DNA of 64,000 nucleotides, taken from the NCBI GenBank assembly GCA_003564185.1, contig PXFS01000055.1:27017-91016 (forward strand). Direction: 5' to 3'. This DNA is from Flavobacteriaceae bacterium (lineage in GTDB: Bacteria > Bacteroidota > Bacteroidia > Flavobacteriales > Flavobacteriaceae). The notes beneath the pieces were generated by a model. That model was not told the DNA's origin, ran no database searches, and saw only the letters and a list, made by a program, of their open reading frames with translations. Of this stretch, positions 1 to 64,000 are shown one piece after another (within the stretch, counting starts at the first letter, position 1; every line of letters begins with the position of its first letter). Made by a program: the position numbers and the translations under genes.

Positions 1-1812
1 TCCAAAAAATCAGATCTTAAGGAGGAGTTTTTTACCTCAAAAGAAAGTTCTGATTTAGAGAATTCAAAGGTTTCATCTGAAACTACAAATAATGAAATAA
101 CTTCAGTTGAAACCCCCGAAAATGAAATCAAAATTACTTCTACTGCTGTAAATCAAGAAAACGATAACACTTCAGAAGAAATAAAAAAATCTTCTGAAAA
201 AATTGAAATTGGTTCTGACAACCCTGATGATGTTAAAATGGAAGTTCAGGCAGCCGATGAAGAAGATGAAATTGACGAACTCAGTAATAAATTAGTGCAA
301 GATTTTGGTGAATTTGATCCTACTTTAGAATTGTCAAACTTCCAATTTCCAAAAATTGATTTACTTGAAGATTACAATAAAGGAAAAGGAATCACCATAG
401 ATCAAAATGAATTAGAAGCAAATAAAGTTAAGATAGTTGACACTCTTAAGAATTATAAAATTGGTATAGCCGACATTAAAGCTACAATTGGGCCAACAGT
501 TACTTTGTATGAAATAATTCCAGAAGCAGGAATTCGCATATCAAAAATCAAAAACTTGGAAGACGATATTGCACTTTCACTTTCTGCCTTAGGTATTCGA
601 ATTATTGCACCTATTCCAGGTAAAGGGACAATAGGTATTGAAGTTCCTAACCAAAACCCTTCAATTGTACCCATGCGAAGTGTAGTTTCTTCACCTAAAT
701 TTCAACAAGCCGAAATGCAACTACCAATTGCTCTTGGAAAAACCATTTCTAATGAAACATTAGTTGTTGATTTAGCAAAAATGCCCCACCTGTTGATGGC
801 TGGAGCAACAGGACAAGGAAAATCGGTGGGATTAAATGTGATTCTAACATCGCTTCTCTACCAAAAACATCCAGCTGAAGTTAAATTTGTACTTGTTGAT
901 CCTAAAAAAGTAGAACTAACACTCTTCAATAAAATTGAACGCCATTACTTGGCTAAGATGCCAGATGTTGAAGAAGCCATTATTACAGATAACACAAAAG
1001 TAGTTAATACGGTGAATTCTCTTTGCGTAGAGATGGATGCTCGTTATGATTTGCTTAAAGATGCAATGGTTAGAAACATCAAGGAGTACAATCAAAAATT
1101 TAAAGCAAGAAAGCTTAATCCCGAAGATGGACATAAATTTTTACCTTATATCGTTTTGGTGATTGATGAATTTGCAGATTTAATAATGACCGCTGGTAAG
1201 GAAATTGAAACACCTATAGCTCGTCTTGCTCAATTGGCAAGAGCCATAGGTATCCATTTAATTATTGCAACACAAAGACCATCTGTTAATGTTATTACTG
1301 GAATGATAAAAGCCAATTTCCCAGCTAGGATTGCCTTTCGCGTAACTTCTAAAATTGATTCAAGAACCATTTTAGATGCAGGTGGAGCCGATCAGTTAAT
1401 TGGACGTGGTGACATGTTGTTTACGCAAGGAAATGATTTAGTAAGACTACAATGCGCATTAGTTGACACCCCTGAAGTTGACCGTATTACTGAATTTATT
1501 GGAAGTCAGAAAGCTTATCCTGATGCCCATATTTTACCTGAATACCAAGGTGAAGAAAGTGGCACAAGTCTTGATGATAATATAGAAGAAAGAGATTCGC
1601 GTTTTAAAGAAGCAGCAGAAATAATTGTTACGGCCCAACAAGGTTCAACTTCTTTATTGCAGCGTAAAATGAAATTGGGTTACAATCGTGCTGGTAGAAT
1701 TATTGACCAGCTTGAAGCAGCTGGAATTGTTGGCTCTTTTGAAGGGAGCAAAGCAAGGCAAGTATTAATTAATGACTTAAATAGTTTAGAAGAACACTTA
1801 AATAATGAATAA
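1..1812 (+). CDS. ftsK: DNA translocase FtsK/SpoIIIE (5' end outside window)
   Basis: Frame of ORF 238..1812 is open back to base 1 (SKKSDLKEEFF...). Walker A GATGQGKSVGLN, VLVIDEFADL, and C-terminal gamma winged helix (STSLLQRKMKLGYNRAGRIIDQLEAAGIVG). Confidence 0.95.
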   Translation, partial: SKKSDLKEEFFTSKESSDLENSKVSSETTNNEITSVETPENEIKITSTAVNQENDNTSEEIKKSSEKIEIGSDNPDDVKMEVQAADEEDEIDELSNKLVQDFGEFDPTLELSNFQFPKIDLLEDYNKGKGITIDQNELEANKVKIVDTLKNYKIGIADIKATIGPTVTLYEIIPEAGIRISKIKNLEDDIALSLSALGIRIIAPIPGKGTIGIEVPNQNPSIVPMRSVVSSPKFQQAEMQLPIALGKTISNETLVVDLAKMPHLLMAGATGQGKSVGLNVILTSLLYQKHPAEVKFVLVDPKKVELTLFNKIERHYLAKMPDVEEAIITDNTKVVNTVNSLCVEMDARYDLLKDAMVRNIKEYNQKFKARKLNPEDGHKFLPYIVLVIDEFADLIMTAGKEIETPIARLAQLARAIGIHLIIATQRPSVNVITGMIKANFPARIAFRVTSKIDSRTILDAGGADQLIGRGDMLFTQGNDLVRLQCALVDTPEVDRITEFIGSQKAYPDAHILPEYQGEESGTSLDDNIEERDSRFKEAAEIIVTAQQGSTSLLQRKMKLGYNRAGRIIDQLEAAGIVGSFEGSKARQVLINDLNSLEEHLNNE

Positions 1813-2464
1813 AAAGATGAATTATATAATTTATGCTTTACTGGCGATTAGTATAAGTTTTACAACACAAGCTCAGAGTGATCAAGATGCAGAACAGCTT
1901 GTTGAAGAAATCTTATCCAAGGTAAAATCCTACAATAATATTTCTATTGAATTTTCTTATACGCTAGAAAATTTAGCTGAAAACATCAAACAAGAAACCA
2001 GAGGAGATGTTGTAATTAGCGATGATTTGTATGTGCTTAACTTAATGGGAACCACTCGAATTTTTGATGGAAAAAAGATTTACACCATTATCCCTGAAGA
2101 TGAAGAAGTTATCATTTCAAATTATGATGATCAAGATAAGAATGAAATTACTCCTTCAAAAATGCTCACTTTTTTTGAAGAAGGATATACTTATGAAATG
2201 GACATTGTCCAGAACTTTAAAGGAAGAAAAATTCAATTTATAAAATTAACTCCCAACAAAGGAACTAATGAAGATATAAAGGAAGTTTTGTTGGGTGTTG
2301 ACCAGCAAACACTTCACCTTCATACATTAATTCAAATGCAAGACAATGGAACAAAAACTCTTATAAGAGTTAAAAGTTTCAAGAAAAATCAACCTCTATC
2401 TAATCAGCACTTTGAGTTCAATGAAGATAAGTATAGCAATTACTACATCAACCGTATAGATTAA
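1805..2464 (+). CDS. lolA: LolA-like outer-membrane lipoprotein carrier protein
   Basis: Signal peptide; LolA-like pattern (YNNISIEFSYTLEN...RGDVVISDDLYVLNLMGTTRIFDGKKIYTIIPEDEEV); overlaps ftsK end by 8 bp. Confidence 0.8.
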   Translation: MNKKMNYIIYALLAISISFTTQAQSDQDAEQLVEEILSKVKSYNNISIEFSYTLENLAENIKQETRGDVVISDDLYVLNLMGTTRIFDGKKIYTIIPEDEEVIISNYDDQDKNEITPSKMLTFFEEGYTYEMDIVQNFKGRKIQFIKLTPNKGTNEDIKEVLLGVDQQTLHLHTLIQMQDNGTKTLIRVKSFKKNQPLSNQHFEFNEDKYSNYYINRID

Positions 2465-2467
2465 GTC

Positions 2468-4192
2468 TTGAAAATACTTGACAGGTATATATTATTTAAC
2501 TTCTTAAAAACCTTTTTTACGGTTTTTTTTATCTTGATGATGATTTTTATCCTTCAGGCTATCTGGATGTTTATTTCAGATTTTGCTGGGAAAGATATTG
2601 AAATCACAGTTATAGCCCGATTTTTATTTTATTATATTCCTCATCAAGTACCTTTACTTCTTCCCTTGACCATACTGGTATCATCTATTATGACCTTTGG
2701 TCAGTTTTCTGAAAATTATGAATTTGCTGCAATGAAATCAGCTGGAATTTCTCTACAAAGAGCAATGGGGAGTTTAATTGTATTTATTTTTATTTTAGGC
2801 TATGCTACCTTTGTGTTTGCAGACACCATAATTCCTTGGTCAGAGTTTAAAGCCATTAACTTGAAGAACAACATTGCTAAAGCCAAGCCGGCCATGGCAA
2901 TAGTTGAAGGTGTCTTTACAGATTTAGGAGAATACAATATAAAAGTAGAAAAAAAATCAGGTGATAATGATCAATTTCTACATAATGTCATCATACACAA
3001 AAGTTCTAAAAAAAATAGAGGGAATTTCACTGTAATTAAATCAGAAAGCGGCGAGTTGTATTCCGAAGATAATTCAAACATCTTGCAACTAATTTTGTTC
3101 AATGGAAATTACTATGATGAGATTGTTCCAAAAAATTATGAGGAACGTCAGCGTTTGCCTCATGTAAAGTCATCTTTTGATGAATATACAATTAATATTG
3201 ATTTATCTGATTTTAATAATGTTGATTACGAGGATGAGAGTGTTAAACATCCTTATAAAATGCTAAACACAGATGAATTACGTGTTCAAATTGATTCATT
3301 TTCTACCTCAATGAATAATTCAAGGAGAAGATATAATCGTTTGATTAATCAGCGTAATGGTTTTTTTAGATTAACCAGTAGTATTGATAATGAATCTGTT
3401 GACTCTTTAAGAAGCATTCCAAAAAATCTTCAAAAAACTCCACTTTCAAAAGAATTAGATTTGGATAAGACAGACTCTATAATTAACGAAAGAAACAGTC
3501 AGCTAGATTTTGGTCCAGATAGTTCTAAACAAAATATAACAGAAAAAGCTGAAAGTAAAAAGGTAAAACAAAAGAAAGAGGCAAGTGTAAAAAGTGAAAA
3601 CAAAAGCGATCAAACGGATAATTCAAAAAAAATAATGAAGAAGTTTGAAGAACCTGTTGAATATGATCAGCTTATGCCCATTACGGAAATAGATTCTGTT
3701 ATACTTGCTTATGAGGATAGGATGTGGGCTCAGATTTTTAGTCGCGCTAGAAGTACTGTTAATAGTATTTCTCCACAAGTTGAAAGCCAAAAAAATAGAT
3801 TTAAAAATAAATACATCATCATCAATAAAACAGAAATACAACTGCATAAAAAATACGCTATTGGTGTTGCCTGTATTGTACTTTTTTTTGTTGGTGCTCC
3901 ACTAGGTGCAATTATAAGAAAAGGAGGTATTGGTTTACCATTAGTATTTGCCATTATTTTATTCTTAATTTATCACTTTATTGGAATATTAGCTCAAAAT
4001 TCGGCTGAAACAGGAAAAATAAGTCCTTTTTTAAGTGCTTGGATATCTACATTTGTTATGTTTCCATTAGGCATCTTTCTCACTTATCGGGCTACTACTG
4101 ACCAAGGTTTTGGTAGTTTCGATTTCATTTCAGTACCTATAAGAAAACTGTTAATTAAACTGAAACTGGATAAATATAAAACACGCGAATAA
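2468..4192 (+). CDS. LptF/LptG family (YjgP/YjgQ) LPS export permease
   Basis: N-terminal MKILDRYILFNFLKTFF and C-terminal TM block (GAPLGAIIRKGGIGLPLVFAIILFLIYHFIGI) typical of the family; TTG start. Confidence 0.9.
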   Translation: MKILDRYILFNFLKTFFTVFFILMMIFILQAIWMFISDFAGKDIEITVIARFLFYYIPHQVPLLLPLTILVSSIMTFGQFSENYEFAAMKSAGISLQRAMGSLIVFIFILGYATFVFADTIIPWSEFKAINLKNNIAKAKPAMAIVEGVFTDLGEYNIKVEKKSGDNDQFLHNVIIHKSSKKNRGNFTVIKSESGELYSEDNSNILQLILFNGNYYDEIVPKNYEERQRLPHVKSSFDEYTINIDLSDFNNVDYEDESVKHPYKMLNTDELRVQIDSFSTSMNNSRRRYNRLINQRNGFFRLTSSIDNESVDSLRSIPKNLQKTPLSKELDLDKTDSIINERNSQLDFGPDSSKQNITEKAESKKVKQKKEASVKSENKSDQTDNSKKIMKKFEEPVEYDQLMPITEIDSVILAYEDRMWAQIFSRARSTVNSISPQVESQKNRFKNKYIIINKTEIQLHKKYAIGVACIVLFFVGAPLGAIIRKGGIGLPLVFAIILFLIYHFIGILAQNSAETGKISPFLSAWISTFVMFPLGIFLTYRATTDQGFGSFDFISVPIRKLLIKLKLDKYKTRE

Positions 4193-4193
4193 G

Positions 4194-4201
4194 TAATTTT
4201 G
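4194..4201 (+). promoter_or_regulatory. Bacteroidota-type -7 element (TAATTTTG) upstream of ribBA
   Basis: Matches TAnnTTTG 20 nt before the ribBA ATG; no clear -33 TTG seen. Confidence 0.4.
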
Positions 4202-4220
4202 CAAAAAAGTATAAACTGGT

Positions 4221-5369
4221 ATGTCTGTAAAAACCCAAGAAGAAAATAAAATTCAACTTTCAAGCATTGAAGAAGCTATAGCTGACATTAGAGCTGGTAA
4301 AGTTATTATAGTTGTTGATGATGAAGATAGAGAAAATGAGGGTGATTTTTTAGCAGCTGCAGAAAAAGTTTCGCCAGAGATGATTAATTTTATGGCAACT
4401 CACGGCCGTGGATTAATATGTACACCCCTCACAGAAAAACGTTGTGAAGACCTTAAATTAAATATGATGGTGGGGAACAACACAGATCCTATGGAAACAG
4501 CTTTTACCATTTCGGTTGACCTAAGAGGAAATGGTGTAACTACAGGGATTTCTGCTTCAGACAGGGCAAAAACCATAGAAGCTTTAGCTAAAGACTCAAC
4601 TACCCCGTATGACTTAAATAGACCCGGACATATATTTCCACTAAAAGCAAAGGAGGGTGGAGTTTTAAGAAGAACTGGACATACTGAAGCAGCTATTGAT
4701 TTTGCACGACTAGCAGGTTTAAAACCAGCTGGTGTAATTGTTGAAATCATGAATGAAGATGGTACTATGGCTAGATTACCTCAATTAGCTAAAGTGGCTA
4801 AGAAATTTGATTTAAAACTAGTTTCTATTGAAGATTTAGTAGCTTACCGAATGCAGCACGATTCGCTCATACAGAAAAAACAAGATTTTAATATTCAAAC
4901 CAGGTTTGGAGATTTTAGGTTACGTGCCTACCAACAAACTACCAACAATCATGTTCATTTAGCCTTGACCAAGGGTACTTGGAAACCTGATGAACCTGTT
5001 TTAGTAAGGGTTAATTCTACTTTAGTAAATAATGATATTTTGGGAACTCTTACCAATAATGCAGATAAAAAACTTGATGACATGTTTCAAGCTGTAAATA
5101 ATGAAGGTAAGGGGGCTATCGTTTTTATAAATCAAGATGTACAAGGGCTTAATTTATTGAATAGATTAGAGCAGCTAAAAGAAAACCAAGCCAATGGAAA
5201 TATGAAAGCTCCAGGTGTCAAAATGGATTCAAAAGATTTTGGAATTGGTGCGCAAATACTTCATGATGTAGGTATTCATAAAATTAAATTACTTTCCAAT
5301 AGTAAAATGAAGAAAAGGGTTGGAATGATTGGTTACGGGCTTGAAATTACAGAGTATATCAATTATTAA
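4221..5369 (+). CDS. ribBA: 3,4-dihydroxy-2-butanone-4-phosphate synthase with degenerate GTP cyclohydrolase II domain
   Basis: DHBP synthase motifs DDEDRENEGDFLAAAE and RRTGHTEAAIDFARLAG; C-terminal GCHII-like fold without HSECLTGD/LRCDCG cysteines. Confidence 0.9.
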   Translation: MSVKTQEENKIQLSSIEEAIADIRAGKVIIVVDDEDRENEGDFLAAAEKVSPEMINFMATHGRGLICTPLTEKRCEDLKLNMMVGNNTDPMETAFTISVDLRGNGVTTGISASDRAKTIEALAKDSTTPYDLNRPGHIFPLKAKEGGVLRRTGHTEAAIDFARLAGLKPAGVIVEIMNEDGTMARLPQLAKVAKKFDLKLVSIEDLVAYRMQHDSLIQKKQDFNIQTRFGDFRLRAYQQTTNNHVHLALTKGTWKPDEPVLVRVNSTLVNNDILGTLTNNADKKLDDMFQAVNNEGKGAIVFINQDVQGLNLLNRLEQLKENQANGNMKAPGVKMDSKDFGIGAQILHDVGIHKIKLLSNSKMKKRVGMIGYGLEITEYINY

Positions 5370-5370
5370 T

Positions 5371-6144
5371 TTAAGGTGCGCGGTAAATACTTTCTTCTTT
5401 CTTAACTTCTTTTTTCTTTCTAAGATCAAAGGATTGTGTAACCCAAATAACAAGTGTATGATTTCTAATCATGTTGTCTCCTGTTGGTGGTTGTACAAAC
5501 CGATTCATATAGCCCATTTGTATACTTAAATCGCTAAATTGCCATCCTAAATTCACCCAAAATCGGTTTTGATCTAAGTAATTAGGTGAGGTAACATTGT
5601 TACCATAATTCATTAGAATTTCATTACTGATATTTAAAAAAGGAGTTCCATTCATGATTTTTTCACCATATAGCGGGATGCGCAAGCCAATTAGTAATCG
5701 TACCCTATGATTGAAGGAAAAAGAATCAAATAGTTCTCCTCTACCAAAGTCTTGACGGTATCGCATATCGTAGCGAAGTCGATTGGTCATATAAAGTTTA
5801 CTACTCACTTTATGATTAACCACCATTTGTGCCCAGGGCCGATGTTCGTTTCTGTTAAGGTCAATTCCATCAGAAACCACAGGCAAATTTAAATAAGCAT
5901 AACCTGCTGTAACATCAAGGTTACTAAAAAACCTTCTAGTTAAGCCTGTTCTAGCCACAAAGAAACCATCGGGTACATAATGATAATCATTCCATAAAAA
6001 ATATTTTTCTGAAATTTGAGCTGAGGTCATATACCCCAACCAAACTTGTTCGTTGTTGATTACATCACTTTGCGCTTTGAGCTTTGATGTTAAAATTATA
6101 TTTAAAAGAATTGTAAATAATATCCATGAAACCTTATTCTTCAT
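5371..6144 (-). CDS. DUF2490 family outer-membrane protein
   Basis: Signal peptide from internal ATG (MKNKVSWILFTILLNIILTSKLKAQ); DUF2490-like pattern (NRLRYDMRYRQDF, WVNLGWQFSDLSIQMGYMNRF). Confidence 0.75.
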   Translation of the reverse strand: MKNKVSWILFTILLNIILTSKLKAQSDVINNEQVWLGYMTSAQISEKYFLWNDYHYVPDGFFVARTGLTRRFFSNLDVTAGYAYLNLPVVSDGIDLNRNEHRPWAQMVVNHKVSSKLYMTNRLRYDMRYRQDFGRGELFDSFSFNHRVRLLIGLRIPLYGEKIMNGTPFLNISNEILMNYGNNVTSPNYLDQNRFWVNLGWQFSDLSIQMGYMNRFVQPPTGDNMIRNHTLVIWVTQSFDLRKKKEVKKEESIYRAP

Positions 6145-6332
6145 AATAATTAATCGACTAAAAAATATTTCTTTTAAATTATTTGTTTTTGATATTACCT
6201 TAAAGTTTAAATCCAAAAAGCTTTTACAAAGCTGTAAAATTATGATTAAAATAGACCAAATTCAATTCATCTTGTTATTTAGAATAAAGAAAGAAAAGTA
6301 AATAAAAAATCAAAATTTATGAAACTACTGTT

Positions 6333-7316
6333 TTACTCCTTGCTCCAAATACGTGTATTTAAATTAAGTTCCTCAACAATATCAACCACTAACTTAATGT
6401 CTTCAAAATAACTTAACATCATATTCCTTTTTACTAAGCTACTAAAATAAGTCGGTTCAAAAAGGTCTTTAGAATAACTTATAGCCACGTATATTGCTCC
6501 ATCTACAAAAGAAATAGAAACTGGGTTTTTGGGGTAATTGTCTTTAAAAGAATTGATGCGCTGCATGAGCGCTGGCGATAAAATATACCTGGCTTTAATA
6601 TCATCTGTAGAGTAGCAATTAAAATTTTCATTAAAAGTAGTATCTTCTAATTTGACGTATTTTTCTTTTCGAGTTGCACCAGCAATTTTTTTAAAAAAAG
6701 TAAATTTCTTGCCTAAATAATTGGGCAGCAAAACTGTAGAACCTTCAAAGTCCTTATTGAAATCAGCTTGAAAAAATAAGCCTTTAAAAACCGTGTGCCA
6801 CCTTGTTTGCCTTTGTCCTTTAGAATTGTTTGAAGTGGTTTTATACTGCACGTGTAACTCAGAAAATTGGATGGCGGTTTGGTCTATTTTTCCCGCTACG
6901 TAATCATCTCCCCTATACCGATCTATAGAGCTCAAAAACAATCTACTCTTTTTAAAATTGGAAGGGCTGATTTTTTGATTTGCCTTGTACATCAAATCCT
7001 CAGAGATAAAATGGACAATCGACTTGATAATTCGATTTTTGAAATCTTGTTTATAGTTTAAGTCTTTGGTTTCTTTATACACATAAACTCCAACAATAAT
7101 CAATGCCACTGCAAATGCAAGTACTAAACCAATAATTATTTCTGCCCTTGGCTGAAATTGATATTTAACCCATACTACAATGGCTACAGCCAGAAAGAAT
7201 CCAAGCAGAAATAATGAATTGAATTTCATGTATCTCTTACGCACTTCATCTAAAGCGATTAATTCTTTTTTTAATTCACTTTCATAAAAGGCTTTAAAGG
7301 CTTCGGTTGATCGCAT
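6333..7316 (-). CDS. DUF3137-like membrane protein
   Basis: Two N-terminal TM helices followed by DUF3137-like region; immediately downstream of lemA, a common pairing. Confidence 0.65.
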   Translation of the reverse strand: MRSTEAFKAFYESELKKELIALDEVRKRYMKFNSLFLLGFFLAVAIVVWVKYQFQPRAEIIIGLVLAFAVALIIVGVYVYKETKDLNYKQDFKNRIIKSIVHFISEDLMYKANQKISPSNFKKSRLFLSSIDRYRGDDYVAGKIDQTAIQFSELHVQYKTTSNNSKGQRQTRWHTVFKGLFFQADFNKDFEGSTVLLPNYLGKKFTFFKKIAGATRKEKYVKLEDTTFNENFNCYSTDDIKARYILSPALMQRINSFKDNYPKNPVSISFVDGAIYVAISYSKDLFEPTYFSSLVKRNMMLSYFEDIKLVVDIVEELNLNTRIWSKE

Positions 7317-7337
7317 TTTTTATAGCTTCAATTAAAA

Positions 7338-7895
7338 TTATATTTCTACTTCTACCCTTTTACGTTCTGTGGCAGTTGCTTGGAATAAAGGTTTCCGCTT
7401 AAACTTAAATAAGTTAGCTATCAAATTTGAAGGAATGGTTTCCGTTTTTGTATTTAACTCAGTTACTGCCATGTTGTAGGAACGACGCGAAGCCGATAGC
7501 TGCTCTTCAATTTCAGCTATTGTGCGTTGCAAATGAAGGAAATTATCGCTGGCTTTTAAATCGGGATAGGCTTCAACTGAAACCATTATATTTCCCATAA
7601 GTTCAGAAATTTGATTATTCAAATCAACTTTAGCATCATCAGATGTTTCTAATTGAATAGCCTGCTGGCGAAGTTTTGTGAGTTGTTCAAAAGTTTCTTT
7701 TTCATGTTTCATGTAGCCTTTCACCGTATTCACTAAATTCGGAATCAAGTCGTAACGCTTTTTCAGCATCACATCAATATTAGCAAAAGCATTTTTTGCC
7801 ATATTCCGTAAATTGACCAACGAATTGTAAACCGATAACGTCCAAATTAGGAGTATTCCTAACGCTGCTAAAATAATGATTAAACTTGTATTCAT
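7338..7895 (-). CDS. lemA: LemA family protein
   Basis: YNSLVNLRNMAKNAFANIDVMLKKRYDLIPNLVNTVKGYMKHE is canonical LemA. Confidence 0.95.
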   Translation of the reverse strand: MNTSLIIILAALGILLIWTLSVYNSLVNLRNMAKNAFANIDVMLKKRYDLIPNLVNTVKGYMKHEKETFEQLTKLRQQAIQLETSDDAKVDLNNQISELMGNIMVSVEAYPDLKASDNFLHLQRTIAEIEEQLSASRRSYNMAVTELNTKTETIPSNLIANLFKFKRKPLFQATATERKRVEVEI

Positions 7896-7951
7896 GATTA
7901 AGGTTATTAATTACCAAAATTAAGGTTTATATTCAGATTGTAAAAAAATAA

Positions 7952-8713
7952 CTAATCTTTGTATACTACAGGTAGAATTTCGCCTTTGGCTAAAGCATAC
8001 TTTTTAATTTCAGCATCAGTAAGTTGCTGTGTATAATCAATAGCTTCTACTCGAAATCCAAAGCTGCTTAAAAAATCGAAATAATCCTTTCCATATACAC
8101 GTACGTGGTCATATTGTCCAAAAATTTTTGCCCGTTCTTTAGGGTCTGTAATGCTGTTGTCTTCAAAAGTTTTTTCCAGAGATAAATCTTGGGGTACTTG
8201 AAGCACTGCAAAACCACCTTTTTTGAGTATTCGGAAAAGTTCTTTAATCGCCTTATGATGATTAGGAATATGTTCTAAAACATGATTACAAAAAATCAAA
8301 TCAAAACTTTCATTGTCAAAAGGTAAGTTGCAGATATCGGCATGAACATCAGCTAAAGGCGAATTTAAATCAGTGGTCGTATAGGTCAGGTTTTCCATTT
8401 TTCTAAAACGCTTGTAAAAAGCTTGTTCTGGAGCAAAATGAAGCATCTTTAAGGGTTCCGAAAAAAACCTTGTCTCATTTTTTAACCACAACCAGAGCAA
8501 ACGATGGCGCTCTAAAGATAGCGTTGAAGGCGAAAGTACATTCTCCCGTTGGTTTTCATAGCCGTAGGGTAAAAATTTCCTAAAGCTTTTTCCATCAATG
8601 GGGTCGGTATAAGTATGGCCGCTATACCATAAAGCTAAAAAAGGCCTCACCCAATAGCTAAGGCGAATTAAAAACGGTCGTGGAAAAATCTTTAAAATTA
8701 ATTTTATCAGCAT
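7952..8713 (-). CDS. class I SAM-dependent methyltransferase
   Basis: Methyltransf_11-type motifs (LPFDNESFDLIFCNHVLEHIPNHHKAIKELFRILKKGGFAVLQVP). Confidence 0.9.
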   Translation of the reverse strand: MLIKLILKIFPRPFLIRLSYWVRPFLALWYSGHTYTDPIDGKSFRKFLPYGYENQRENVLSPSTLSLERHRLLWLWLKNETRFFSEPLKMLHFAPEQAFYKRFRKMENLTYTTTDLNSPLADVHADICNLPFDNESFDLIFCNHVLEHIPNHHKAIKELFRILKKGGFAVLQVPQDLSLEKTFEDNSITDPKERAKIFGQYDHVRVYGKDYFDFLSSFGFRVEAIDYTQQLTDAEIKKYALAKGEILPVVYKD

Positions 8714-8893
8714 TCAAGATTAGGTTCAAAAAATAATTAATCGGACAAAGTTAAATGAAATGATTGAAAATTTATCAAATTAAAAGCAGAAAGCAAGGAA
8801 AGAATTTAAGGATGAAGCACTTATCAAAAAATAAATAATTTGCATTCTTTGGTGCACAATATTTCGCATATTTGCGCTAAATATAAAGAAGCT

Positions 8894-9952
8894 ATGATTA
8901 ATCTTTTTAGTGCTCAAATTGAAAGTCTTTCGGTACATCGAGTAGGAAACAAAAGCAGAAACGAAGGCATTTTTATTTCTGAAGATGCTTATCAACTTAC
9001 CGATGAGTTAACTCCTTTAATCAAAGAATATTTTCTAAAATCATTTAGAGATAAGGAAGAAAATTACTACCAATTTGTTCATGAAACCGATTTAGAGTTT
9101 CATCAGCTTCATACCATGGTGAGCGATATTTTCAACAATCCTTCACAGGCACATGAGCAGTCTAAAAAGATTACGCGTTATTTATTTGACCAGTCCTTAC
9201 ACCAGCACATAAAAGGTGGGGAAGTTTATGTAGTGTACTTTGAAAATATGCTTTTGGATAACGAAAAAGTAGATGCTGTAGGTATTTTTAAATCGGAATT
9301 AAAACATGATTTCCTGCAATTTCAAGAAAAAGAAAATAACTTGGATGTAATTCTACAACAAGGGGTTTACTTGAATAAATTGGATAAAGGAGCTTTAATT
9401 TTCAATAAAGAAAAAGAACAAGGCTATAAAATTCTGTCTATTGACTCAAATAAATACGATACAAAATACTGGCTGGAAAGCTTTTTGGGTGTCGACTTTT
9501 TTGAAGACGAAAATTTTTATACAAAGAAGTATTTGAAATTTTGCGAAAACTTTGCTAAGGATGTAGTTCTTCCTGCTGAAGATAAGCAACAAGAAGTTTT
9601 ATTTATGAATCGTGCCATGAATCATTTTGCATCGAATAATGAATTTGACGAGCAAAAATTTATTGGTGAAGTGATTGAAAATCCAGATTTAGAACCGGAG
9701 TTTCGAAATTATAAAGAACAGCAAGGCGACAAGTACAGAGTTAACGAATTGGCCAATTTTCCTATTTCCAATACCGCAGTTTCAGATGTTCGGAAAAAGG
9801 TGAAAAGCGTAATTAATTTAGACACGAACGTGCAAATTAAAATGGACTTTGTAAGTGGCGATAGCGCTGACAAATTCATTGAAAAAGGCTGGGACGAAGA
9901 GCGCCAAATGTATTATTATTTGGTATATTTTAATAAGGAAGAGAAAAGCTAA
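8894..9952 (+). CDS. nucleoid-associated protein (NdpA/YejK family)
   Basis: NdpA-like architecture (MINLFSAQIESLSVHRVGNK..., VDAVGIFKSE); ATG at 8894 preferred to the upstream TTG. Confidence 0.8.
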   Translation: MINLFSAQIESLSVHRVGNKSRNEGIFISEDAYQLTDELTPLIKEYFLKSFRDKEENYYQFVHETDLEFHQLHTMVSDIFNNPSQAHEQSKKITRYLFDQSLHQHIKGGEVYVVYFENMLLDNEKVDAVGIFKSELKHDFLQFQEKENNLDVILQQGVYLNKLDKGALIFNKEKEQGYKILSIDSNKYDTKYWLESFLGVDFFEDENFYTKKYLKFCENFAKDVVLPAEDKQQEVLFMNRAMNHFASNNEFDEQKFIGEVIENPDLEPEFRNYKEQQGDKYRVNELANFPISNTAVSDVRKKVKSVINLDTNVQIKMDFVSGDSADKFIEKGWDEERQMYYYLVYFNKEEKS

Positions 9953-10168
9953 AATAGGAGCGTTTAATGAATATTCCTAAAATTTAGGCGCGTATACTAA
10001 ATCTAAAGTATAAAAATTTTTTGTTATAAATTGCTACTAATAGTTGAATAATGGCAGCATTGTTTTAATGAATAATTTTAAATGCTTCTATTGAGAAGGT
10101 CATATATTAGGTTACTTATTGTCTTCAAAATCCAAATCATTTTTTATTTTTGATATCAAATTATTAAA

Positions 10169-11080
10169 TTGAAAAAACACATTAAAATTACTTTGAAAGG
10201 GATGGCCATGGGAGCTGCAGATGTTGTCCCTGGGGTTTCAGGCGGTACAATTGCTTTCATTACTGGAATCTATGAAGAACTAATTACAAGCATAAGCAAC
10301 ATAAGTCCCTCATTATTGATTAATTTAAAAAATCAAGGCTTTAAAAATACTTGGAAAAAAGCTAATGGTAGTTTTTTGCTTAGTCTTTTTATTGGTATTG
10401 CTTTAAGTGTTTTTTCATTAATGCGAGTAACCAACAAATTACTTGAGACCTACCCTATTTTGGTATGGTCATTTTTTTTTGGTTTGGTTTTAGCTAGCGT
10501 ATTCTACGTAGGAAAAGAAATTAAAAATTGGAAATGGCAATATATTATTGCAGCATTAATTGGGTTTATAATTGCAGCTGGAATAAGCCTTTTAACCCCA
10601 AGTAATGAATCAAATAATTTGTTGTATTTATTTTTAGCAGGTTCAATTGCAATATGTGCAATGATTTTGCCAGGAATCTCAGGAGCTTTTATTTTGGTAT
10701 TATTAGGAGTTTATAAAAACATAAGTGAAGCAGTTAGTAACTTAGACATTAAAGTAATTTTAAGTGTAGGCTTAGGAGCCGTTTTTGGTTTGTTGACTTT
10801 TTCTCGAATACTTAAATGGTTATTTGAGAATTATAGAATACTAACTTTAGCTGGACTTACTGGTTTTATAGCTGGGTCACTCATCAAAATATGGCCTTGG
10901 AAAATAACTACGGAAAAAATGCTTGTAAAAGATAAAGAAATTGAAATATCACAGCAATTGGTTTGGCCTCAAAATTTTGAAGGTGAAGCTTTTTTAATCC
11001 CTAGTGTTGCTTTGATGGTAGTTGGTGTTTTGGTTATACTTATGCTAGAATATTTTGGTAAAAAACCTGTAAAAACATGA
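10169..11080 (+). CDS. DUF368 membrane protein (PopT-like polyprenyl-phosphate transporter family), copy 1
   Basis: GMAMGAADVVPGVSGGTIAFITGIYEELI and MILPGISGAFILVLLGVY motifs; TTG start. Confidence 0.9.
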   Translation: MKKHIKITLKGMAMGAADVVPGVSGGTIAFITGIYEELITSISNISPSLLINLKNQGFKNTWKKANGSFLLSLFIGIALSVFSLMRVTNKLLETYPILVWSFFFGLVLASVFYVGKEIKNWKWQYIIAALIGFIIAAGISLLTPSNESNNLLYLFLAGSIAICAMILPGISGAFILVLLGVYKNISEAVSNLDIKVILSVGLGAVFGLLTFSRILKWLFENYRILTLAGLTGFIAGSLIKIWPWKITTEKMLVKDKEIEISQQLVWPQNFEGEAFLIPSVALMVVGVLVILMLEYFGKKPVKT

Positions 11081-11084
11081 ACAA

Positions 11085-12104
11085 ATGAAACCTGAAAGGC
11101 AATTAAGTGACTATATCATGCTTTTTATCAAAGGAACAGCAATGGGTGCTGCCAATAAAGTTCCCGGAGTTTCAGGAGGAGTAGTTGCTTTTGTTACAGG
11201 CTTTTACGAAGAGTTTATTTTTACCTTACAAAGGTTTAACAGAAGAGCCTTTTTTTTGTTAAAAGGAAAACGCATTAAATTGTTCTTTAAATATATTAAT
11301 TTTTCCTTTTTAGGTGTATTATTACTTGGCACTACATTCAGCTATTTTAGTGTATCAAAATTACTTGATTACCTCATTAAACATTATGAAATTTTTGTTT
11401 GGTCGTGTTTTTTTGGGATGATTATTGGCTCTGTTTTCTATGTAGCAAAGGATTTTGAAGTTAAAAAAAAGAATAATCTATTACTTATCGCTATTGGTTT
11501 TGTGATTGGATTAAGTATTAGTTTTCTTACTCCAGCTCAAGAAAATGACCATTTATTATTTGTCTTTTTCTGCGGAATAATATCTGTATCAGGTATGACA
11601 CTACCAGGCCTTTCAGGTTCATTTTTACTTATCTTAATGGGCAACTATGTACTTCTTTTAGTAGATGCTGTCAATGCCTTGTATGATACTGGAAAAGAAA
11701 TTCTAACAGGAAATTATGAATTCATAAACAACACTGAAAGAGTGCGTTTACTTCAAGTATTAGCGAGTTTTACTGCAGGATCGGTGTTTGGGTTAGTCAG
11801 TCTATCTCATCTTTTAGGATATTTATTGAAACGGTTTAAAGAAAAAATATTTGCATTAATAACAGGCTTTATTGCTGGTAGTCTAGGGATGGTATGGCCT
11901 TGGAAGGCACCAGTATATCAAACAGACCCAAACGGCAGTCCGTTATTAACTGAAAATAATCAACCAATTTTAGAAAATTATGAAAGATTTTTACCAAATT
12001 TATGGAATGTACAAACATTGTTTGCTTTTTTTTGTATAATATTGGGTGTTGTAATTGTATTGATTTTAGGTTGGTACGGTAAGCAACAAAAAACAAAGTT
12101 ATGA
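11085..12104 (+). CDS. DUF368 membrane protein, copy 2
   Basis: GTAMGAANKVPGVSGGVVAFVTGFYEEFI and MTLPGLSGSFLLILMGNY motifs, paralogous to previous gene. Confidence 0.9.
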   Translation: MKPERQLSDYIMLFIKGTAMGAANKVPGVSGGVVAFVTGFYEEFIFTLQRFNRRAFFLLKGKRIKLFFKYINFSFLGVLLLGTTFSYFSVSKLLDYLIKHYEIFVWSCFFGMIIGSVFYVAKDFEVKKKNNLLLIAIGFVIGLSISFLTPAQENDHLLFVFFCGIISVSGMTLPGLSGSFLLILMGNYVLLLVDAVNALYDTGKEILTGNYEFINNTERVRLLQVLASFTAGSVFGLVSLSHLLGYLLKRFKEKIFALITGFIAGSLGMVWPWKAPVYQTDPNGSPLLTENNQPILENYERFLPNLWNVQTLFAFFCIILGVVIVLILGWYGKQQKTKL

Positions 12105-12829
12105 TGAAATATGGCTTAATTGGCAAGGATATAAATTATTCGTTTTCAAGAAAATATTTTGAAAACAAATTTAAGAATGAATCCATTAAAGCTACCTATA
12201 AAAATTTTGACCTTAGCAATATTCAAGATTTCAAAAAGCTTTTAAAGCAAGAGAAAGGACTATCCGGTTTAAATGTAACCACACCATATAAGGTAGAGAT
12301 TATTCCATTTTTGGATCAACTTGACCCACAAGCAGAAAAAATAGGTGCCGTGAACACCATTCAATTTAGAAACGGAAAACTCATTGGTCATAATACCGAT
12401 GGATTTGGCTTTGTTAAATCAATTTTTACGCTCATTGAAAATCATCATGAAAAAGCTCTTATCCTTGGAACTGGTGGAGCTTCAAAAGCTATCACTAATG
12501 GATTAAAGTCCATGTCTATTGAAATAACTTCTGTTTCTAGAAACCCAAATCAAGATCAATTAGCTTACAGCGATATAACTAAAGAGATAATTGAAGATCA
12601 TTTATTGATTGTAAATTGTACTCCAGTGGGTACACACCCCAATGAAAATGAATGCCCAGATATTCCTTATAAATATCTAACTAACAAGCACTTTTTATAC
12701 GATTTGGTATATAACCCTCCTATGACAAAATTCTTAGCCTTAGGCAACCAGAAAGGAGCAAAAATAACTAATGGAAGTAAAATGTTAGCCTTTCAAGCTG
12801 AACAAGCATGGAACATTTGGAATGAATAA
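12101..12829 (+). CDS. aroE: shikimate dehydrogenase
   Basis: YGLIGKDINYSFSRKYF, GLNVTTPYK, IGAVNTI, LGTGGASKAI motifs; overlaps preceding ORF by 4 bp. Confidence 0.95.
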   Translation: MMKYGLIGKDINYSFSRKYFENKFKNESIKATYKNFDLSNIQDFKKLLKQEKGLSGLNVTTPYKVEIIPFLDQLDPQAEKIGAVNTIQFRNGKLIGHNTDGFGFVKSIFTLIENHHEKALILGTGGASKAITNGLKSMSIEITSVSRNPNQDQLAYSDITKEIIEDHLLIVNCTPVGTHPNENECPDIPYKYLTNKHFLYDLVYNPPMTKFLALGNQKGAKITNGSKMLAFQAEQAWNIWNE

Positions 12830-15800
12830 AAAATTGAATACAAATCTTGATAACTATTTTAGTCTTATAGAAAGCCAAGATTGGAATAAATATCTGAAAA
12901 TCGCAATGCACATTGCAAACTGCGATAACGGGCAAATAATTTATCTATTCAATGACCAATGTAAAATTTTATCAAAAAAATCTGATCATGATATATTTTT
13001 TCCAAATTTAATTCAAGAATATTATAAGTTTTCAGAAACAGATGTAATCGAACATCCTAATTCATTTGTTAGTTTTAAGATTTCAACCAGTATTAAAAAT
13101 TTGACTTTTTTTGTTCAATTAAAAGTCGAAGAAATGCTTTCTCCTAACAAAAAGGAAGTCATTAAAATTGGTATTTCACAGATTGAAGATACTTTGCTAG
13201 GTTTATTAAAAAATGCAAAACTTAACCAAAAAATTTTTAAACTTTCAAAATCTCATGAAGTAATTGAAAATTTACTTTCAACATTTGGACACCTCACACT
13301 CATTTTTAATGAAAAAGCAATTATTGAAAAAGTGTTTGGTAATCGAAAATTAATATTATACCCCCCTGAACTTTTAACAGGGAAGTCCATCTACAACATA
13401 CCTGAATTAAAAAACATAAAAGAAGAATTAAAGCAAAAAATAAGGAAGTATAAGAATAAAGATGAAGCTTTCACAATTTTTTATTCATTAACCAAAGAGA
13501 ACCAAAAACACTATTTTAAAGCCAATACCAAGTCTTTCTCTAATGAAACCACTAATTCAAGATATTTTATTACTTTTATTTTAGATATTACAGAACAAGT
13601 AATAGCCAAAAAAGAAATTGAAGAGACTAACGAACTTCTAACTGAAACAGGAAAATTAGCAAGTGTTGGAGCATGGAAAATAGATTTAAAAACTAAAACT
13701 ATCTTTTGCTCAAAAGTAACTCGAGATATTATTGATATTCAAAAAAGTGAAATATCATTCAAGAACTTTTTAGATTTACTAAAAGATTCTAGTGCTAAAC
13801 AAAAAATCTATCAACTAATTCGAGATTCAATGCTCAAAAGGCAAAGCAATACTTCTGAATTTTTAATTAACAACTTTAACAAAAAACAAATTTGGGTAAA
13901 TATTAAAGTAAACGTTGACTTTGAAGACAATAATCTAGTAAAGCTATACGGATCTATACAGGATATTTCAAGTTTTAAAAAGGTTGAAAATCAATTAATA
14001 CAAGAACAAAATAGACTTTCTCATATCATTGAAGGTAGTGATTTAGGTGCTTGGGAGTGGAATGCTATTACAGATTATTCAATTCATAACGATAAATGGG
14101 CTAGAATTTTAGGCTATGAACCTGAAGAAATTTTACCTATTGACGCTAAAAAATGGGAAAAACTTATTCATCCAGATGACATTAAAAAATACAATGATGC
14201 AATGGCACTGCATCTAAAAGGAGAGAAACCTTATTATGAATCTGAAATCAGATTAAAAGCTAAAGATGGGAAATACCGATGGATATTAGACCGAGGTAAA
14301 GTTATTAGCTATAATGAAAAAGGACAGGCAGAAAAAGTTTATGGTACACATAGAGATATTACAAAAGAAAAGCTAATTGAAAATAGCTTAAAAGATAATT
14401 TAAATAGATTTAAAACTATTTTTAATTTCTCTCCTGTTGGAATTTTACTTTCAGACTATGGAAGCGCAAAATATATTGAAGTTAATCAAGCAATACTTAA
14501 TTTAACAGGCTACAATAAAAAAGAATTTTCCAGCCTAAGTATATGGCAACTCTCTAAATACCCTAAAACAGATGCTGATAAAAAACAACTAAAATTACTT
14601 ACTGAAACAGGAGTTTTTGGTCCATGTGAAAAAGAATTAGTGAAAAAAAATGGAGAATCATTTATCGCTTTAATGCAGGGAAAATCATTTAGAACTTCAA
14701 ATGGAGAGTTACGTGTTTTAACGATCATTTCAGATGTTACAAAAGAAAAAAAGGTGGCTAGAGAATTGAAAGAAAGAACTAGACAAGCCAAAATAGCTAA
14801 CAAAGCAAAATCTGAATTCTTAGCCAACATGAGTCATGAAATGAAAACTCCTCTTAACGGTATAATTGGATTTTCAGATTTAATTGCAAATTCTAACCTA
14901 AGCAAAACACAAGAAATGTACATGCGTACAATTAGTTCTTCAGCTCAGACGCTTAAAGGATTAATTTCTGATGTATTAGATTTTTCTAAAATTGAAGCTG
15001 GGAAATTAACTTTAAAAAAACAGCAATTTAATGTAGGACAACTTGTAAGAGAAATCACTCATGTTGTACAACATTTAGCATTTGAAAAAGATATACAACT
15101 CGTTCTCAATATTCCTGTTGATTTGCCAAAAATAGTAATAGGTGATCAATTTAAAATCAAGCAAGTATTAATCAATTTAATTAATAATGCACTAAAATTT
15201 ACAGACGAAGGATATGTAAAATTAAGCTGTTTCCTTACCTCTATTTCTTCAGAAAAAGTAGTAATTAAATTTTGTGTAGAAGATACTGGAAGAGGAATTC
15301 AACCAGAAAATAAAGAAAAAATACTTGAAGCATTTACTCAAGAAGATTCTTCTATTAATCGAGAAAAAGGAGGAACTGGATTAGGCTTATCTATCTCAAA
15401 TAGGCTATTAAATTTAATGGATTCTGGCTTACAAATAGAAAGCAGAGTTGGAGAAGGATCAAAATTTTCTTTCTCAATACAATTCAACCATACTAATCAG
15501 TTTAGTGAAACTCCAGAATTTAATTCGAACAAAAAAATTATACTTTATAAAGTAGATGATGTTTTAAGTAATACGTTAATCTCTTTATTTCCCAAAATAG
15601 AATTTGAAAATTATAAAATTCAAAATGAAGTCAAAGATGATTATGACTTTGTCTTAATTGATTTTAAACATTGTTATTTAGAAAACCAGCTAAATCAAAT
15701 AGTAAACGAATTTAAAACTCAAAAAATCATTGTTTTGATCGATTCAAATGTACCTGAGAAATTGATTTTTAATTATGAAGCTAAAAATATTAATCAATTT

Positions 15801-16646
15801 ATTTTTCAGCCATTTTTACCTAACGATTTTATTAATTTAATAAATCAATTTAGTCAAAACCTAAAACCAAAAAACAACTTATACAAATCTTCAATTCAAA
15901 ATAAAAATTTGGTTGAATTAACTTTTTTAATTGTAGAGGATAATCAAGTTAATATGCAATTGCTACATACCTATTTAAATAATCTTTATTCTGGAATTAA
16001 AATATATTGTGCCACAAATGGTATTGAAGCATTAGAGATTTTTAAAACTAAAAAAATTGATATTTTAATAACTGACATTCAGATGCCTGAAATGAATGGT
16101 TTTGTGTTATCCAAACGAATTAGAAAATTGAAAAAAGGAAGGCATGTTCCTATTATTGCAATAACTGCTGGTCAGATCAGTAATCATCTAGAAATAAGCA
16201 AAAAAGCAGGGATAAATATTAATTTATCAAAACCTATATTACAAAATGAACTAAAATTAAAAATTCAACCATTTATTGAATCTATTCTTAACGTCAAAGA
16301 TCAAGCTAAAATTGATTTGCCTCACATTGAACAACTTTTAGGGAATGACAAAAATGAAATCGTTTCATTTCTAAAAATGAGCAAAGAATCTTTAGAAGAA
16401 TCTAAGCAAAATATAATCCGAGAATTGAAATTAGAGGACTACAAAAAACTAGCAAAAAGCTTTCATAAGTTAAAGGGAACATTATTATACCTAAACCTTA
16501 ATAAAATGTCACAAACTGCAGAAGAAATACAACAAAAGACAAAAGCTGAAAATAAAGATGCTCTTAAGCAAATACATAGTTTCTTAATATTCTTAGATGA
16601 GTTAATCAACAACCACCAAAAAAACCTCAAAAATCTAACTTCTTGA
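12822..16646 (+). CDS. hybrid sensor histidine kinase (multi-PAS, HisKA, HATPase, degenerate REC, REC, Hpt)
   Basis: FLANMSHEMKTPLNGIIGFSDLI H-box; GGTGLGLSISNRLL; REC LTFLIVEDNQVNM..ILITDIQMPEMNG..NLSKP; C-terminal Hpt-like KSFHKLKGTLLYL; PAS/PAC segments (WEWNAITD...GRWILD-type). Confidence 0.93.
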   Translation: MNKKLNTNLDNYFSLIESQDWNKYLKIAMHIANCDNGQIIYLFNDQCKILSKKSDHDIFFPNLIQEYYKFSETDVIEHPNSFVSFKISTSIKNLTFFVQLKVEEMLSPNKKEVIKIGISQIEDTLLGLLKNAKLNQKIFKLSKSHEVIENLLSTFGHLTLIFNEKAIIEKVFGNRKLILYPPELLTGKSIYNIPELKNIKEELKQKIRKYKNKDEAFTIFYSLTKENQKHYFKANTKSFSNETTNSRYFITFILDITEQVIAKKEIEETNELLTETGKLASVGAWKIDLKTKTIFCSKVTRDIIDIQKSEISFKNFLDLLKDSSAKQKIYQLIRDSMLKRQSNTSEFLINNFNKKQIWVNIKVNVDFEDNNLVKLYGSIQDISSFKKVENQLIQEQNRLSHIIEGSDLGAWEWNAITDYSIHNDKWARILGYEPEEILPIDAKKWEKLIHPDDIKKYNDAMALHLKGEKPYYESEIRLKAKDGKYRWILDRGKVISYNEKGQAEKVYGTHRDITKEKLIENSLKDNLNRFKTIFNFSPVGILLSDYGSAKYIEVNQAILNLTGYNKKEFSSLSIWQLSKYPKTDADKKQLKLLTETGVFGPCEKELVKKNGESFIALMQGKSFRTSNGELRVLTIISDVTKEKKVARELKERTRQAKIANKAKSEFLANMSHEMKTPLNGIIGFSDLIANSNLSKTQEMYMRTISSSAQTLKGLISDVLDFSKIEAGKLTLKKQQFNVGQLVREITHVVQHLAFEKDIQLVLNIPVDLPKIVIGDQFKIKQVLINLINNALKFTDEGYVKLSCFLTSISSEKVVIKFCVEDTGRGIQPENKEKILEAFTQEDSSINREKGGTGLGLSISNRLLNLMDSGLQIESRVGEGSKFSFSIQFNHTNQFSETPEFNSNKKIILYKVDDVLSNTLISLFPKIEFENYKIQNEVKDDYDFVLIDFKHCYLENQLNQIVNEFKTQKIIVLIDSNVPEKLIFNYEAKNINQFIFQPFLPNDFINLINQFSQNLKPKNNLYKSSIQNKNLVELTFLIVEDNQVNMQLLHTYLNNLYSGIKIYCATNGIEALEIFKTKKIDILITDIQMPEMNGFVLSKRIRKLKKGRHVPIIAITAGQISNHLEISKKAGININLSKPILQNELKLKIQPFIESILNVKDQAKIDLPHIEQLLGNDKNEIVSFLKMSKESLEESKQNIIRELKLEDYKKLAKSFHKLKGTLLYLNLNKMSQTAEEIQQKTKAENKDALKQIHSFLIFLDELINNHQKNLKNLTS

Positions 16647-16654
16647 GGTTTTTT
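16619..16654 (+). terminator. Rho-independent terminator overlapping the histidine kinase stop codon
   Basis: AAAAAACCTCAA (16619-16630) / TTGAGGTTTTTT (16643-16654), 12-bp perfect stem; TGA stop at 16644-16646 lies in the 3' arm. Confidence 0.85.
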
Positions 16655-16668
16655 GGATATCAGGTAAA

Positions 16669-17121
16669 TTAATTTAGTATTTGCTCAGCATGAGCTTTAG
16701 TTTTTACTTTTTGAATAACTTCTTGAATTTTACCCTCTTCATCTATGATAAATGTTGTTCTGTGAATACCATCATACTCCTTACCCATAAACTTCTTAGG
16801 TCCCCAAACGCCAAAGGCTTCAATAACACTTTTATCTTCATCTGCTAATAATGGAAACGGTAGTTCGTACTTATTTTTAAAGTTGGTTTGTCGTCTTTTT
16901 GAATCAGCACTCACTCCTAAAATTTCATAGCCTTCTTTCTGAAAAGTTTCCCAATGGTCTCTTAAGTTACAAGCCTCAGCTGTACATCCTGGGGTGCTTG
17001 CTTTAGGGTAGAAAAAAACTACTAACTTTTTACCTTTATAATCAGCTAAAGTGTGGGTGTTTCCATCTTGATCTTCAGCGCTAAAATTTGGTGCATGATC
17101 ACCTGCTTTTAATGTTGTCAT
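16669..17121 (-). CDS. bcp: thioredoxin-dependent peroxiredoxin, BCP family
   Basis: VVFFYPKASTPGCTAEACNLRDHW motif with CP-x4-CR cysteines. Confidence 0.95.
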   Translation of the reverse strand: MTTLKAGDHAPNFSAEDQDGNTHTLADYKGKKLVVFFYPKASTPGCTAEACNLRDHWETFQKEGYEILGVSADSKRRQTNFKNKYELPFPLLADEDKSVIEAFGVWGPKKFMGKEYDGIHRTTFIIDEEGKIQEVIQKVKTKAHAEQILN

Positions 17122-17151
17122 AATTCGTATTTTTGTTTAAAATTAAAAAAA

Positions 17152-17808
17152 ATGAATAAAGAAGAACGCGTGGAGTTCGTTATAAATACGTTAAATGAAC
17201 TCTATCCAAGTATACCTGTCCCGTTAGATCATAAAGACCCTTACACACTTTTAATTGCTGTTTTACTCTCTGCGCAAAGCACAGATGTTAAAGTCAACCA
17301 AATTACTCCCCTCCTATTTCAGCGAGCAGATAATCCATACGATATGATTAAAATGAGTGTAGATGAGATTAGAGAAATCATAAAACCCGTTGGACTTTCT
17401 CCCATGAAATCTAAAGGAATTCACGGATTATCTGAAATTTTAATCGGAAAATACCAAGGCCAAGTACCTAAAAGCATTGAAGCCCTAGAAGAGCTTCCCG
17501 CCGTAGGGCATAAAACGGCAAGCGTCGTTGTTGCACAAGCTTTTGGAATTCCTGCATTTCCGGTGGACACCCATATTCATAGACTGATGTACAGGTGGAA
17601 CTTAACAACAGGTAAGAATGTAAAGCAAACTGAAAAAGATGCTAAAAGACTTTTTCCTAAGCAACTATGGAACGACTTACACTTACAAATAATTTGGTAT
17701 GGGAGAGAATATTCACCTGCTAGAGGCTGGGACTTAGAAAAAGACATCATCACAAAAACGATTGGTCGAAAATCAGTAATCAAAGAATATTATAAAAAGA
17801 AAAAGTAA
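17152..17808 (+). CDS. nth: endonuclease III family DNA glycosylase lacking Fe-S cysteines
   Basis: HhH motif LEELPAVGHKTASVVVAQAFG with catalytic Lys, and VDTHIHRL with catalytic Asp; no Cys in the whole protein. Confidence 0.92.
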   Translation: MNKEERVEFVINTLNELYPSIPVPLDHKDPYTLLIAVLLSAQSTDVKVNQITPLLFQRADNPYDMIKMSVDEIREIIKPVGLSPMKSKGIHGLSEILIGKYQGQVPKSIEALEELPAVGHKTASVVVAQAFGIPAFPVDTHIHRLMYRWNLTTGKNVKQTEKDAKRLFPKQLWNDLHLQIIWYGREYSPARGWDLEKDIITKTIGRKSVIKEYYKKKK

Positions 17809-17811
17809 GAT

Positions 17812-18555
17812 ATGAGAATTAAATTCAGTATACTATTGTTGTTATTTTTATTAAGCTTTAATGCTTTAGGACAAAATCAATCCAATCAAGTATTTGTCTC
17901 TGGTGCTTTAAGTAATGTTATGAAAAATGGAGATCTCCAAAGTACTATTTTGTTAGACACTATCTCAACCAAGGAAAATTTATATGGATTAGGTCCTAAA
18001 CATTACCTAACAGGTGAATTGCTTATTATGGATGGTGAGGCTTATGTAACTTCAATTGATGATAATGGAGCTATTAAAATGGAAAAAACTTTTCAAGCTA
18101 AAGCACCTTTTTTTGTTTATACCTATGTTGAAGAATGGGAATCTTATCGACTTCCTAAAGACATTACAAGCTTTCAGGAACTTGAAAAATATTTACTTCA
18201 AAAATCTAAAGAATACAATACACCTTTTGCTTTTAAGCTTCAGGGAGTTTTTAATAAAGTTGAATTCCATATTCAAAACCTACCTAATGGAACGCTAGTT
18301 AAATCTCACAAAGACGCACATCAAGGGCAAAAAAAATATGTACGGAAAAATATCAATGGTGACCTTATTGGTTTTTTCTCTACACAACACCAACAAGTTT
18401 TTACCCACCATAATCAATTTATTCATATTCACTTTATCAATCAAGAAAAAACAGAGATGGGACATGTAGATGACTTTTTATTTAGTGAAGCTGATAATAT
18501 CTTACTGTTTCTTCCCAAATTGAATAAAGTATTAAATACGGACTTAAAAAATTAG
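17812..18555 (+). CDS. exported acetolactate decarboxylase-like protein
   Basis: Signal peptide MRIKFSILLLLFLLSFNALGQ; ALDC-like GALSNVMKNGDL, GELLIMDGEAY, PFAFKLQGVFNKVE, and HIHFIN..MGHVDDF zinc-site pattern. Confidence 0.72.
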   Translation: MRIKFSILLLLFLLSFNALGQNQSNQVFVSGALSNVMKNGDLQSTILLDTISTKENLYGLGPKHYLTGELLIMDGEAYVTSIDDNGAIKMEKTFQAKAPFFVYTYVEEWESYRLPKDITSFQELEKYLLQKSKEYNTPFAFKLQGVFNKVEFHIQNLPNGTLVKSHKDAHQGQKKYVRKNINGDLIGFFSTQHQQVFTHHNQFIHIHFINQEKTEMGHVDDFLFSEADNILLFLPKLNKVLNTDLKN

Positions 18556-18599
18556 CATTTATTTTTAGAAAGTTTACTAGGTCAGATGATTCTATTATT

Positions 18600-18607
18600 T
18601 ATATTTG
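18600..18607 (+). promoter_or_regulatory. putative -7 element TATATTTG for the trp operon
   Basis: Exact TAnnTTTG match immediately 5' of the trp leader ORF; no strong -33 TTTG identified. Confidence 0.45.
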
Positions 18608-18611
18608 CTTT

Positions 18612-18674
18612 ATGCTAATAAACTTAAATTATACTTGGTGGTGGAAAATATTTACGTCAAACGTCGTGAAATGA
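18612..18674 (+). CDS. trpL: trp operon leader peptide MLINLNYTWWWKIFTSNVVK
   Basis: ATG CTA ATA AAC TTA AAT TAT ACT TGG TGG TGG AAA ATA TTT ACG TCA AAC GTC GTG AAA TGA; three consecutive Trp codons just upstream of a terminator and trpE. Confidence 0.87.
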   Translation: MLINLNYTWWWKIFTSNVVK

Positions 18675-18698
18675 TTCCTCATTGAGTTTATAAAAAAC

Positions 18699-18734
18699 AA
18701 AAAAAGGCTTGTCAAACACGACAAGCCTTTTTTT
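18699..18734 (+). terminator. trp attenuator terminator
   Basis: AAAAAAAGGCTTGTC-AAACAC-GACAAGCCTTTTTTT, 15-bp perfect stem ending in 7 T, between the leader ORF and trpE. Confidence 0.9.
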
Positions 18735-18761
18735 GTTGATAAAAAAACGAATAACAAAAAC

Positions 18762-20156
18762 ATGAAACTAAGGACCACATACACCAAAATGCTTGCCGAC
18801 ACGCACACGCCGGTAAGTATGTATTTAAAATTAAGGGATGCTTTTCCCAATTCAATATTGCTAGAAAGTAGTGATTATCACGCTAATGATAAAAGTTTTT
18901 CTTACTTATGTTGTCACCCCATAGCCGAATTTAAAGTTGATAATCATCAATTAAGTACAGCTAAATTAGGAAAAACCACAACTCAAAAAATTAATCCAAA
19001 TAAAGGTAAAGTGGTTCAACTCCTAAAAGAATTTATCAATAGTTTTGAAGTAGAAAAGCAAGATTTTCCTTTTTTAACCAGTGGACTATTTGGGTTTACA
19101 GGTTTTGATGCTATTCAGTACTTTGATACGCTCAAAGTCAATCCTAAAAAAGAACTAGAACTTCCACAAATACATTATAAAGTATACCAAAACATAATAG
19201 TTGTAGATCACTTTCATAATCAACTCTATATTTTTGATCACAGTCCTGATGGAAATTCTAAACTTAATAAAGTCCAACAGATAATTCAACAGCAAAGTTT
19301 TCATCAGTTTCCTTTTCAGCTAAAAGGAGAAATTAAATCGAACATATCAGATGATTATTTTAAGGACATGGTAGCCAAAGCCAAAGAGCATTGTCAGCGC
19401 GGAGATGTATTTCAGATGGTAGTTTCCAGGCGCTTTTCTCAAGAATTTAATGGAGATGAATTTAATGTTTACAGGGCTTTAAGAAGCGTAAATCCTAGTC
19501 CCTATCTTTTTTATTTTGATTTTGGAAATTATAAAATTTTTGGAAGTTCTCCAGAAGCACAACTCATAGTGCAAGATAATCAAGCTGAAATTCACCCTAT
19601 TGCTGGAACCTTCAAACGAACTGGAAATGATGCAGAAGATGCCAAAACAGCCAAATTGCTAGCAGAAGATCCAAAAGAAAACGCTGAACATGTTATGTTA
19701 GTAGACCTTGCTAGAAATGATTTAAGTAAGCACGCCAACCATGTTAATGTGGTTAAATACAAAGAAATTCAGTATTTTTCACATGTCATTCATTTGGTTA
19801 GTAAAGTTATTGGAGAAATTAAAAATAAAGATCAAAAATTGCCTATTACAGCTTCTACTTTTCCTGCGGGAACATTGTCAGGTGCTCCTAAATACAAGGC
19901 CTTAGAGCTCATCAACAAATATGAGCCTTATGCCAGAGAAGCCTATGGAGGAGCCATTGGAGCCATAGATTTTAGCCATAATTACAACCATGCCATCATC
20001 ATAAGAAGTTTTGTAAGCAAATCTCAACACCTTCACTTTCAGGCTGGTGCAGGAGTGGTTGTAGATTCAAATCAAGAAAATGAATGGGCAGAAGTGAATC
20101 ATAAATTAGGAGCCTTAACCAAAGCTTTAAACCATGCAGCAAATGAATTTAATTAA
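18762..20156 (+). CDS. trpE: anthranilate synthase component I
   Basis: Chorismate-binding motifs (VFQMVVSRRF, GSSPEAQLIV, PIAGTFKRTG, STFPAGTLSGAPKYKALELI, EAYGGAIG); first gene of trp operon. Confidence 0.95.
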   Translation: MKLRTTYTKMLADTHTPVSMYLKLRDAFPNSILLESSDYHANDKSFSYLCCHPIAEFKVDNHQLSTAKLGKTTTQKINPNKGKVVQLLKEFINSFEVEKQDFPFLTSGLFGFTGFDAIQYFDTLKVNPKKELELPQIHYKVYQNIIVVDHFHNQLYIFDHSPDGNSKLNKVQQIIQQQSFHQFPFQLKGEIKSNISDDYFKDMVAKAKEHCQRGDVFQMVVSRRFSQEFNGDEFNVYRALRSVNPSPYLFYFDFGNYKIFGSSPEAQLIVQDNQAEIHPIAGTFKRTGNDAEDAKTAKLLAEDPKENAEHVMLVDLARNDLSKHANHVNVVKYKEIQYFSHVIHLVSKVIGEIKNKDQKLPITASTFPAGTLSGAPKYKALELINKYEPYAREAYGGAIGAIDFSHNYNHAIIIRSFVSKSQHLHFQAGAGVVVDSNQENEWAEVNHKLGALTKALNHAANEFN

Positions 20157-20167
20157 TTTTCATACAA

Positions 20168-20283
20168 TTTGGGCGTTCCCCTTAAAAATTCGATTGATTT
20201 TTAAGGGTCGGGCTTTTCGCTATATCTTTTTTGGCCATTTATTCAAGCCAAAAAAGGATGCCACTACAATCCCTAACGCAAGT
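20168..20283 (+). repeat. structured intergenic element between trpE and trpG
   Basis: GGGCGTT...AACGC ends closing two perfect hairpins: CCCTTAAAAAT/ATTTTTAAGGG (20179-20189/20197-20207) and CTTTTTTGGC/GCCAAAAAAG (20226-20235/20247-20256); conserved-looking linkers GTCGGGCTTTTCGCTATAT and GATGCCACTACAATCCC. Confidence 0.6.
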
Positions 20284-20324
20284 TTCTCTTTCATTACAAA
20301 CAATCAAATAAAAAAAATAAACCA

Positions 20325-20927
20325 ATGAAAATATTAGTCATTGATAATTACGATTCCTTTGTTTTTAACCTTGTTCACTACTTAGAGGAGTTCTCTAACA
20401 ATGTAACAGTAGTTAGAAATGATGAAATAGAAATCAGTCAAGTTCATGATTATGACGCCATACTTCTCTCTCCTGGACCAGGTGTTCCAGAAGAAGCTGG
20501 AAAACTAAAAGAAATCATTCGTACCTATGCATCCCAAAAACCCATTTTAGGAGTTTGTTTAGGTCAACAAGCTATTACAGAAGTATTTGGAGGAAGTTTA
20601 GAAAACCTCTCTAGAGTTTATCATGGAGTAGCCACTAAAATAAAAGTTATTGATTCTTCAGAAATTTTATACCAAGGATTACCTACTGAATTGGAAATTG
20701 GAAGGTACCATTCTTGGGTGGTACACCAACAATTACCCGATTGTTTAATTGCTACTTCTGTTGATGAAGAGGGAAATATAATGTCAATTAGACACAAGGA
20801 ATATGAAGTAAGGGCTGTTCAATTTCACCCCGAATCCATACTAACTCCAGAGGGTAAAAAAATGATTCATAATTGGGTGGAACACTTAACTAAATTAATG
20901 AAAATAAAAATTCCACAAAGCTCCTAA
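20325..20927 (+). CDS. trpG: anthranilate synthase component II (glutamine amidotransferase)
   Basis: NYDSFVFNLVHYLEE, LSPGPGVPEEAG, GVCLGQQAI, QFHPESILTPEG. Confidence 0.95.
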   Translation: MKILVIDNYDSFVFNLVHYLEEFSNNVTVVRNDEIEISQVHDYDAILLSPGPGVPEEAGKLKEIIRTYASQKPILGVCLGQQAITEVFGGSLENLSRVYHGVATKIKVIDSSEILYQGLPTELEIGRYHSWVVHQQLPDCLIATSVDEEGNIMSIRHKEYEVRAVQFHPESILTPEGKKMIHNWVEHLTKLMKIKIPQSS

Positions 20928-20937
20928 AGCATAACTT

Positions 20938-21927
20938 ATGAAAGATACTTTAAAACGATTAATACAATTTGAAGAATTAAGTCAGCAAGAGGCTAAAGAA
21001 TTACTCATCAATTTAACAAAATCTAATTATTCTGAAGCTGAGCTAGCTTCATTCTTAACGGTTTATATGATGCGTAAAATAAGTCTAAAGGAATTAAAAG
21101 GTTTCAAAGAAGCTTTATTAGAATTATGCAAACCAGTTCAACTTTCAGAATTTGACCCAATAGACTTATGTGGAACCGGAGGAGATGGAAAAAACACCTT
21201 CAATATTTCGACCTTAGCCGCTTTTGTTTCAGCTGGAGCCGGTGTAAAAGTTGCTAAGCACGGTAATTATGGAGTTTCTTCTGTTAGTGGAAGTTCTAAT
21301 GTACTTGAGCATTTAGGCATAAAATTCAGCAGTGATGAAGACTTTCAGAAAAAATGTATAGATAAAACAGGAATCTGTATTTTACATGCGCCTTTATTTC
21401 ATCCCGCTATGAAGTACGTTGGTCCAGTTCGAAAAAAATTACAACTTAAAACTTTTTTCAATATGTTAGGACCAATGGTTAACCCCTCCTTTCCAAAAAA
21501 ACAAGTGGTAGGGGTTTTTAGTTTGGAACTATTACGCATGTATGCCTATATATTTCAACAGGAGGATAAAAAATTTAGTATTTTACATGACTTAAACGGT
21601 TATGATGAAATTTCACTAACTGGAAAAATAAAAATTTTCAATTCAAATAAAGAAGAAATTTTAGAACCTGCGAATTTTGGAAGTCAATGGCTACAACCAA
21701 ATCAACTTTTTGGAGGAAAAACAGTTGATGAAGCCGCTCAAATTTTTTGGAAAATACTTTCAACAGAAGGAACTGATGCACAAAATAAAGTGGTTATTGC
21801 CAATGCCTCTTTAGCCATTTCTTTAGCCAAAGACATAACTTATAAAGAGGCTCTTATTCAGGCTGAAGAATCACTTCTCGGCAAAAATGCCTTGAAAGCT
21901 TTTAACGAATTAAAATCAATGAACTAA
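20938..21927 (+). CDS. trpD: anthranilate phosphoribosyltransferase
   Basis: CGTGGDGKNTFNISTL, KHGNYGVSSVSGSSNVLEHLG. Confidence 0.95.
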   Translation: MKDTLKRLIQFEELSQQEAKELLINLTKSNYSEAELASFLTVYMMRKISLKELKGFKEALLELCKPVQLSEFDPIDLCGTGGDGKNTFNISTLAAFVSAGAGVKVAKHGNYGVSSVSGSSNVLEHLGIKFSSDEDFQKKCIDKTGICILHAPLFHPAMKYVGPVRKKLQLKTFFNMLGPMVNPSFPKKQVVGVFSLELLRMYAYIFQQEDKKFSILHDLNGYDEISLTGKIKIFNSNKEEILEPANFGSQWLQPNQLFGGKTVDEAAQIFWKILSTEGTDAQNKVVIANASLAISLAKDITYKEALIQAEESLLGKNALKAFNELKSMN

Positions 21928-22715
21928 TGTATATTTTAGAGAAAATTGTAACACACAAAAGAAAAGAAATTGATCAACGAAAAAAAGAAAAATCCTTAGC
22001 TGAATTGAAACTAATGGAATTTTATTCTTTACCCTGTAGATCTGTAGTAGACCATTTTGAAACTCGAAATAAAAATATCATAGCAGAGTTTAAAAGAAAG
22101 TCGCCAAGCAAACCTGATATCAATCTTAATGCTGACCTTAAAAATCAACTACTAAGTTATCAAGAAGCTGGAGCTTCAGCTGTTTCAATATTAACAGACA
22201 AACATTTTTTTGGTGGTAGTTTAAATGATTTATTGCTAGCCAAAAAAGAACTATCAATTCCTATTTTACAAAAAGATTTTATTATAGATGAGTATCAAGT
22301 ACATGAAGCAAAAGCTCATGGAGCTGACTTTATTTTATTGATTGCTAAAGTTTTAACCATTGCAGAAGTGCAACAATTATCAACATTAGCTCAAGATTTA
22401 GGGATGGAAGTTTTAGTTGAAGTACACTCAGCTGATGAACTTGTAAAAACCAATTTTACTAGCATAAATCTAATTGGAGTAAATAATAGAAATTTAGAAA
22501 ATTTTGAAACCTCTATTGAAAATAGCATACAATTAGCTGGACAAATACCCCTAGAATTTGTGAAAGTTAGTGAAAGTGGTATTAAGCACAGACAAGATGT
22601 TACCGAATTATATCAAGCTGGTTATGAAGGCTTCTTAATTGGAGAGGAACTGATGAAATCAGAAAATATTGCTGAAAAAATGAGTGAATTGATTGGACAA
22701 AAATTTAGCTTATAA
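21927..22715 (+). CDS. trpC: indole-3-glycerol phosphate synthase
   Basis: IIAEFKRKSPSKPDIN, ILTDKHFFGGSLNDL, LIGVNNRNLENFE. Confidence 0.95.
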   Translation: MYILEKIVTHKRKEIDQRKKEKSLAELKLMEFYSLPCRSVVDHFETRNKNIIAEFKRKSPSKPDINLNADLKNQLLSYQEAGASAVSILTDKHFFGGSLNDLLLAKKELSIPILQKDFIIDEYQVHEAKAHGADFILLIAKVLTIAEVQQLSTLAQDLGMEVLVEVHSADELVKTNFTSINLIGVNNRNLENFETSIENSIQLAGQIPLEFVKVSESGIKHRQDVTELYQAGYEGFLIGEELMKSENIAEKMSELIGQKFSL

Positions 22716-23353
22716 TGAAACCTATCAAATTAAAAGTTTGTGGATTAAAGTATCCTAAAAATCAAGAGTTGATTAGTCAACTCCCAATTGATTACGCAGG
22801 TTTTATTTTCTATAAAAACTCCAAAAGAAACACTATAAGTGTTAGCGAAAAACTTCCGGATCATATTCAAAAAGTTGGGGTTTTTGTTGATGAAGACATT
22901 ACTGTTATAACTAAAAAAATTAAACAATTCAATTTAAATGTTATTCAGCTACATGGTAGTGAAAATGTAGATTATATTGTTCAACTTAAAGCAAAAATAA
23001 CTCATCTTAAATTGAATGATATAGAAATTTGGAAAGCCATTCCTGTAAAGGAAGTTTCAGATTTGGAAAAAATCAACTATTATGAAAATGATGTAAATGT
23101 CATTCTGCTAGATGCCAAAGGGAAAAATCCTGGTGGAAATGGAATTAAATTCAACTGGGACTATTTAGCCCATATTGATTCTAATATACCTATCATGCTT
23201 AGTGGTGGAATTAAAATTGATGATATAGAAGCATTAACTAAAATCAAAACAAAAAACATGATCTGGGGAGTTGACATTAATAGTGGGTTTGAAATTAATC
23301 CTGGTCTAAAAAATGCCAGTAGAATTCAACATTTTATTAATCGATTAAACTAA
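22715..23353 (+). CDS. trpF: phosphoribosylanthranilate isomerase
   Basis: KVCGLKYPKN, YAGFIFYKNSKR, VIQLHGSE, LDAKGKNPGGNGIKFNW, MLSGGI. Confidence 0.93.
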   Translation: MKPIKLKVCGLKYPKNQELISQLPIDYAGFIFYKNSKRNTISVSEKLPDHIQKVGVFVDEDITVITKKIKQFNLNVIQLHGSENVDYIVQLKAKITHLKLNDIEIWKAIPVKEVSDLEKINYYENDVNVILLDAKGKNPGGNGIKFNWDYLAHIDSNIPIMLSGGIKIDDIEALTKIKTKNMIWGVDINSGFEINPGLKNASRIQHFINRLN

Positions 23354-23359
23354 AAGGAC

Positions 23360-24535
23360 ATGATAAAAGACGGGTATTACGGAGAATTTGGAGGTGCATA
23401 CATTCCGGAGATGCTTTATCCTCCAGTAGAGGAATTACGTTTGAACTATGAAAAAATTTTAGCTTCAAAAAGCTTCCAAAATGAATTTCAAGAGCTTTTA
23501 AAAAGTTATGTGGGTAGACCAACTCCTTTATATTTTGCTAAGAACTTAAGCAAAAAAATAGGCTGTAAAATCTATTTAAAAAGGGAAGATTTATGCCATA
23601 CTGGAGCGCATAAAATAAATAATACCGTAGGGCAAATTTTAATTGCTAAGCACTTGGGTAAAAATAGAATTATTGCCGAAACTGGTGCTGGACAACATGG
23701 TGTTGCTACGGCTACGGCTTGCGCTTTGATGGGTATGGAGTGTTTGGTGTACATGGGCGAAAAAGACATCAAAAGACAAGCCCCTAATGTATCACGAATG
23801 AAAATGCTAGGCGCAAAAGTTGTTCCTGCAACTTCTGGAAGTAAAACGCTAAAAGATGCTACTAACGAAGCGATTAGAGATTGGATCAATAATCCTGAAA
23901 GCACCCACTACATTATTGGCTCGGTGGTGGGCCCTCACCCCTATCCCGATTTAGTTGCGCAATTGCAGTCAGTAATTTCTAAGGAAGTAAAAAAGCAATT
24001 GAAAGAATTAGAAGGAAGAGATTATCCGGATTATCTTGTGGCTTGTGTTGGTGGAGGGAGTAATGCGGCTGGTTTGTATTACGACTATTTAGAAGATGAA
24101 AGAACAAAAATTATTGCTGTTGAAGCTGCAGGTAAAGGAATTTTAACTAGTGAATCAGCGGCAACTACTCAATTAGGAAACGTGGGTATTATTCATGGAA
24201 GCAAAACCTTGTTAATGCAAAATAAAGACGGACAAATCACCGAACCTTATTCCATTTCTGCAGGTTTAGATTATCCAGGAATAGGCCCCATGCATGCCCA
24301 TTTATTTACCAGTCAACGCGCTGAATTTATCAGTATTGATGATCACGAAGCTATGCAAGCTGGATTAGCATTAAGCAAAACCGAAGGCATTATTCCAGCT
24401 ATTGAAACATCGCATGCTTTTGCCATTTTTAAGCATAAAGATTTTCAGCCAGAAGACGTGCTTGTTTTTAATTTATCAGGCCGAGGCGATAAAGACCTAG
24501 CTACTTATATAGACTACTTTAAACTTGAAGAATAA
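23360..24535 (+). CDS. trpB: tryptophan synthase beta subunit
   Basis: GEFGGAYIPEMLYP, KREDLCHTGAHKINNTVGQ, ACVGGGSNAAG, NLSGRGDKD. Confidence 0.97.
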   Translation: MIKDGYYGEFGGAYIPEMLYPPVEELRLNYEKILASKSFQNEFQELLKSYVGRPTPLYFAKNLSKKIGCKIYLKREDLCHTGAHKINNTVGQILIAKHLGKNRIIAETGAGQHGVATATACALMGMECLVYMGEKDIKRQAPNVSRMKMLGAKVVPATSGSKTLKDATNEAIRDWINNPESTHYIIGSVVGPHPYPDLVAQLQSVISKEVKKQLKELEGRDYPDYLVACVGGGSNAAGLYYDYLEDERTKIIAVEAAGKGILTSESAATTQLGNVGIIHGSKTLLMQNKDGQITEPYSISAGLDYPGIGPMHAHLFTSQRAEFISIDDHEAMQAGLALSKTEGIIPAIETSHAFAIFKHKDFQPEDVLVFNLSGRGDKDLATYIDYFKLEE

Positions 24536-25320
24536 TGATTGATCAGAAAATTAAAAATCGTATTGAAGAAAAAATTGCTTCAAAAGATAATTTACTAAAT
24601 ATTTACTTCACAGCTGGTTTCCCAGGAATTGAAGATACCAGAAAAGTCATTACTAATTTAGTAAATTCAGGAGTAGACATGATTGAAATAGGCTTGCCAT
24701 ATAGTGATCCAATAGCAGATGGAGAAGTGATTCAAAAAAGCTCTACACAAGCCTTGAGAAATGGAATGAATACTTCATTATTGTTTCAACAATTAGAAGG
24801 AGTTAGAGATGAAGTGGATGTTCCTTTTATTATAATGGGCTATTTTAATGCAATGCTTCAGTACGGGATTGAAGAATTCTGTCAAAAATGTAATTCAATC
24901 GGTATTGATGGCATCATCATGCCCGATTTACCTATTGAGACCTATGAAAATGAATATAAAACTATTTTTGAAAAATATCAATTGAACTTTATCTGTTTGA
25001 TAACTCCACAAACTTCAACAGAAAGAATTAAGAAAATTGACTCCGTAAGTTCAGGATTTATTTATGCCGTAAGTAGTGCATCAACTACAGGTAAAACAGA
25101 TGGATTTGGAAGTGAACAAATCAATTATTTCAAACGAATTCAATCCATGAATTTAAAAAACAAATGTATGGTTGGTTTTGGTATTAAAGACCAGCAAAGC
25201 TTTTCGCAGGTATGTCAATATGCTAAAGGGGGTATTATTGGAAGTGCTTTTATTAAATTTTTAGAAGAAAACGGAGTAGATAGGACAGATGAATTTGTTA
25301 AGAACATCCGATTTGAATAA
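24535..25320 (+). CDS. trpA: tryptophan synthase alpha subunit
   Basis: FTAGFPGIEDT, DMIEIGLPYSDPIADG, GIIMPDLPIE, VSSASTTG. Confidence 0.95.
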   Translation: MIDQKIKNRIEEKIASKDNLLNIYFTAGFPGIEDTRKVITNLVNSGVDMIEIGLPYSDPIADGEVIQKSSTQALRNGMNTSLLFQQLEGVRDEVDVPFIIMGYFNAMLQYGIEEFCQKCNSIGIDGIIMPDLPIETYENEYKTIFEKYQLNFICLITPQTSTERIKKIDSVSSGFIYAVSSASTTGKTDGFGSEQINYFKRIQSMNLKNKCMVGFGIKDQQSFSQVCQYAKGGIIGSAFIKFLEENGVDRTDEFVKNIRFE

Positions 25321-25504
25321 AACAAAAACCATAATTCAATATATAAAGTTATTATAACCAGACACTTAAATTAAATCTATTTATTTGTAACAGCGCTAAA
25401 AGGCAGATGAAATGATTGAATTTCAAATTAAATTTGATTTCTTTGTGTAGTTTTACTCAAGTTACTATATTTCAACTTTAATTTGAACCTAAACATTGAA
25501 AGAT

Positions 25505-27553
25505 ATGTCTGAACAAGAAAAGCATCTAAACAACGAAGAAAAAGATACCAAAAAAGTTGGTCAGGAATCTTCTAGCCAAGTTGAAGAAAAGTCTACTGAA
25601 AAAGAGACTAATTCAATAAAAACTAAGGAAAATCTTAAAAGTGAAGAGCCTAAAGAAACTTCTTCTGAAACTTCAAAAGCTGAAAATCAGTCAGCTGAGG
25701 ATGAAGTGACCTCAGATACAGAAAATACCGCAGAAGAGAATCATCCTGTAAAAGAGGAAGAAGATGATGTACAAAAAGAGCTTGATGATGCAAATGCAGA
25801 AGATGGAGAAGATCAAGATGTTGGAAGAAGACACGAGATTCCTAAAAAAGATTATGAGGCAATGTCTCTTGACGAATTGGTAATTGAGTTAGAAAAACTG
25901 ATTAAGAATGAAAAAGTTCAGGCTATTAGAGAGCATGTTAGCGAAATTAAAACAAATTTTGATAAGCAATTCAATGAAATTGTAGAAGAAAAGAAAGAAG
26001 CATTTATTTCTGAAGGAGGTAATATTATCGATTTTCATTATTCTTCAGCCGTGAAGAAAAAATTTAATTCAATTTATTTTGAATACCGTGAAAAAAGAGA
26101 CGCCTACTACGCACAATTAAAGAAAAACCTGAATCAAAATTTACAGGCCAGGCTTTCCATCATTGAGGAGCTCAAAAGTATGATTGGCAGCGGTGAGAGT
26201 ATGGGCACTACGTTTAAGCAATTTAAAGAACTTCAAGAACGTTGGAAAAATGCTGGACCTGTTCCCAAAAAAGAATACAATGTAGTTTGGAAAAATTACC
26301 ATCATCATGTTGAGCGATTTTATGACTTCCTTCATTTAGATAGAGAGTTTAGAGATTTAGACTTTAAGTACAATCTTGACCAAAAATTAAAAATTATAGA
26401 GCGTGCAGAAGAACTTATTGAAGAGTCTGATATAAATCGTTCTTTTAGAGAACTTCAGCTTTTACACAAAATGTGGAAAGAAGAACTTGGCCCAGTTGCT
26501 AAGGAGTTTAGAGATGACATTTGGGATAAGTTTAGTGAAGCTACCAAACAAATACATCAGAAAAGGCAGGCTCATTTTGAGGAATTAGACAAAGAGCGTG
26601 AGAAGAACTATGAGGTTAAAAAAGAAGTGATTGAGCAAATTCAAAAATTAACTGAAAAGGATATTAAATCTCATAACGACGCACAGCAACGTATTAAAAA
26701 TATTGATAAACTTAGAGAAATTTTCTTTAGTGCTGGAAAAGCACCCAGAAAGGTAAATGATCAAGTATGGAGTGAATTCAAAACCAGTGTAAGAGACTTT
26801 AATAGAAAGAAAAATGCTTTTTACAAAGATTTGAAGAAAAACCAATATGAAAATCTGGAAAAAAAGTTAGAATTACTAAAAATAGCTGAAGACAATAAAG
26901 ATAGTGAGGATTTTGAAACCACTACTCCAGTTATGAAACGTATTCAATCTGAATGGAAACAAATTGGTCATGTTCCTAGAAAAGACAGTGATAAAATTTG
27001 GAAACGCTTCAAGAAAGCTTGTAATGCCTATTTTGATCGACTTCATAAAGAAAAAAATAAAAGCAACGATGAAGAGTTTAATAACTTCTTAGCTAAAAAA
27101 GATTTTATTGCTAAAATCAAAAAAGAAGAGCTACCAAAAAATCAAGATGAAGCTAAAGAAAAAATAAAAAGTTTTATTAGTCAGTGGGGTGAATTTGGTA
27201 ATGTTCCAAATAGTAAACGCTACATAGAAGGAAAGTTTAATAAAGTATTAGACCAACTTTTCAATAAAATTGAAATTGAAAAGAAAGAAGCTGAATTGAT
27301 TAAGTATGATAGTAGGTTACACAATCTTGATGAAACCAATGATGATTACAAAATAAACAAAGAAGCTAGCTTTTTGAGAAAGAAAATTGATGAAACTAAA
27401 GATAAAATCAATCAGTTTGAAAATAATCTGCAGTTTTTCTCTACTCAAGATGAAAGTAATCCACTTGTAAAAGAAGTTATTGACAACATTGAAAAATTAA
27501 AAAATGAACTTGAAATGTGGAAAGAGAAACTAAGTAAACTTAGAGATTTATAG
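25505..27553 (+). CDS. DUF349 domain-containing protein
   Basis: Acidic N-terminus then repeated DUF349 helices (LQERWKNAGPVPKKEYNVVWKNYHHHVERFYDFLH; IQSEWKQIGHVPRKDSDKIWKRFKKACNAYFDRLH); ATG 25505 preferred to TTG 25496. Confidence 0.88.
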   Translation: MSEQEKHLNNEEKDTKKVGQESSSQVEEKSTEKETNSIKTKENLKSEEPKETSSETSKAENQSAEDEVTSDTENTAEENHPVKEEEDDVQKELDDANAEDGEDQDVGRRHEIPKKDYEAMSLDELVIELEKLIKNEKVQAIREHVSEIKTNFDKQFNEIVEEKKEAFISEGGNIIDFHYSSAVKKKFNSIYFEYREKRDAYYAQLKKNLNQNLQARLSIIEELKSMIGSGESMGTTFKQFKELQERWKNAGPVPKKEYNVVWKNYHHHVERFYDFLHLDREFRDLDFKYNLDQKLKIIERAEELIEESDINRSFRELQLLHKMWKEELGPVAKEFRDDIWDKFSEATKQIHQKRQAHFEELDKEREKNYEVKKEVIEQIQKLTEKDIKSHNDAQQRIKNIDKLREIFFSAGKAPRKVNDQVWSEFKTSVRDFNRKKNAFYKDLKKNQYENLEKKLELLKIAEDNKDSEDFETTTPVMKRIQSEWKQIGHVPRKDSDKIWKRFKKACNAYFDRLHKEKNKSNDEEFNNFLAKKDFIAKIKKEELPKNQDEAKEKIKSFISQWGEFGNVPNSKRYIEGKFNKVLDQLFNKIEIEKKEAELIKYDSRLHNLDETNDDYKINKEASFLRKKIDETKDKINQFENNLQFFSTQDESNPLVKEVIDNIEKLKNELEMWKEKLSKLRDL

Positions 27554-27603
27554 TTTTTTCCTTCCTCGATACCCTAGTAACCTAGTGGTTTTTAAAAAAT
27601 ACT

Positions 27604-27635
27604 ACCGCTTAATTGTATTGATTAAGCGGTTTTTT
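27604..27635 (+). terminator. Rho-independent terminator after the DUF349 gene
   Basis: ACCGCTTAAT/ATTAAGCGGT 10-bp stem followed by TTTTT. Confidence 0.88.
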
Positions 27636-27777
27636 GATTCGCTAAGAGCTATATTGATAGCATCAAATCATTTTTAGAGATTATACCATTTATCAATTGA
27701 AATTACAGTAATAAGACGGACTTTTTTTCTTTTACTGTAGTTTCAAATAATATAACTGATATTAGATTAAGAAGTAA

Positions 27778-28944
27778 CTAAAACGAGCTAATATCAACGT
27801 TGCTATTCATATTTTTTAATCGAGGTAATGCCTGTACTTCTCTTTCTTGCTTGGTATATAAATAGTTACCAGTAGATTCAATACTTTTTCTGTAACCTAG
27901 TGCAAATAAAACCCGTTTTGGAATAAACTGATCAATTGCTTTTGGTACCTGAAGCGTATAGGGATTCATTTTCTTTATGCCGGGTAAAATTTGAAGCAAC
28001 TTTTCAACCTGAATGTATCTTAGATAACGTGCTATTTTGAGCTTGAAATTACTAATTTGTTTGATTAAAAAAAAACCATCTTCTCCTTTGCTCTGATACA
28101 ACGGCATAAAAATACGTGTAGATTTTGGAGCATACATTTTTTCTCCATTCATTTCTGCAATTTCTTCTCCTTCTTTTAAAACCTGAAAGTTTTTGAATCC
28201 ACTTTTCATCTTGAAGTCATCTTGAGCTTCAAGATTTAACCTAAACACTAATTCAAAATAAGGAGATGTTCTAAGCTGAATGTGTTCTTTAGAAAATGAA
28301 ATTTGCTCAAGTTTTTCATCATCAACCATACCTGTAAAAAAAAGAGTCTTCATACAAAAACATTTAATTTCACTAATGGCTTTTTCAGCAAAATGCTCTC
28401 CCCCTTCAAAAGCAATAGATACATGCCCCAAATTACTTAATAAGTTAAGTAAAGTTCCATTGACAAATGTTTCGATATTGAAAATAATTGGATATCCCAT
28501 TTTTCGAACAAATGCACGATTATTTAAGGCATCATTCATGACAATAAATGGCTTGGTAGGTGCAGAGGTAGTATGAAGGTCAATCGCATAAACTGTGGAT
28601 TTAGACCAATTTAAAATATGGTACAATGCTTCATATACATCCAAAAGCTCAACGTACTCATTAGATATATGTTCATCTAAAGCGCTTGCTATATGAGAGG
28701 TTGTCCAAATCCTATTTAAATCTTTATCTAAAAATCGATTATCCTGCAAAAATGCCTCACGATTCCCTATGATTCCAAAAATATTTCCTTCTAGATGAAG
28801 CTTGCTTTTTTGTATATCGTTATAAAATTGATTGAGCGCATGATAACCAGCTTTTTCATTTCCATGAACACAACAAAAATAAATGATGGTTGGTAATTTA
28901 GGGTTGTTTTTAATCGAAAAAAGTATACGATCAGGTTTAAGCAT
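27778..28944 (-). CDS. AstE/AspA-like zinc deacylase (succinylglutamate desuccinylase/aspartoacylase family, M14-like)
   Basis: CVHGNEKAG, DLHTTSAPTKPF, IAFEGGEH: H..E..H zinc ligands and a candidate catalytic Glu. Confidence 0.8.
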   Translation of the reverse strand: MLKPDRILFSIKNNPKLPTIIYFCCVHGNEKAGYHALNQFYNDIQKSKLHLEGNIFGIIGNREAFLQDNRFLDKDLNRIWTTSHIASALDEHISNEYVELLDVYEALYHILNWSKSTVYAIDLHTTSAPTKPFIVMNDALNNRAFVRKMGYPIIFNIETFVNGTLLNLLSNLGHVSIAFEGGEHFAEKAISEIKCFCMKTLFFTGMVDDEKLEQISFSKEHIQLRTSPYFELVFRLNLEAQDDFKMKSGFKNFQVLKEGEEIAEMNGEKMYAPKSTRIFMPLYQSKGEDGFFLIKQISNFKLKIARYLRYIQVEKLLQILPGIKKMNPYTLQVPKAIDQFIPKRVLFALGYRKSIESTGNYLYTKQEREVQALPRLKNMNSNVDISSF

Positions 28945-30808
28945 TTAAAGAAAATTGATTAAAATGTTCTGTAGTTAAAATACCAACCAACTTTTTGTCC
29001 GAAACAACAGAAACAATTGATAAGTCTTCATTAGATAAAATTCCTTTTGCTTCTAATAAAGACATTTCTGGATCTACTTGGCGAATATTATTCTGCATAA
29101 TTTCACTTACTGAAGTTGATAAACCTTCTTTTGATGTTGGCAACTTTTGACCTTGCAAATCTACAATTCCTATCAATTTATGTTGATCATTTTCTACTAA
29201 AATTTGCTTTGCTTTGTTCCATTCTTTTAAGTGCTTAAGAATAAGTATAGGATCTTCCTCATGTACTAAAACAATTTCTGTTGTCATAACATCAGCTACA
29301 ATAAAGTCGTCTAATTCACAAGGTTTTCTATTGATATTTATGTTTCGCCAAAAATGCACAGGTATATCTTTTTCTTGGTATTTCAACATTTCTTTAGTTA
29401 GAAAATATGCTGTTCGTTTCTTGGTGAATTGCTTTTTTAATCGGTTATAATTCGTACTTGTCCAAATTGACCCTGTCTTACTTTTCTTTACACGTTGTTT
29501 AATTACCTCTAGATAAAGGTCTATTTCGTCTTGTTTAATTCCACATTTTTTTAAGCCTTGTTCAGCCAGTGGAAAAAGTTCAGTAAGTAATAACTGTCTA
29601 GCAGAAACCTTTTTTCCAAACCAATCAAACTGTGTAAATAGACCATGTTTGGCTGCTTTATAAAAATTCTGTCTTGCTGCCTTAAAACTCATTAAATCAG
29701 GAAGGTTTTTATATTTCTCAGGCATTGCCTTAAGAAGACCTACCCAAAAGGCAACATTAGCTACTTCATCTATTAGTGTGGGACCAGCTGGGATATATCT
29801 ATTTTCAATTCGCAAATGAGGTTTCCCATCAGTTAAGCCGTAACACAACCTATTCCATTTATAAATATTACCATTATGCATATTTAAGGCTTTTAGCTTT
29901 GGAGGTATTCCTTCATTAATTTTTTGCATGGCATCTTCGTTAACTTCGGCTGTAATTAACAGAGGGTAATGAGAAACATCGTCTTTAAAAATTTCAGATA
30001 CGCAATTATGAACCCAGTCGTTTCCAAAAGTCACCCTTGGCCTTTGCTCTCGAAGTAAATACAATGAATTTCTTGAGTCTACAGTTTGCTGAAATAATGC
30101 GATGCGGGTTTCAGACCATAGCTCTCTACCCAATAACAAAGGTGAATTGGTACAGGCTGCTAATACGGGACCAGAAATCATTTGTGCCCAATTATACATT
30201 TCTTTAAACTCTCCTGATTTAAGCTGTAAATGAATTTGAAAGCTTGTATTTCCACTTTCGGCTAATATTGAATCTAAACTAAGTTGTAATTCATCTACCC
30301 CTGAAATTCGAATATCAAAAGTGTCCGTTTCCACTTTTTTAAGGATATCATTCAGTACATGATATCGCTGAAACGGAGTCATATTTTTAATGTCAAAATC
30401 AGCTCTTTCAAGTGTAGGTAGAATTCCTGTGAGCGGAAAATCAAGATTCAAGTTAGCTGTTTTATCTTTTAAAAATTTCAGGTTGCTTTTTAAATCTTGA
30501 TGTAGCTTTTTAAAAACACCTGATTGAAGTTGAATTGGTTCTAAATTAATCTCTAAGTTGAATTGGGAGAGTTCTGTTGTGAAATTATCGTTTTCAACAA
30601 CTCCTAAAACTTTCAATGACTGGCATGTTGCACGCATCTTTTGATCAACAATAGCTAACTCTTGTTCTGCACCAATTCTTATTTGATTATCCTTAAAATA
30701 TTCATTTTTTAGCATGTAATCTAATGCTTCAATATCTTTCAATAAATAATAAGTGAATTCCTTTCTCACCCTTGCGTCTCTACTTGAACTTATTTTTTTT
30801 CCTGACAT
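28937..30808 (-). CDS. GCS2-like carboxylate-amine ligase fused to C-terminal CBS domain pair
   Basis: IRIGAEQELAIVDQ, LSQFNLEINLEP, SFQIHLQ, GKPHLRIENRYIPAGPTLIDEVAN (GCS2-like); C-terminal VADVMTTEIVLVHEEDPI...VSEIMQNNIRQVDPEMSLLEA CBS pair. Confidence 0.75.
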   Translation of the reverse strand: MSGKKISSSRDARVRKEFTYYLLKDIEALDYMLKNEYFKDNQIRIGAEQELAIVDQKMRATCQSLKVLGVVENDNFTTELSQFNLEINLEPIQLQSGVFKKLHQDLKSNLKFLKDKTANLNLDFPLTGILPTLERADFDIKNMTPFQRYHVLNDILKKVETDTFDIRISGVDELQLSLDSILAESGNTSFQIHLQLKSGEFKEMYNWAQMISGPVLAACTNSPLLLGRELWSETRIALFQQTVDSRNSLYLLREQRPRVTFGNDWVHNCVSEIFKDDVSHYPLLITAEVNEDAMQKINEGIPPKLKALNMHNGNIYKWNRLCYGLTDGKPHLRIENRYIPAGPTLIDEVANVAFWVGLLKAMPEKYKNLPDLMSFKAARQNFYKAAKHGLFTQFDWFGKKVSARQLLLTELFPLAEQGLKKCGIKQDEIDLYLEVIKQRVKKSKTGSIWTSTNYNRLKKQFTKKRTAYFLTKEMLKYQEKDIPVHFWRNININRKPCELDDFIVADVMTTEIVLVHEEDPILILKHLKEWNKAKQILVENDQHKLIGIVDLQGQKLPTSKEGLSTSVSEIMQNNIRQVDPEMSLLEAKGILSNEDLSIVSVVSDKKLVGILTTEHFNQFSLNA

Positions 30809-30987
30809 AGCAATGAATTAACAATATTTAACTCAAATAAACTAAAAATAAATCAATTTATATACTTTATTAATACTTTATACTTGAAAAATGATAAAAA
30901 AGTATAATAATTAAAAATCTAGTTGATAAGAAAAAAGAAAACATATAATTCATATAAATTAACTATTTTAGCTATTAAATACATAAA

Positions 30988-31404
30988 ATGGCGTTACCAG
31001 AATTTCATTTAGCAATCCCCGTGAGCGATTTAGAAAAATCGAGATTGTTTTACACACAAATTTTAAATTGTGAAGAAGGAAGAGCCTCTAAACTATGGGT
31101 GGATCTTAATTTTTTTGGGCATCAACTAGTCATTCATCAAAGTAATTCTAAACACCAAAAAACTTTTAATGAAGTAGACGGTAACCAAGTTCCTGTACCC
31201 CATTTTGGGGTCATTTTAGAATGGCAAGAATTTCATAATTTCGCAGAAATGTTGAGAAAAAAACAAGTAAGATTTGAAATAGAACCACATATTAGGTTTC
31301 AAAATTTACCTGGCGAACAAGCTACAATGTTCTTTTATGACCCTAATGGAAACGCCTTAGAGTTCAAAGCCTTTAAAGATAAATCCGAACTATTCAACAA
31401 ATAA
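30988..31404 (+). CDS. VOC (glyoxalase/bleomycin-resistance-like) family protein
   Basis: FHLAIPVSDLEKSRLFYTQILNCEEGR ... FFYDPNGNALEFKAFKD. Confidence 0.88.
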   Translation: MALPEFHLAIPVSDLEKSRLFYTQILNCEEGRASKLWVDLNFFGHQLVIHQSNSKHQKTFNEVDGNQVPVPHFGVILEWQEFHNFAEMLRKKQVRFEIEPHIRFQNLPGEQATMFFYDPNGNALEFKAFKDKSELFNK

Positions 31405-31413
31405 TTAAATCTG

Positions 31414-32469
31414 ATGAAAACCAACCAAATACACCCAAACGTAATAAGACAACTATTTATTTTATTGAGTATAATTCTTGTTGCAGGATTGATTCTTGAT
31501 CAATTATTGCCCTATTTATCAGGTGTTCTGGGAGCATTAACCATTTACGTACTATTTAAAAATCCTGCTCAAAAATTACTTCTTAAAGGATGGAACAAAA
31601 ATTTAGTTTCTACATTATTTATATTCATTTCTACTCTAATTGTTGTAATCCCTCTTTTTTTAGTGGTTTATATGCTAAGTACTAAAATAGGACAGGCGGT
31701 AAAAAATTCAGAAGAAACAGTTGAAGCTTTCAAAAACCAATTAGATGCATTAGAGGAAGAATATGGATTTAATTTAGCTGCCAACATTTCTGACAACATT
31801 GATTCTGGTGCGGTAGCCGATTTTGTCTCCAATAGTCTTCAAGGTCTAGCCACAGAGACTTTTGACATTTTTATAGCCTTAAGTATTATGTATTTTTTAC
31901 TATTTTTTATGTTAGTAAATCAGAATACTCTTAAAAAGTCCATTTTCACATATACCCCAATGAGTAAAAAAAATCAACGCTTACTTGGAAAAGAAATTAT
32001 AAGTAAAGTTAAAGCTAATGCTATAGGTATTCCATTAGTGGCCTTTTTACAAGGAGTTGTTGCTCTAATAGGATTTTGGATTTTTGGTGTTGAAGATGCC
32101 TGGTTTTGGTTTGTGATTACTGCTGTACTGTCAATTGTTCCTTTTGTTGGAACAATTTCTGGTATTCTTCCCGCTTGTATTATACTCTGGGCAGATGGTT
32201 CTTCTGGAGCAGCTATAGGGCTAGCGCTCTATGGGTTTATTATTGTCAATTCTTCAGATAACTTATTTCGACTTTACATTTTAAAACGAATGGCCAATGA
32301 ACACCCCCTAATTACGCTTTTAGGGGTTATTGTTGGTTTACCTTTATTTGGATTTATAGGTCTTATTTTTGGTCCTCTGCTTATTTCAGTCTTTTTAATT
32401 ATAGTTAAAATTTACAAGCAAGAGTATGGCAAAGAAACTTCAGATCCTGAAATTGAAATTCAAAATTGA
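31414..32469 (+). CDS. AI-2E family transporter (PerM-like)
   Basis: Multi-TM; FVGTISGILPACIILWADG, GLPLFGFIGLIFGPLLISVFL. Confidence 0.88.
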   Translation: MKTNQIHPNVIRQLFILLSIILVAGLILDQLLPYLSGVLGALTIYVLFKNPAQKLLLKGWNKNLVSTLFIFISTLIVVIPLFLVVYMLSTKIGQAVKNSEETVEAFKNQLDALEEEYGFNLAANISDNIDSGAVADFVSNSLQGLATETFDIFIALSIMYFLLFFMLVNQNTLKKSIFTYTPMSKKNQRLLGKEIISKVKANAIGIPLVAFLQGVVALIGFWIFGVEDAWFWFVITAVLSIVPFVGTISGILPACIILWADGSSGAAIGLALYGFIIVNSSDNLFRLYILKRMANEHPLITLLGVIVGLPLFGFIGLIFGPLLISVFLIIVKIYKQEYGKETSDPEIEIQN

Positions 32470-32477
32470 CCTAGTTG

Positions 32478-33320
32478 ATGAAACCCATTTTATTTTTTTC
32501 CTATGCAAGGTCTGGTGGAACATTAATGAACAAATGCCTGCTAAACCTACCAAACACTATTGTTCTTTCTGAAATTAATCCCACTGAATTTGGAGAAGGC
32601 TTATGGGAAAATAGACCAAGTATAAACCATATTGTTCAACAGCAAGTTAAACAATGGTATGACCTAGAACTTGACACCAAGAATTTTGACGATTCTATTT
32701 TGAAACTCATTAGTTACTGCTCCAAAAATAAAATTCAGCTTATCATTAGAGATTTTAGCATAGCCGACTTTGTTTCTTCTCCACTGCTTAATAATCAGCC
32801 TAATAACAAACTTTCATGGTTAAAATGGATGAACAAACACCATATAAGATACAAATGTTTTAGTTTAATTAGACAGCCAATGGATGTTTGGATTTCACAG
32901 CAAATGCCTGATTTGAGAATCTTTACTATTGCCTACACCAAATATTTAGAAGAGCTAAAACACAACCAAATTTCATATTTCTATTTTGAAAAATTTACAA
33001 CAAATCCAGAGAAAGAATTGAACAAAATTTTGAAACACTTAGAAATAAAATTTCCAGCTTCAAAATTAATTAATATTGAAAATAAAAATCAACTTTTTGG
33101 AGATCTTAAAAATAACAAAAGGTCTCCACGTTCAGAGATAAAAGTCTTAAAACAAAAACCAATTCCTATATGGAAGTGGAAAAAGGCTCATACAACTTTC
33201 CAATCCAATAAAACTTTTATTGAGTTTTTTGATTTTCCAACACCACTATCAACCGTAGAACTTATTTTAAAAACATTCATTTATTACCAAAAGCAGTTTA
33301 TAAAAACTATGCGTGCATAA
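32478..33320 (+). CDS. sulfotransferase-like P-loop protein
   Basis: N-terminal PILFFSYARSGGTLMNKCL (PAPS-binding-like loop) and central FSLIRQPMDVWISQQ. Confidence 0.65.
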   Translation: MKPILFFSYARSGGTLMNKCLLNLPNTIVLSEINPTEFGEGLWENRPSINHIVQQQVKQWYDLELDTKNFDDSILKLISYCSKNKIQLIIRDFSIADFVSSPLLNNQPNNKLSWLKWMNKHHIRYKCFSLIRQPMDVWISQQMPDLRIFTIAYTKYLEELKHNQISYFYFEKFTTNPEKELNKILKHLEIKFPASKLINIENKNQLFGDLKNNKRSPRSEIKVLKQKPIPIWKWKKAHTTFQSNKTFIEFFDFPTPLSTVELILKTFIYYQKQFIKTMRA

Positions 33321-33387
33321 TAATTCATTAAAATAATATTTATGTATCACAATTTTTATAAATTGCTCAAAACTTAAATAAATCCCT

Positions 33388-34266
33388 ATGAATTATACAG
33401 ACAAAATGTTAAGAGACGATGCTTTAAAGTCTAAAAAAATTATTGTTACAGGTGGAGGAAGCGGCTTAGGTAAATCAATGACCAAGTATTTTTTAGAATT
33501 AGGAGCTCAGGTAGTAATTACTTCAAGAAATTTAGAAAAGCTTCAAAAGACTGCTCAAGAATTATCCGAAGCTACAGGAAGTAAATGTTATGCTGTTCAA
33601 TGTGATGTTAGGAATTACGAAGAAGTTGAAGCAATGATTTCTCAATCTCACCAACATCTTGGGGAAGTTGATATTTTGATGAACAATGCTGCTGGTAACT
33701 TCATTTCTCCAACAGAGCGCTTGTCGTCAAATGCATTTGACACCATTATAGATATTGTTTTAAAAGGTACAAAAAACTGTACTCTAGCCTTAGGGAAACA
33801 TTGGATTGATCAAAAACAAGAAAATAAAACTATTTTAAATATTGTAACTACTTATGCTTGGACTGGCTCTGCTTATGTAGTACCAAGTGCCACAGCCAAA
33901 GCTGGTGTATTAGCTATGACAAGATCATTAGCTGTAGAATGGGCAAAATATGGAATTCGTTTTAATGCTATAGCGCCAGGCCCATTCCCCACCAAAGGTG
34001 CATGGGATAGATTATTGCCAGGCGACTTAAAAGAAAAATTTGATTTATCTAAAAAAGTTCCTCTCAAGCGGGTTGGAGAACATCAAGAGTTAGCCAACCT
34101 TGCGGCATACCTTGTTTCAGATTTTTCACATTATTTAAATGGTGAAGTAATTACCATAGATGGAGGTGAATGGTTAAAAGGCGCTGGACAATTTAACTTA
34201 CTGGAAATGGTCACCCCAGAAATGTGGGATATGTTAGAAGCCATGATAAAATCAAAAAAATCTTAG
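33388..34266 (+). CDS. SDR family oxidoreductase, 2,4-dienoyl-CoA reductase-like
   Basis: IIVTGGGSGLGKSM, NNAAGNFISPTERLS, APGPFPTKGAWDRL, GEVITIDGGEWL. Confidence 0.85.
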   Translation: MNYTDKMLRDDALKSKKIIVTGGGSGLGKSMTKYFLELGAQVVITSRNLEKLQKTAQELSEATGSKCYAVQCDVRNYEEVEAMISQSHQHLGEVDILMNNAAGNFISPTERLSSNAFDTIIDIVLKGTKNCTLALGKHWIDQKQENKTILNIVTTYAWTGSAYVVPSATAKAGVLAMTRSLAVEWAKYGIRFNAIAPGPFPTKGAWDRLLPGDLKEKFDLSKKVPLKRVGEHQELANLAAYLVSDFSHYLNGEVITIDGGEWLKGAGQFNLLEMVTPEMWDMLEAMIKSKKS

Positions 34267-34332
34267 TGAAAAAATTTCATTTTACTATATATTATTCTAA
34301 ATTAGCTTCATCAACTTAAACTTTTTAACCTG

Positions 34333-35235
34333 ATGAAAAATTACTTTTTTGGCTTTAGTTATTTTATTTTTTTTATAATTCTTTGTGCTTGCAGTAGTGA
34401 TGATGACACAACTTCTAATGTTGAAGACGAAGATCCAATTGTTGCTACAAGTTTGCTTATTGAAGGATCTACAGAAGAACTAGAAATTGGAGAAGAGATC
34501 TCATTTATAGTTACAGATAATTTAGGCGAAGATCGTACACAAGAGGCAGTTATAAATATAAATGAAAATCCGATAGATGGAAACGTTTTTACCACAATAC
34601 AGAAGGGAACTTTTACAGCCACAGCAAGTGTTGAAGAATTAGAGAGTGATACATTTACTTTTACGGTGAATCCCGAACCCACCAATTTTCGTGAACATCA
34701 ATTTGAACAAACTCTTGTGATTTATCAAGGATATGTAAACGACGAAATTGAGGGTCTAAGTGTTGATGGATATTTGTATATAATATTAGGTCATAATGGT
34801 CAAAATGTCTTAGAAAACCAAAATACTATTCAGGAATCAGATGATTCAGTTGGATTTATCATGGTTACTCAAGAAGATGAATTTGGAGTCCCATATTTAC
34901 CAGGGGAATCAGTAGAAACAGAAGAACTATTAAATAACTTTTTACTAAAAGAAGACGGCGAAGATGAAGAAGAGTTGATTGATTTTTTTGAGGAAGGTAA
35001 TTACAATGTAAATATTGGAAATGTAGTAATTACTTCAGAAACCAGTGGAATTGGACAATATCAATTAAGCTTAGTTTTCAGCGAGACAGAATCTTACACT
35101 GCTGAATTTGAAGGAAATTTTATCTTTTTTGACTTTAGCAATATTGGAGGTGGTAATGATCCAGAAGAGCGTAATTTAAAAACGCTTATTAATTCTCAGA
35201 CAATCAAAGAATTAAAAAGCAGATTGAATCAGTAA
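34333..35235 (+). CDS. hypothetical lipoprotein
   Basis: Lipobox-like IILCACSSDDDT; no recognised fold. Confidence 0.7.
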   Translation: MKNYFFGFSYFIFFIILCACSSDDDTTSNVEDEDPIVATSLLIEGSTEELEIGEEISFIVTDNLGEDRTQEAVININENPIDGNVFTTIQKGTFTATASVEELESDTFTFTVNPEPTNFREHQFEQTLVIYQGYVNDEIEGLSVDGYLYIILGHNGQNVLENQNTIQESDDSVGFIMVTQEDEFGVPYLPGESVETEELLNNFLLKEDGEDEEELIDFFEEGNYNVNIGNVVITSETSGIGQYQLSLVFSETESYTAEFEGNFIFFDFSNIGGGNDPEERNLKTLINSQTIKELKSRLNQ

Positions 35236-35261
35236 GATTTCTAAAAAAAACCGATATTATT

Positions 35262-36122
35262 TTGAAGTATTACTTTTTAATTTTATCGGATTTTTTAATC
35301 AAATTGAATAAAATGATAATTCACACATCATTTTTTTTACGTACTAATAAAACTAAAACTTTGGTTCAAAAACTTTTATTTTTAATCTTCACTCCTGTAT
35401 TTCTATTTACTTCATGTAGTCAAAAAAAAGAACTTAGTGCGCAAGAAATTGTTGATTTTGCAATACTAGCATCAGGGACTCATAACTTTGCAAATGCTAA
35501 AGTAAGTTTTGATTTTCGAAATAAATCTTACACTAGTATTGGAGAATGTGGAGCATTTCATTTTAAAAGAAAATTTACTTCAAATGACACGCTTATAGAG
35601 GATGATTTTGATCAAAAAAAACTTACAAGAAAAGTAAATGGAGAAAAGATTAAATTAAATGATAGCATTGCTAACCTTTATGCGGAGTCTATAAATTCAG
35701 TTTTTTATTTTGTACAACTTCCCTACCGTTTAAACGACGAAGCAGTACAAAAGGAATTGCTGGGACAGGAAAAAATTCATGATAAAGAATATTTTAAAAT
35801 ACAAGTCACTTTTCAAGAAGATGGTGGTGGACAAGATTATGAAGACATCTACCTGTATTGGATCAATTCTGAAAATTATAGCATTGATTATTTAGCATAT
35901 TCATTTTTAGTAAACGGTGGTGGACTCCGATTTAGAGAAGCCTATAATGCAAGAGAAGTAAACGGAATTAAATTTGTAGATTACCGAAATTTTGATGTCC
36001 AAAATAAACATGCAAAGCTAGAAGAATTAGGCCAACTTCATGAAAAAGAAGAATTGAAATTACTTTCCACGATTGAAAAATCAAATATTAAGGTGAAACA
36101 CTCAACAAACACCTGTAAATAG
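35262..36122 (+). CDS. DUF6503-like lipoprotein
   Basis: Lipobox VFLFTSCSQKKE; KVSFDFRNKSYTS...FYFVQLPYRLNDEAV pattern; likely start at ATG 35313. Confidence 0.6.
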   Translation: MKYYFLILSDFLIKLNKMIIHTSFFLRTNKTKTLVQKLLFLIFTPVFLFTSCSQKKELSAQEIVDFAILASGTHNFANAKVSFDFRNKSYTSIGECGAFHFKRKFTSNDTLIEDDFDQKKLTRKVNGEKIKLNDSIANLYAESINSVFYFVQLPYRLNDEAVQKELLGQEKIHDKEYFKIQVTFQEDGGGQDYEDIYLYWINSENYSIDYLAYSFLVNGGGLRFREAYNAREVNGIKFVDYRNFDVQNKHAKLEELGQLHEKEELKLLSTIEKSNIKVKHSTNTCK

Positions 36123-36178
36123 TTTTCAACTTTATAATAATTAAAGAAATAAAAGGTATTGCGAAATGAGTTTCTTCA

Positions 36179-36814
36179 TTATGATAAATCGGGAATTTCT
36201 TGATCATCAAAGCCTGCTTCTTCAAGGTACTCAAGTTCTTTTTCTATTTCTTTTGGTAGCTGAAACTTTTCAAAATTAAGCAACGTATCTTTGATGAAAC
36301 CATTTTTATCAATTTCTACTTGATAAAGATTTCCATAGGTTTTTTCATCAATTTCACTATATTTTTCCTTTCGTAAAATTTCATTTACAAATTCTGGAGT
36401 AGTATTATTATGACCTACAACTACCACTTTCTTTCCATGAGTAGCTGTCCAAAATTCTTTTGAGAACAATGAGTCTACCTTTGGTTCATAAACATCAGGC
36501 TCACCTTTATAGTAGTGTAGAATAGGAATCAAAGTTTGATAATTTCGTGTAAACTTTGTGGTATAAAAAGAATTAAGTTCCTTCTCTTTAAAAAATTCAC
36601 CCCAATAATTTGCTCTTTTAATTCCTTCAAAAGTAAGTTGTGGATTATCTTCCACAGCTAAATTCTTTTCAGCATGTCTTATGAAGTAGTAAGTAGTAGG
36701 CTGATAATTATCGAATCCTTCTGGTGGATTAAAATTTACATAACCCTCAGGCTTTTCATCAGAACCACAACCCAAAATCAAACTCATTAATAAAACTAAT
36801 CCTACTTTCTTCAT
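36179..36814 (-). CDS. histidine phosphatase family lipoprotein
   Basis: Lipobox LILGCGSDEKP; TYYFIRHAEKN (RHG motif) and VVVGHNNTTPEFV. Confidence 0.85.
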   Translation of the reverse strand: MKKVGLVLLMSLILGCGSDEKPEGYVNFNPPEGFDNYQPTTYYFIRHAEKNLAVEDNPQLTFEGIKRANYWGEFFKEKELNSFYTTKFTRNYQTLIPILHYYKGEPDVYEPKVDSLFSKEFWTATHGKKVVVVGHNNTTPEFVNEILRKEKYSEIDEKTYGNLYQVEIDKNGFIKDTLLNFEKFQLPKEIEKELEYLEEAGFDDQEIPDLS

Positions 36815-36902
36815 TTATGTGTATCATTTAAAAGCTTCAAATGTATTAAAGTTTAACCACTTCAACAACTTCAACGCTCATGAAAAATTATTAGTCGGTA
36901 TT

Positions 36903-37817
36903 TTATTTGTCTTTTAATTCTGTCTGCTGCTGAACTTTAAACTTTGATGCTGCATGATTAAATCCTTGCTCCCACCATTTTGTCATAAGCTTTTTGTCAA
37001 AAATTAATGAATTTTCTGTCAATTTTGTTGGAGTGTAAAACAAATTAAGAATCACACCATTTTGAGTAGCGGCTAATTTACCTTCTCTAATGTCTTTTCG
37101 CTCAACTTGATCCAACATAAACCCATAAAGGCTTAACATTAAAGCAAATGGGTTTTTACCCAAAATCTTTTCTTGTTTTGGAGCTTCTGCTTCTAAAATA
37201 ATTACATCAATATCTTTTGCTCCGCGCCTAATAGCTTCTGTTATTGGAACCATACTTCCTAATCCGCCGTCTGCATATTCACATTCATTTTTGGTGACTA
37301 AACTCATGAAAGGAACTAAGTTGCAAGAAATCCAAATCCAATCTAAGAATTCCTTATAATCAAAATCTGAAATTGATTTGTATTCAATTTTATTCTGTGT
37401 TAAGTTAGACACAGTTACTACCACCTCATTTCCAGATGATTTGAGCTCTTGAAAATCTTGCTGACTAAAACTTTTTTCAATAGTTCTGCGGAGATTCTTA
37501 GATTCTCCAAAAGTCCTTCTTTTTTTAATAAATTGAATCAATGTATTTAAAAAGTTAATCGAAATAAATTCGCGTCCTTCTTTTTTTCTCCTCACAAACG
37601 GACTTGTACTAAAGATTTGCCTGTGATTAACATTGGTATAAATATCTTTAATTCGTTGAATTTCACCTAGTGCAAGATGGGGTATAAGAAGGCTACCGGT
37701 TGAAGATCCAACATAAATATCATATTCATTTTTCTGAACTCGCATTAAATATTCTGCAACTCCACCAGCAAAGGCCCCTTTACTTCCACCTCCAGATATG
37801 ACAAGTGCTTTTTTCAT
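36903..37817 (-). CDS. patatin-like phospholipase
   Basis: GGGSKGAFAGG oxyanion loop, GSSTG nucleophile elbow, YADGGLG Asp motif. Confidence 0.9.
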   Translation of the reverse strand: MKKALVISGGGSKGAFAGGVAEYLMRVQKNEYDIYVGSSTGSLLIPHLALGEIQRIKDIYTNVNHRQIFSTSPFVRRKKEGREFISINFLNTLIQFIKKRRTFGESKNLRRTIEKSFSQQDFQELKSSGNEVVVTVSNLTQNKIEYKSISDFDYKEFLDWIWISCNLVPFMSLVTKNECEYADGGLGSMVPITEAIRRGAKDIDVIILEAEAPKQEKILGKNPFALMLSLYGFMLDQVERKDIREGKLAATQNGVILNLFYTPTKLTENSLIFDKKLMTKWWEQGFNHAASKFKVQQQTELKDK

Positions 37818-37882
37818 GAATTAATTTTTATCAAAGGTATAAAAGAACTGGTATAATCTTTAAAAATTGATAGAAAACAAAT

Positions 37883-39964
37883 TTAGTCTTTCATAAGATT
37901 AGATAGGTATTCTTTTTCTTTGGTCAAGAGTTCATTTTTTAGTTCACTAATATTAAGTTCATGAGTCCTATCTTTCAGTAATTCTTCTAACAGAGCACGC
38001 GAAAATTTTGCATACGCCCATTTGTAATGAAAACAAGAAGAAATTAAATCCTTGTAATTATCAGGAGTAAATGTATCTAATTGATACAAATAATTAAAAG
38101 CATTTTCTCTTACCTCAACAGGATAGGTTTTTTTGGTGTATCCACTTAACTCCCTAAAATAGGAAGTGGTATTCTCTGGTTCAAAATCTTGAGTAGCTAA
38201 AGTCAACATCAACCAAAGCATTCTTAATTCTTTATCGTAAAAACCAAAATCACCTTTTATCTTTTCTAAATATACACTTCTTTTTGAAGGTACATTTCCC
38301 CATAAATGTAGAAGGGCATTTTCTTTAGTTAAATAAGACTCATCTTCCAGTAAGCCCTCGTAACTTTCAAGTAATTTATTTGGAATTGTATTAAGTGTTT
38401 TAGCAATAGATTGACGAACACGCCAGCTTTTGGAAGCAAATGCTTTCATGTACAATCGTATAGCTTCAGGTGAGTCTAAATTTTGAAGTTGACTAACTGC
38501 CTCAGAAGCATGAAAATCATCAACAGGATAGGTCATAAACTTACTTAAGTGATCTTTTTTGGTTAGCAGGTCGGTTTCCCGTAGAGAAATCAATTCTAAT
38601 AAAGGAGGAATGAAAACCGATTTTCTTAACGACTTTAAAGCCTGATCTGCTGGGAATGCTACCTGACGCAGCCAGTCTAACCGAAAATCAATTAAATCCA
38701 TTTTACTAACTTCCTCAACCTCAATCAAAAAATCTTCTGTTTCTACATTTTTATAAGCATACTTTTCCAAGTAATTTTTAACGGCTTCCTTAAAGTTGCT
38801 TGGTCCAACTTTTTCCCTTAATATATGAAGTGCCCAAGCCCCCTTTTGGTAATAAGTTAAACTACTCGCATTTGATTTTAATAAAGCTTCTCCCTTACCT
38901 TTATCGCTTTCAGCCTTGAGCGCTTCCGCCCATTGATACAATTGAAAATAAAAATATTCTTCGCCAAGTATTTCACGTTCAGCTAATAGCGCGTAATAAG
39001 TAGCAAAACCTTCGTGTAACCAATGGTGCTCGCTTTTTGTAGCCGTTACCATATTCCCAAACCACTGATGCGCTAATTCATGAGCATTAACGTTAAGGTA
39101 ATTCAAGTCTTTAAAACCTACAGAATCCGTGACAAATTGTTCTGAAAAAATAGTAAGCCCTGTATTTTCCATACCTGCATAAAGAAAATCTTTCACTGCA
39201 ACTTGTTTAAAATCTTCCCAGGGATATGCTACTCCTATTTCTTCTTCTAGAAAATCAAAAATTTCTTTAGTATGTCTATAAGTAGGCTCCATGTTCGTCT
39301 CGTATTTTTTATCTAAAAAAAGTTGAATAGGAATGCCAGAACTACTTTCTATTTCCTGAGAAGTAAAATCTCCTAATGCCAAAGCCAATAAATAGGATGA
39401 CATTGGCTTTTTCATAGTATATGTCCACTTAATTCGTTCATTAGATTCAGCTTTGTTTTGAAGAACTCCATTAGACAAAACATAATAATCTGAAGGGGCC
39501 TCAATAGCTAAATTAAAAATCATTTTTTGATTTTGATCATCTAAGGAAGGAAACCAGTGAGAAGTATATTTGCCCTGCCCTTGAGTCCATACCTGACCTA
39601 TTTTCTTAGATGTGGTAGGGACAAAATACATGGCTTGTTGAGGAGTTGCTTCATAATTTATGCAAAAACTGTAAGTTTTCCCTTTTTGAAAATCACCAGT
39701 AAAAAAGATTTTTTTATTTGAGGATGAAACACTGTAGTTAGCTTGCTCGTCTTCACAAGGCTTTATATTCATGTCTATTGCGTCTAGGTATACAGTGTCT
39801 GTTCTTTGAAGAATTTCAACTTGGTAGATTACATCTCCGCTAATGCTTTTTTCTGAAACTGAAAGACTTAAATCTGCATCAGCTTGAATAAAGTCAACAT
39901 GAAGATTGGATTGTGCAAATGCATTAATAGAAACAAGAAGTACTAAAAAAAATAAAGCCCTCAT
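37883..39964 (-). CDS. M1 family aminopeptidase with signal peptide
   Basis: HELAHQWFGNMVT...WLHEGFATYYALLAE (HExxHx18E); signal peptide MRALFFLVLLVSINAFAQ. Confidence 0.93.
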   Translation of the reverse strand: MRALFFLVLLVSINAFAQSNLHVDFIQADADLSLSVSEKSISGDVIYQVEILQRTDTVYLDAIDMNIKPCEDEQANYSVSSSNKKIFFTGDFQKGKTYSFCINYEATPQQAMYFVPTTSKKIGQVWTQGQGKYTSHWFPSLDDQNQKMIFNLAIEAPSDYYVLSNGVLQNKAESNERIKWTYTMKKPMSSYLLALALGDFTSQEIESSSGIPIQLFLDKKYETNMEPTYRHTKEIFDFLEEEIGVAYPWEDFKQVAVKDFLYAGMENTGLTIFSEQFVTDSVGFKDLNYLNVNAHELAHQWFGNMVTATKSEHHWLHEGFATYYALLAEREILGEEYFYFQLYQWAEALKAESDKGKGEALLKSNASSLTYYQKGAWALHILREKVGPSNFKEAVKNYLEKYAYKNVETEDFLIEVEEVSKMDLIDFRLDWLRQVAFPADQALKSLRKSVFIPPLLELISLRETDLLTKKDHLSKFMTYPVDDFHASEAVSQLQNLDSPEAIRLYMKAFASKSWRVRQSIAKTLNTIPNKLLESYEGLLEDESYLTKENALLHLWGNVPSKRSVYLEKIKGDFGFYDKELRMLWLMLTLATQDFEPENTTSYFRELSGYTKKTYPVEVRENAFNYLYQLDTFTPDNYKDLISSCFHYKWAYAKFSRALLEELLKDRTHELNISELKNELLTKEKEYLSNLMKD

Positions 39965-39965
39965 T

Positions 39966-40964
39966 TTATTCGTCAAATTGTAATACATCTTTAGAATTAA
40001 AACCAATTTTTAGGGTGTCCCCTAAAACTGTTTCATTAGTTACAACACTAAGGTTTTCTCCATTTTCTAATTTCAAAAGCAACTGCCAATGCGTACCCAA
40101 AAAAGTTCGTTTTAATATCTTAGCTTCTGTTACGTATTCGCAATCTGAGGCATTAATTGCTATGTTTTCATTTCTAATAGCATGGCAGCAGTCCTCTTTC
40201 AAAGGACACCTAAAAGCCTTTTTTAAGCCTTTATTCAATTGAACTGTATTTCCGAACAATGAGGCTACGTAAATGGATTGTGGTTTATTATATAATTTTG
40301 ATGCTTCATCTTTTTGTATCAATTGCCCTTCTTGCAAAATTAAAATTTCATCCGCTACGGCAAGTGCATCTTGAGTATCATGAGTGACAAAAATGGCTGT
40401 TACTCCTGTTTTTTTGATGATGTTGAAAACCTCGTTTCGCAACTGGTGACGCATCATTGCATCTAAATTACTAAAAGGTTCGTCAAGAATTAAAAGCGAT
40501 GGATTAGGGGCTAATGCACGAGCTAAAGCTACACGCTGTTGCTGTCCACCTGACAGCTCATGTGGATAACGTTTTTCAAAATCAGTCAAACCAACAAGCT
40601 GTATTACCTCCAAAGCACGTTCTTTTTTATCCTTATTTTTCTTTAGGCCATACAGCACATTTTCAATGACATTAAGATGTGGGAAAAGGGCATATTCTTG
40701 AAACACCATACCAATGTTTCTCTTTTCAGGCTGAACCACTTTTTTAAGCGATGATACCAAATTATTATTCAAAAATATTTCTCCATTATCAGGGTTTTCT
40801 AAACCAGCAATAAGACGGATTAAGGTTGTTTTTCCACTTCCACTTTCCCCAACAACAGCACAGATATGTCCACGATCTATATGAAAATTGACATCTTTCA
40901 AGGCGTAACTTTTACCTTTATCAAAACTTTTAGTGAGCTTATTCACTTCTAGAATTCTATCCAT
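39966..40964 (-). CDS. Fe3+-type ABC transporter ATP-binding protein
   Basis: Walker A GESGSGKTT, LSGGQQQRVALARAL, DEPFSNLD; downstream of FbpA/FbpB-like genes. Confidence 0.92.
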   Translation of the reverse strand: MDRILEVNKLTKSFDKGKSYALKDVNFHIDRGHICAVVGESGSGKTTLIRLIAGLENPDNGEIFLNNNLVSSLKKVVQPEKRNIGMVFQEYALFPHLNVIENVLYGLKKNKDKKERALEVIQLVGLTDFEKRYPHELSGGQQQRVALARALAPNPSLLILDEPFSNLDAMMRHQLRNEVFNIIKKTGVTAIFVTHDTQDALAVADEILILQEGQLIQKDEASKLYNKPQSIYVASLFGNTVQLNKGLKKAFRCPLKEDCCHAIRNENIAINASDCEYVTEAKILKRTFLGTHWQLLLKLENGENLSVVTNETVLGDTLKIGFNSKDVLQFDE

Positions 40965-42618
40965 TTTTGAGCAATAATTTATTTAATACAATTACTGGTA
41001 TTAATGCGGTTAAGATAATAAAAAGTGAGGGAATAGAGGCATGCATTACCATTTCATCACTAGCGTACCCATATGCATTGACCGCTAAGGTGTTAATATG
41101 ATAGGGTTTAAGTATTAAAGTTAAGGGTAATTCTTTTAAAATATCTATAAAAACTAAAATAAATGCGCTTAACATTCCTGCTTTAAGAAGTGGAAATTCA
41201 ATCTTAAAAAAAGTTTTAAAATTACCCATCCCAAGTATTTTGGAAGAGTCTGGTATGCTGCTGTTCACTTTTAATGAAGAAGATTCTAAAGGTTGATAGG
41301 CAACCGCTAAAAATCGAACTACATAGGCATAAACCAAAGCTATTAGAGTACCATTGATAATGAATTTTGATGCCCAACCCCAATCAATAAAATTTTTATC
41401 TAGTGAAAGTGTTGGAATCATTATTCCTATAGCAACTACAGCTCCTGGAATTGCATATCCTAAAACCCCAAGTTTAGAAGCTGACTGTACAGAATAAATC
41501 TTATTCCACTTTGAAAAATACAAGAGTAACAAAGCAAATAATACAGTAAAACAAGCACCCGCAAAGGCAATCCCAAAACTTTGTAAAGAAAGCCACAACA
41601 AATCTTGATTAAAGACTTCTGAAAATGTTCTTACTGACCATTGTACTAATTGAATAACAGGAATTATAAAACCTAATAGCACGGGTAAACTCACCAACAG
41701 AGTAAGTACTAATTGTTTAGGCCGGTTGAATTGAATTCTGTAATCAATACTTGTTCTTCCTGATTTTGGGCTGGTATACTGCAATTTTCTACGTTGGTAT
41801 TTCTCAAGTATAATAAGGACAAAGACAATACTAAGCAAAAGTGCAGATAAATAAATAGCTGTTTCTGGTTCTTCTAAAGAAAACCAAGACCTAAAAATAC
41901 CAGTTGTAAAAGTGTTTACTCCATAATATTCAGCTGCTCCATAGTCGTTCAAAACTTCCATCAACACTAATACTAATCCTGCAACTATGGCTGGGCGAGC
42001 CAATGGAAAAACCAATTTAAAAAAAGATTTTGTTTCGCTTACCCCTAGTAATCTTGAGGCTTCAAGAAGGTTAAGGGCTTGCGTTAAGAAAAAAGCACGT
42101 GCACTCACATATATGTAAGGAAATAGAGAAATTCCTAAAACAAAGGAAAGACCTATAACATTCATCATGTCTAATTTGAAATTTTCAATCCCAAACGGAC
42201 TAAGTAACCACGAGAATATACCTCCATAATCAAAAAAACCAGCATATGCATAAGCCATGATGTAACCTGGAATGGCAAGTGGAATAATCAATAGCCATTC
42301 CAAGTAAGTTCGCATAGGGAATTCAAATCGGGTCACCACCCAAGCAGAAAATACACCAGCAATTAAAGTTATTAAACTACATAAAATAGCTAAGTAGAGG
42401 GAATTTTTAAGGTAATCAGCAAGCAAGTACTTGGAAATGTGTTCCCAACTTTCGCCAGGACCATCAAACAATTTAAAGAATATGGTGATTACGGGAACGG
42501 CAATAAATAATAGAATAAGGACGGTAAAAACCGTCCATTTGTTAAAATCGCGTATACCACGCTGTATCCTATATTTCCAGGAAAAATTTTCCTGACTACT
42601 TCCAGCCTGCTTCATCAA
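40957..42618 (-). CDS. Fe3+-type ABC transporter permease (two fused TM domains)
   Basis: FbpB-like; EAA loops EASRLLGVSETKSFFKLVFPLARPA and SKILGMGNFKTFFKIEFPLLKAG. Confidence 0.92.
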   Translation of the reverse strand: MMKQAGSSQENFSWKYRIQRGIRDFNKWTVFTVLILLFIAVPVITIFFKLFDGPGESWEHISKYLLADYLKNSLYLAILCSLITLIAGVFSAWVVTRFEFPMRTYLEWLLIIPLAIPGYIMAYAYAGFFDYGGIFSWLLSPFGIENFKLDMMNVIGLSFVLGISLFPYIYVSARAFFLTQALNLLEASRLLGVSETKSFFKLVFPLARPAIVAGLVLVLMEVLNDYGAAEYYGVNTFTTGIFRSWFSLEEPETAIYLSALLLSIVFVLIILEKYQRRKLQYTSPKSGRTSIDYRIQFNRPKQLVLTLLVSLPVLLGFIIPVIQLVQWSVRTFSEVFNQDLLWLSLQSFGIAFAGACFTVLFALLLLYFSKWNKIYSVQSASKLGVLGYAIPGAVVAIGIMIPTLSLDKNFIDWGWASKFIINGTLIALVYAYVVRFLAVAYQPLESSSLKVNSSIPDSSKILGMGNFKTFFKIEFPLLKAGMLSAFILVFIDILKELPLTLILKPYHINTLAVNAYGYASDEMVMHASIPSLFIILTALIPVIVLNKLLLKNG

Positions 42619-43657
42619 ATAAAATTACTGCTTTTTTATTGAGTTCGCCTAAGAGGTTTAGGTGCAAACTATCTTCTTTAAAGTCTCCCCATGCCTTTAA
42701 TATTTCTGAATTTTCTACCGATGGATTTACAGGATATTCATAATTGGAAAGAGCAAAGACTTTCTGTGCTTCTTCGTTTAAAAGAAAATGAATGAGTTGG
42801 TTAGCGGCCTCAGGATTAGGCGAATGTTTGGCAATACCTATGCCGCTTATATTAATGTGCGTTCCTCTATCTTTTTGATTTGGAAAAAACACACCTACTT
42901 TATCTGCCGCTTCAAGCTCAACCCGATCGTTAGAATTCAACATTTTTCCAACGTAGTAAGTGTTTACAATAGCTATATCTCCCTCACCAGCAGCAATTGC
43001 TTTAACTTGATCTCGATCATTTCCTTTGGGCTTTCTAGCTTGATTTTTTACCATTCCTTGTGCCCATTTTTTGGCAATATCTTCTCCATCATTGGCTACA
43101 ATTGATGCCATTAAAGACTGATTATAAATGTTTGATGAACTTCTAAAAAGCAACTTGCCTTCCCACTTAGGCAAAACTAAATCCTCATAACTCGATAATT
43201 CAGTTGGGTCTATTCGGTCTTTGGCATACACTAAGATCCTAGCGCGCTTGGTCAATGCTATCCATTCATAATCTTTATCTACCAAGTTAGGAGAAAGAAT
43301 ACTATCAATAACTGCAGTGTTTTTTACTGGTTGCAATAAACCTTTTTCCTTAGCCATATGCAATCTTCCTGCATCCACGGTAATTAATACATCGGCAGGC
43401 GACTGCTCTCCTTCCAAAACCATTTTTTGAATTAATTCATCAGCTTTTGAATTGATTACATTTACTTTGATTCCTGTTTCTTTTTCAAACATCTCAAAAA
43501 GTTGCTTATCAGAATCATAATGCCTATGCGTATAGACATTTAATTGATTTAAAGTAGTTTCATCAGAAGACTTAGAATCATTTTTACAGCCAACTAAAAC
43601 TGTAAATACCAAAAGTAAAAAAACAATATTTTTCATCTTTATCATTTTGATTGGCAA
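42596..43657 (-). CDS. Fe3+ ABC transporter substrate-binding lipoprotein
   Basis: Lipobox VLVGCKND; LNVYTHRHYDSDKQLFEMFEKETGIKVNV; NTYYVGKML tyrosine motif. Confidence 0.92.
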   Translation of the reverse strand: MPIKMIKMKNIVFLLLVFTVLVGCKNDSKSSDETTLNQLNVYTHRHYDSDKQLFEMFEKETGIKVNVINSKADELIQKMVLEGEQSPADVLITVDAGRLHMAKEKGLLQPVKNTAVIDSILSPNLVDKDYEWIALTKRARILVYAKDRIDPTELSSYEDLVLPKWEGKLLFRSSSNIYNQSLMASIVANDGEDIAKKWAQGMVKNQARKPKGNDRDQVKAIAAGEGDIAIVNTYYVGKMLNSNDRVELEAADKVGVFFPNQKDRGTHINISGIGIAKHSPNPEAANQLIHFLLNEEAQKVFALSNYEYPVNPSVENSEILKAWGDFKEDSLHLNLLGELNKKAVILFDEAGWK

Positions 43658-43796
43658 ATGTAAAAAGAATAAGCTTATTTAGACTGAATTTTAATAAATG
43701 TTTTTTATGAAATCGTTTTGTTGTCCCTCGTCTAATTATAAAAAAAACTCTACATATAATTTTAAAAATCAGTCTTACTAAATTTAAATAATCCTT

Positions 43797-43804
43797 TATA
43801 TTTG
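43797..43804 (+). promoter_or_regulatory. putative -7 element TATATTTG
   Basis: TAnnTTTG match 27 nt before the ATG at 43832. Confidence 0.4.
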
Positions 43805-43831
43805 AAAAACATCACAAATTAAAAGATTAAA

Positions 43832-44578
43832 ATGAAAATTGTTAGTCTTGTTCCTAGCCAAACCGAGTTAATTCATGATTTAGGTCTTAACAAAGAGCTA
43901 GTTGGAGTTACCAAATTTTGTTTGCATCCAAGTCATTTATCGAAACAAAAAACTATTGTGGGTGGAACTAAAAATGTTGATGTTAAAAAAGTTGAAGCTT
44001 TAAACCCAAGCATAATTTGCGCTAATAAAGAAGAAAATACAAAAGCATGTATTGAGGAGTTAAATCAAAAACATCAAGTTCACCTAGCCGATTTTAACGA
44101 TATTGAAGGGGCACTTGAACTCATTTTAAGCTATGGAGACTTATTCAATAAAAAAAGTAAGGCTCAAGAACTTTATGAAGAAATCCATCAATTAATTGCT
44201 CAAGTTCAAAAAAAACTTTTTGAACTACCAAGACTCAAAGTTTCATATCTCATTTGGAAAGATCCTCTAATGGTAGCTGCAAGCAATACATTTATTGACT
44301 CTATGTTACAATTATTTAAGTTGGAAAATGTTTTTTCTGAATTAAAACGCTATCCTGTCATTGAATCAAATGAATTAACAAAATCGGATATCGTCCTTTT
44401 TTCTTCAGAGCCCTTCCCTTTTACAGAAAAACATATCAATTCCATTCAACTCAACAATACCCCATACGAAATTGTAAATGGAGAATACTTTTCCTGGTAC
44501 GGAAGCCGAATGAAAAAAGCCATCCCAGCTTTATTGGAATGGCGGTTAAAATTACATCATCAATTGAAAAATCTTTAA
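43832..44578 (+). CDS. helical-backbone metal receptor / BtuF-like protein without signal peptide
   Basis: KIVSLVPSQTELIHDLGLNKELVGVTKFC...GGTKNVDVKKVEALNPSIICANKEEN. Confidence 0.85.
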   Translation: MKIVSLVPSQTELIHDLGLNKELVGVTKFCLHPSHLSKQKTIVGGTKNVDVKKVEALNPSIICANKEENTKACIEELNQKHQVHLADFNDIEGALELILSYGDLFNKKSKAQELYEEIHQLIAQVQKKLFELPRLKVSYLIWKDPLMVAASNTFIDSMLQLFKLENVFSELKRYPVIESNELTKSDIVLFSSEPFPFTEKHINSIQLNNTPYEIVNGEYFSWYGSRMKKAIPALLEWRLKLHHQLKNL

Positions 44579-45975
44579 TTCATTGAATCAAGTATTTCAA
44601 TAATGTCGTTTTCATTAGTATCTGGATTGATGAAGCAAAACCGTGCACAAGTTTGAGATTCACCATCTATAGTCCATTTTGTAGGGGTAACTAAAGCAAA
44701 ATTTGATTGATGATTTGTGTAAGTCCAATGGGTATAGTCCTCTGCTTTCCAATTTTTTCTTTTAAACAAAACACAAGATAATCCTGGCTCCCTGATTAAT
44801 TCTAATTGATCATTAGCTTGAATTTGTTGTGCTGCAAAATTGGCTAAACTTATACCACGCTCAATAGCTTCTGTATATTTCTTTGTTCCATGCATAGCTA
44901 ACGAAAACCAAAGTGGCAACCCCCTAAGCCTTCGTGTTAATTGGATTTGATAATCTGCTGGATTAAAACCCTGCGCCCCTTCATCTTTAAAAATATCTAG
45001 ATATGCTCCTTTTTGAGAATGCGCATTAGCTGCCAATTCCATATTTTTATAAATTACCGCCCCACAATCATAGGGAGAAAACATCCATTTATGTGGGTCT
45101 ATGGTAACACTGTCTGCACGTTCAATTCCATTAAACAAATGCCTAACCGAAGGAGCTGCTAATGCCCCACCACCATAGGCAGCATCAACGTGATACCACA
45201 AATGTTCCTGTTCACAAACCTCAGCAATGCCATTTAAGTCATCAATAATACCAGCATTAGTAGTTCCTCCTGTGGCCACAACGGCAAATAAGCGTTTTCT
45301 ATCAAATTGGCTCAAATTGTGAATAGCTTTTCTAAGTGCGCTTCCCGTCAGGTAATCTTCATTTTCATCATCTACCAAAAGAATATCTGCATCAATTACT
45401 TTGGCCATTGATTTAATACTAGAATGAGCTCCACTTGAAGTAATTAAAAGGGTCTTAAGGCCTTTATTAGTATCGTCTAGTGAACGCCAATATTCTCTTC
45501 CTGCAACAATAGCAGAGAGATTGGCGGCGGTTCCACCAGAGGTAAACACACCAAAAGACTTTTCAGGAAGTCCAGTAAGCGATACCAACCAATCCATAGC
45601 CCTGTTCTCACAGAAAATCCCCCCACCACCAGTCATCCAATAGGCGCCATGAATGCTAGAAGCCGATGTAACTAAATCAAATAAAATAGCAGCTTTGGTT
45701 GGAGCTGCTGGAACAAAAGCCAAATGCCTAGGATGATCAACTGGAACGGCAGCTTTAGATAGCACATTCTTAAATAACTCGAATGCCTTCTCCCCTCCTA
45801 TTCCTTCTTCTGTGACTGTTTCACCAACTAGTTTTAATAAATCTTCTTCTTTAGTAGGTTTTCCCATATCAGGGTTAGAATTCGAAATTCGGTTAATCGA
45901 ATATTTCATTATATCGAGCATCATTTCTACCGTATCAATATCAATAGAATGCATGCTTTTAACATGTCTAGTCAT
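44575..45975 (-). CDS. PLP-dependent group II amino-acid decarboxylase
   Basis: FTSGGTAANLSAI, WYHVDAAYGGGAL, TIDPHKWMFSPYDCG (PLP lysine). Confidence 0.92.
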   Translation of the reverse strand: MTRHVKSMHSIDIDTVEMMLDIMKYSINRISNSNPDMGKPTKEEDLLKLVGETVTEEGIGGEKAFELFKNVLSKAAVPVDHPRHLAFVPAAPTKAAILFDLVTSASSIHGAYWMTGGGGIFCENRAMDWLVSLTGLPEKSFGVFTSGGTAANLSAIVAGREYWRSLDDTNKGLKTLLITSSGAHSSIKSMAKVIDADILLVDDENEDYLTGSALRKAIHNLSQFDRKRLFAVVATGGTTNAGIIDDLNGIAEVCEQEHLWYHVDAAYGGGALAAPSVRHLFNGIERADSVTIDPHKWMFSPYDCGAVIYKNMELAANAHSQKGAYLDIFKDEGAQGFNPADYQIQLTRRLRGLPLWFSLAMHGTKKYTEAIERGISLANFAAQQIQANDQLELIREPGLSCVLFKRKNWKAEDYTHWTYTNHQSNFALVTPTKWTIDGESQTCARFCFINPDTNENDIIEILDSMN

Positions 45976-46152
45976 ACCTTAAACTTTATTTTGATTGCAA
46001 AATTAAATCATTCATCAGATTTAACCCGCATTAAAAAAGAAAGAATTAAATGATTCAAAAAAATAATCCTCTAATAAGTTTCTAATTTTTTTCTTAGAAA
46101 TATCTAATTTAAATCTAAGTAGCTTATAAAGGCCTTTCAAAGAGTATGTAAT

Positions 46153-46160
46153 TAATTTTG
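46153..46160 (+). promoter_or_regulatory. putative -7 element TAATTTTG upstream of mgtC
   Basis: TAnnTTTG match 18 nt before GTG start at 46178. Confidence 0.4.
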
Positions 46161-46177
46161 CCAAAAAAATTAAGGAA

Positions 46178-46909
46178 GTGGAAATTCACATCTTCATATT
46201 AAGATTGCTTTTAGCTATTGGACTCGGCTTAGTGATTGGCTTTGAAAGACAATGGCGCCAGCGAAGTGCGGGTTTGAGAACAAACACACTCGTGGCCATG
46301 GGGTCTGCGGCATTTACTTTAATTTCATTTGCATTAACCGAAACCATAGAAGAGGATGAAATTTACCGAGGCGATGCCACACGAATTATAGGTCAGATTG
46401 TTACCGGAATTGGTTTTTTAGGAGCGGGTGTTATTATGAAAGACGGTCTTAGTGTAAGAGGGCTTAATACTGCAGCTACCATTTGGTGTTCGGCGGCAGT
46501 TGGTGCACTTGCTGGGGTTGGTTTATTTTTAGAAGCAACACTAGTAGCTTTCTCTGTAACATTTATACACCTATTTTTTAGACCAGTAGGCAACTTTCTA
46601 AATAAATACTCATTTGTCAACACAGACAACGACACTTTTTTGTACAAATTCAACATTACCTGCAAAGATCAAGTTGAAAATCACCTAAGAGTGCTTTTAC
46701 TAAATTCAATCAAAAAAGATGATAGATTACAATTAAGATCGCTTAAAAGTAGCGATGATAATAATCCTGCTTATGCATTTGTTCAAGCTGAAATTTATGC
46801 TGAAGGCAGACACGATGTAGAAATGGAAAACTTAGCGAGTTTACTCACTATAGAATATGGAGTAACGCAAGTAAGTTGGGAAATTAACGGACAACAAGAA
46901 AATGATTAG
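46178..46909 (+). CDS. MgtC/SapB family protein
   Basis: RLLLAIGLGLVIGFERQWRQRSAGLRTNTLVAMGSA, GIGFLGAGVIMK, RGLNTAATIWCSAAVG. Confidence 0.93.
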   Translation: MEIHIFILRLLLAIGLGLVIGFERQWRQRSAGLRTNTLVAMGSAAFTLISFALTETIEEDEIYRGDATRIIGQIVTGIGFLGAGVIMKDGLSVRGLNTAATIWCSAAVGALAGVGLFLEATLVAFSVTFIHLFFRPVGNFLNKYSFVNTDNDTFLYKFNITCKDQVENHLRVLLLNSIKKDDRLQLRSLKSSDDNNPAYAFVQAEIYAEGRHDVEMENLASLLTIEYGVTQVSWEINGQQEND

Positions 46910-46911
46910 TG

Positions 46912-48288
46912 ATGACCTTAGAAGAATTAAAAAACACAAAATTTGATGTGCCGGATAAACGTTTGCTTGAATTTATTCCACTGTTAGTAAAAATGCCTTT
47001 GCAGGAAGTGGCCGAAATTTTGTACCAAAGAGACGCACTTTTTGTTCTTGAAGTTTTGAACCATTTTAAAATTGATGAAGCCGCTAAAATAATAAGTGAG
47101 CTTTCAATTGCACAACAAATAGAATTATTCAAAAACTCCTCTAAGAAGAAGTTTGCCTTATTTTTTGAAGTCATGGCTTCCGATGTAAGGGCCGATATTT
47201 TCCAACATTTAACACAAAAGGAACAAGCCGATTTACTACCCTATTTAACAAAGCAAGTTAAAAAAGATGTTATTCACTTAAGTAATTATCCACCAGAAAC
47301 TGCTGGCGGAATCATGAAAAGTGACTATCCTATTTTAAAACCTCACTACACTGTAGAGGAATCTTTAAACTTATTGAGAAATGAGTATGCTCATAATGAA
47401 TACATGAACTACACCTACATAGTTAATGATCAATTAGAGCTGATTGGTTATGTACTACTGCAAGATGTTGCATTAGCTGAACCTCAACTTAGCATTCAGC
47501 AAATTATGAAACAATGTGTTGGTGTTGCTAAGGTAGATGACGATCAAGAAGACGCCGTAAAAAAAATTGAAAAATACGATTTGTTTACCCTACCCGTGCT
47601 CAATAAACACAACCAATTAGTTGGAATAATTACACAAGACCAAGCTATTGATGTATTGCGATTGGAGCAAACCGAAGACATGGAAAAATTTATGGGGATG
47701 ACAAGAGATTCCTCCGATGAAAATTACCTTGAAACAAGTGTTTGGTCTCACTTCAAAAAAAGAGTAGTTTGGATTGTAAGTTTGGCTGTAGTTGGTTTAA
47801 TTTCAGGACTTATCATTCACAGTTACGAATCTACTTTAGACCAATTACTCATTTTGGCGCTCTACATGCCAATGGTTGCAGACACAGGAGGAAACTGTGG
47901 CTCACAAGCGGCAACAGTTGTCATTAGAGCAATGGCATTAGGGCAGTTTAGACTTAAAAATTGGTTTCTTGTGATATGGAAAGAAAGCCGTATTTCTTTA
48001 TTACTTGCAATTTGTCTAGGCTTTATTGCTTTTGGAAAAGTGATGTTTTTATCTTGGGAGACAGAAACACCTGAAGAGTATTCTCTAGCCATTATTGCTT
48101 TTGTAATTGCCTTAGCTCTTTCACTTCAGACCATTACTGCAACGGTAATAGGCGCAGCATTACCGCTTACTGTAAAAGCCTTTGGAGGAGACCCAGCCGT
48201 AGCCGCAAGTCCAGCCATAACAACTACTGTAGATATTACAGGCTTATTAATCTACTTTACGGTAGCCACAAGCTTTTTTAACTTATAA
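46912..48288 (+). CDS. mgtE: magnesium transporter
   Basis: MgtE N domain, CBS pair, and TM domain with YMPMVADTGGNCGSQAATVVIRAMALG and PAVAASPAITTTVDITGLLIYF. Confidence 0.95.
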   Translation: MTLEELKNTKFDVPDKRLLEFIPLLVKMPLQEVAEILYQRDALFVLEVLNHFKIDEAAKIISELSIAQQIELFKNSSKKKFALFFEVMASDVRADIFQHLTQKEQADLLPYLTKQVKKDVIHLSNYPPETAGGIMKSDYPILKPHYTVEESLNLLRNEYAHNEYMNYTYIVNDQLELIGYVLLQDVALAEPQLSIQQIMKQCVGVAKVDDDQEDAVKKIEKYDLFTLPVLNKHNQLVGIITQDQAIDVLRLEQTEDMEKFMGMTRDSSDENYLETSVWSHFKKRVVWIVSLAVVGLISGLIIHSYESTLDQLLILALYMPMVADTGGNCGSQAATVVIRAMALGQFRLKNWFLVIWKESRISLLLAICLGFIAFGKVMFLSWETETPEEYSLAIIAFVIALALSLQTITATVIGAALPLTVKAFGGDPAVAASPAITTTVDITGLLIYFTVATSFFNL

Positions 48289-48318
48289 AACAAAAATAAA
48301 TTATCTAAATTAAAAACA

Positions 48319-49797
48319 ATGAAAACTAGAATTACACTTTTAATGCTGACTATGTTGATGCTCACGCAAATAGCCCAGGCACAACAAGAGAAAGAAAGAG
48401 ACACTGCTAATTTGAGAGAACTACCTTTCTACATTGATCCTGTAAAAAGAATGCCTGATGTAGACTTAAAAGACAAAAAAGAAGGCACGTTTATTACTGG
48501 ACTACCAAGGTTTGAATTTGACCCCATTCGTGGATTTGGCGCTGGAGGAAACTTAAATGTTTTTTGGAATGGTGATGAAAGCGATCCCTTTTTTGAATAC
48601 ACTCCCTACAGACACCGTCTAAATGCAGAATTCTTTGTATTTGAAAATGGTAGAATACGGTATGCTTTTAATTACGATGCACCGTATATTTTTGATACAC
48701 CCTGGAGATTAAGAGCCGATGCAGTTTTCTGGGAAGACCCCGATGCACAGTATTGGGGTATTGGTAGAAATTCAATCAACAGACTTAGCTTTGCAGATAA
48801 ATCTGAAGGAGTCCTTGGAACAGAAAGAACTTTTAGGCGTATTAGTGATTATGAAGATAATTTAAAAATTGCTATTCCTGATGGTGAAGGTGGATTTGTA
48901 ACTGATTTTCATTACAATCAAATCATTCAACGTGAACAACTCTACAACCTTCTTGGAGAAAGAGTTTTGATGGGAGGTAAAATGAGAATTATGTTTGGTT
49001 ATGAAATGTTATTTACTCAATTTGAATCTTACGGTGGTAAAATTGCTGATGAGGCAGTAACTGTAGATGGTCAAAGCGTTAATGCTATAAATAATGAAAC
49101 CTTAGTGGATATCCAAAAAGGTGATGGCACCTGGGATCGATTTAACTTAAGTGGGTTTGGGGATGATCAATGGAAATTTACTTCTATGTTGGCTTGGGCA
49201 CTTATCTATGACACAAGAGATTTTGAGCCAGACCCTTCAAAAGGTATTTTTCTTCAGTATTCGCATGAATGGTCGGTGCCAGAATTAGGTTCTGATTTTA
49301 GTTTTAATAAATTCATGCTCCAAGCACAGGCTTTTAAAACCATCTCTAAATGGAAAGGTGGAAAAAGAAGAATTACACTTGCTGGTATGGCTTCCTTAGG
49401 ACATATTTGGGGGTCCAATATCAATTTCATTGAAATGTATGATTTATCTAGTCAAGCTGAAGCTGGTGGAATTTTAGTCTTAGGAGGTGAACGATCTTTA
49501 CGTGGCTTTAGAGAAGCAAGAATGCTAGCCCCAACTGTAGGTCTAATAAATTTAGAGATGAGGACAAGATTATACGACTTCAAATTACTTAATCAAGAAT
49601 TTGTCTTGGGCTTAACCCCTTTTTTTGATGCCGGAACGGTTTGGGATGGTATAGATGAAATTGAATTGAATGGTTTTAGAGGTTCTGCTGGAATAGGCGG
49701 TAGAATTGGCTGGAATCAATCTACAGTAATGCGATTAGATTATGCAAGATCCAGAGAGGGAAGTCAAATCTTTTTTGGTTTTGGACATATTTTCTAA
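48319..49797 (+). CDS. BamA/TamA-like outer-membrane beta-barrel protein
   Basis: Signal peptide; repeated amphipathic strands; LGGERSLRGFRE motif; C-terminal aromatic FFGFGHIF. Confidence 0.82.
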   Translation: MKTRITLLMLTMLMLTQIAQAQQEKERDTANLRELPFYIDPVKRMPDVDLKDKKEGTFITGLPRFEFDPIRGFGAGGNLNVFWNGDESDPFFEYTPYRHRLNAEFFVFENGRIRYAFNYDAPYIFDTPWRLRADAVFWEDPDAQYWGIGRNSINRLSFADKSEGVLGTERTFRRISDYEDNLKIAIPDGEGGFVTDFHYNQIIQREQLYNLLGERVLMGGKMRIMFGYEMLFTQFESYGGKIADEAVTVDGQSVNAINNETLVDIQKGDGTWDRFNLSGFGDDQWKFTSMLAWALIYDTRDFEPDPSKGIFLQYSHEWSVPELGSDFSFNKFMLQAQAFKTISKWKGGKRRITLAGMASLGHIWGSNINFIEMYDLSSQAEAGGILVLGGERSLRGFREARMLAPTVGLINLEMRTRLYDFKLLNQEFVLGLTPFFDAGTVWDGIDEIELNGFRGSAGIGGRIGWNQSTVMRLDYARSREGSQIFFGFGHIF

Positions 49798-49821
49798 AAA
49801 TAACATCTAAGCATCATAACT

Positions 49822-49851
49822 AAAGCTAGTTGATTATAAGTAGCTTTTTTT
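49822..49851 (+). terminator. Rho-independent terminator
   Basis: AAAGCTA...TAGCTTTTTTT. Confidence 0.65.
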
Positions 49852-50004
49852 ATTTCCAAAATTCAACTAGTTGATTGCAATAGTAAACCTATAGCTAAAT
49901 GCTATTACTAGTATTCAATTCAATAAGAAAATATTACCAATTTAGGAATAAAAATTTATTGTATGTGTAAACATTTTAATTTATTTTTCCGAAAAATTTT
50001 CATT

Positions 50005-51756
50005 ATGAAACAAATCACTACAAAATTCTTATCTTTACTTGTGTTCTTTTCAGGGTTTATTATCCATGCTCAAGAGTTTAAAACAAAGTCAAAACATCAG
50101 CTTGAAGCAAAAAACAAGATTCCCTTTAAAGTTATTTTACAGGAAAACATTCAAAACACATCTAATTTTGTGCCTTTTAATGTTCCTCCTCCTGCCTCTG
50201 ACCCGATGCCTGTAGATGGCGCCACTAATGTCCCTGTGTTTCAAGCTGAAACAGCCACAGGACTAGCTAATGCTGTTCAGTTAGGTTGGGAAGGAAGTGA
50301 TGAGGCTACGGACTATGAAATTAACTTAGGAGTGACGCCAACAGGCTTAAATTATTTAGGCGATTTTCAAGGCACCTTACTTACACTTACTGGAGTAACT
50401 GAGGAGACTACTTACTATTGGCAAATTATCCCTAAAAACTCATCTGGTTCTGCTGCTAATAATCCTGTATGGTCGTTTACAACTGCAAATATGAATGCCT
50501 CTTCTGCACCGTTAGCCGCAATTAATCCAACACCAGAAGACGAAGCCATTAATGTTGAACTCACACCCACAGTTAATGCTGCTGGAAACCCAACACAGGA
50601 ACTCAATTTTTCTTGGGAAGTTCCCACTAATAGCGAAATTGTAGCTCAATACATTTTTAAATTGGGTTTTGATGATGAAGTGGATGATTTTGAAACTACT
50701 GCTTTTCAGACTAATATAACTATTACTGGAATTCCTTATGGTACAGAAATCTTTTGGGAAGTAATTCCACAAAATAGTCAAGGAACTCCAAATAATACAG
50801 AGGTTTGGTCATTTACAACAGAAGAATTGGCTAATGAAGGGGCTCCCCTTGCAGCTTTTAACCCCATTCCCCCAGATGGTTCTTTTAACGTTATGCTCAA
50901 TGAAGAACTCGATGAGAATGATGAAATAGTTTTTGAGCTCGAATTTTCTTGGAGTTTACCAGAAGATTCTGAACCGGTTGCTGAATATGAATTTAATCTT
51001 GGATTTGACAACAATGTTGATGCTTTTACTACAACACTAACAGGAACAAGTATTAATTTATCTGGCTTACAAAAAGGAATTACCTATTTTTGGCAAGTGA
51101 TCCCTTCCAATTCATCTGGACCAGCAGTAAATAACGAAATATGGTCGTTTACCACTGAAGAAGTACCCACTGATGAAATTCCTCTAGCTGCCATAAATCC
51201 AACACCTTCAGATGGTGAGCAGGATGTGTTTATTATTTTTGAAGAATCACCAGAAGGAGAAACTTCAACAAGTGTTTTGTTTGAATGGGAAATCCCAGAA
51301 GATTCAGAATTTGTTGCATTTATTGATTTTGAATTGAGTGAAAATCCAGATCTTTCAGATGCTTTTGAAACGGTCTTATTAGGGGACACTAGTTCACTAA
51401 ATCTTTCGGGGATGGATTATGAGACCACTTATTACTGGAGGTTAACCCCAACTAATTCAACTGGTGTTGCTGAAAACACAGAAATATGGACATTTACAAC
51501 AGAGCAAAGCATGAGTAGCGAATCATTTACTAAAAACGATTTTGTTCATTTCGTTCAAAATAATTGGCTGCAAATTCAATCTCAGCTTGATATAGACCAA
51601 ATTTCACTATACTCAATTGGTGGCAGTTTAATTTACCATGCTGACAAACTCAACACTTCAGAAGTAAAAGTTGATATCAGTACGTATTCAAATGGAGTCT
51701 ATATTGCTCAATTAAGTATTAATGGAACTCCTCATAATTTCAAGTTCGTTAAGTAA
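50005..51756 (+). CDS. T9SS type A sorting-domain secreted protein with four Ig/FnIII-like repeats
   Basis: Signal peptide from ATG 50005; four ~110-aa repeats ending in WSFTT; C-terminal SLYSIGGSLIYH...VDISTYSNGVYIAQLSINGTPHNFKFVK. Confidence 0.88.
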   Translation: MKQITTKFLSLLVFFSGFIIHAQEFKTKSKHQLEAKNKIPFKVILQENIQNTSNFVPFNVPPPASDPMPVDGATNVPVFQAETATGLANAVQLGWEGSDEATDYEINLGVTPTGLNYLGDFQGTLLTLTGVTEETTYYWQIIPKNSSGSAANNPVWSFTTANMNASSAPLAAINPTPEDEAINVELTPTVNAAGNPTQELNFSWEVPTNSEIVAQYIFKLGFDDEVDDFETTAFQTNITITGIPYGTEIFWEVIPQNSQGTPNNTEVWSFTTEELANEGAPLAAFNPIPPDGSFNVMLNEELDENDEIVFELEFSWSLPEDSEPVAEYEFNLGFDNNVDAFTTTLTGTSINLSGLQKGITYFWQVIPSNSSGPAVNNEIWSFTTEEVPTDEIPLAAINPTPSDGEQDVFIIFEESPEGETSTSVLFEWEIPEDSEFVAFIDFELSENPDLSDAFETVLLGDTSSLNLSGMDYETTYYWRLTPTNSTGVAENTEIWTFTTEQSMSSESFTKNDFVHFVQNNWLQIQSQLDIDQISLYSIGGSLIYHADKLNTSEVKVDISTYSNGVYIAQLSINGTPHNFKFVK

Positions 51757-51782
51757 ACCAAAACTAATTTTTATAATTTTAA

Positions 51783-51816
51783 AAAACCGATTTAGATAAA
51801 TGACTAAATCGGTTTT
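51783..51816 (+). terminator. Rho-independent terminator, possibly bidirectional
   Basis: AAAACCGATTTAG / CTAAATCGGTTTT 13-bp perfect stem between convergent genes. Confidence 0.85.
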
Positions 51817-51860
51817 GATTTTTTATATTTTAATGATCTAACACAAAAAATTGAAATTTA

Positions 51861-52898
51861 TTAATGTTTATTTGCTAATTGCCCACAAGCAGCATCAATA
51901 TCCTTACCTCTAGAATGCCTTAAAGTTGCAGTGATCCCATTTTTTTCTAATTGATTCATATATAAAGCAACTGATTGATCAGATCCTTGTTCAAATTCTG
52001 CATCATCAATTGAATTGTACTCAATAATATTCACCTTACAGGGAATATACTGACAGAATTTCACCAATGCATTAATATCTTCTTGTTGGTCATTAATTCC
52101 TTTCCAAACAATATATTCGTAAGTTACTCGCTTCTTTGTTTTTTCATACCAATATATAAGCGCATCCCTTAAATCTTCTAATGGAAAAGTCTTGTTGAAT
52201 GGCATTATTTGAGTTCGGATTTCGTTCCTTGCCGAATGAAGGGAAACTGCTAAATTAAATCTGACTTGATCATCGGCTAAGCGTTTTATCATCTTCGGAA
52301 CTCCAGAAGTTGAAACGGTGATTCTTTTGGGGGACATCCCCAAACCCTCTGGACTTGTAATTTTTTCAATAGAAGCCAACACATTGTTGTAATTCATCAA
52401 GGGTTCGCCCATGCCCATATAGACAATATTAGAAAGTGGAATGCCATTATAAAGTTTACTTTCTTGATCTATTGCTACTACCTGGTCATAAATCTCATCT
52501 GCATTTAAATTTCGCATTCGCTTGAGTTGTGCTGTTGCACAAAACTTACAATCTAAACTGCATCCTACTTGTGAAGAAACACAAGCCGTAGTCCTTGAAA
52601 AGGTAGGTATTAAAACGGATTCAACAGTAAAACCATCATGAAGTTTGACAGCATTTTTAATTGTACCATCTTTACTTCTTTGCATTTGGTCAACTTCAAT
52701 ATGATTGATTACAAAATTCTCCTCCAACATCTCACGAGTAGATTTTGAAAGATTGGTCATATCCTTAAAATCATAACATGCTTTGTTCCAGAGCCATTCA
52801 TAAACTTGATTCCCTCTAAAAGCCTGATCTCCGTTTTCTTTAAAAAAATTTCGTAATTCTTCTTTGCTTAGTGCCCGTATGTCTTTTTTCTTTTTCAC
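51861..52898 (-). CDS. rlmN: 23S rRNA A2503 / tRNA A37 C2-methyltransferase
   Basis: Radical-SAM CSLDCKFCAT, MGMGEPLMNY, SLHSA, C-terminal AACGQL. Confidence 0.96.
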   Translation of the reverse strand: MKKKKDIRALSKEELRNFFKENGDQAFRGNQVYEWLWNKACYDFKDMTNLSKSTREMLEENFVINHIEVDQMQRSKDGTIKNAVKLHDGFTVESVLIPTFSRTTACVSSQVGCSLDCKFCATAQLKRMRNLNADEIYDQVVAIDQESKLYNGIPLSNIVYMGMGEPLMNYNNVLASIEKITSPEGLGMSPKRITVSTSGVPKMIKRLADDQVRFNLAVSLHSARNEIRTQIMPFNKTFPLEDLRDALIYWYEKTKKRVTYEYIVWKGINDQQEDINALVKFCQYIPCKVNIIEYNSIDDAEFEQGSDQSVALYMNQLEKNGITATLRHSRGKDIDAACGQLANKH

Positions 52899-53035
52899 GC
52901 TACAAATTTAATGAATAATAAAGGAATTGTGAAACGAGTTGTTTTAAACCTGAATTCAATTATTATCAACTTATCAAAATTGTTTTTAATTGTAATATAC
53001 AAACTTTTCTACGTTGTAATGTCTAACTTTTACAA

Positions 53036-53072
53036 ACAAAAAAAGGAGCAATAAACTCCCCTTCTTTTTAAT
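53036..53072 (-). terminator. putative terminator for the redoxin genes
   Basis: On the minus strand GGGGAG-TTTATTG-CTCC-TTTTTTT; short stem. Confidence 0.5.
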
Positions 53073-53090
53073 ATAAATGAATTATCTAAA

Positions 53091-53720
53091 TTAGTTCGCA
53101 ACTTTAATCGTACAACCAATAGCTTTAGTTTCTTGATTTTTGATAGGCTCATTTTTCTTAAGACTTTCAATAGCATTTTCAAGAAATTTTTCTTTTACTT
53201 CGGAGGCATCTTTGTAATTATCGTCAATCGCTCCAACATACTTTAGATACGATTTAGCCTCTTTATTTTGAAGTAAAAAGACATGGGGTGTTTTAGTAGC
53301 TCCAAACTTAGGATAGACCTGTTGCCCTACATCTAATAAATAATTGAACTGAAATGCTTTTTCTTTCTTACGTTTTTTCATTTCCTCCATTGAATCGCCC
53401 GGCTGTACAGCAGGGTCATTTGGATTTACTGCTAACACAGGATAACCCATTGGAGCATATTTTTCATGAAGTTCGTTGATCCTGTTTTCATAAGCTACTG
53501 CGTATGGGCATGTATTACAAGTAAAAATTAGTATAACTCCTTTTTCTTCTGAAAAATCAGAAAGACTAATTTGCTCCCCTTGAGTATTAGGTAATGTAAA
53601 ATCTTCAATTTCATCACCAAAAGTGTAAGGAGTGGAATTTACCATTTTTGTAAATGCAACAAATGTGAATGACATTACTGCAATAAGACTCAAAATCGTT
53701 AAATTGTTGATTGTTTTCAT
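53091..53720 (-). CDS. thioredoxin-fold redoxin (FTCNTCPYA type)
   Basis: DFTLPNTQGEQISLSDF...VILIFTCNTCPYAVAYENRI. Confidence 0.88.
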   Translation of the reverse strand: MKTINNLTILSLIAVMSFTFVAFTKMVNSTPYTFGDEIEDFTLPNTQGEQISLSDFSEEKGVILIFTCNTCPYAVAYENRINELHEKYAPMGYPVLAVNPNDPAVQPGDSMEEMKKRKKEKAFQFNYLLDVGQQVYPKFGATKTPHVFLLQNKEAKSYLKYVGAIDDNYKDASEVKEKFLENAIESLKKNEPIKNQETKAIGCTIKVAN

Positions 53721-53735
53721 TTTTTAAAATTTAAA

Positions 53736-54257
53736 TTAAGGTATAAATTTTTTAAGTTCGTTTGCTAATTCATCTTGTGTAAAAGGCTGTTCATAAAAAG
53801 CTTTTTGATCTTTGGTAACAATTAATGTAGCTGGAATTGCCCCGCTCCAATCTTGATCTACTTTAGGAATCCAGTAATGGGAACGTGTATCATCTAATAA
53901 AATAATATCGTTTTGAATATTTTTATCAATAGCAAATTTCAGTACTTTAGAAGCCTTATGTTCAGGCATATCTAAACTGATAAACTTAAGGTCAATTTCT
54001 TTTTTATAGGTATCCGCTAAAGCTTCAAAATAAGGCATCTCTTCTACACATGGAGCACACCAAGTAGCCCAAAAATTAATTACTTGTACCTTATCTGAAG
54101 TAGTTGTAAGCATGGGTTCAAATTCATAAAAATTAAGGGTAGGAATATCTGCTAATTCCCAAACTCTTTTTTGATCATTATTAGTATCTTTTACTTCCTT
54201 ACAAGAAATGAAAAGTAAAGCAATTAAAATAAGTTTGTAGGTTGTTGTATTCATCAA
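53736..54257 (-). CDS. TlpA-like thioredoxin-family lipoprotein
   Basis: Lipobox LLFISCKE; NFWATWCAPCVEEMPYF. Confidence 0.88.
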   Translation of the reverse strand: MMNTTTYKLILIALLFISCKEVKDTNNDQKRVWELADIPTLNFYEFEPMLTTTSDKVQVINFWATWCAPCVEEMPYFEALADTYKKEIDLKFISLDMPEHKASKVLKFAIDKNIQNDIILLDDTRSHYWIPKVDQDWSGAIPATLIVTKDQKAFYEQPFTQDELANELKKFIP

Positions 54258-54347
54258 TTCAGCTTAATATTTGTAAGAAAATGATTTATAAACACTAAAT
54301 AAACACATTACAGGTGCTTACATTTAGTTTTTCTAAAATGTTTAACA

Positions 54348-54683
54348 TCACCAAGTTTGATTTAAATAGCAATCAAGCGCATCTGTTAACATGTGAAACA
54401 CCAACCCAATTGCAATTAATCTAATGTGGTATTGTTTCACTACTAGTAGCGTGGTAAAGTACATACTAATAAAAAAAGGACTATGAAAAGTGTGGTAGCT
54501 TATGCTACACCTATCGGGATCAAATACGGGTGAAGCCCAAAGATGATCAACATCTACAAACATGGTAGCGAGTAAAATAAAATAGTTATACTTCCATGAC
54601 TCAGGCTTATAGAGATAAGCTAATACAAGAATAGCCACAAAATGTAAAAAATAATGAAGAAAATGTATCCACATAAACAACAA
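54348..54683 (-). CDS. DUF6122-like small membrane protein
   Basis: LHYFLHFVAILVLA...FVDVDHLWASPVFDPDRCSISYHTFHS...HMLTDALDC. Confidence 0.65.
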   Translation of the reverse strand: MLFMWIHFLHYFLHFVAILVLAYLYKPESWKYNYFILLATMFVDVDHLWASPVFDPDRCSISYHTFHSPFFISMYFTTLLVVKQYHIRLIAIGLVFHMLTDALDCYLNQTW

Positions 54684-54761
54684 ATCTGCTTCAAATTTAA
54701 ATGAATTTATAGGATTGAAAAGTTAGGATTTAGTGAACTTAGGTTTTTACTAAAAAAAGAT

Positions 54762-54769
54762 TAATTTTG
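54762..54769 (+). promoter_or_regulatory. putative -7 element TAATTTTG, ~200 nt upstream of the cysteine desulfurase
   Basis: TAnnTTTG match in the intergenic region. Confidence 0.35.
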
Positions 54770-54970
54770 TAATACTAGTTAGTATTTGAAATTACTGGAA
54801 AAGAAAACGGCCTGTCCCTTGAAATTCAGGAATGATTTTTTTTTTATGTGATAAAAAAATCAAGCATAACCTTAGCAATGGTTTCTTTTCATATTGAAAC
54901 AGAAAGGAAAAGAGGGTGTTTTATCACGGTAATTTCAATTGATAAATGGTATAAATATAAATTTTAGCCT

Positions 54971-56134
54971 ATGAAATCGGTTTATTTAGATAATGCTGCT
55001 ACAACAAAAATGCGAAAAGAAGTAGTTGAATGCATGAATGAAAGCATGTTAGAGAATTTTGGTAACCCCTCCTCTTCTCACGCCTATGGTAGAAAAGCCA
55101 AAGCAGCTATTGAAGCAGCAAGAAAATCCATTGCCCAATTCATCAATGCTGAAGCTTCGGAAATTATTTTCACCTCTGGAGGTACAGAAGCCGATAATTT
55201 AGTTCTTACAAGTGCTGTTAAAAACCAACAGGTAAAACGAATCATTTCTACCAAAATTGAACATCATGCAGTTTTGAATACAATTCAATCTATCACCTCA
55301 AAACACGAAGTAGAATTTGCCGCTCTTGATTTAGATGAAAATGGAAACCCTGATGTAAATCAATTGGAAGAATTACTTGAATCATCATCCAAAAAAACTT
55401 TAGTGAGTTTAATGCATATCAATAATGAAATTGGTAATATTCTAGACTTAAAAAAGGTATGTTCACTTGCCCATCATCACAACGCCTTAGTACACAGCGA
55501 TACCATACAATCTATAGGTCATTACAATATAGATGTGAAAGATATAGGAGTTGATTACTTAGTAGCGAGTGCGCATAAATTTCACGGTCCAAAAGGAGCT
55601 GGGTTTGCCTTTGCAAAAAAAGGATTGGGATTAAAATCTATGATTATTGGTGGTGGCCAAGAAAAAGGCATACGTGCTGGAACAGAAAATGTTCATAGCA
55701 TTATTGGAATGCAGAAGGCCTTAGCTAGTAGCCTCAAAAACCTAGAGGAAGAACGAAACTACATTCAAGAACTGAAGTCGTACTTTGTAAAACAAATTGA
55801 GGCTAAAATACCTCAAGTCCTTTTTAATGGTGAAAGTAGGAATTTTGAAAAAAGTACCTATACCCTTGTCAATGTTTCTCTTCCTGTAGAAGAAAGTCAA
55901 GCCGCTTTATTATTATTCCAGTTGGACTTAAAGGGGATTGCTTGCTCTAAAGGAAGTGCATGCCAAAGTGGAAGTGATCAAGGTTCTTTTGTGCTAAACG
56001 AAATTTAATCCGTTGATCGACTAAAAATGCCTGGGCTTCGGTTCTCTTTTAGTAAAGACAACACCAAAGAAGAAATTGATTATGTAATTGAAGTACTAGC
56101 TGAATTTTGCACTTCAAAAAAATTGGTAGTGTAA
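54971..56134 (+). pseudogene. cysteine desulfurase (NifS/IscS-like) interrupted by in-frame TAA at 56006-56008
   Basis: Intact N-terminal part (VYLDNAATTKM, VASAHKFHGPKGAGF, ACSKGSACQSG). After the TAA the same frame continues SVDRLKMPGLRFSFSKDNTKEEIDYVIEVLAEFCTSKKLVV* to 56134, the expected C-terminus. Confidence 0.75.
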
Positions 56135-56203
56135 ACTCATAAAGCTTCTCTAATGGCGTGATTTCTCAAATTTTAAATCCATCTTTGCATTAACAAATTT
56201 TAT

Positions 56204-56278
56204 GGGTCATTAACTCAGTAGGTTTAGAGTGTTACCTTGACAGGGTAGAAGTCACTGGTTCGAATCCAGTATGACCCA
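56204..56278 (+). tRNA. tRNA-Val (anticodon GAC)
   Basis: Cloverleaf by eye: GGGTCAT/ATGACCC acceptor, ACTC/GAGT D stem, TTACC-TTGACAG-GGTAG anticodon arm (GAC at 56239-56241), ACTGG-TTCGAAT-CCAGT T arm, A73; CCA not encoded. Confidence 0.95.
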
Positions 56279-56288
56279 CATCAAGCAG

Positions 56289-56320
56289 AAATCCAATACC
56301 AGTAAGGTATTGGATTTTTT
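56289..56320 (+). terminator. terminator downstream of tRNA-Val
   Basis: AAATCCAATACC-agtaa-GGTATTGGATTT followed by TTT. Confidence 0.85.
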
Positions 56321-56364
56321 GTTATCAGAAATCTTTCTAGCGAGCTTGATCTTTCTGATAACAA
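56319..56364 (+). repeat. 13-bp perfect inverted repeat
   Basis: TTGTTATCAGAAA (56319-56331) / TTTCTGATAACAA (56352-56364). Confidence 0.8.
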
Positions 56365-56371
56365 AAAAGAT

Positions 56372-56510
56372 AAAAAGCGCGAAAGCGATTTTGGATTTCT
56401 ATTTGCAGGAATGATTCATGTCTGGATCAACGCTAGTTAATTCAAATATTTTACTCGTTTAAATTAAGTTTCTAACAGGAACAAAAATAAAAAGACAAAA
56501 AGCGCGAAAG
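56372..56510 (+). repeat. pair of direct repeats AAAAAGCGCGAAAG
   Basis: Copies at 56372-56385 and 56497-56510; first copy can form a CGC-GAAA-GCG hairpin followed by TTTT. Confidence 0.7.
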
Positions 56511-56516
56511 TTTATA

Positions 56517-58976
56517 TCAAAACCTACAATTCATTCTCAAATTAAATACTCGCGGACTTAAGAAGTTAGGAATAGCAAACTGATTTTGTGAAGAAGCATC
56601 TCTTACAAAGGTATTGGTAATCGAATTTAATCGATCAAACACATTAAAAATTTCAAAGCCAACACTTAAGTGCTTTAAATGCTTTAAAAAATTCTTGTGT
56701 TTCCCTTCGTCATTTTCATCAATAATATCGTACATAAATCCTGCATCAACACGTTGGTAGTCTGGTAGACGAGTTTGAAAATCGTAAGGATCTTCAAAAC
56801 GAGGAGAACCACCTGGAAAACCGGTATTGTAAACCATGTTTAAATACGCCTTCATCTTGGGGAATTTTTCAATGTAGTCCTGAAACAAAATAGCAAATTT
56901 TAAACGTTGATCGGTGGGGCGAGCAATATAATCCCTTCCCTCCTGCCGTTCCTCTGTTTTCATATAACTGAAAGTCATCCAAGAATCTGTTCCAGGAACA
57001 AACTCGCCATTTAACCTTAAATCTAAACCATAAGCATAGGCTTCTACATCATTTCGTGCTCGATAGCGAATTCTAACATTTTCAATGGTAAATGGATTTA
57101 CATTAGTCATGTGTTTATAATAAGCTTCCGAAACAAGTTTAAAAGGCCTTTCCCAAAGCTTAAAGCTGAAGTCATTTCCAACTACTATATGAATAGATTC
57201 TTGTGCTTTTACATCAGGCTGAACCACCCCTGTAGTATCTCTAAGTTCCCTGTAAAATGGGGGTTGGTGATAATAGCCTCCAGAAAGCCTGAAAACCATG
57301 TCTTTTTCCCAATTAGGTTGAAAAGAAATTTGCCCTCTTGGGCTCACTACAGACTGTGTAGTAGAAGCAATACTTCTACCTTGAACATTCCAAATTTGAT
57401 TTCTAAGCCCTGCATTTAACCATAATTTATGCTTGTTAATGGATGTTCTATGACTCCATTGAGCAAAGCTAGAAAAACGATTGATTTGTGTTTCGTTGAA
57501 TGCTCTGATACGCTCATAAGGTTCAATAGGATTAGTATTGGGGTTATAAGGCTGGTCATTGATAAACTCTTCTCTTGGTGGACGTATAAAAAATCCAGCT
57601 GAATCTACCATTTCATATTCCTGCAAACGGTCTCTAAAATCTTCTCGTGTGTATTTAATCCCGTAATCAATTTGGTGCTCATCAATCTTATAACGACCTA
57701 AATGCTCTACATTAAAAATAAGTGCGTCTAAATCGTTTCTACCATGATTAAACTGTCCTCCTGCTCCCTCTGAAAATTCGACTTCACCAAAATTTTCATC
57801 TCCAAAATTAGAATTTACAGCTCCAATTCTGTAGCGAGCCAAAATATCAAAATGTTCTTGTTCTTGGGTATGGTAAGCTGAAGCGATTAACTTGGCGGTA
57901 TAGTTTTCATTCACCTTATAACTTCCTTTAAGCGCACCAAAATAAGTTTCGTATTGGGTCTGTTCTTGTCCTTCATAAAATACCAAAAGTGCTTGTGGCT
58001 CTTGAATTGTACCAAAATTGGTTTGCCTTGTAAAAGGGGTATAATCGTAAGTATTAACAGCTATATTCCCTAAAAAACTCAATTCAAATTTAGGACTAAA
58101 ATTGTAGGTAAGGTAAGTTTGTGCGTCTGCAAAGCGAGGCCTAAAACTAGCTTCTACTTGCTTGGCATTAACAAATAAACTATTATCTCTATACCGTATC
58201 CCTCCAATTGCAGTAAATTTTTTATCTTTAGATATTCCACCTACCGAAGCAGCTCCGCCTAGAAAACTAGCCTCAAAACTACCTCCAAAATCAACTGGAC
58301 GTTGATAGGTAATATCAAGTACCGAAGACATTCTATCTCCATATCTTGCTTGAAATCCCCCTGCTGAAAAATCAACATTTCTAACCATATCTGAATTCAC
58401 AAAACTCAGTCCTTCTTGCTGACCACTACGTACTAAAAATGGCCGGTATACTTCAATTTCGTTGACATACACCAAGTTTTCATCAAAACTTCCTCCTCTT
58501 ACGGAGTACTGACTGGAAAGCTCATTATTAGAATTTACCCCGGGCAGTGTATTTAAAATATTTTCTACACCTGGATTGGCTCCTGGTATTTTTCTTATAG
58601 TAGATGGTGAAAGCGTAGTCACCCCTTCAATTCTTGCTTTAGATTCTGAAGTGATCACAATTTCGCCAATCTGTTCTTGGTCTACCTTAAGTACAAAGTT
58701 AAATTCTTCATCGGCACCAGCGGGGAGTTTTATTTTGGTTTTTATGGGCTTAAAGCCTAAAAAAAACACCTCTAATTCAACTTCTTCATCTGCTGGTATG
58801 ATCAATTGATAAAATCCATTCAGATTAGTCACCGTTCCTTTACTGCCATAACTTACATCCGCACCTGGTATTGGGGTGTTTTTTTCATCAAATATTATTC
58901 CTTTAATCGTGGCTTCTTGGGCTTGTCCTAAAGCGAATATAAAAACAAAAGTAAGATTTAACCAGTAGGTTTTCAA
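56517..58976 (-). CDS. TonB-dependent receptor with carboxypeptidase-regulatory-like N-terminal domain
   Basis: ATIKGIIFDEKNTPIPGADVSYGSKGTVTNLNGFYQLIIP; plug region TLPGVNSNNELSSQYSVRGGSFDENLVYVNEIEVYRPF; beta-barrel with C-terminal F. TTG start at 58976 proposed; the track start at 59042 would overlap the upstream gene. Confidence 0.9.
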   Translation of the reverse strand: MKTYWLNLTFVFIFALGQAQEATIKGIIFDEKNTPIPGADVSYGSKGTVTNLNGFYQLIIPADEEVELEVFFLGFKPIKTKIKLPAGADEEFNFVLKVDQEQIGEIVITSESKARIEGVTTLSPSTIRKIPGANPGVENILNTLPGVNSNNELSSQYSVRGGSFDENLVYVNEIEVYRPFLVRSGQQEGLSFVNSDMVRNVDFSAGGFQARYGDRMSSVLDITYQRPVDFGGSFEASFLGGAASVGGISKDKKFTAIGGIRYRDNSLFVNAKQVEASFRPRFADAQTYLTYNFSPKFELSFLGNIAVNTYDYTPFTRQTNFGTIQEPQALLVFYEGQEQTQYETYFGALKGSYKVNENYTAKLIASAYHTQEQEHFDILARYRIGAVNSNFGDENFGEVEFSEGAGGQFNHGRNDLDALIFNVEHLGRYKIDEHQIDYGIKYTREDFRDRLQEYEMVDSAGFFIRPPREEFINDQPYNPNTNPIEPYERIRAFNETQINRFSSFAQWSHRTSINKHKLWLNAGLRNQIWNVQGRSIASTTQSVVSPRGQISFQPNWEKDMVFRLSGGYYHQPPFYRELRDTTGVVQPDVKAQESIHIVVGNDFSFKLWERPFKLVSEAYYKHMTNVNPFTIENVRIRYRARNDVEAYAYGLDLRLNGEFVPGTDSWMTFSYMKTEERQEGRDYIARPTDQRLKFAILFQDYIEKFPKMKAYLNMVYNTGFPGGSPRFEDPYDFQTRLPDYQRVDAGFMYDIIDENDEGKHKNFLKHLKHLSVGFEIFNVFDRLNSITNTFVRDASSQNQFAIPNFLSPRVFNLRMNCRF

Positions 58977-58980
58977 TGAG

Positions 58981-60672
58981 TTAATTTTTCCTGTAAATTT
59001 CAGCTTCAAATATAGACGTATTTCCCACTTTATCGGTAACAATCAACTTAAAATCGTTTTTACCATCTTGAAAAACACCGTCATCAAAATAATGAGTTAA
59101 CTGTTTTGTTTTATAATCGTATTCCATCAGTATAAAATTACCATTGACAGTGGCTTTATAATCCTGAATACCGGTCTCCTCATCATCAATTTCAATTTTT
59201 AAAGTGTCGTAATTAGACATCCACTTCTTATTACGAAAATTTAAGGGATTTATTGTTGGAGGTTCACGATCAAAAGCTAATTCAAACCTTCCAAAGCTTT
59301 TGGTAGAAGCAATTAAACGCTGACTCTTTTGTTGAGTATTGACGTAAAACTTGGTACCCCAGGGCATTACATTAGCAATATAAGCCTGACTTAAATCTTC
59401 ATGATTAGGTAAATCAAAACCTATTTGAATGTTTTTGTGCAAGGCTGTTCTATAGTCATGTAAGTCTATAGCGTTTTTACTGAAGTTGATATTTAAGTAA
59501 GTATCTTCATATAATGCCCCTTTTGGAATATACACATCAATATTTTTATCTTCAAAAACCGAAGCTTGCTGTGCAGAAACAAAAAAAGCTGTTTTTTCTA
59601 TAGCGGAAGTTTGCGTAATAGGTAATTCAACAAAATCTATAGGGATAATAATTCTTTTTGAGTTCCCTGCAAAATCGAATACACGAATCTCATAATTGTA
59701 GGAAAACTCATCATCAATAATTTCAAGTATGCCTTTTTTATTGTTGAAAGTATATACGCTTAGCGGATTATTTTCAGGGATAAACAACTTTTGAATTTTC
59801 TTTTTGTGTTCCTTGAAATAGGAGTAATCAATAGCCGAATTAAGGTACCTAGTTTCAGCAAATGAAAATAAGTCATAAGCTACTTCAAAGTGTTTAGCTC
59901 CGTTTAAGTAGGTTTCAATTTTATATACCCCATTTCTATTCACCGCTAAATCCAATTGGTCATCGGTACTTACTCCAAAGCCTATTAATCCGCTTGCTTG
60001 CAAGGGATTAGTTTTGTAATCTCCTGATTGAGTAGGCTTCATTTGAATGCGTTGTCTACCCTGCTTACCTTCTACTTGGGCTTCCTCATCAAAGGTGTAA
60101 GCCCATAAACTTCCAATTCTTGGCGCTCTGGTATCTTTTATTTCAGAAAAACCAAAAAGCAATGGATTCATAGGTCTTGAGGAGGCATCTCGAATTTCAA
60201 AATGCACATGCGGACCACCGCTGGATCCTGTATCACCAGAAAGTGCAATCAACTCACCTTGGCTAACTTGAAATTGATTTTTTTCTGGAAAAAGCTCTAT
60301 TTCATAAGTTTCTTTTTCATATTGTTTTTTCTTTACATAGGCTTCAATTTCGTCATTAAACTTACTTAAGTGAGCATAAACGGTCTGGTAACCATTAGGA
60401 TGTTGAATATATAATGCTCTTCCATAGCCAAAACGCTGAATTTTAATTCGACTAATATATCCTTCAGCAGAAGCTTTTACAGGAAGGCCAATTTCTTGGT
60501 TTGTCTTTATGTCTATTCCTGCATGAAAGTGGTTGGACCTTAATTCTCCAAAAGTTCCGGAAAGTACAAGAGGAATTTCAACAGGGCTTTCAAAATAATT
60601 TTGAGGAACATCAATTTGTGAAAAGCCTTTAAATGAAAAAAATACAAAAAGAATAAATAAAAATCGAATCAT
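58981..60672 (-). CDS. M23 family metallopeptidase
   Basis: Signal peptide; NHFHAGIDIKTNQEIGLPVKASAEGYISRI ... GGPHVHFEIRD. Confidence 0.92.
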   Translation of the reverse strand: MIRFLFILFVFFSFKGFSQIDVPQNYFESPVEIPLVLSGTFGELRSNHFHAGIDIKTNQEIGLPVKASAEGYISRIKIQRFGYGRALYIQHPNGYQTVYAHLSKFNDEIEAYVKKKQYEKETYEIELFPEKNQFQVSQGELIALSGDTGSSGGPHVHFEIRDASSRPMNPLLFGFSEIKDTRAPRIGSLWAYTFDEEAQVEGKQGRQRIQMKPTQSGDYKTNPLQASGLIGFGVSTDDQLDLAVNRNGVYKIETYLNGAKHFEVAYDLFSFAETRYLNSAIDYSYFKEHKKKIQKLFIPENNPLSVYTFNNKKGILEIIDDEFSYNYEIRVFDFAGNSKRIIIPIDFVELPITQTSAIEKTAFFVSAQQASVFEDKNIDVYIPKGALYEDTYLNINFSKNAIDLHDYRTALHKNIQIGFDLPNHEDLSQAYIANVMPWGTKFYVNTQQKSQRLIASTKSFGRFELAFDREPPTINPLNFRNKKWMSNYDTLKIEIDDEETGIQDYKATVNGNFILMEYDYKTKQLTHYFDDGVFQDGKNDFKLIVTDKVGNTSIFEAEIYRKN

Positions 60673-60771
60673 TATTTTTCGTTTATTGGTTAGCTGTCAA
60701 AGTTAATTAATTTTTCATCGAAATTAAAAAAGCTATAATCCATAATTAATAACATGGGTGCTCGAAGTAAA

Positions 60772-61563
60772 TTAAGCGTTTCTTTGCCTCACGGCTTCAA
60801 ATAATAAAATTCCCGAAGCTACTGAAACGTTCATTGAATCAACCTGCCCACGCATGGGTATACTAATGTTTTGATTAGAGGCTTCTCTCCAACTGTCGGT
60901 TAAACCTGTTGATTCCGTACCCATAACAATTGCACAAGCTTCAGAATAATCTACCTGCGTGTAGGCTTTAGCTTCTTGGAGTATAGCAGCATAAATTAAA
61001 ATCGAATTTTGTTGTAAAAAACCTATGATTTCTTCCGAAGAACCGCAGGCTATTTGGTTAGTAAATACTGTACCTACGCTAGAACGAATAATATTAGGGT
61101 GGTAGAGGTCCGTTTTTAAATCAGCTATACAAACAGCATCTGCTCCGCAGGCATCGGCAGTTCGTAAGAGTGCTCCAATATTGCCAGGCTTCTCAGGAGC
61201 CTCTGCAACTAACAATAGTGGATTTGAATTATTAAACTTTAGGCGGTTGAGCGTATTAGGTCTAGATTTAGCCACAGCAATCACCCCCTCTGTACTCCCT
61301 CTATAGGCTACTTTTTTATAAATTTTCTGATGTAATGAAATCAAATTTACTTGTCTAGAAAAAATAGATTCTACTTCCAAAGTAGAAATAAAATCAGGAC
61401 AAAAATAAACTTCTTTAAATTCGAATCCACCTGAAACACAGAGCTCAATTTCCTGCTTTCCTTCCACAACAAATACCTCTTGCGCTTTGCGAGCTTTCGA
61501 TTTGGATTGCAATTGAAGTAATTCTTTTATACTTGGATTTTGAAAACTTGTAATGTGTTTCAT
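60772..61563 (-). CDS. TrmH/SpoU family RNA 2'-O-methyltransferase
   Basis: EKPGNIGALLRTADACGADAVCI, VMGTESTGLTDSW, SMNVSVASGILLFEAVRQR. Confidence 0.93.
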   Translation of the reverse strand: MKHITSFQNPSIKELLQLQSKSKARKAQEVFVVEGKQEIELCVSGGFEFKEVYFCPDFISTLEVESIFSRQVNLISLHQKIYKKVAYRGSTEGVIAVAKSRPNTLNRLKFNNSNPLLLVAEAPEKPGNIGALLRTADACGADAVCIADLKTDLYHPNIIRSSVGTVFTNQIACGSSEEIIGFLQQNSILIYAAILQEAKAYTQVDYSEACAIVMGTESTGLTDSWREASNQNISIPMRGQVDSMNVSVASGILLFEAVRQRNA

Positions 61564-61805
61564 TCTCTTTGGGGTTGGTGAAATACAAAGTTGCTTGCAG
61601 GACTAGGCCTAAGTTTTGAATTGGACAATATGAAGTCTTCCACTTGGCATCAAATTTTATCAACTATTGCATAGCTCTTTAAAGCTAAAAACTCTGCTTA
61701 GTCAAACTTATAGAATTATTTTCACAAGCTAGTATACTTCAAAAACAATCAAATAAGGCTAAATAAGCAGAGATTAAATATCATCTTTTAAGCCAATGAA
61801 TTTAC

Positions 61806-63197
61806 TTATAAATGAATTACTTCATCATAAGCATCAGCTACAGCTTCCATCACTGCTTCACTCATAGTTGGATGTGGGTGAACTGCTTTTAAAACTTCAT
61901 GACCTGTAGTTTCTAGTTTTCTACCTAGTACCGCTTCTGCAATCATATCGGTTACACCAGCACCAAGCATGTGGCAACCTAACCATTCACCGTACTTGGC
62001 ATCAAAAATAACTTTCACAAAACCATCTTTACTTCCTTCAGCACTTGCTTTTCCAGAAGCTGAAAAAGGAAATTTACCCACTTTTATGTCGTATCCTGCT
62101 TCTTTAGCTTGAGTCTCCGTCATGCCCACTGAAGCAATTTCTGGATTAGAGTAAGTACACCCAGGAATATTACCATAATCTAGGGCTTCAACTTTCATTC
62201 CGGCAATTTTTTCTACACAAAGTATACCTTCGGCTGAAGCAACGTGTGCTAAAGCAGGCCCGTGAGTTACATCCCCAATGGCGTAGTATCCTGGCACATT
62301 AGTTTGGTAGTAATCATTTACCACAATTTTATCTTTGTCAGTTTTGATACCCACTTCCTCAAGTCCTATATTTTCAATATTGGTCTTAATTCCAACCGCA
62401 GAAAGTACGATATCAGCCTCCAGAATTTCTTCTCCTTTTTTGGTTTTAACGGTAGCTTTAACTTTACTGCCCGATGTATCAACTTTCTCTACAGAAGAAT
62501 TGGTCATAATTTTAATGCCTTTTTTCTTGTAGATCTTTTCAAATCCTTTAGATACTTCTTCATCTTCCACGGGTACAATCCTAGGCTGAAATTCAACTAC
62601 AGTAACCTTTGTTCCCATAGAATTGTAAAAGCTTGCAAACTCTACTCCAATAGCTCCAGAACCAACAACAATCATAGATTCAGGTTGTTTATCTAAAGTC
62701 ATTGCTTGACGGTATCCTATTACTTTTTTCCCGTCTTGTGGCAGCGAAGGAAGTTCTCTAGATCGTGCACCAGTTGCAATAATTACATGTTTTGCTTCGT
62801 AGTCTTTACTTTTTCCATCTTTATCTTCAACGCTTACTTTTTTGCCTGGTTTTAGTTTACCATGACCTTCAATAACGTCAATTTTATTTTTTTTCATCAA
62901 GAATTGAACTCCTTTGCTCATTCCATCAGCTACATTTCTACTTCTTTTAACCACGGCTGTAAAGTCTTTATCTGCTTTTTCAACTTTTAAACCATAATCA
63001 TCAGCGTGTTTTAAAAAGTCAAAAACCTTAGCGCTTTTCAATAAAGCTTTGGTTGGAATACAGCCCCAGTTCAAACAAACTCCACCTAGGCTTTCTTTTT
63101 CAACCACAGCGGTTTTCATCCCTAACTGAGATGCTCTAATAGCAGTAACATAGCCTCCTGGACCACTTCCTAAAACAATAACATCGTATTTACTCAT
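61806..63197 (-). CDS. lpdA: dihydrolipoyl dehydrogenase
   Basis: GGVCLNWGCIPTKALL redox disulfide, YYAIGDVTHGPALAHVASAEG, HPHPTMSEAVMEA. Confidence 0.97.
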   Translation of the reverse strand: MSKYDVIVLGSGPGGYVTAIRASQLGMKTAVVEKESLGGVCLNWGCIPTKALLKSAKVFDFLKHADDYGLKVEKADKDFTAVVKRSRNVADGMSKGVQFLMKKNKIDVIEGHGKLKPGKKVSVEDKDGKSKDYEAKHVIIATGARSRELPSLPQDGKKVIGYRQAMTLDKQPESMIVVGSGAIGVEFASFYNSMGTKVTVVEFQPRIVPVEDEEVSKGFEKIYKKKGIKIMTNSSVEKVDTSGSKVKATVKTKKGEEILEADIVLSAVGIKTNIENIGLEEVGIKTDKDKIVVNDYYQTNVPGYYAIGDVTHGPALAHVASAEGILCVEKIAGMKVEALDYGNIPGCTYSNPEIASVGMTETQAKEAGYDIKVGKFPFSASGKASAEGSKDGFVKVIFDAKYGEWLGCHMLGAGVTDMIAEAVLGRKLETTGHEVLKAVHPHPTMSEAVMEAVADAYDEVIHL

Positions 63198-63438
63198 ATC
63201 CTTAGATTTATCTTCAAAATTTTAAAAATGCTAAATTAATAATATTCCAACGAATAGCGATTACTTAAATCAAATTTGTGAAGTCTAGCTCAAAATAGAG
63301 TAAAAATTCAAATGAATTATACAAGGTTAAATTCTAAATTCATTCAATTTTATTTTAAAAACTGACTTTTGGTTAAAATATTCAAAAGTGAATGGTGAAT
63401 AAGTTGATATTTTTTTGCTTTGTTAATAATTTAAAATC

Positions 63439-63993
63439 TTGTTTATGTTCTTTTCTACGAAAAATTACTTTTTTTTAAGCCTAGTTTTCTTATTTCTAGC
63501 CTCTTGTTCCACCGATGATGATAGTGGAGTAATTCCAGAGCAGTCACCGAATTTATCACAAGCCTTAGACGGAGCAAATTTAACAAGTCTAGCTGAAGCG
63601 ATTAATGCAATAGATGAATTAGAAATAGACTTAGTAAGTGCACCCGCTATAACCGTTTTTGCTCCTACTAATGAAGCCTTTGATCAAGCCATTGAAGCCT
63701 ACGAGGTTGATACGCTCAATCAACTTATCGATGCTATTGGAGGTTTAGAAAACTTAGAAACTCTTTTAGGATTCCACGTTATTCCTACCGTAGCCTTTTC
63801 TTCTTCTTTTACTGAAGGTGTGCAAAGTTTAGCAACCTTATCAGATCAGGAAATTACTATAATAGTAGATGATAGCGGAGTACAGGTAGCTGACTTACAA
63901 GGAAATTCAGCTAATGTTACTACGGTTGATATTGAAATCGAAAATGGTGTAGTACACATTATTGACCAAGTCCTTTTACCTGAATTCAACTAA
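63439..63993 (+). CDS. fasciclin (FAS1) domain lipoprotein
   Basis: Lipobox LFLASCSTDDD; ITVFAPTNEAFDQAI...LLGFHVIP...IENGVVHIIDQVLLP. Confidence 0.92.
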   Translation: MFMFFSTKNYFFLSLVFLFLASCSTDDDSGVIPEQSPNLSQALDGANLTSLAEAINAIDELEIDLVSAPAITVFAPTNEAFDQAIEAYEVDTLNQLIDAIGGLENLETLLGFHVIPTVAFSSSFTEGVQSLATLSDQEITIIVDDSGVQVADLQGNSANVTTVDIEIENGVVHIIDQVLLPEFN

Positions 63994-64000
63994 AAAAACG

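Follow-up and report, generated by a model that had tools for sequence, protein, structure and literature searches.

The window, by which we mean the whole 64-kb stretch of flavobacterial DNA that was analysed, carries a tryptophan operon in the order trpE-G-D-C-F-B-A, preceded by a short leader (Table 1). Within the leader, a small upstream open reading frame (uORF) with three consecutive TGG codons is followed by an intrinsic terminator, in which a perfect 15-bp stem (18699-18713 paired with 18720-18734) encloses the loop AAACAC (18714-18719), includes a run of seven T (18728-18734) and can be extended to 18 bp (18696/18737); the start codon of trpE lies 24 nt past the 18-bp stem. An earlier note on this sequence had recorded the uORF, the 15-bp terminator with its seven T, and trpE at 18762. 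Our reading reproduces the uORF to the base and finds the terminator as described, and profile matches identify trpE and, next to it, the remaining genes of the operon. The uORF is the only short ATG-initiated ORF with WWW on either strand of the window, a scan of which found no repeated-codon leader besides that of trp. In the 2.63-Mb assembly, the pattern TGGTGGTGG-N14-22-TCGTG-N20-50-CACGA matched the leader alone, and the reversed control of this pattern gave 0 matches.

Two neighboring features may be recorded here. The gene just 5' of the leader (17812-18555, plus strand) resembles acetolactate decarboxylase (TIGR01252, 1e-19, well under the cut-off) and has a signal-peptide-like N-terminus. 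A Flavo-1 RNA element (RF01705, 58.4 bits) occupies 20202-20284 in the gap of about 170 nt between trpE and trpG, on the strand opposite to the operon; one further copy is present elsewhere in the assembly, and the element may have entered the trp operon as a mobile or repeat-like insertion.

Table 1. Features of the trp leader and operon, in positions of the window.
Feature	Position	Strand	Basis
Sigma-A type -7 box, TATATTTG	18600..18607	+	sequence; published flavobacterial consensus
Leader peptide uORF, MLINLNYTWWWKIFTSNVVK (20 codons) plus stop	18612..18674	+	sequence; WWW/WW kept in relatives
Three tandem Trp codons (sensor)	18636..18644	+	predicted pairing with 18677-18684 in untranslated RNA
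5' hairpin P1 (1:2-type, anti-antiterminator) over the Trp codons and antiterminator strand	18629..18693	+	minimum-energy fold of naked RNA
Antiterminator 5' strand, core GUCGUG	18663..18668	+	18 nt past last Trp codon; spacing, covariation
Antiterminator 5' strand, extension (UGAU, CCU, UU, GUUU)	18672..18689	+	stalled-ribosome fold
Antiterminator 3' strand, core CACGAC	18717..18722	+	sequence; spacing, covariation
Intrinsic terminator: 18-bp stem (15-bp core 18699-18734), 6-nt loop, U7	18696..18737	+	sequence, folding
Rfam RF01692 Bacteroid-trp match, 56.8 bits	18592..18713	+	covariance model
trpE, first gene of the regulated operon	18762..20156	+	best match TIGR00564 trpE_most, 1e-129, under curated cut-off
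trpG, trpD, trpC, trpF, trpB, trpA	20325..25320	+	profile matches, in order

The leader region aligns with the full length (1-131) of the Rfam model RF01692, Bacteroid-trp, and scores above the gathering threshold of 49 bits. This family, described as "Bacteroidete tryptophan peptide leader RNA", derives from Weinberg et al. 2010 (PMC2864571), and the leader agrees with it in its position 5' of tryptophan biosynthesis genes in a Bacteroidota genome, in its UGG-rich consensus and in a stem over the Trp codons, P1 overlapping the RF01692 stem. The assignment to Bacteroidota was judged from the type of promoter and the RNA families present (RF01692, Flavo-1). The leader is thus an instance of a known RNA family, and its kind is already known: a leader of the RF01692 type was reported 5' of the Flavobacterium psychrophilum trp operon in 2019 and likened to the E. 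coli attenuator (PMC6414381), and a 2021 transcriptome of the same species gave strong clues for leader-peptide attenuation 5' of amino-acid operons (PMC9723704). The remark in the earlier note that a clean example from Bacteroidota was still worth documenting is, in light of these records, out of date. The Rfam model stops within the 5' arm of the terminator, and therefore lacks both the terminator 3' arm and the GUCGUG:CACGAC pairing, which are present here. Relative to this model and to the open-access literature, our additions are modest: a covarying antiterminator, a fixed spacing from the Trp codons, a different register of the antiterminator in other families, and a predicted leaderless start.

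To judge conservation, we collected leaders from related genomes. Of 200 genomes of the same family, which represent 199 genera, 143 (from 142 genera) carry RF01692; among 396 genomes sampled from the phylum, 43 do, most of them members of that family. Among 189 distinct leaders, 180 have WWW in the uORF and the other 9 have WW. Most of these relatives were gathered with the RF01692 model, which itself contains UGGUGGUGG, and because the model includes the UGG run we made a check independent of it, in which 29 genomes without an RF01692 match were searched with TrpE. The trpE gene was found in 23, and every one of these (23/23) has a WW or WWW uORF within 300 nt upstream of trpE, as against 0.6% of shuffled sequences. 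The clear Trp leaders that RF01692 missed in these 23 genomes (L161-L183), 7 of them from a second family of the same order, indicate that the Rfam model is too narrow. A terminator hairpin is present in all uORF-bearing relatives except L093, and the in-frame tandem TGG codons are kept while the remaining peptide varies.

Three outgroup loci (L134, L139 and L157) had been considered as trpE loci lacking a leader; this was rejected, as the operon is headed by trpB and the leader precedes that gene. The same arrangement, a trpB-first operon with a Trp leader before trpB, is seen in L184, and in L186 and L187 the operon begins with trpD and the leader precedes trpD (a visual judgement based on the start of the protein). 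All six loci belong to other families of the class. The leader thus follows the head of the operon, which is consistent with the different operon order in some outgroups.

The pairing of GTCGTG with CACGAC had been put forward in the earlier note as a short, 6-bp antiterminator whose second strand spans the terminator loop and the base of the 3' arm. The pairing itself stands on fixed spacing and on covariation across genera; its location has to be corrected, since CACGAC comprises the last three loop bases and the three loop-proximal bases of the 3' arm, that is, its top. In 119 of 129 leaders, the antiterminator strand starts 17-19 nt past the last TGG, and with respect to the stop codon it lies anywhere from -10 to +13. 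A constant distance to the TGG codons combined with a variable distance to the stop codon is what one expects if a stalled ribosome sets the geometry. The commonest form among relatives is UCGUGA:UCACGA, and pairing is restored with changed letters in L106 (TTTGTCGCAAT:ATTGCGACAAG, one G-U pair and the others Watson-Crick) and in L200 (TCGTAAAC:GTTTACGA), with matched changes also in L131/L132 and in L083/L101/L110. Quite different sequences that still pair are found in the outgroups L170, L172 (CGGGGTTCT:AGAACCCCG), L173, L174 and L185 (TCAAAGTCTT:AAGACTTTGA).

We compared native antiterminator duplexes with those formed after swapping partners among leaders. Native duplexes average -15.1 kcal/mol versus -12.3 kcal/mol for swapped ones (z about -9.3), and the difference is also seen in the divergent subset (-15.3 versus -10.9 kcal/mol, z about -8.9). 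The a:c pairing of P1 is likewise better with native than with swapped partners (z about -9.6), and the swap test gave no native preference in a control region before the Trp codons. In an alignment of 177 leaders, 21 cells of the antiterminator helix show changes on both sides, where shuffles gave 5.7 (at most 11 in 300), and pairing falls from 85% to 22-51% when the partner is shifted by 1-3 columns. The shuffles leave relatedness among the leaders in place, a concern that is lessened, but not removed, by the column shifts and by the partner swaps with their control region. Judged from these comparisons of sequences, the 6-bp GUCGUG:CACGAC antiterminator is real. We further consider it likely that an antiterminator missing from the Rfam model is common to Bacteroid-trp leaders throughout the phylum. 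Its partner would have drifted between the terminator 5' arm, in several outgroup families, and the loop with the top of the 3' arm, in the family of this flavobacterium, keeping a near-fixed distance to the Trp codons. On the same view, some of the species, this one among them, would translate the leader peptide from a leaderless RNA.

Stepwise folding of the exposed RNA, with ribosome footprints that are textbook approximations, predicts how these elements exclude one another. In naked RNA, P1 forms first, with the Trp codons paired to 18677-18684, and the terminator follows. With a ribosome stalled on the first or the third Trp codon, P1 is blocked and the antiterminator is the optimal fold until the RNA is exposed to about 18724-18726, a limit that precedes the emergence of most of the terminator 3' arm. 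With a ribosome at the stop codon, the terminator alone forms. The folded antiterminator has about 15 pairs, so that the 6 bp of the note are its core; beyond GUCGUG:CACGAC it includes UGAU:GUCA, CCU:AGG and further pairs, with the extension bound to the terminator 5' arm and to the A-rich bases ahead of it. It competes with the 5' hairpin, in which the Trp codons are sequestered. We had also considered a pairing with the terminator loop alone, a pseudoknot crossing the Rfam stem, and rejected it, as duplex and folding predictions extend into the terminator 5' arm and overlap the 5' hairpin; with this reach, the classical 1:2 / 2:3 / 3:4 scheme suffices. Once the RNA is complete, the terminator (-25.8 kcal/mol) greatly exceeds the antiterminator (-14.3 kcal/mol) in stability, and antitermination must therefore be kinetic. 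Classical attenuators likewise switch kinetically.

The transcription start can be predicted from the promoter. A simple sigma-70 scan gave nothing useful at the leader, and the terminator scan run with it listed the opposite strand only; the Bacteroidota -7 consensus was used instead, and TATATTTG fits it. The G of TAHHTTTG is at -5 in F. johnsoniae (PMC6847099), and in F. psychrophilum the box spans -12 to -5 (PMC9723704). With the G of TATATTTG placed at -5, the predicted +1 falls at 18612, on the A of the ATG that opens the uORF. The box motif occurs within 45 nt upstream in 174 of the 189 leaders, compared with 3% of shuffles; in 33 leaders it lies 4-5 nt from the start codon, and in 59 the separation is 17-19 nt. 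This uORF and those of a subset of relatives are accordingly spaced as predicted leaderless, or nearly leaderless, reading frames. Leaderless mRNAs are uncommon in flavobacteria, with 5.5% of the mRNAs with mapped starts in F. psychrophilum (PMC9723704).

We propose, with a probability of roughly 0.93, that the leader attenuates transcription of the trp operon by a ribosome-mediated mechanism. This is the best reading, was already put forward in the earlier note, and is well supported by comparison with relatives. The locus combines a tandem-Trp leader ORF, an intrinsic terminator before the first structural gene and a covarying, mutually exclusive antiterminator. Sequence, conservation, spacing, covariation and predicted alternative folds are shown here; that the uORF is translated, that the ribosome stalls on it and that Trp starvation brings read-through is inferred. 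Transcription would probably begin on the uORF ATG. When Trp-tRNA is ample, the ribosome would reach the stop codon at 18672 and cover GUCGUG, the terminator would form and transcription would stop. When Trp-tRNA is scarce, a ribosome stalled on the UGG codons would open the 5' hairpin, leaving GUCGUG and the following bases free to pair with the terminator as it emerges, from its 5' arm through the loop to the top of the 3' arm, so that the terminator could not nucleate and trpE-A would be transcribed. If the leader were left untranslated, the 5' hairpin would keep the antiterminator strand and termination would follow.

Attenuation of the classical type has long been established in E. coli, whose trpL (RF00513) shares with the flavobacterial leader a Trp-codon leader peptide, alternative 1:2, 2:3 and 3:4 structures, and ribosome position as the switch. 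The two are non-homologous by Rfam search, RF00513 giving no match in the leader region up to E = 5. The enterobacterial leader has two tandem Trp codons and the flavobacterial one three; the latter, in addition, is predicted to be leaderless, has an antiterminator that extends into the terminator loop and the top of the 3' arm, and stands in an assembly in which TrpR was not found. In Sinorhizobium meliloti, the trpL RNA begins on the uORF ATG, as is predicted here, and no repression of trp operon transcription by Trp is reported; that leader differs in phylum and sequence, and has a known function in trans (PMC7298713).

Besides attenuation, the released short RNA or the leader peptide could act in trans, as do rnTrpL and peTrpL of S. 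meliloti, and the predicted start of the leader RNA on the uORF ATG is a feature in common with that system (PMC7298713). The peptide is poorly conserved beyond the Trp run, which argues against a peptide function in trans, and we regard such an additional role as unlikely.

Trp genes of other phyla are under the control of TRAP, TrpR or T-boxes, and the flavobacterial leader might by analogy be governed by a protein that binds Trp, by a T-box that senses tRNA or by a small-molecule riboswitch rather than by a stalled ribosome. A search of the 90%-complete assembly recovered neither TrpR (PF01371) nor TRAP (PF02081), within the leader region no T-box or riboswitch family attained its threshold, and the retention of in-frame tandem TGG codons in an otherwise variable peptide also speaks against such control, which we consider very improbable. 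That the hairpin is a plain terminator of the upstream gene, which lies on the same strand about 145 nt before it, and the WWW ORF a coincidence, is hardly credible and is refuted by conservation, given a WWW/WW uORF and terminator 5' of trpE across many genera and families, including all 23 trpE-bearing genomes chosen for an absent Rfam hit, and a promoter-like box right before the uORF in most leaders.

Read as an attenuator, the flavobacterial leader would support, at the level of sequence, ribosome-mediated attenuation of tryptophan genes well outside the Proteobacteria. It supplies a candidate antiterminator for an Rfam family whose model has none, and an RNA model that includes the terminator would catch many leaders that the present Rfam model misses.
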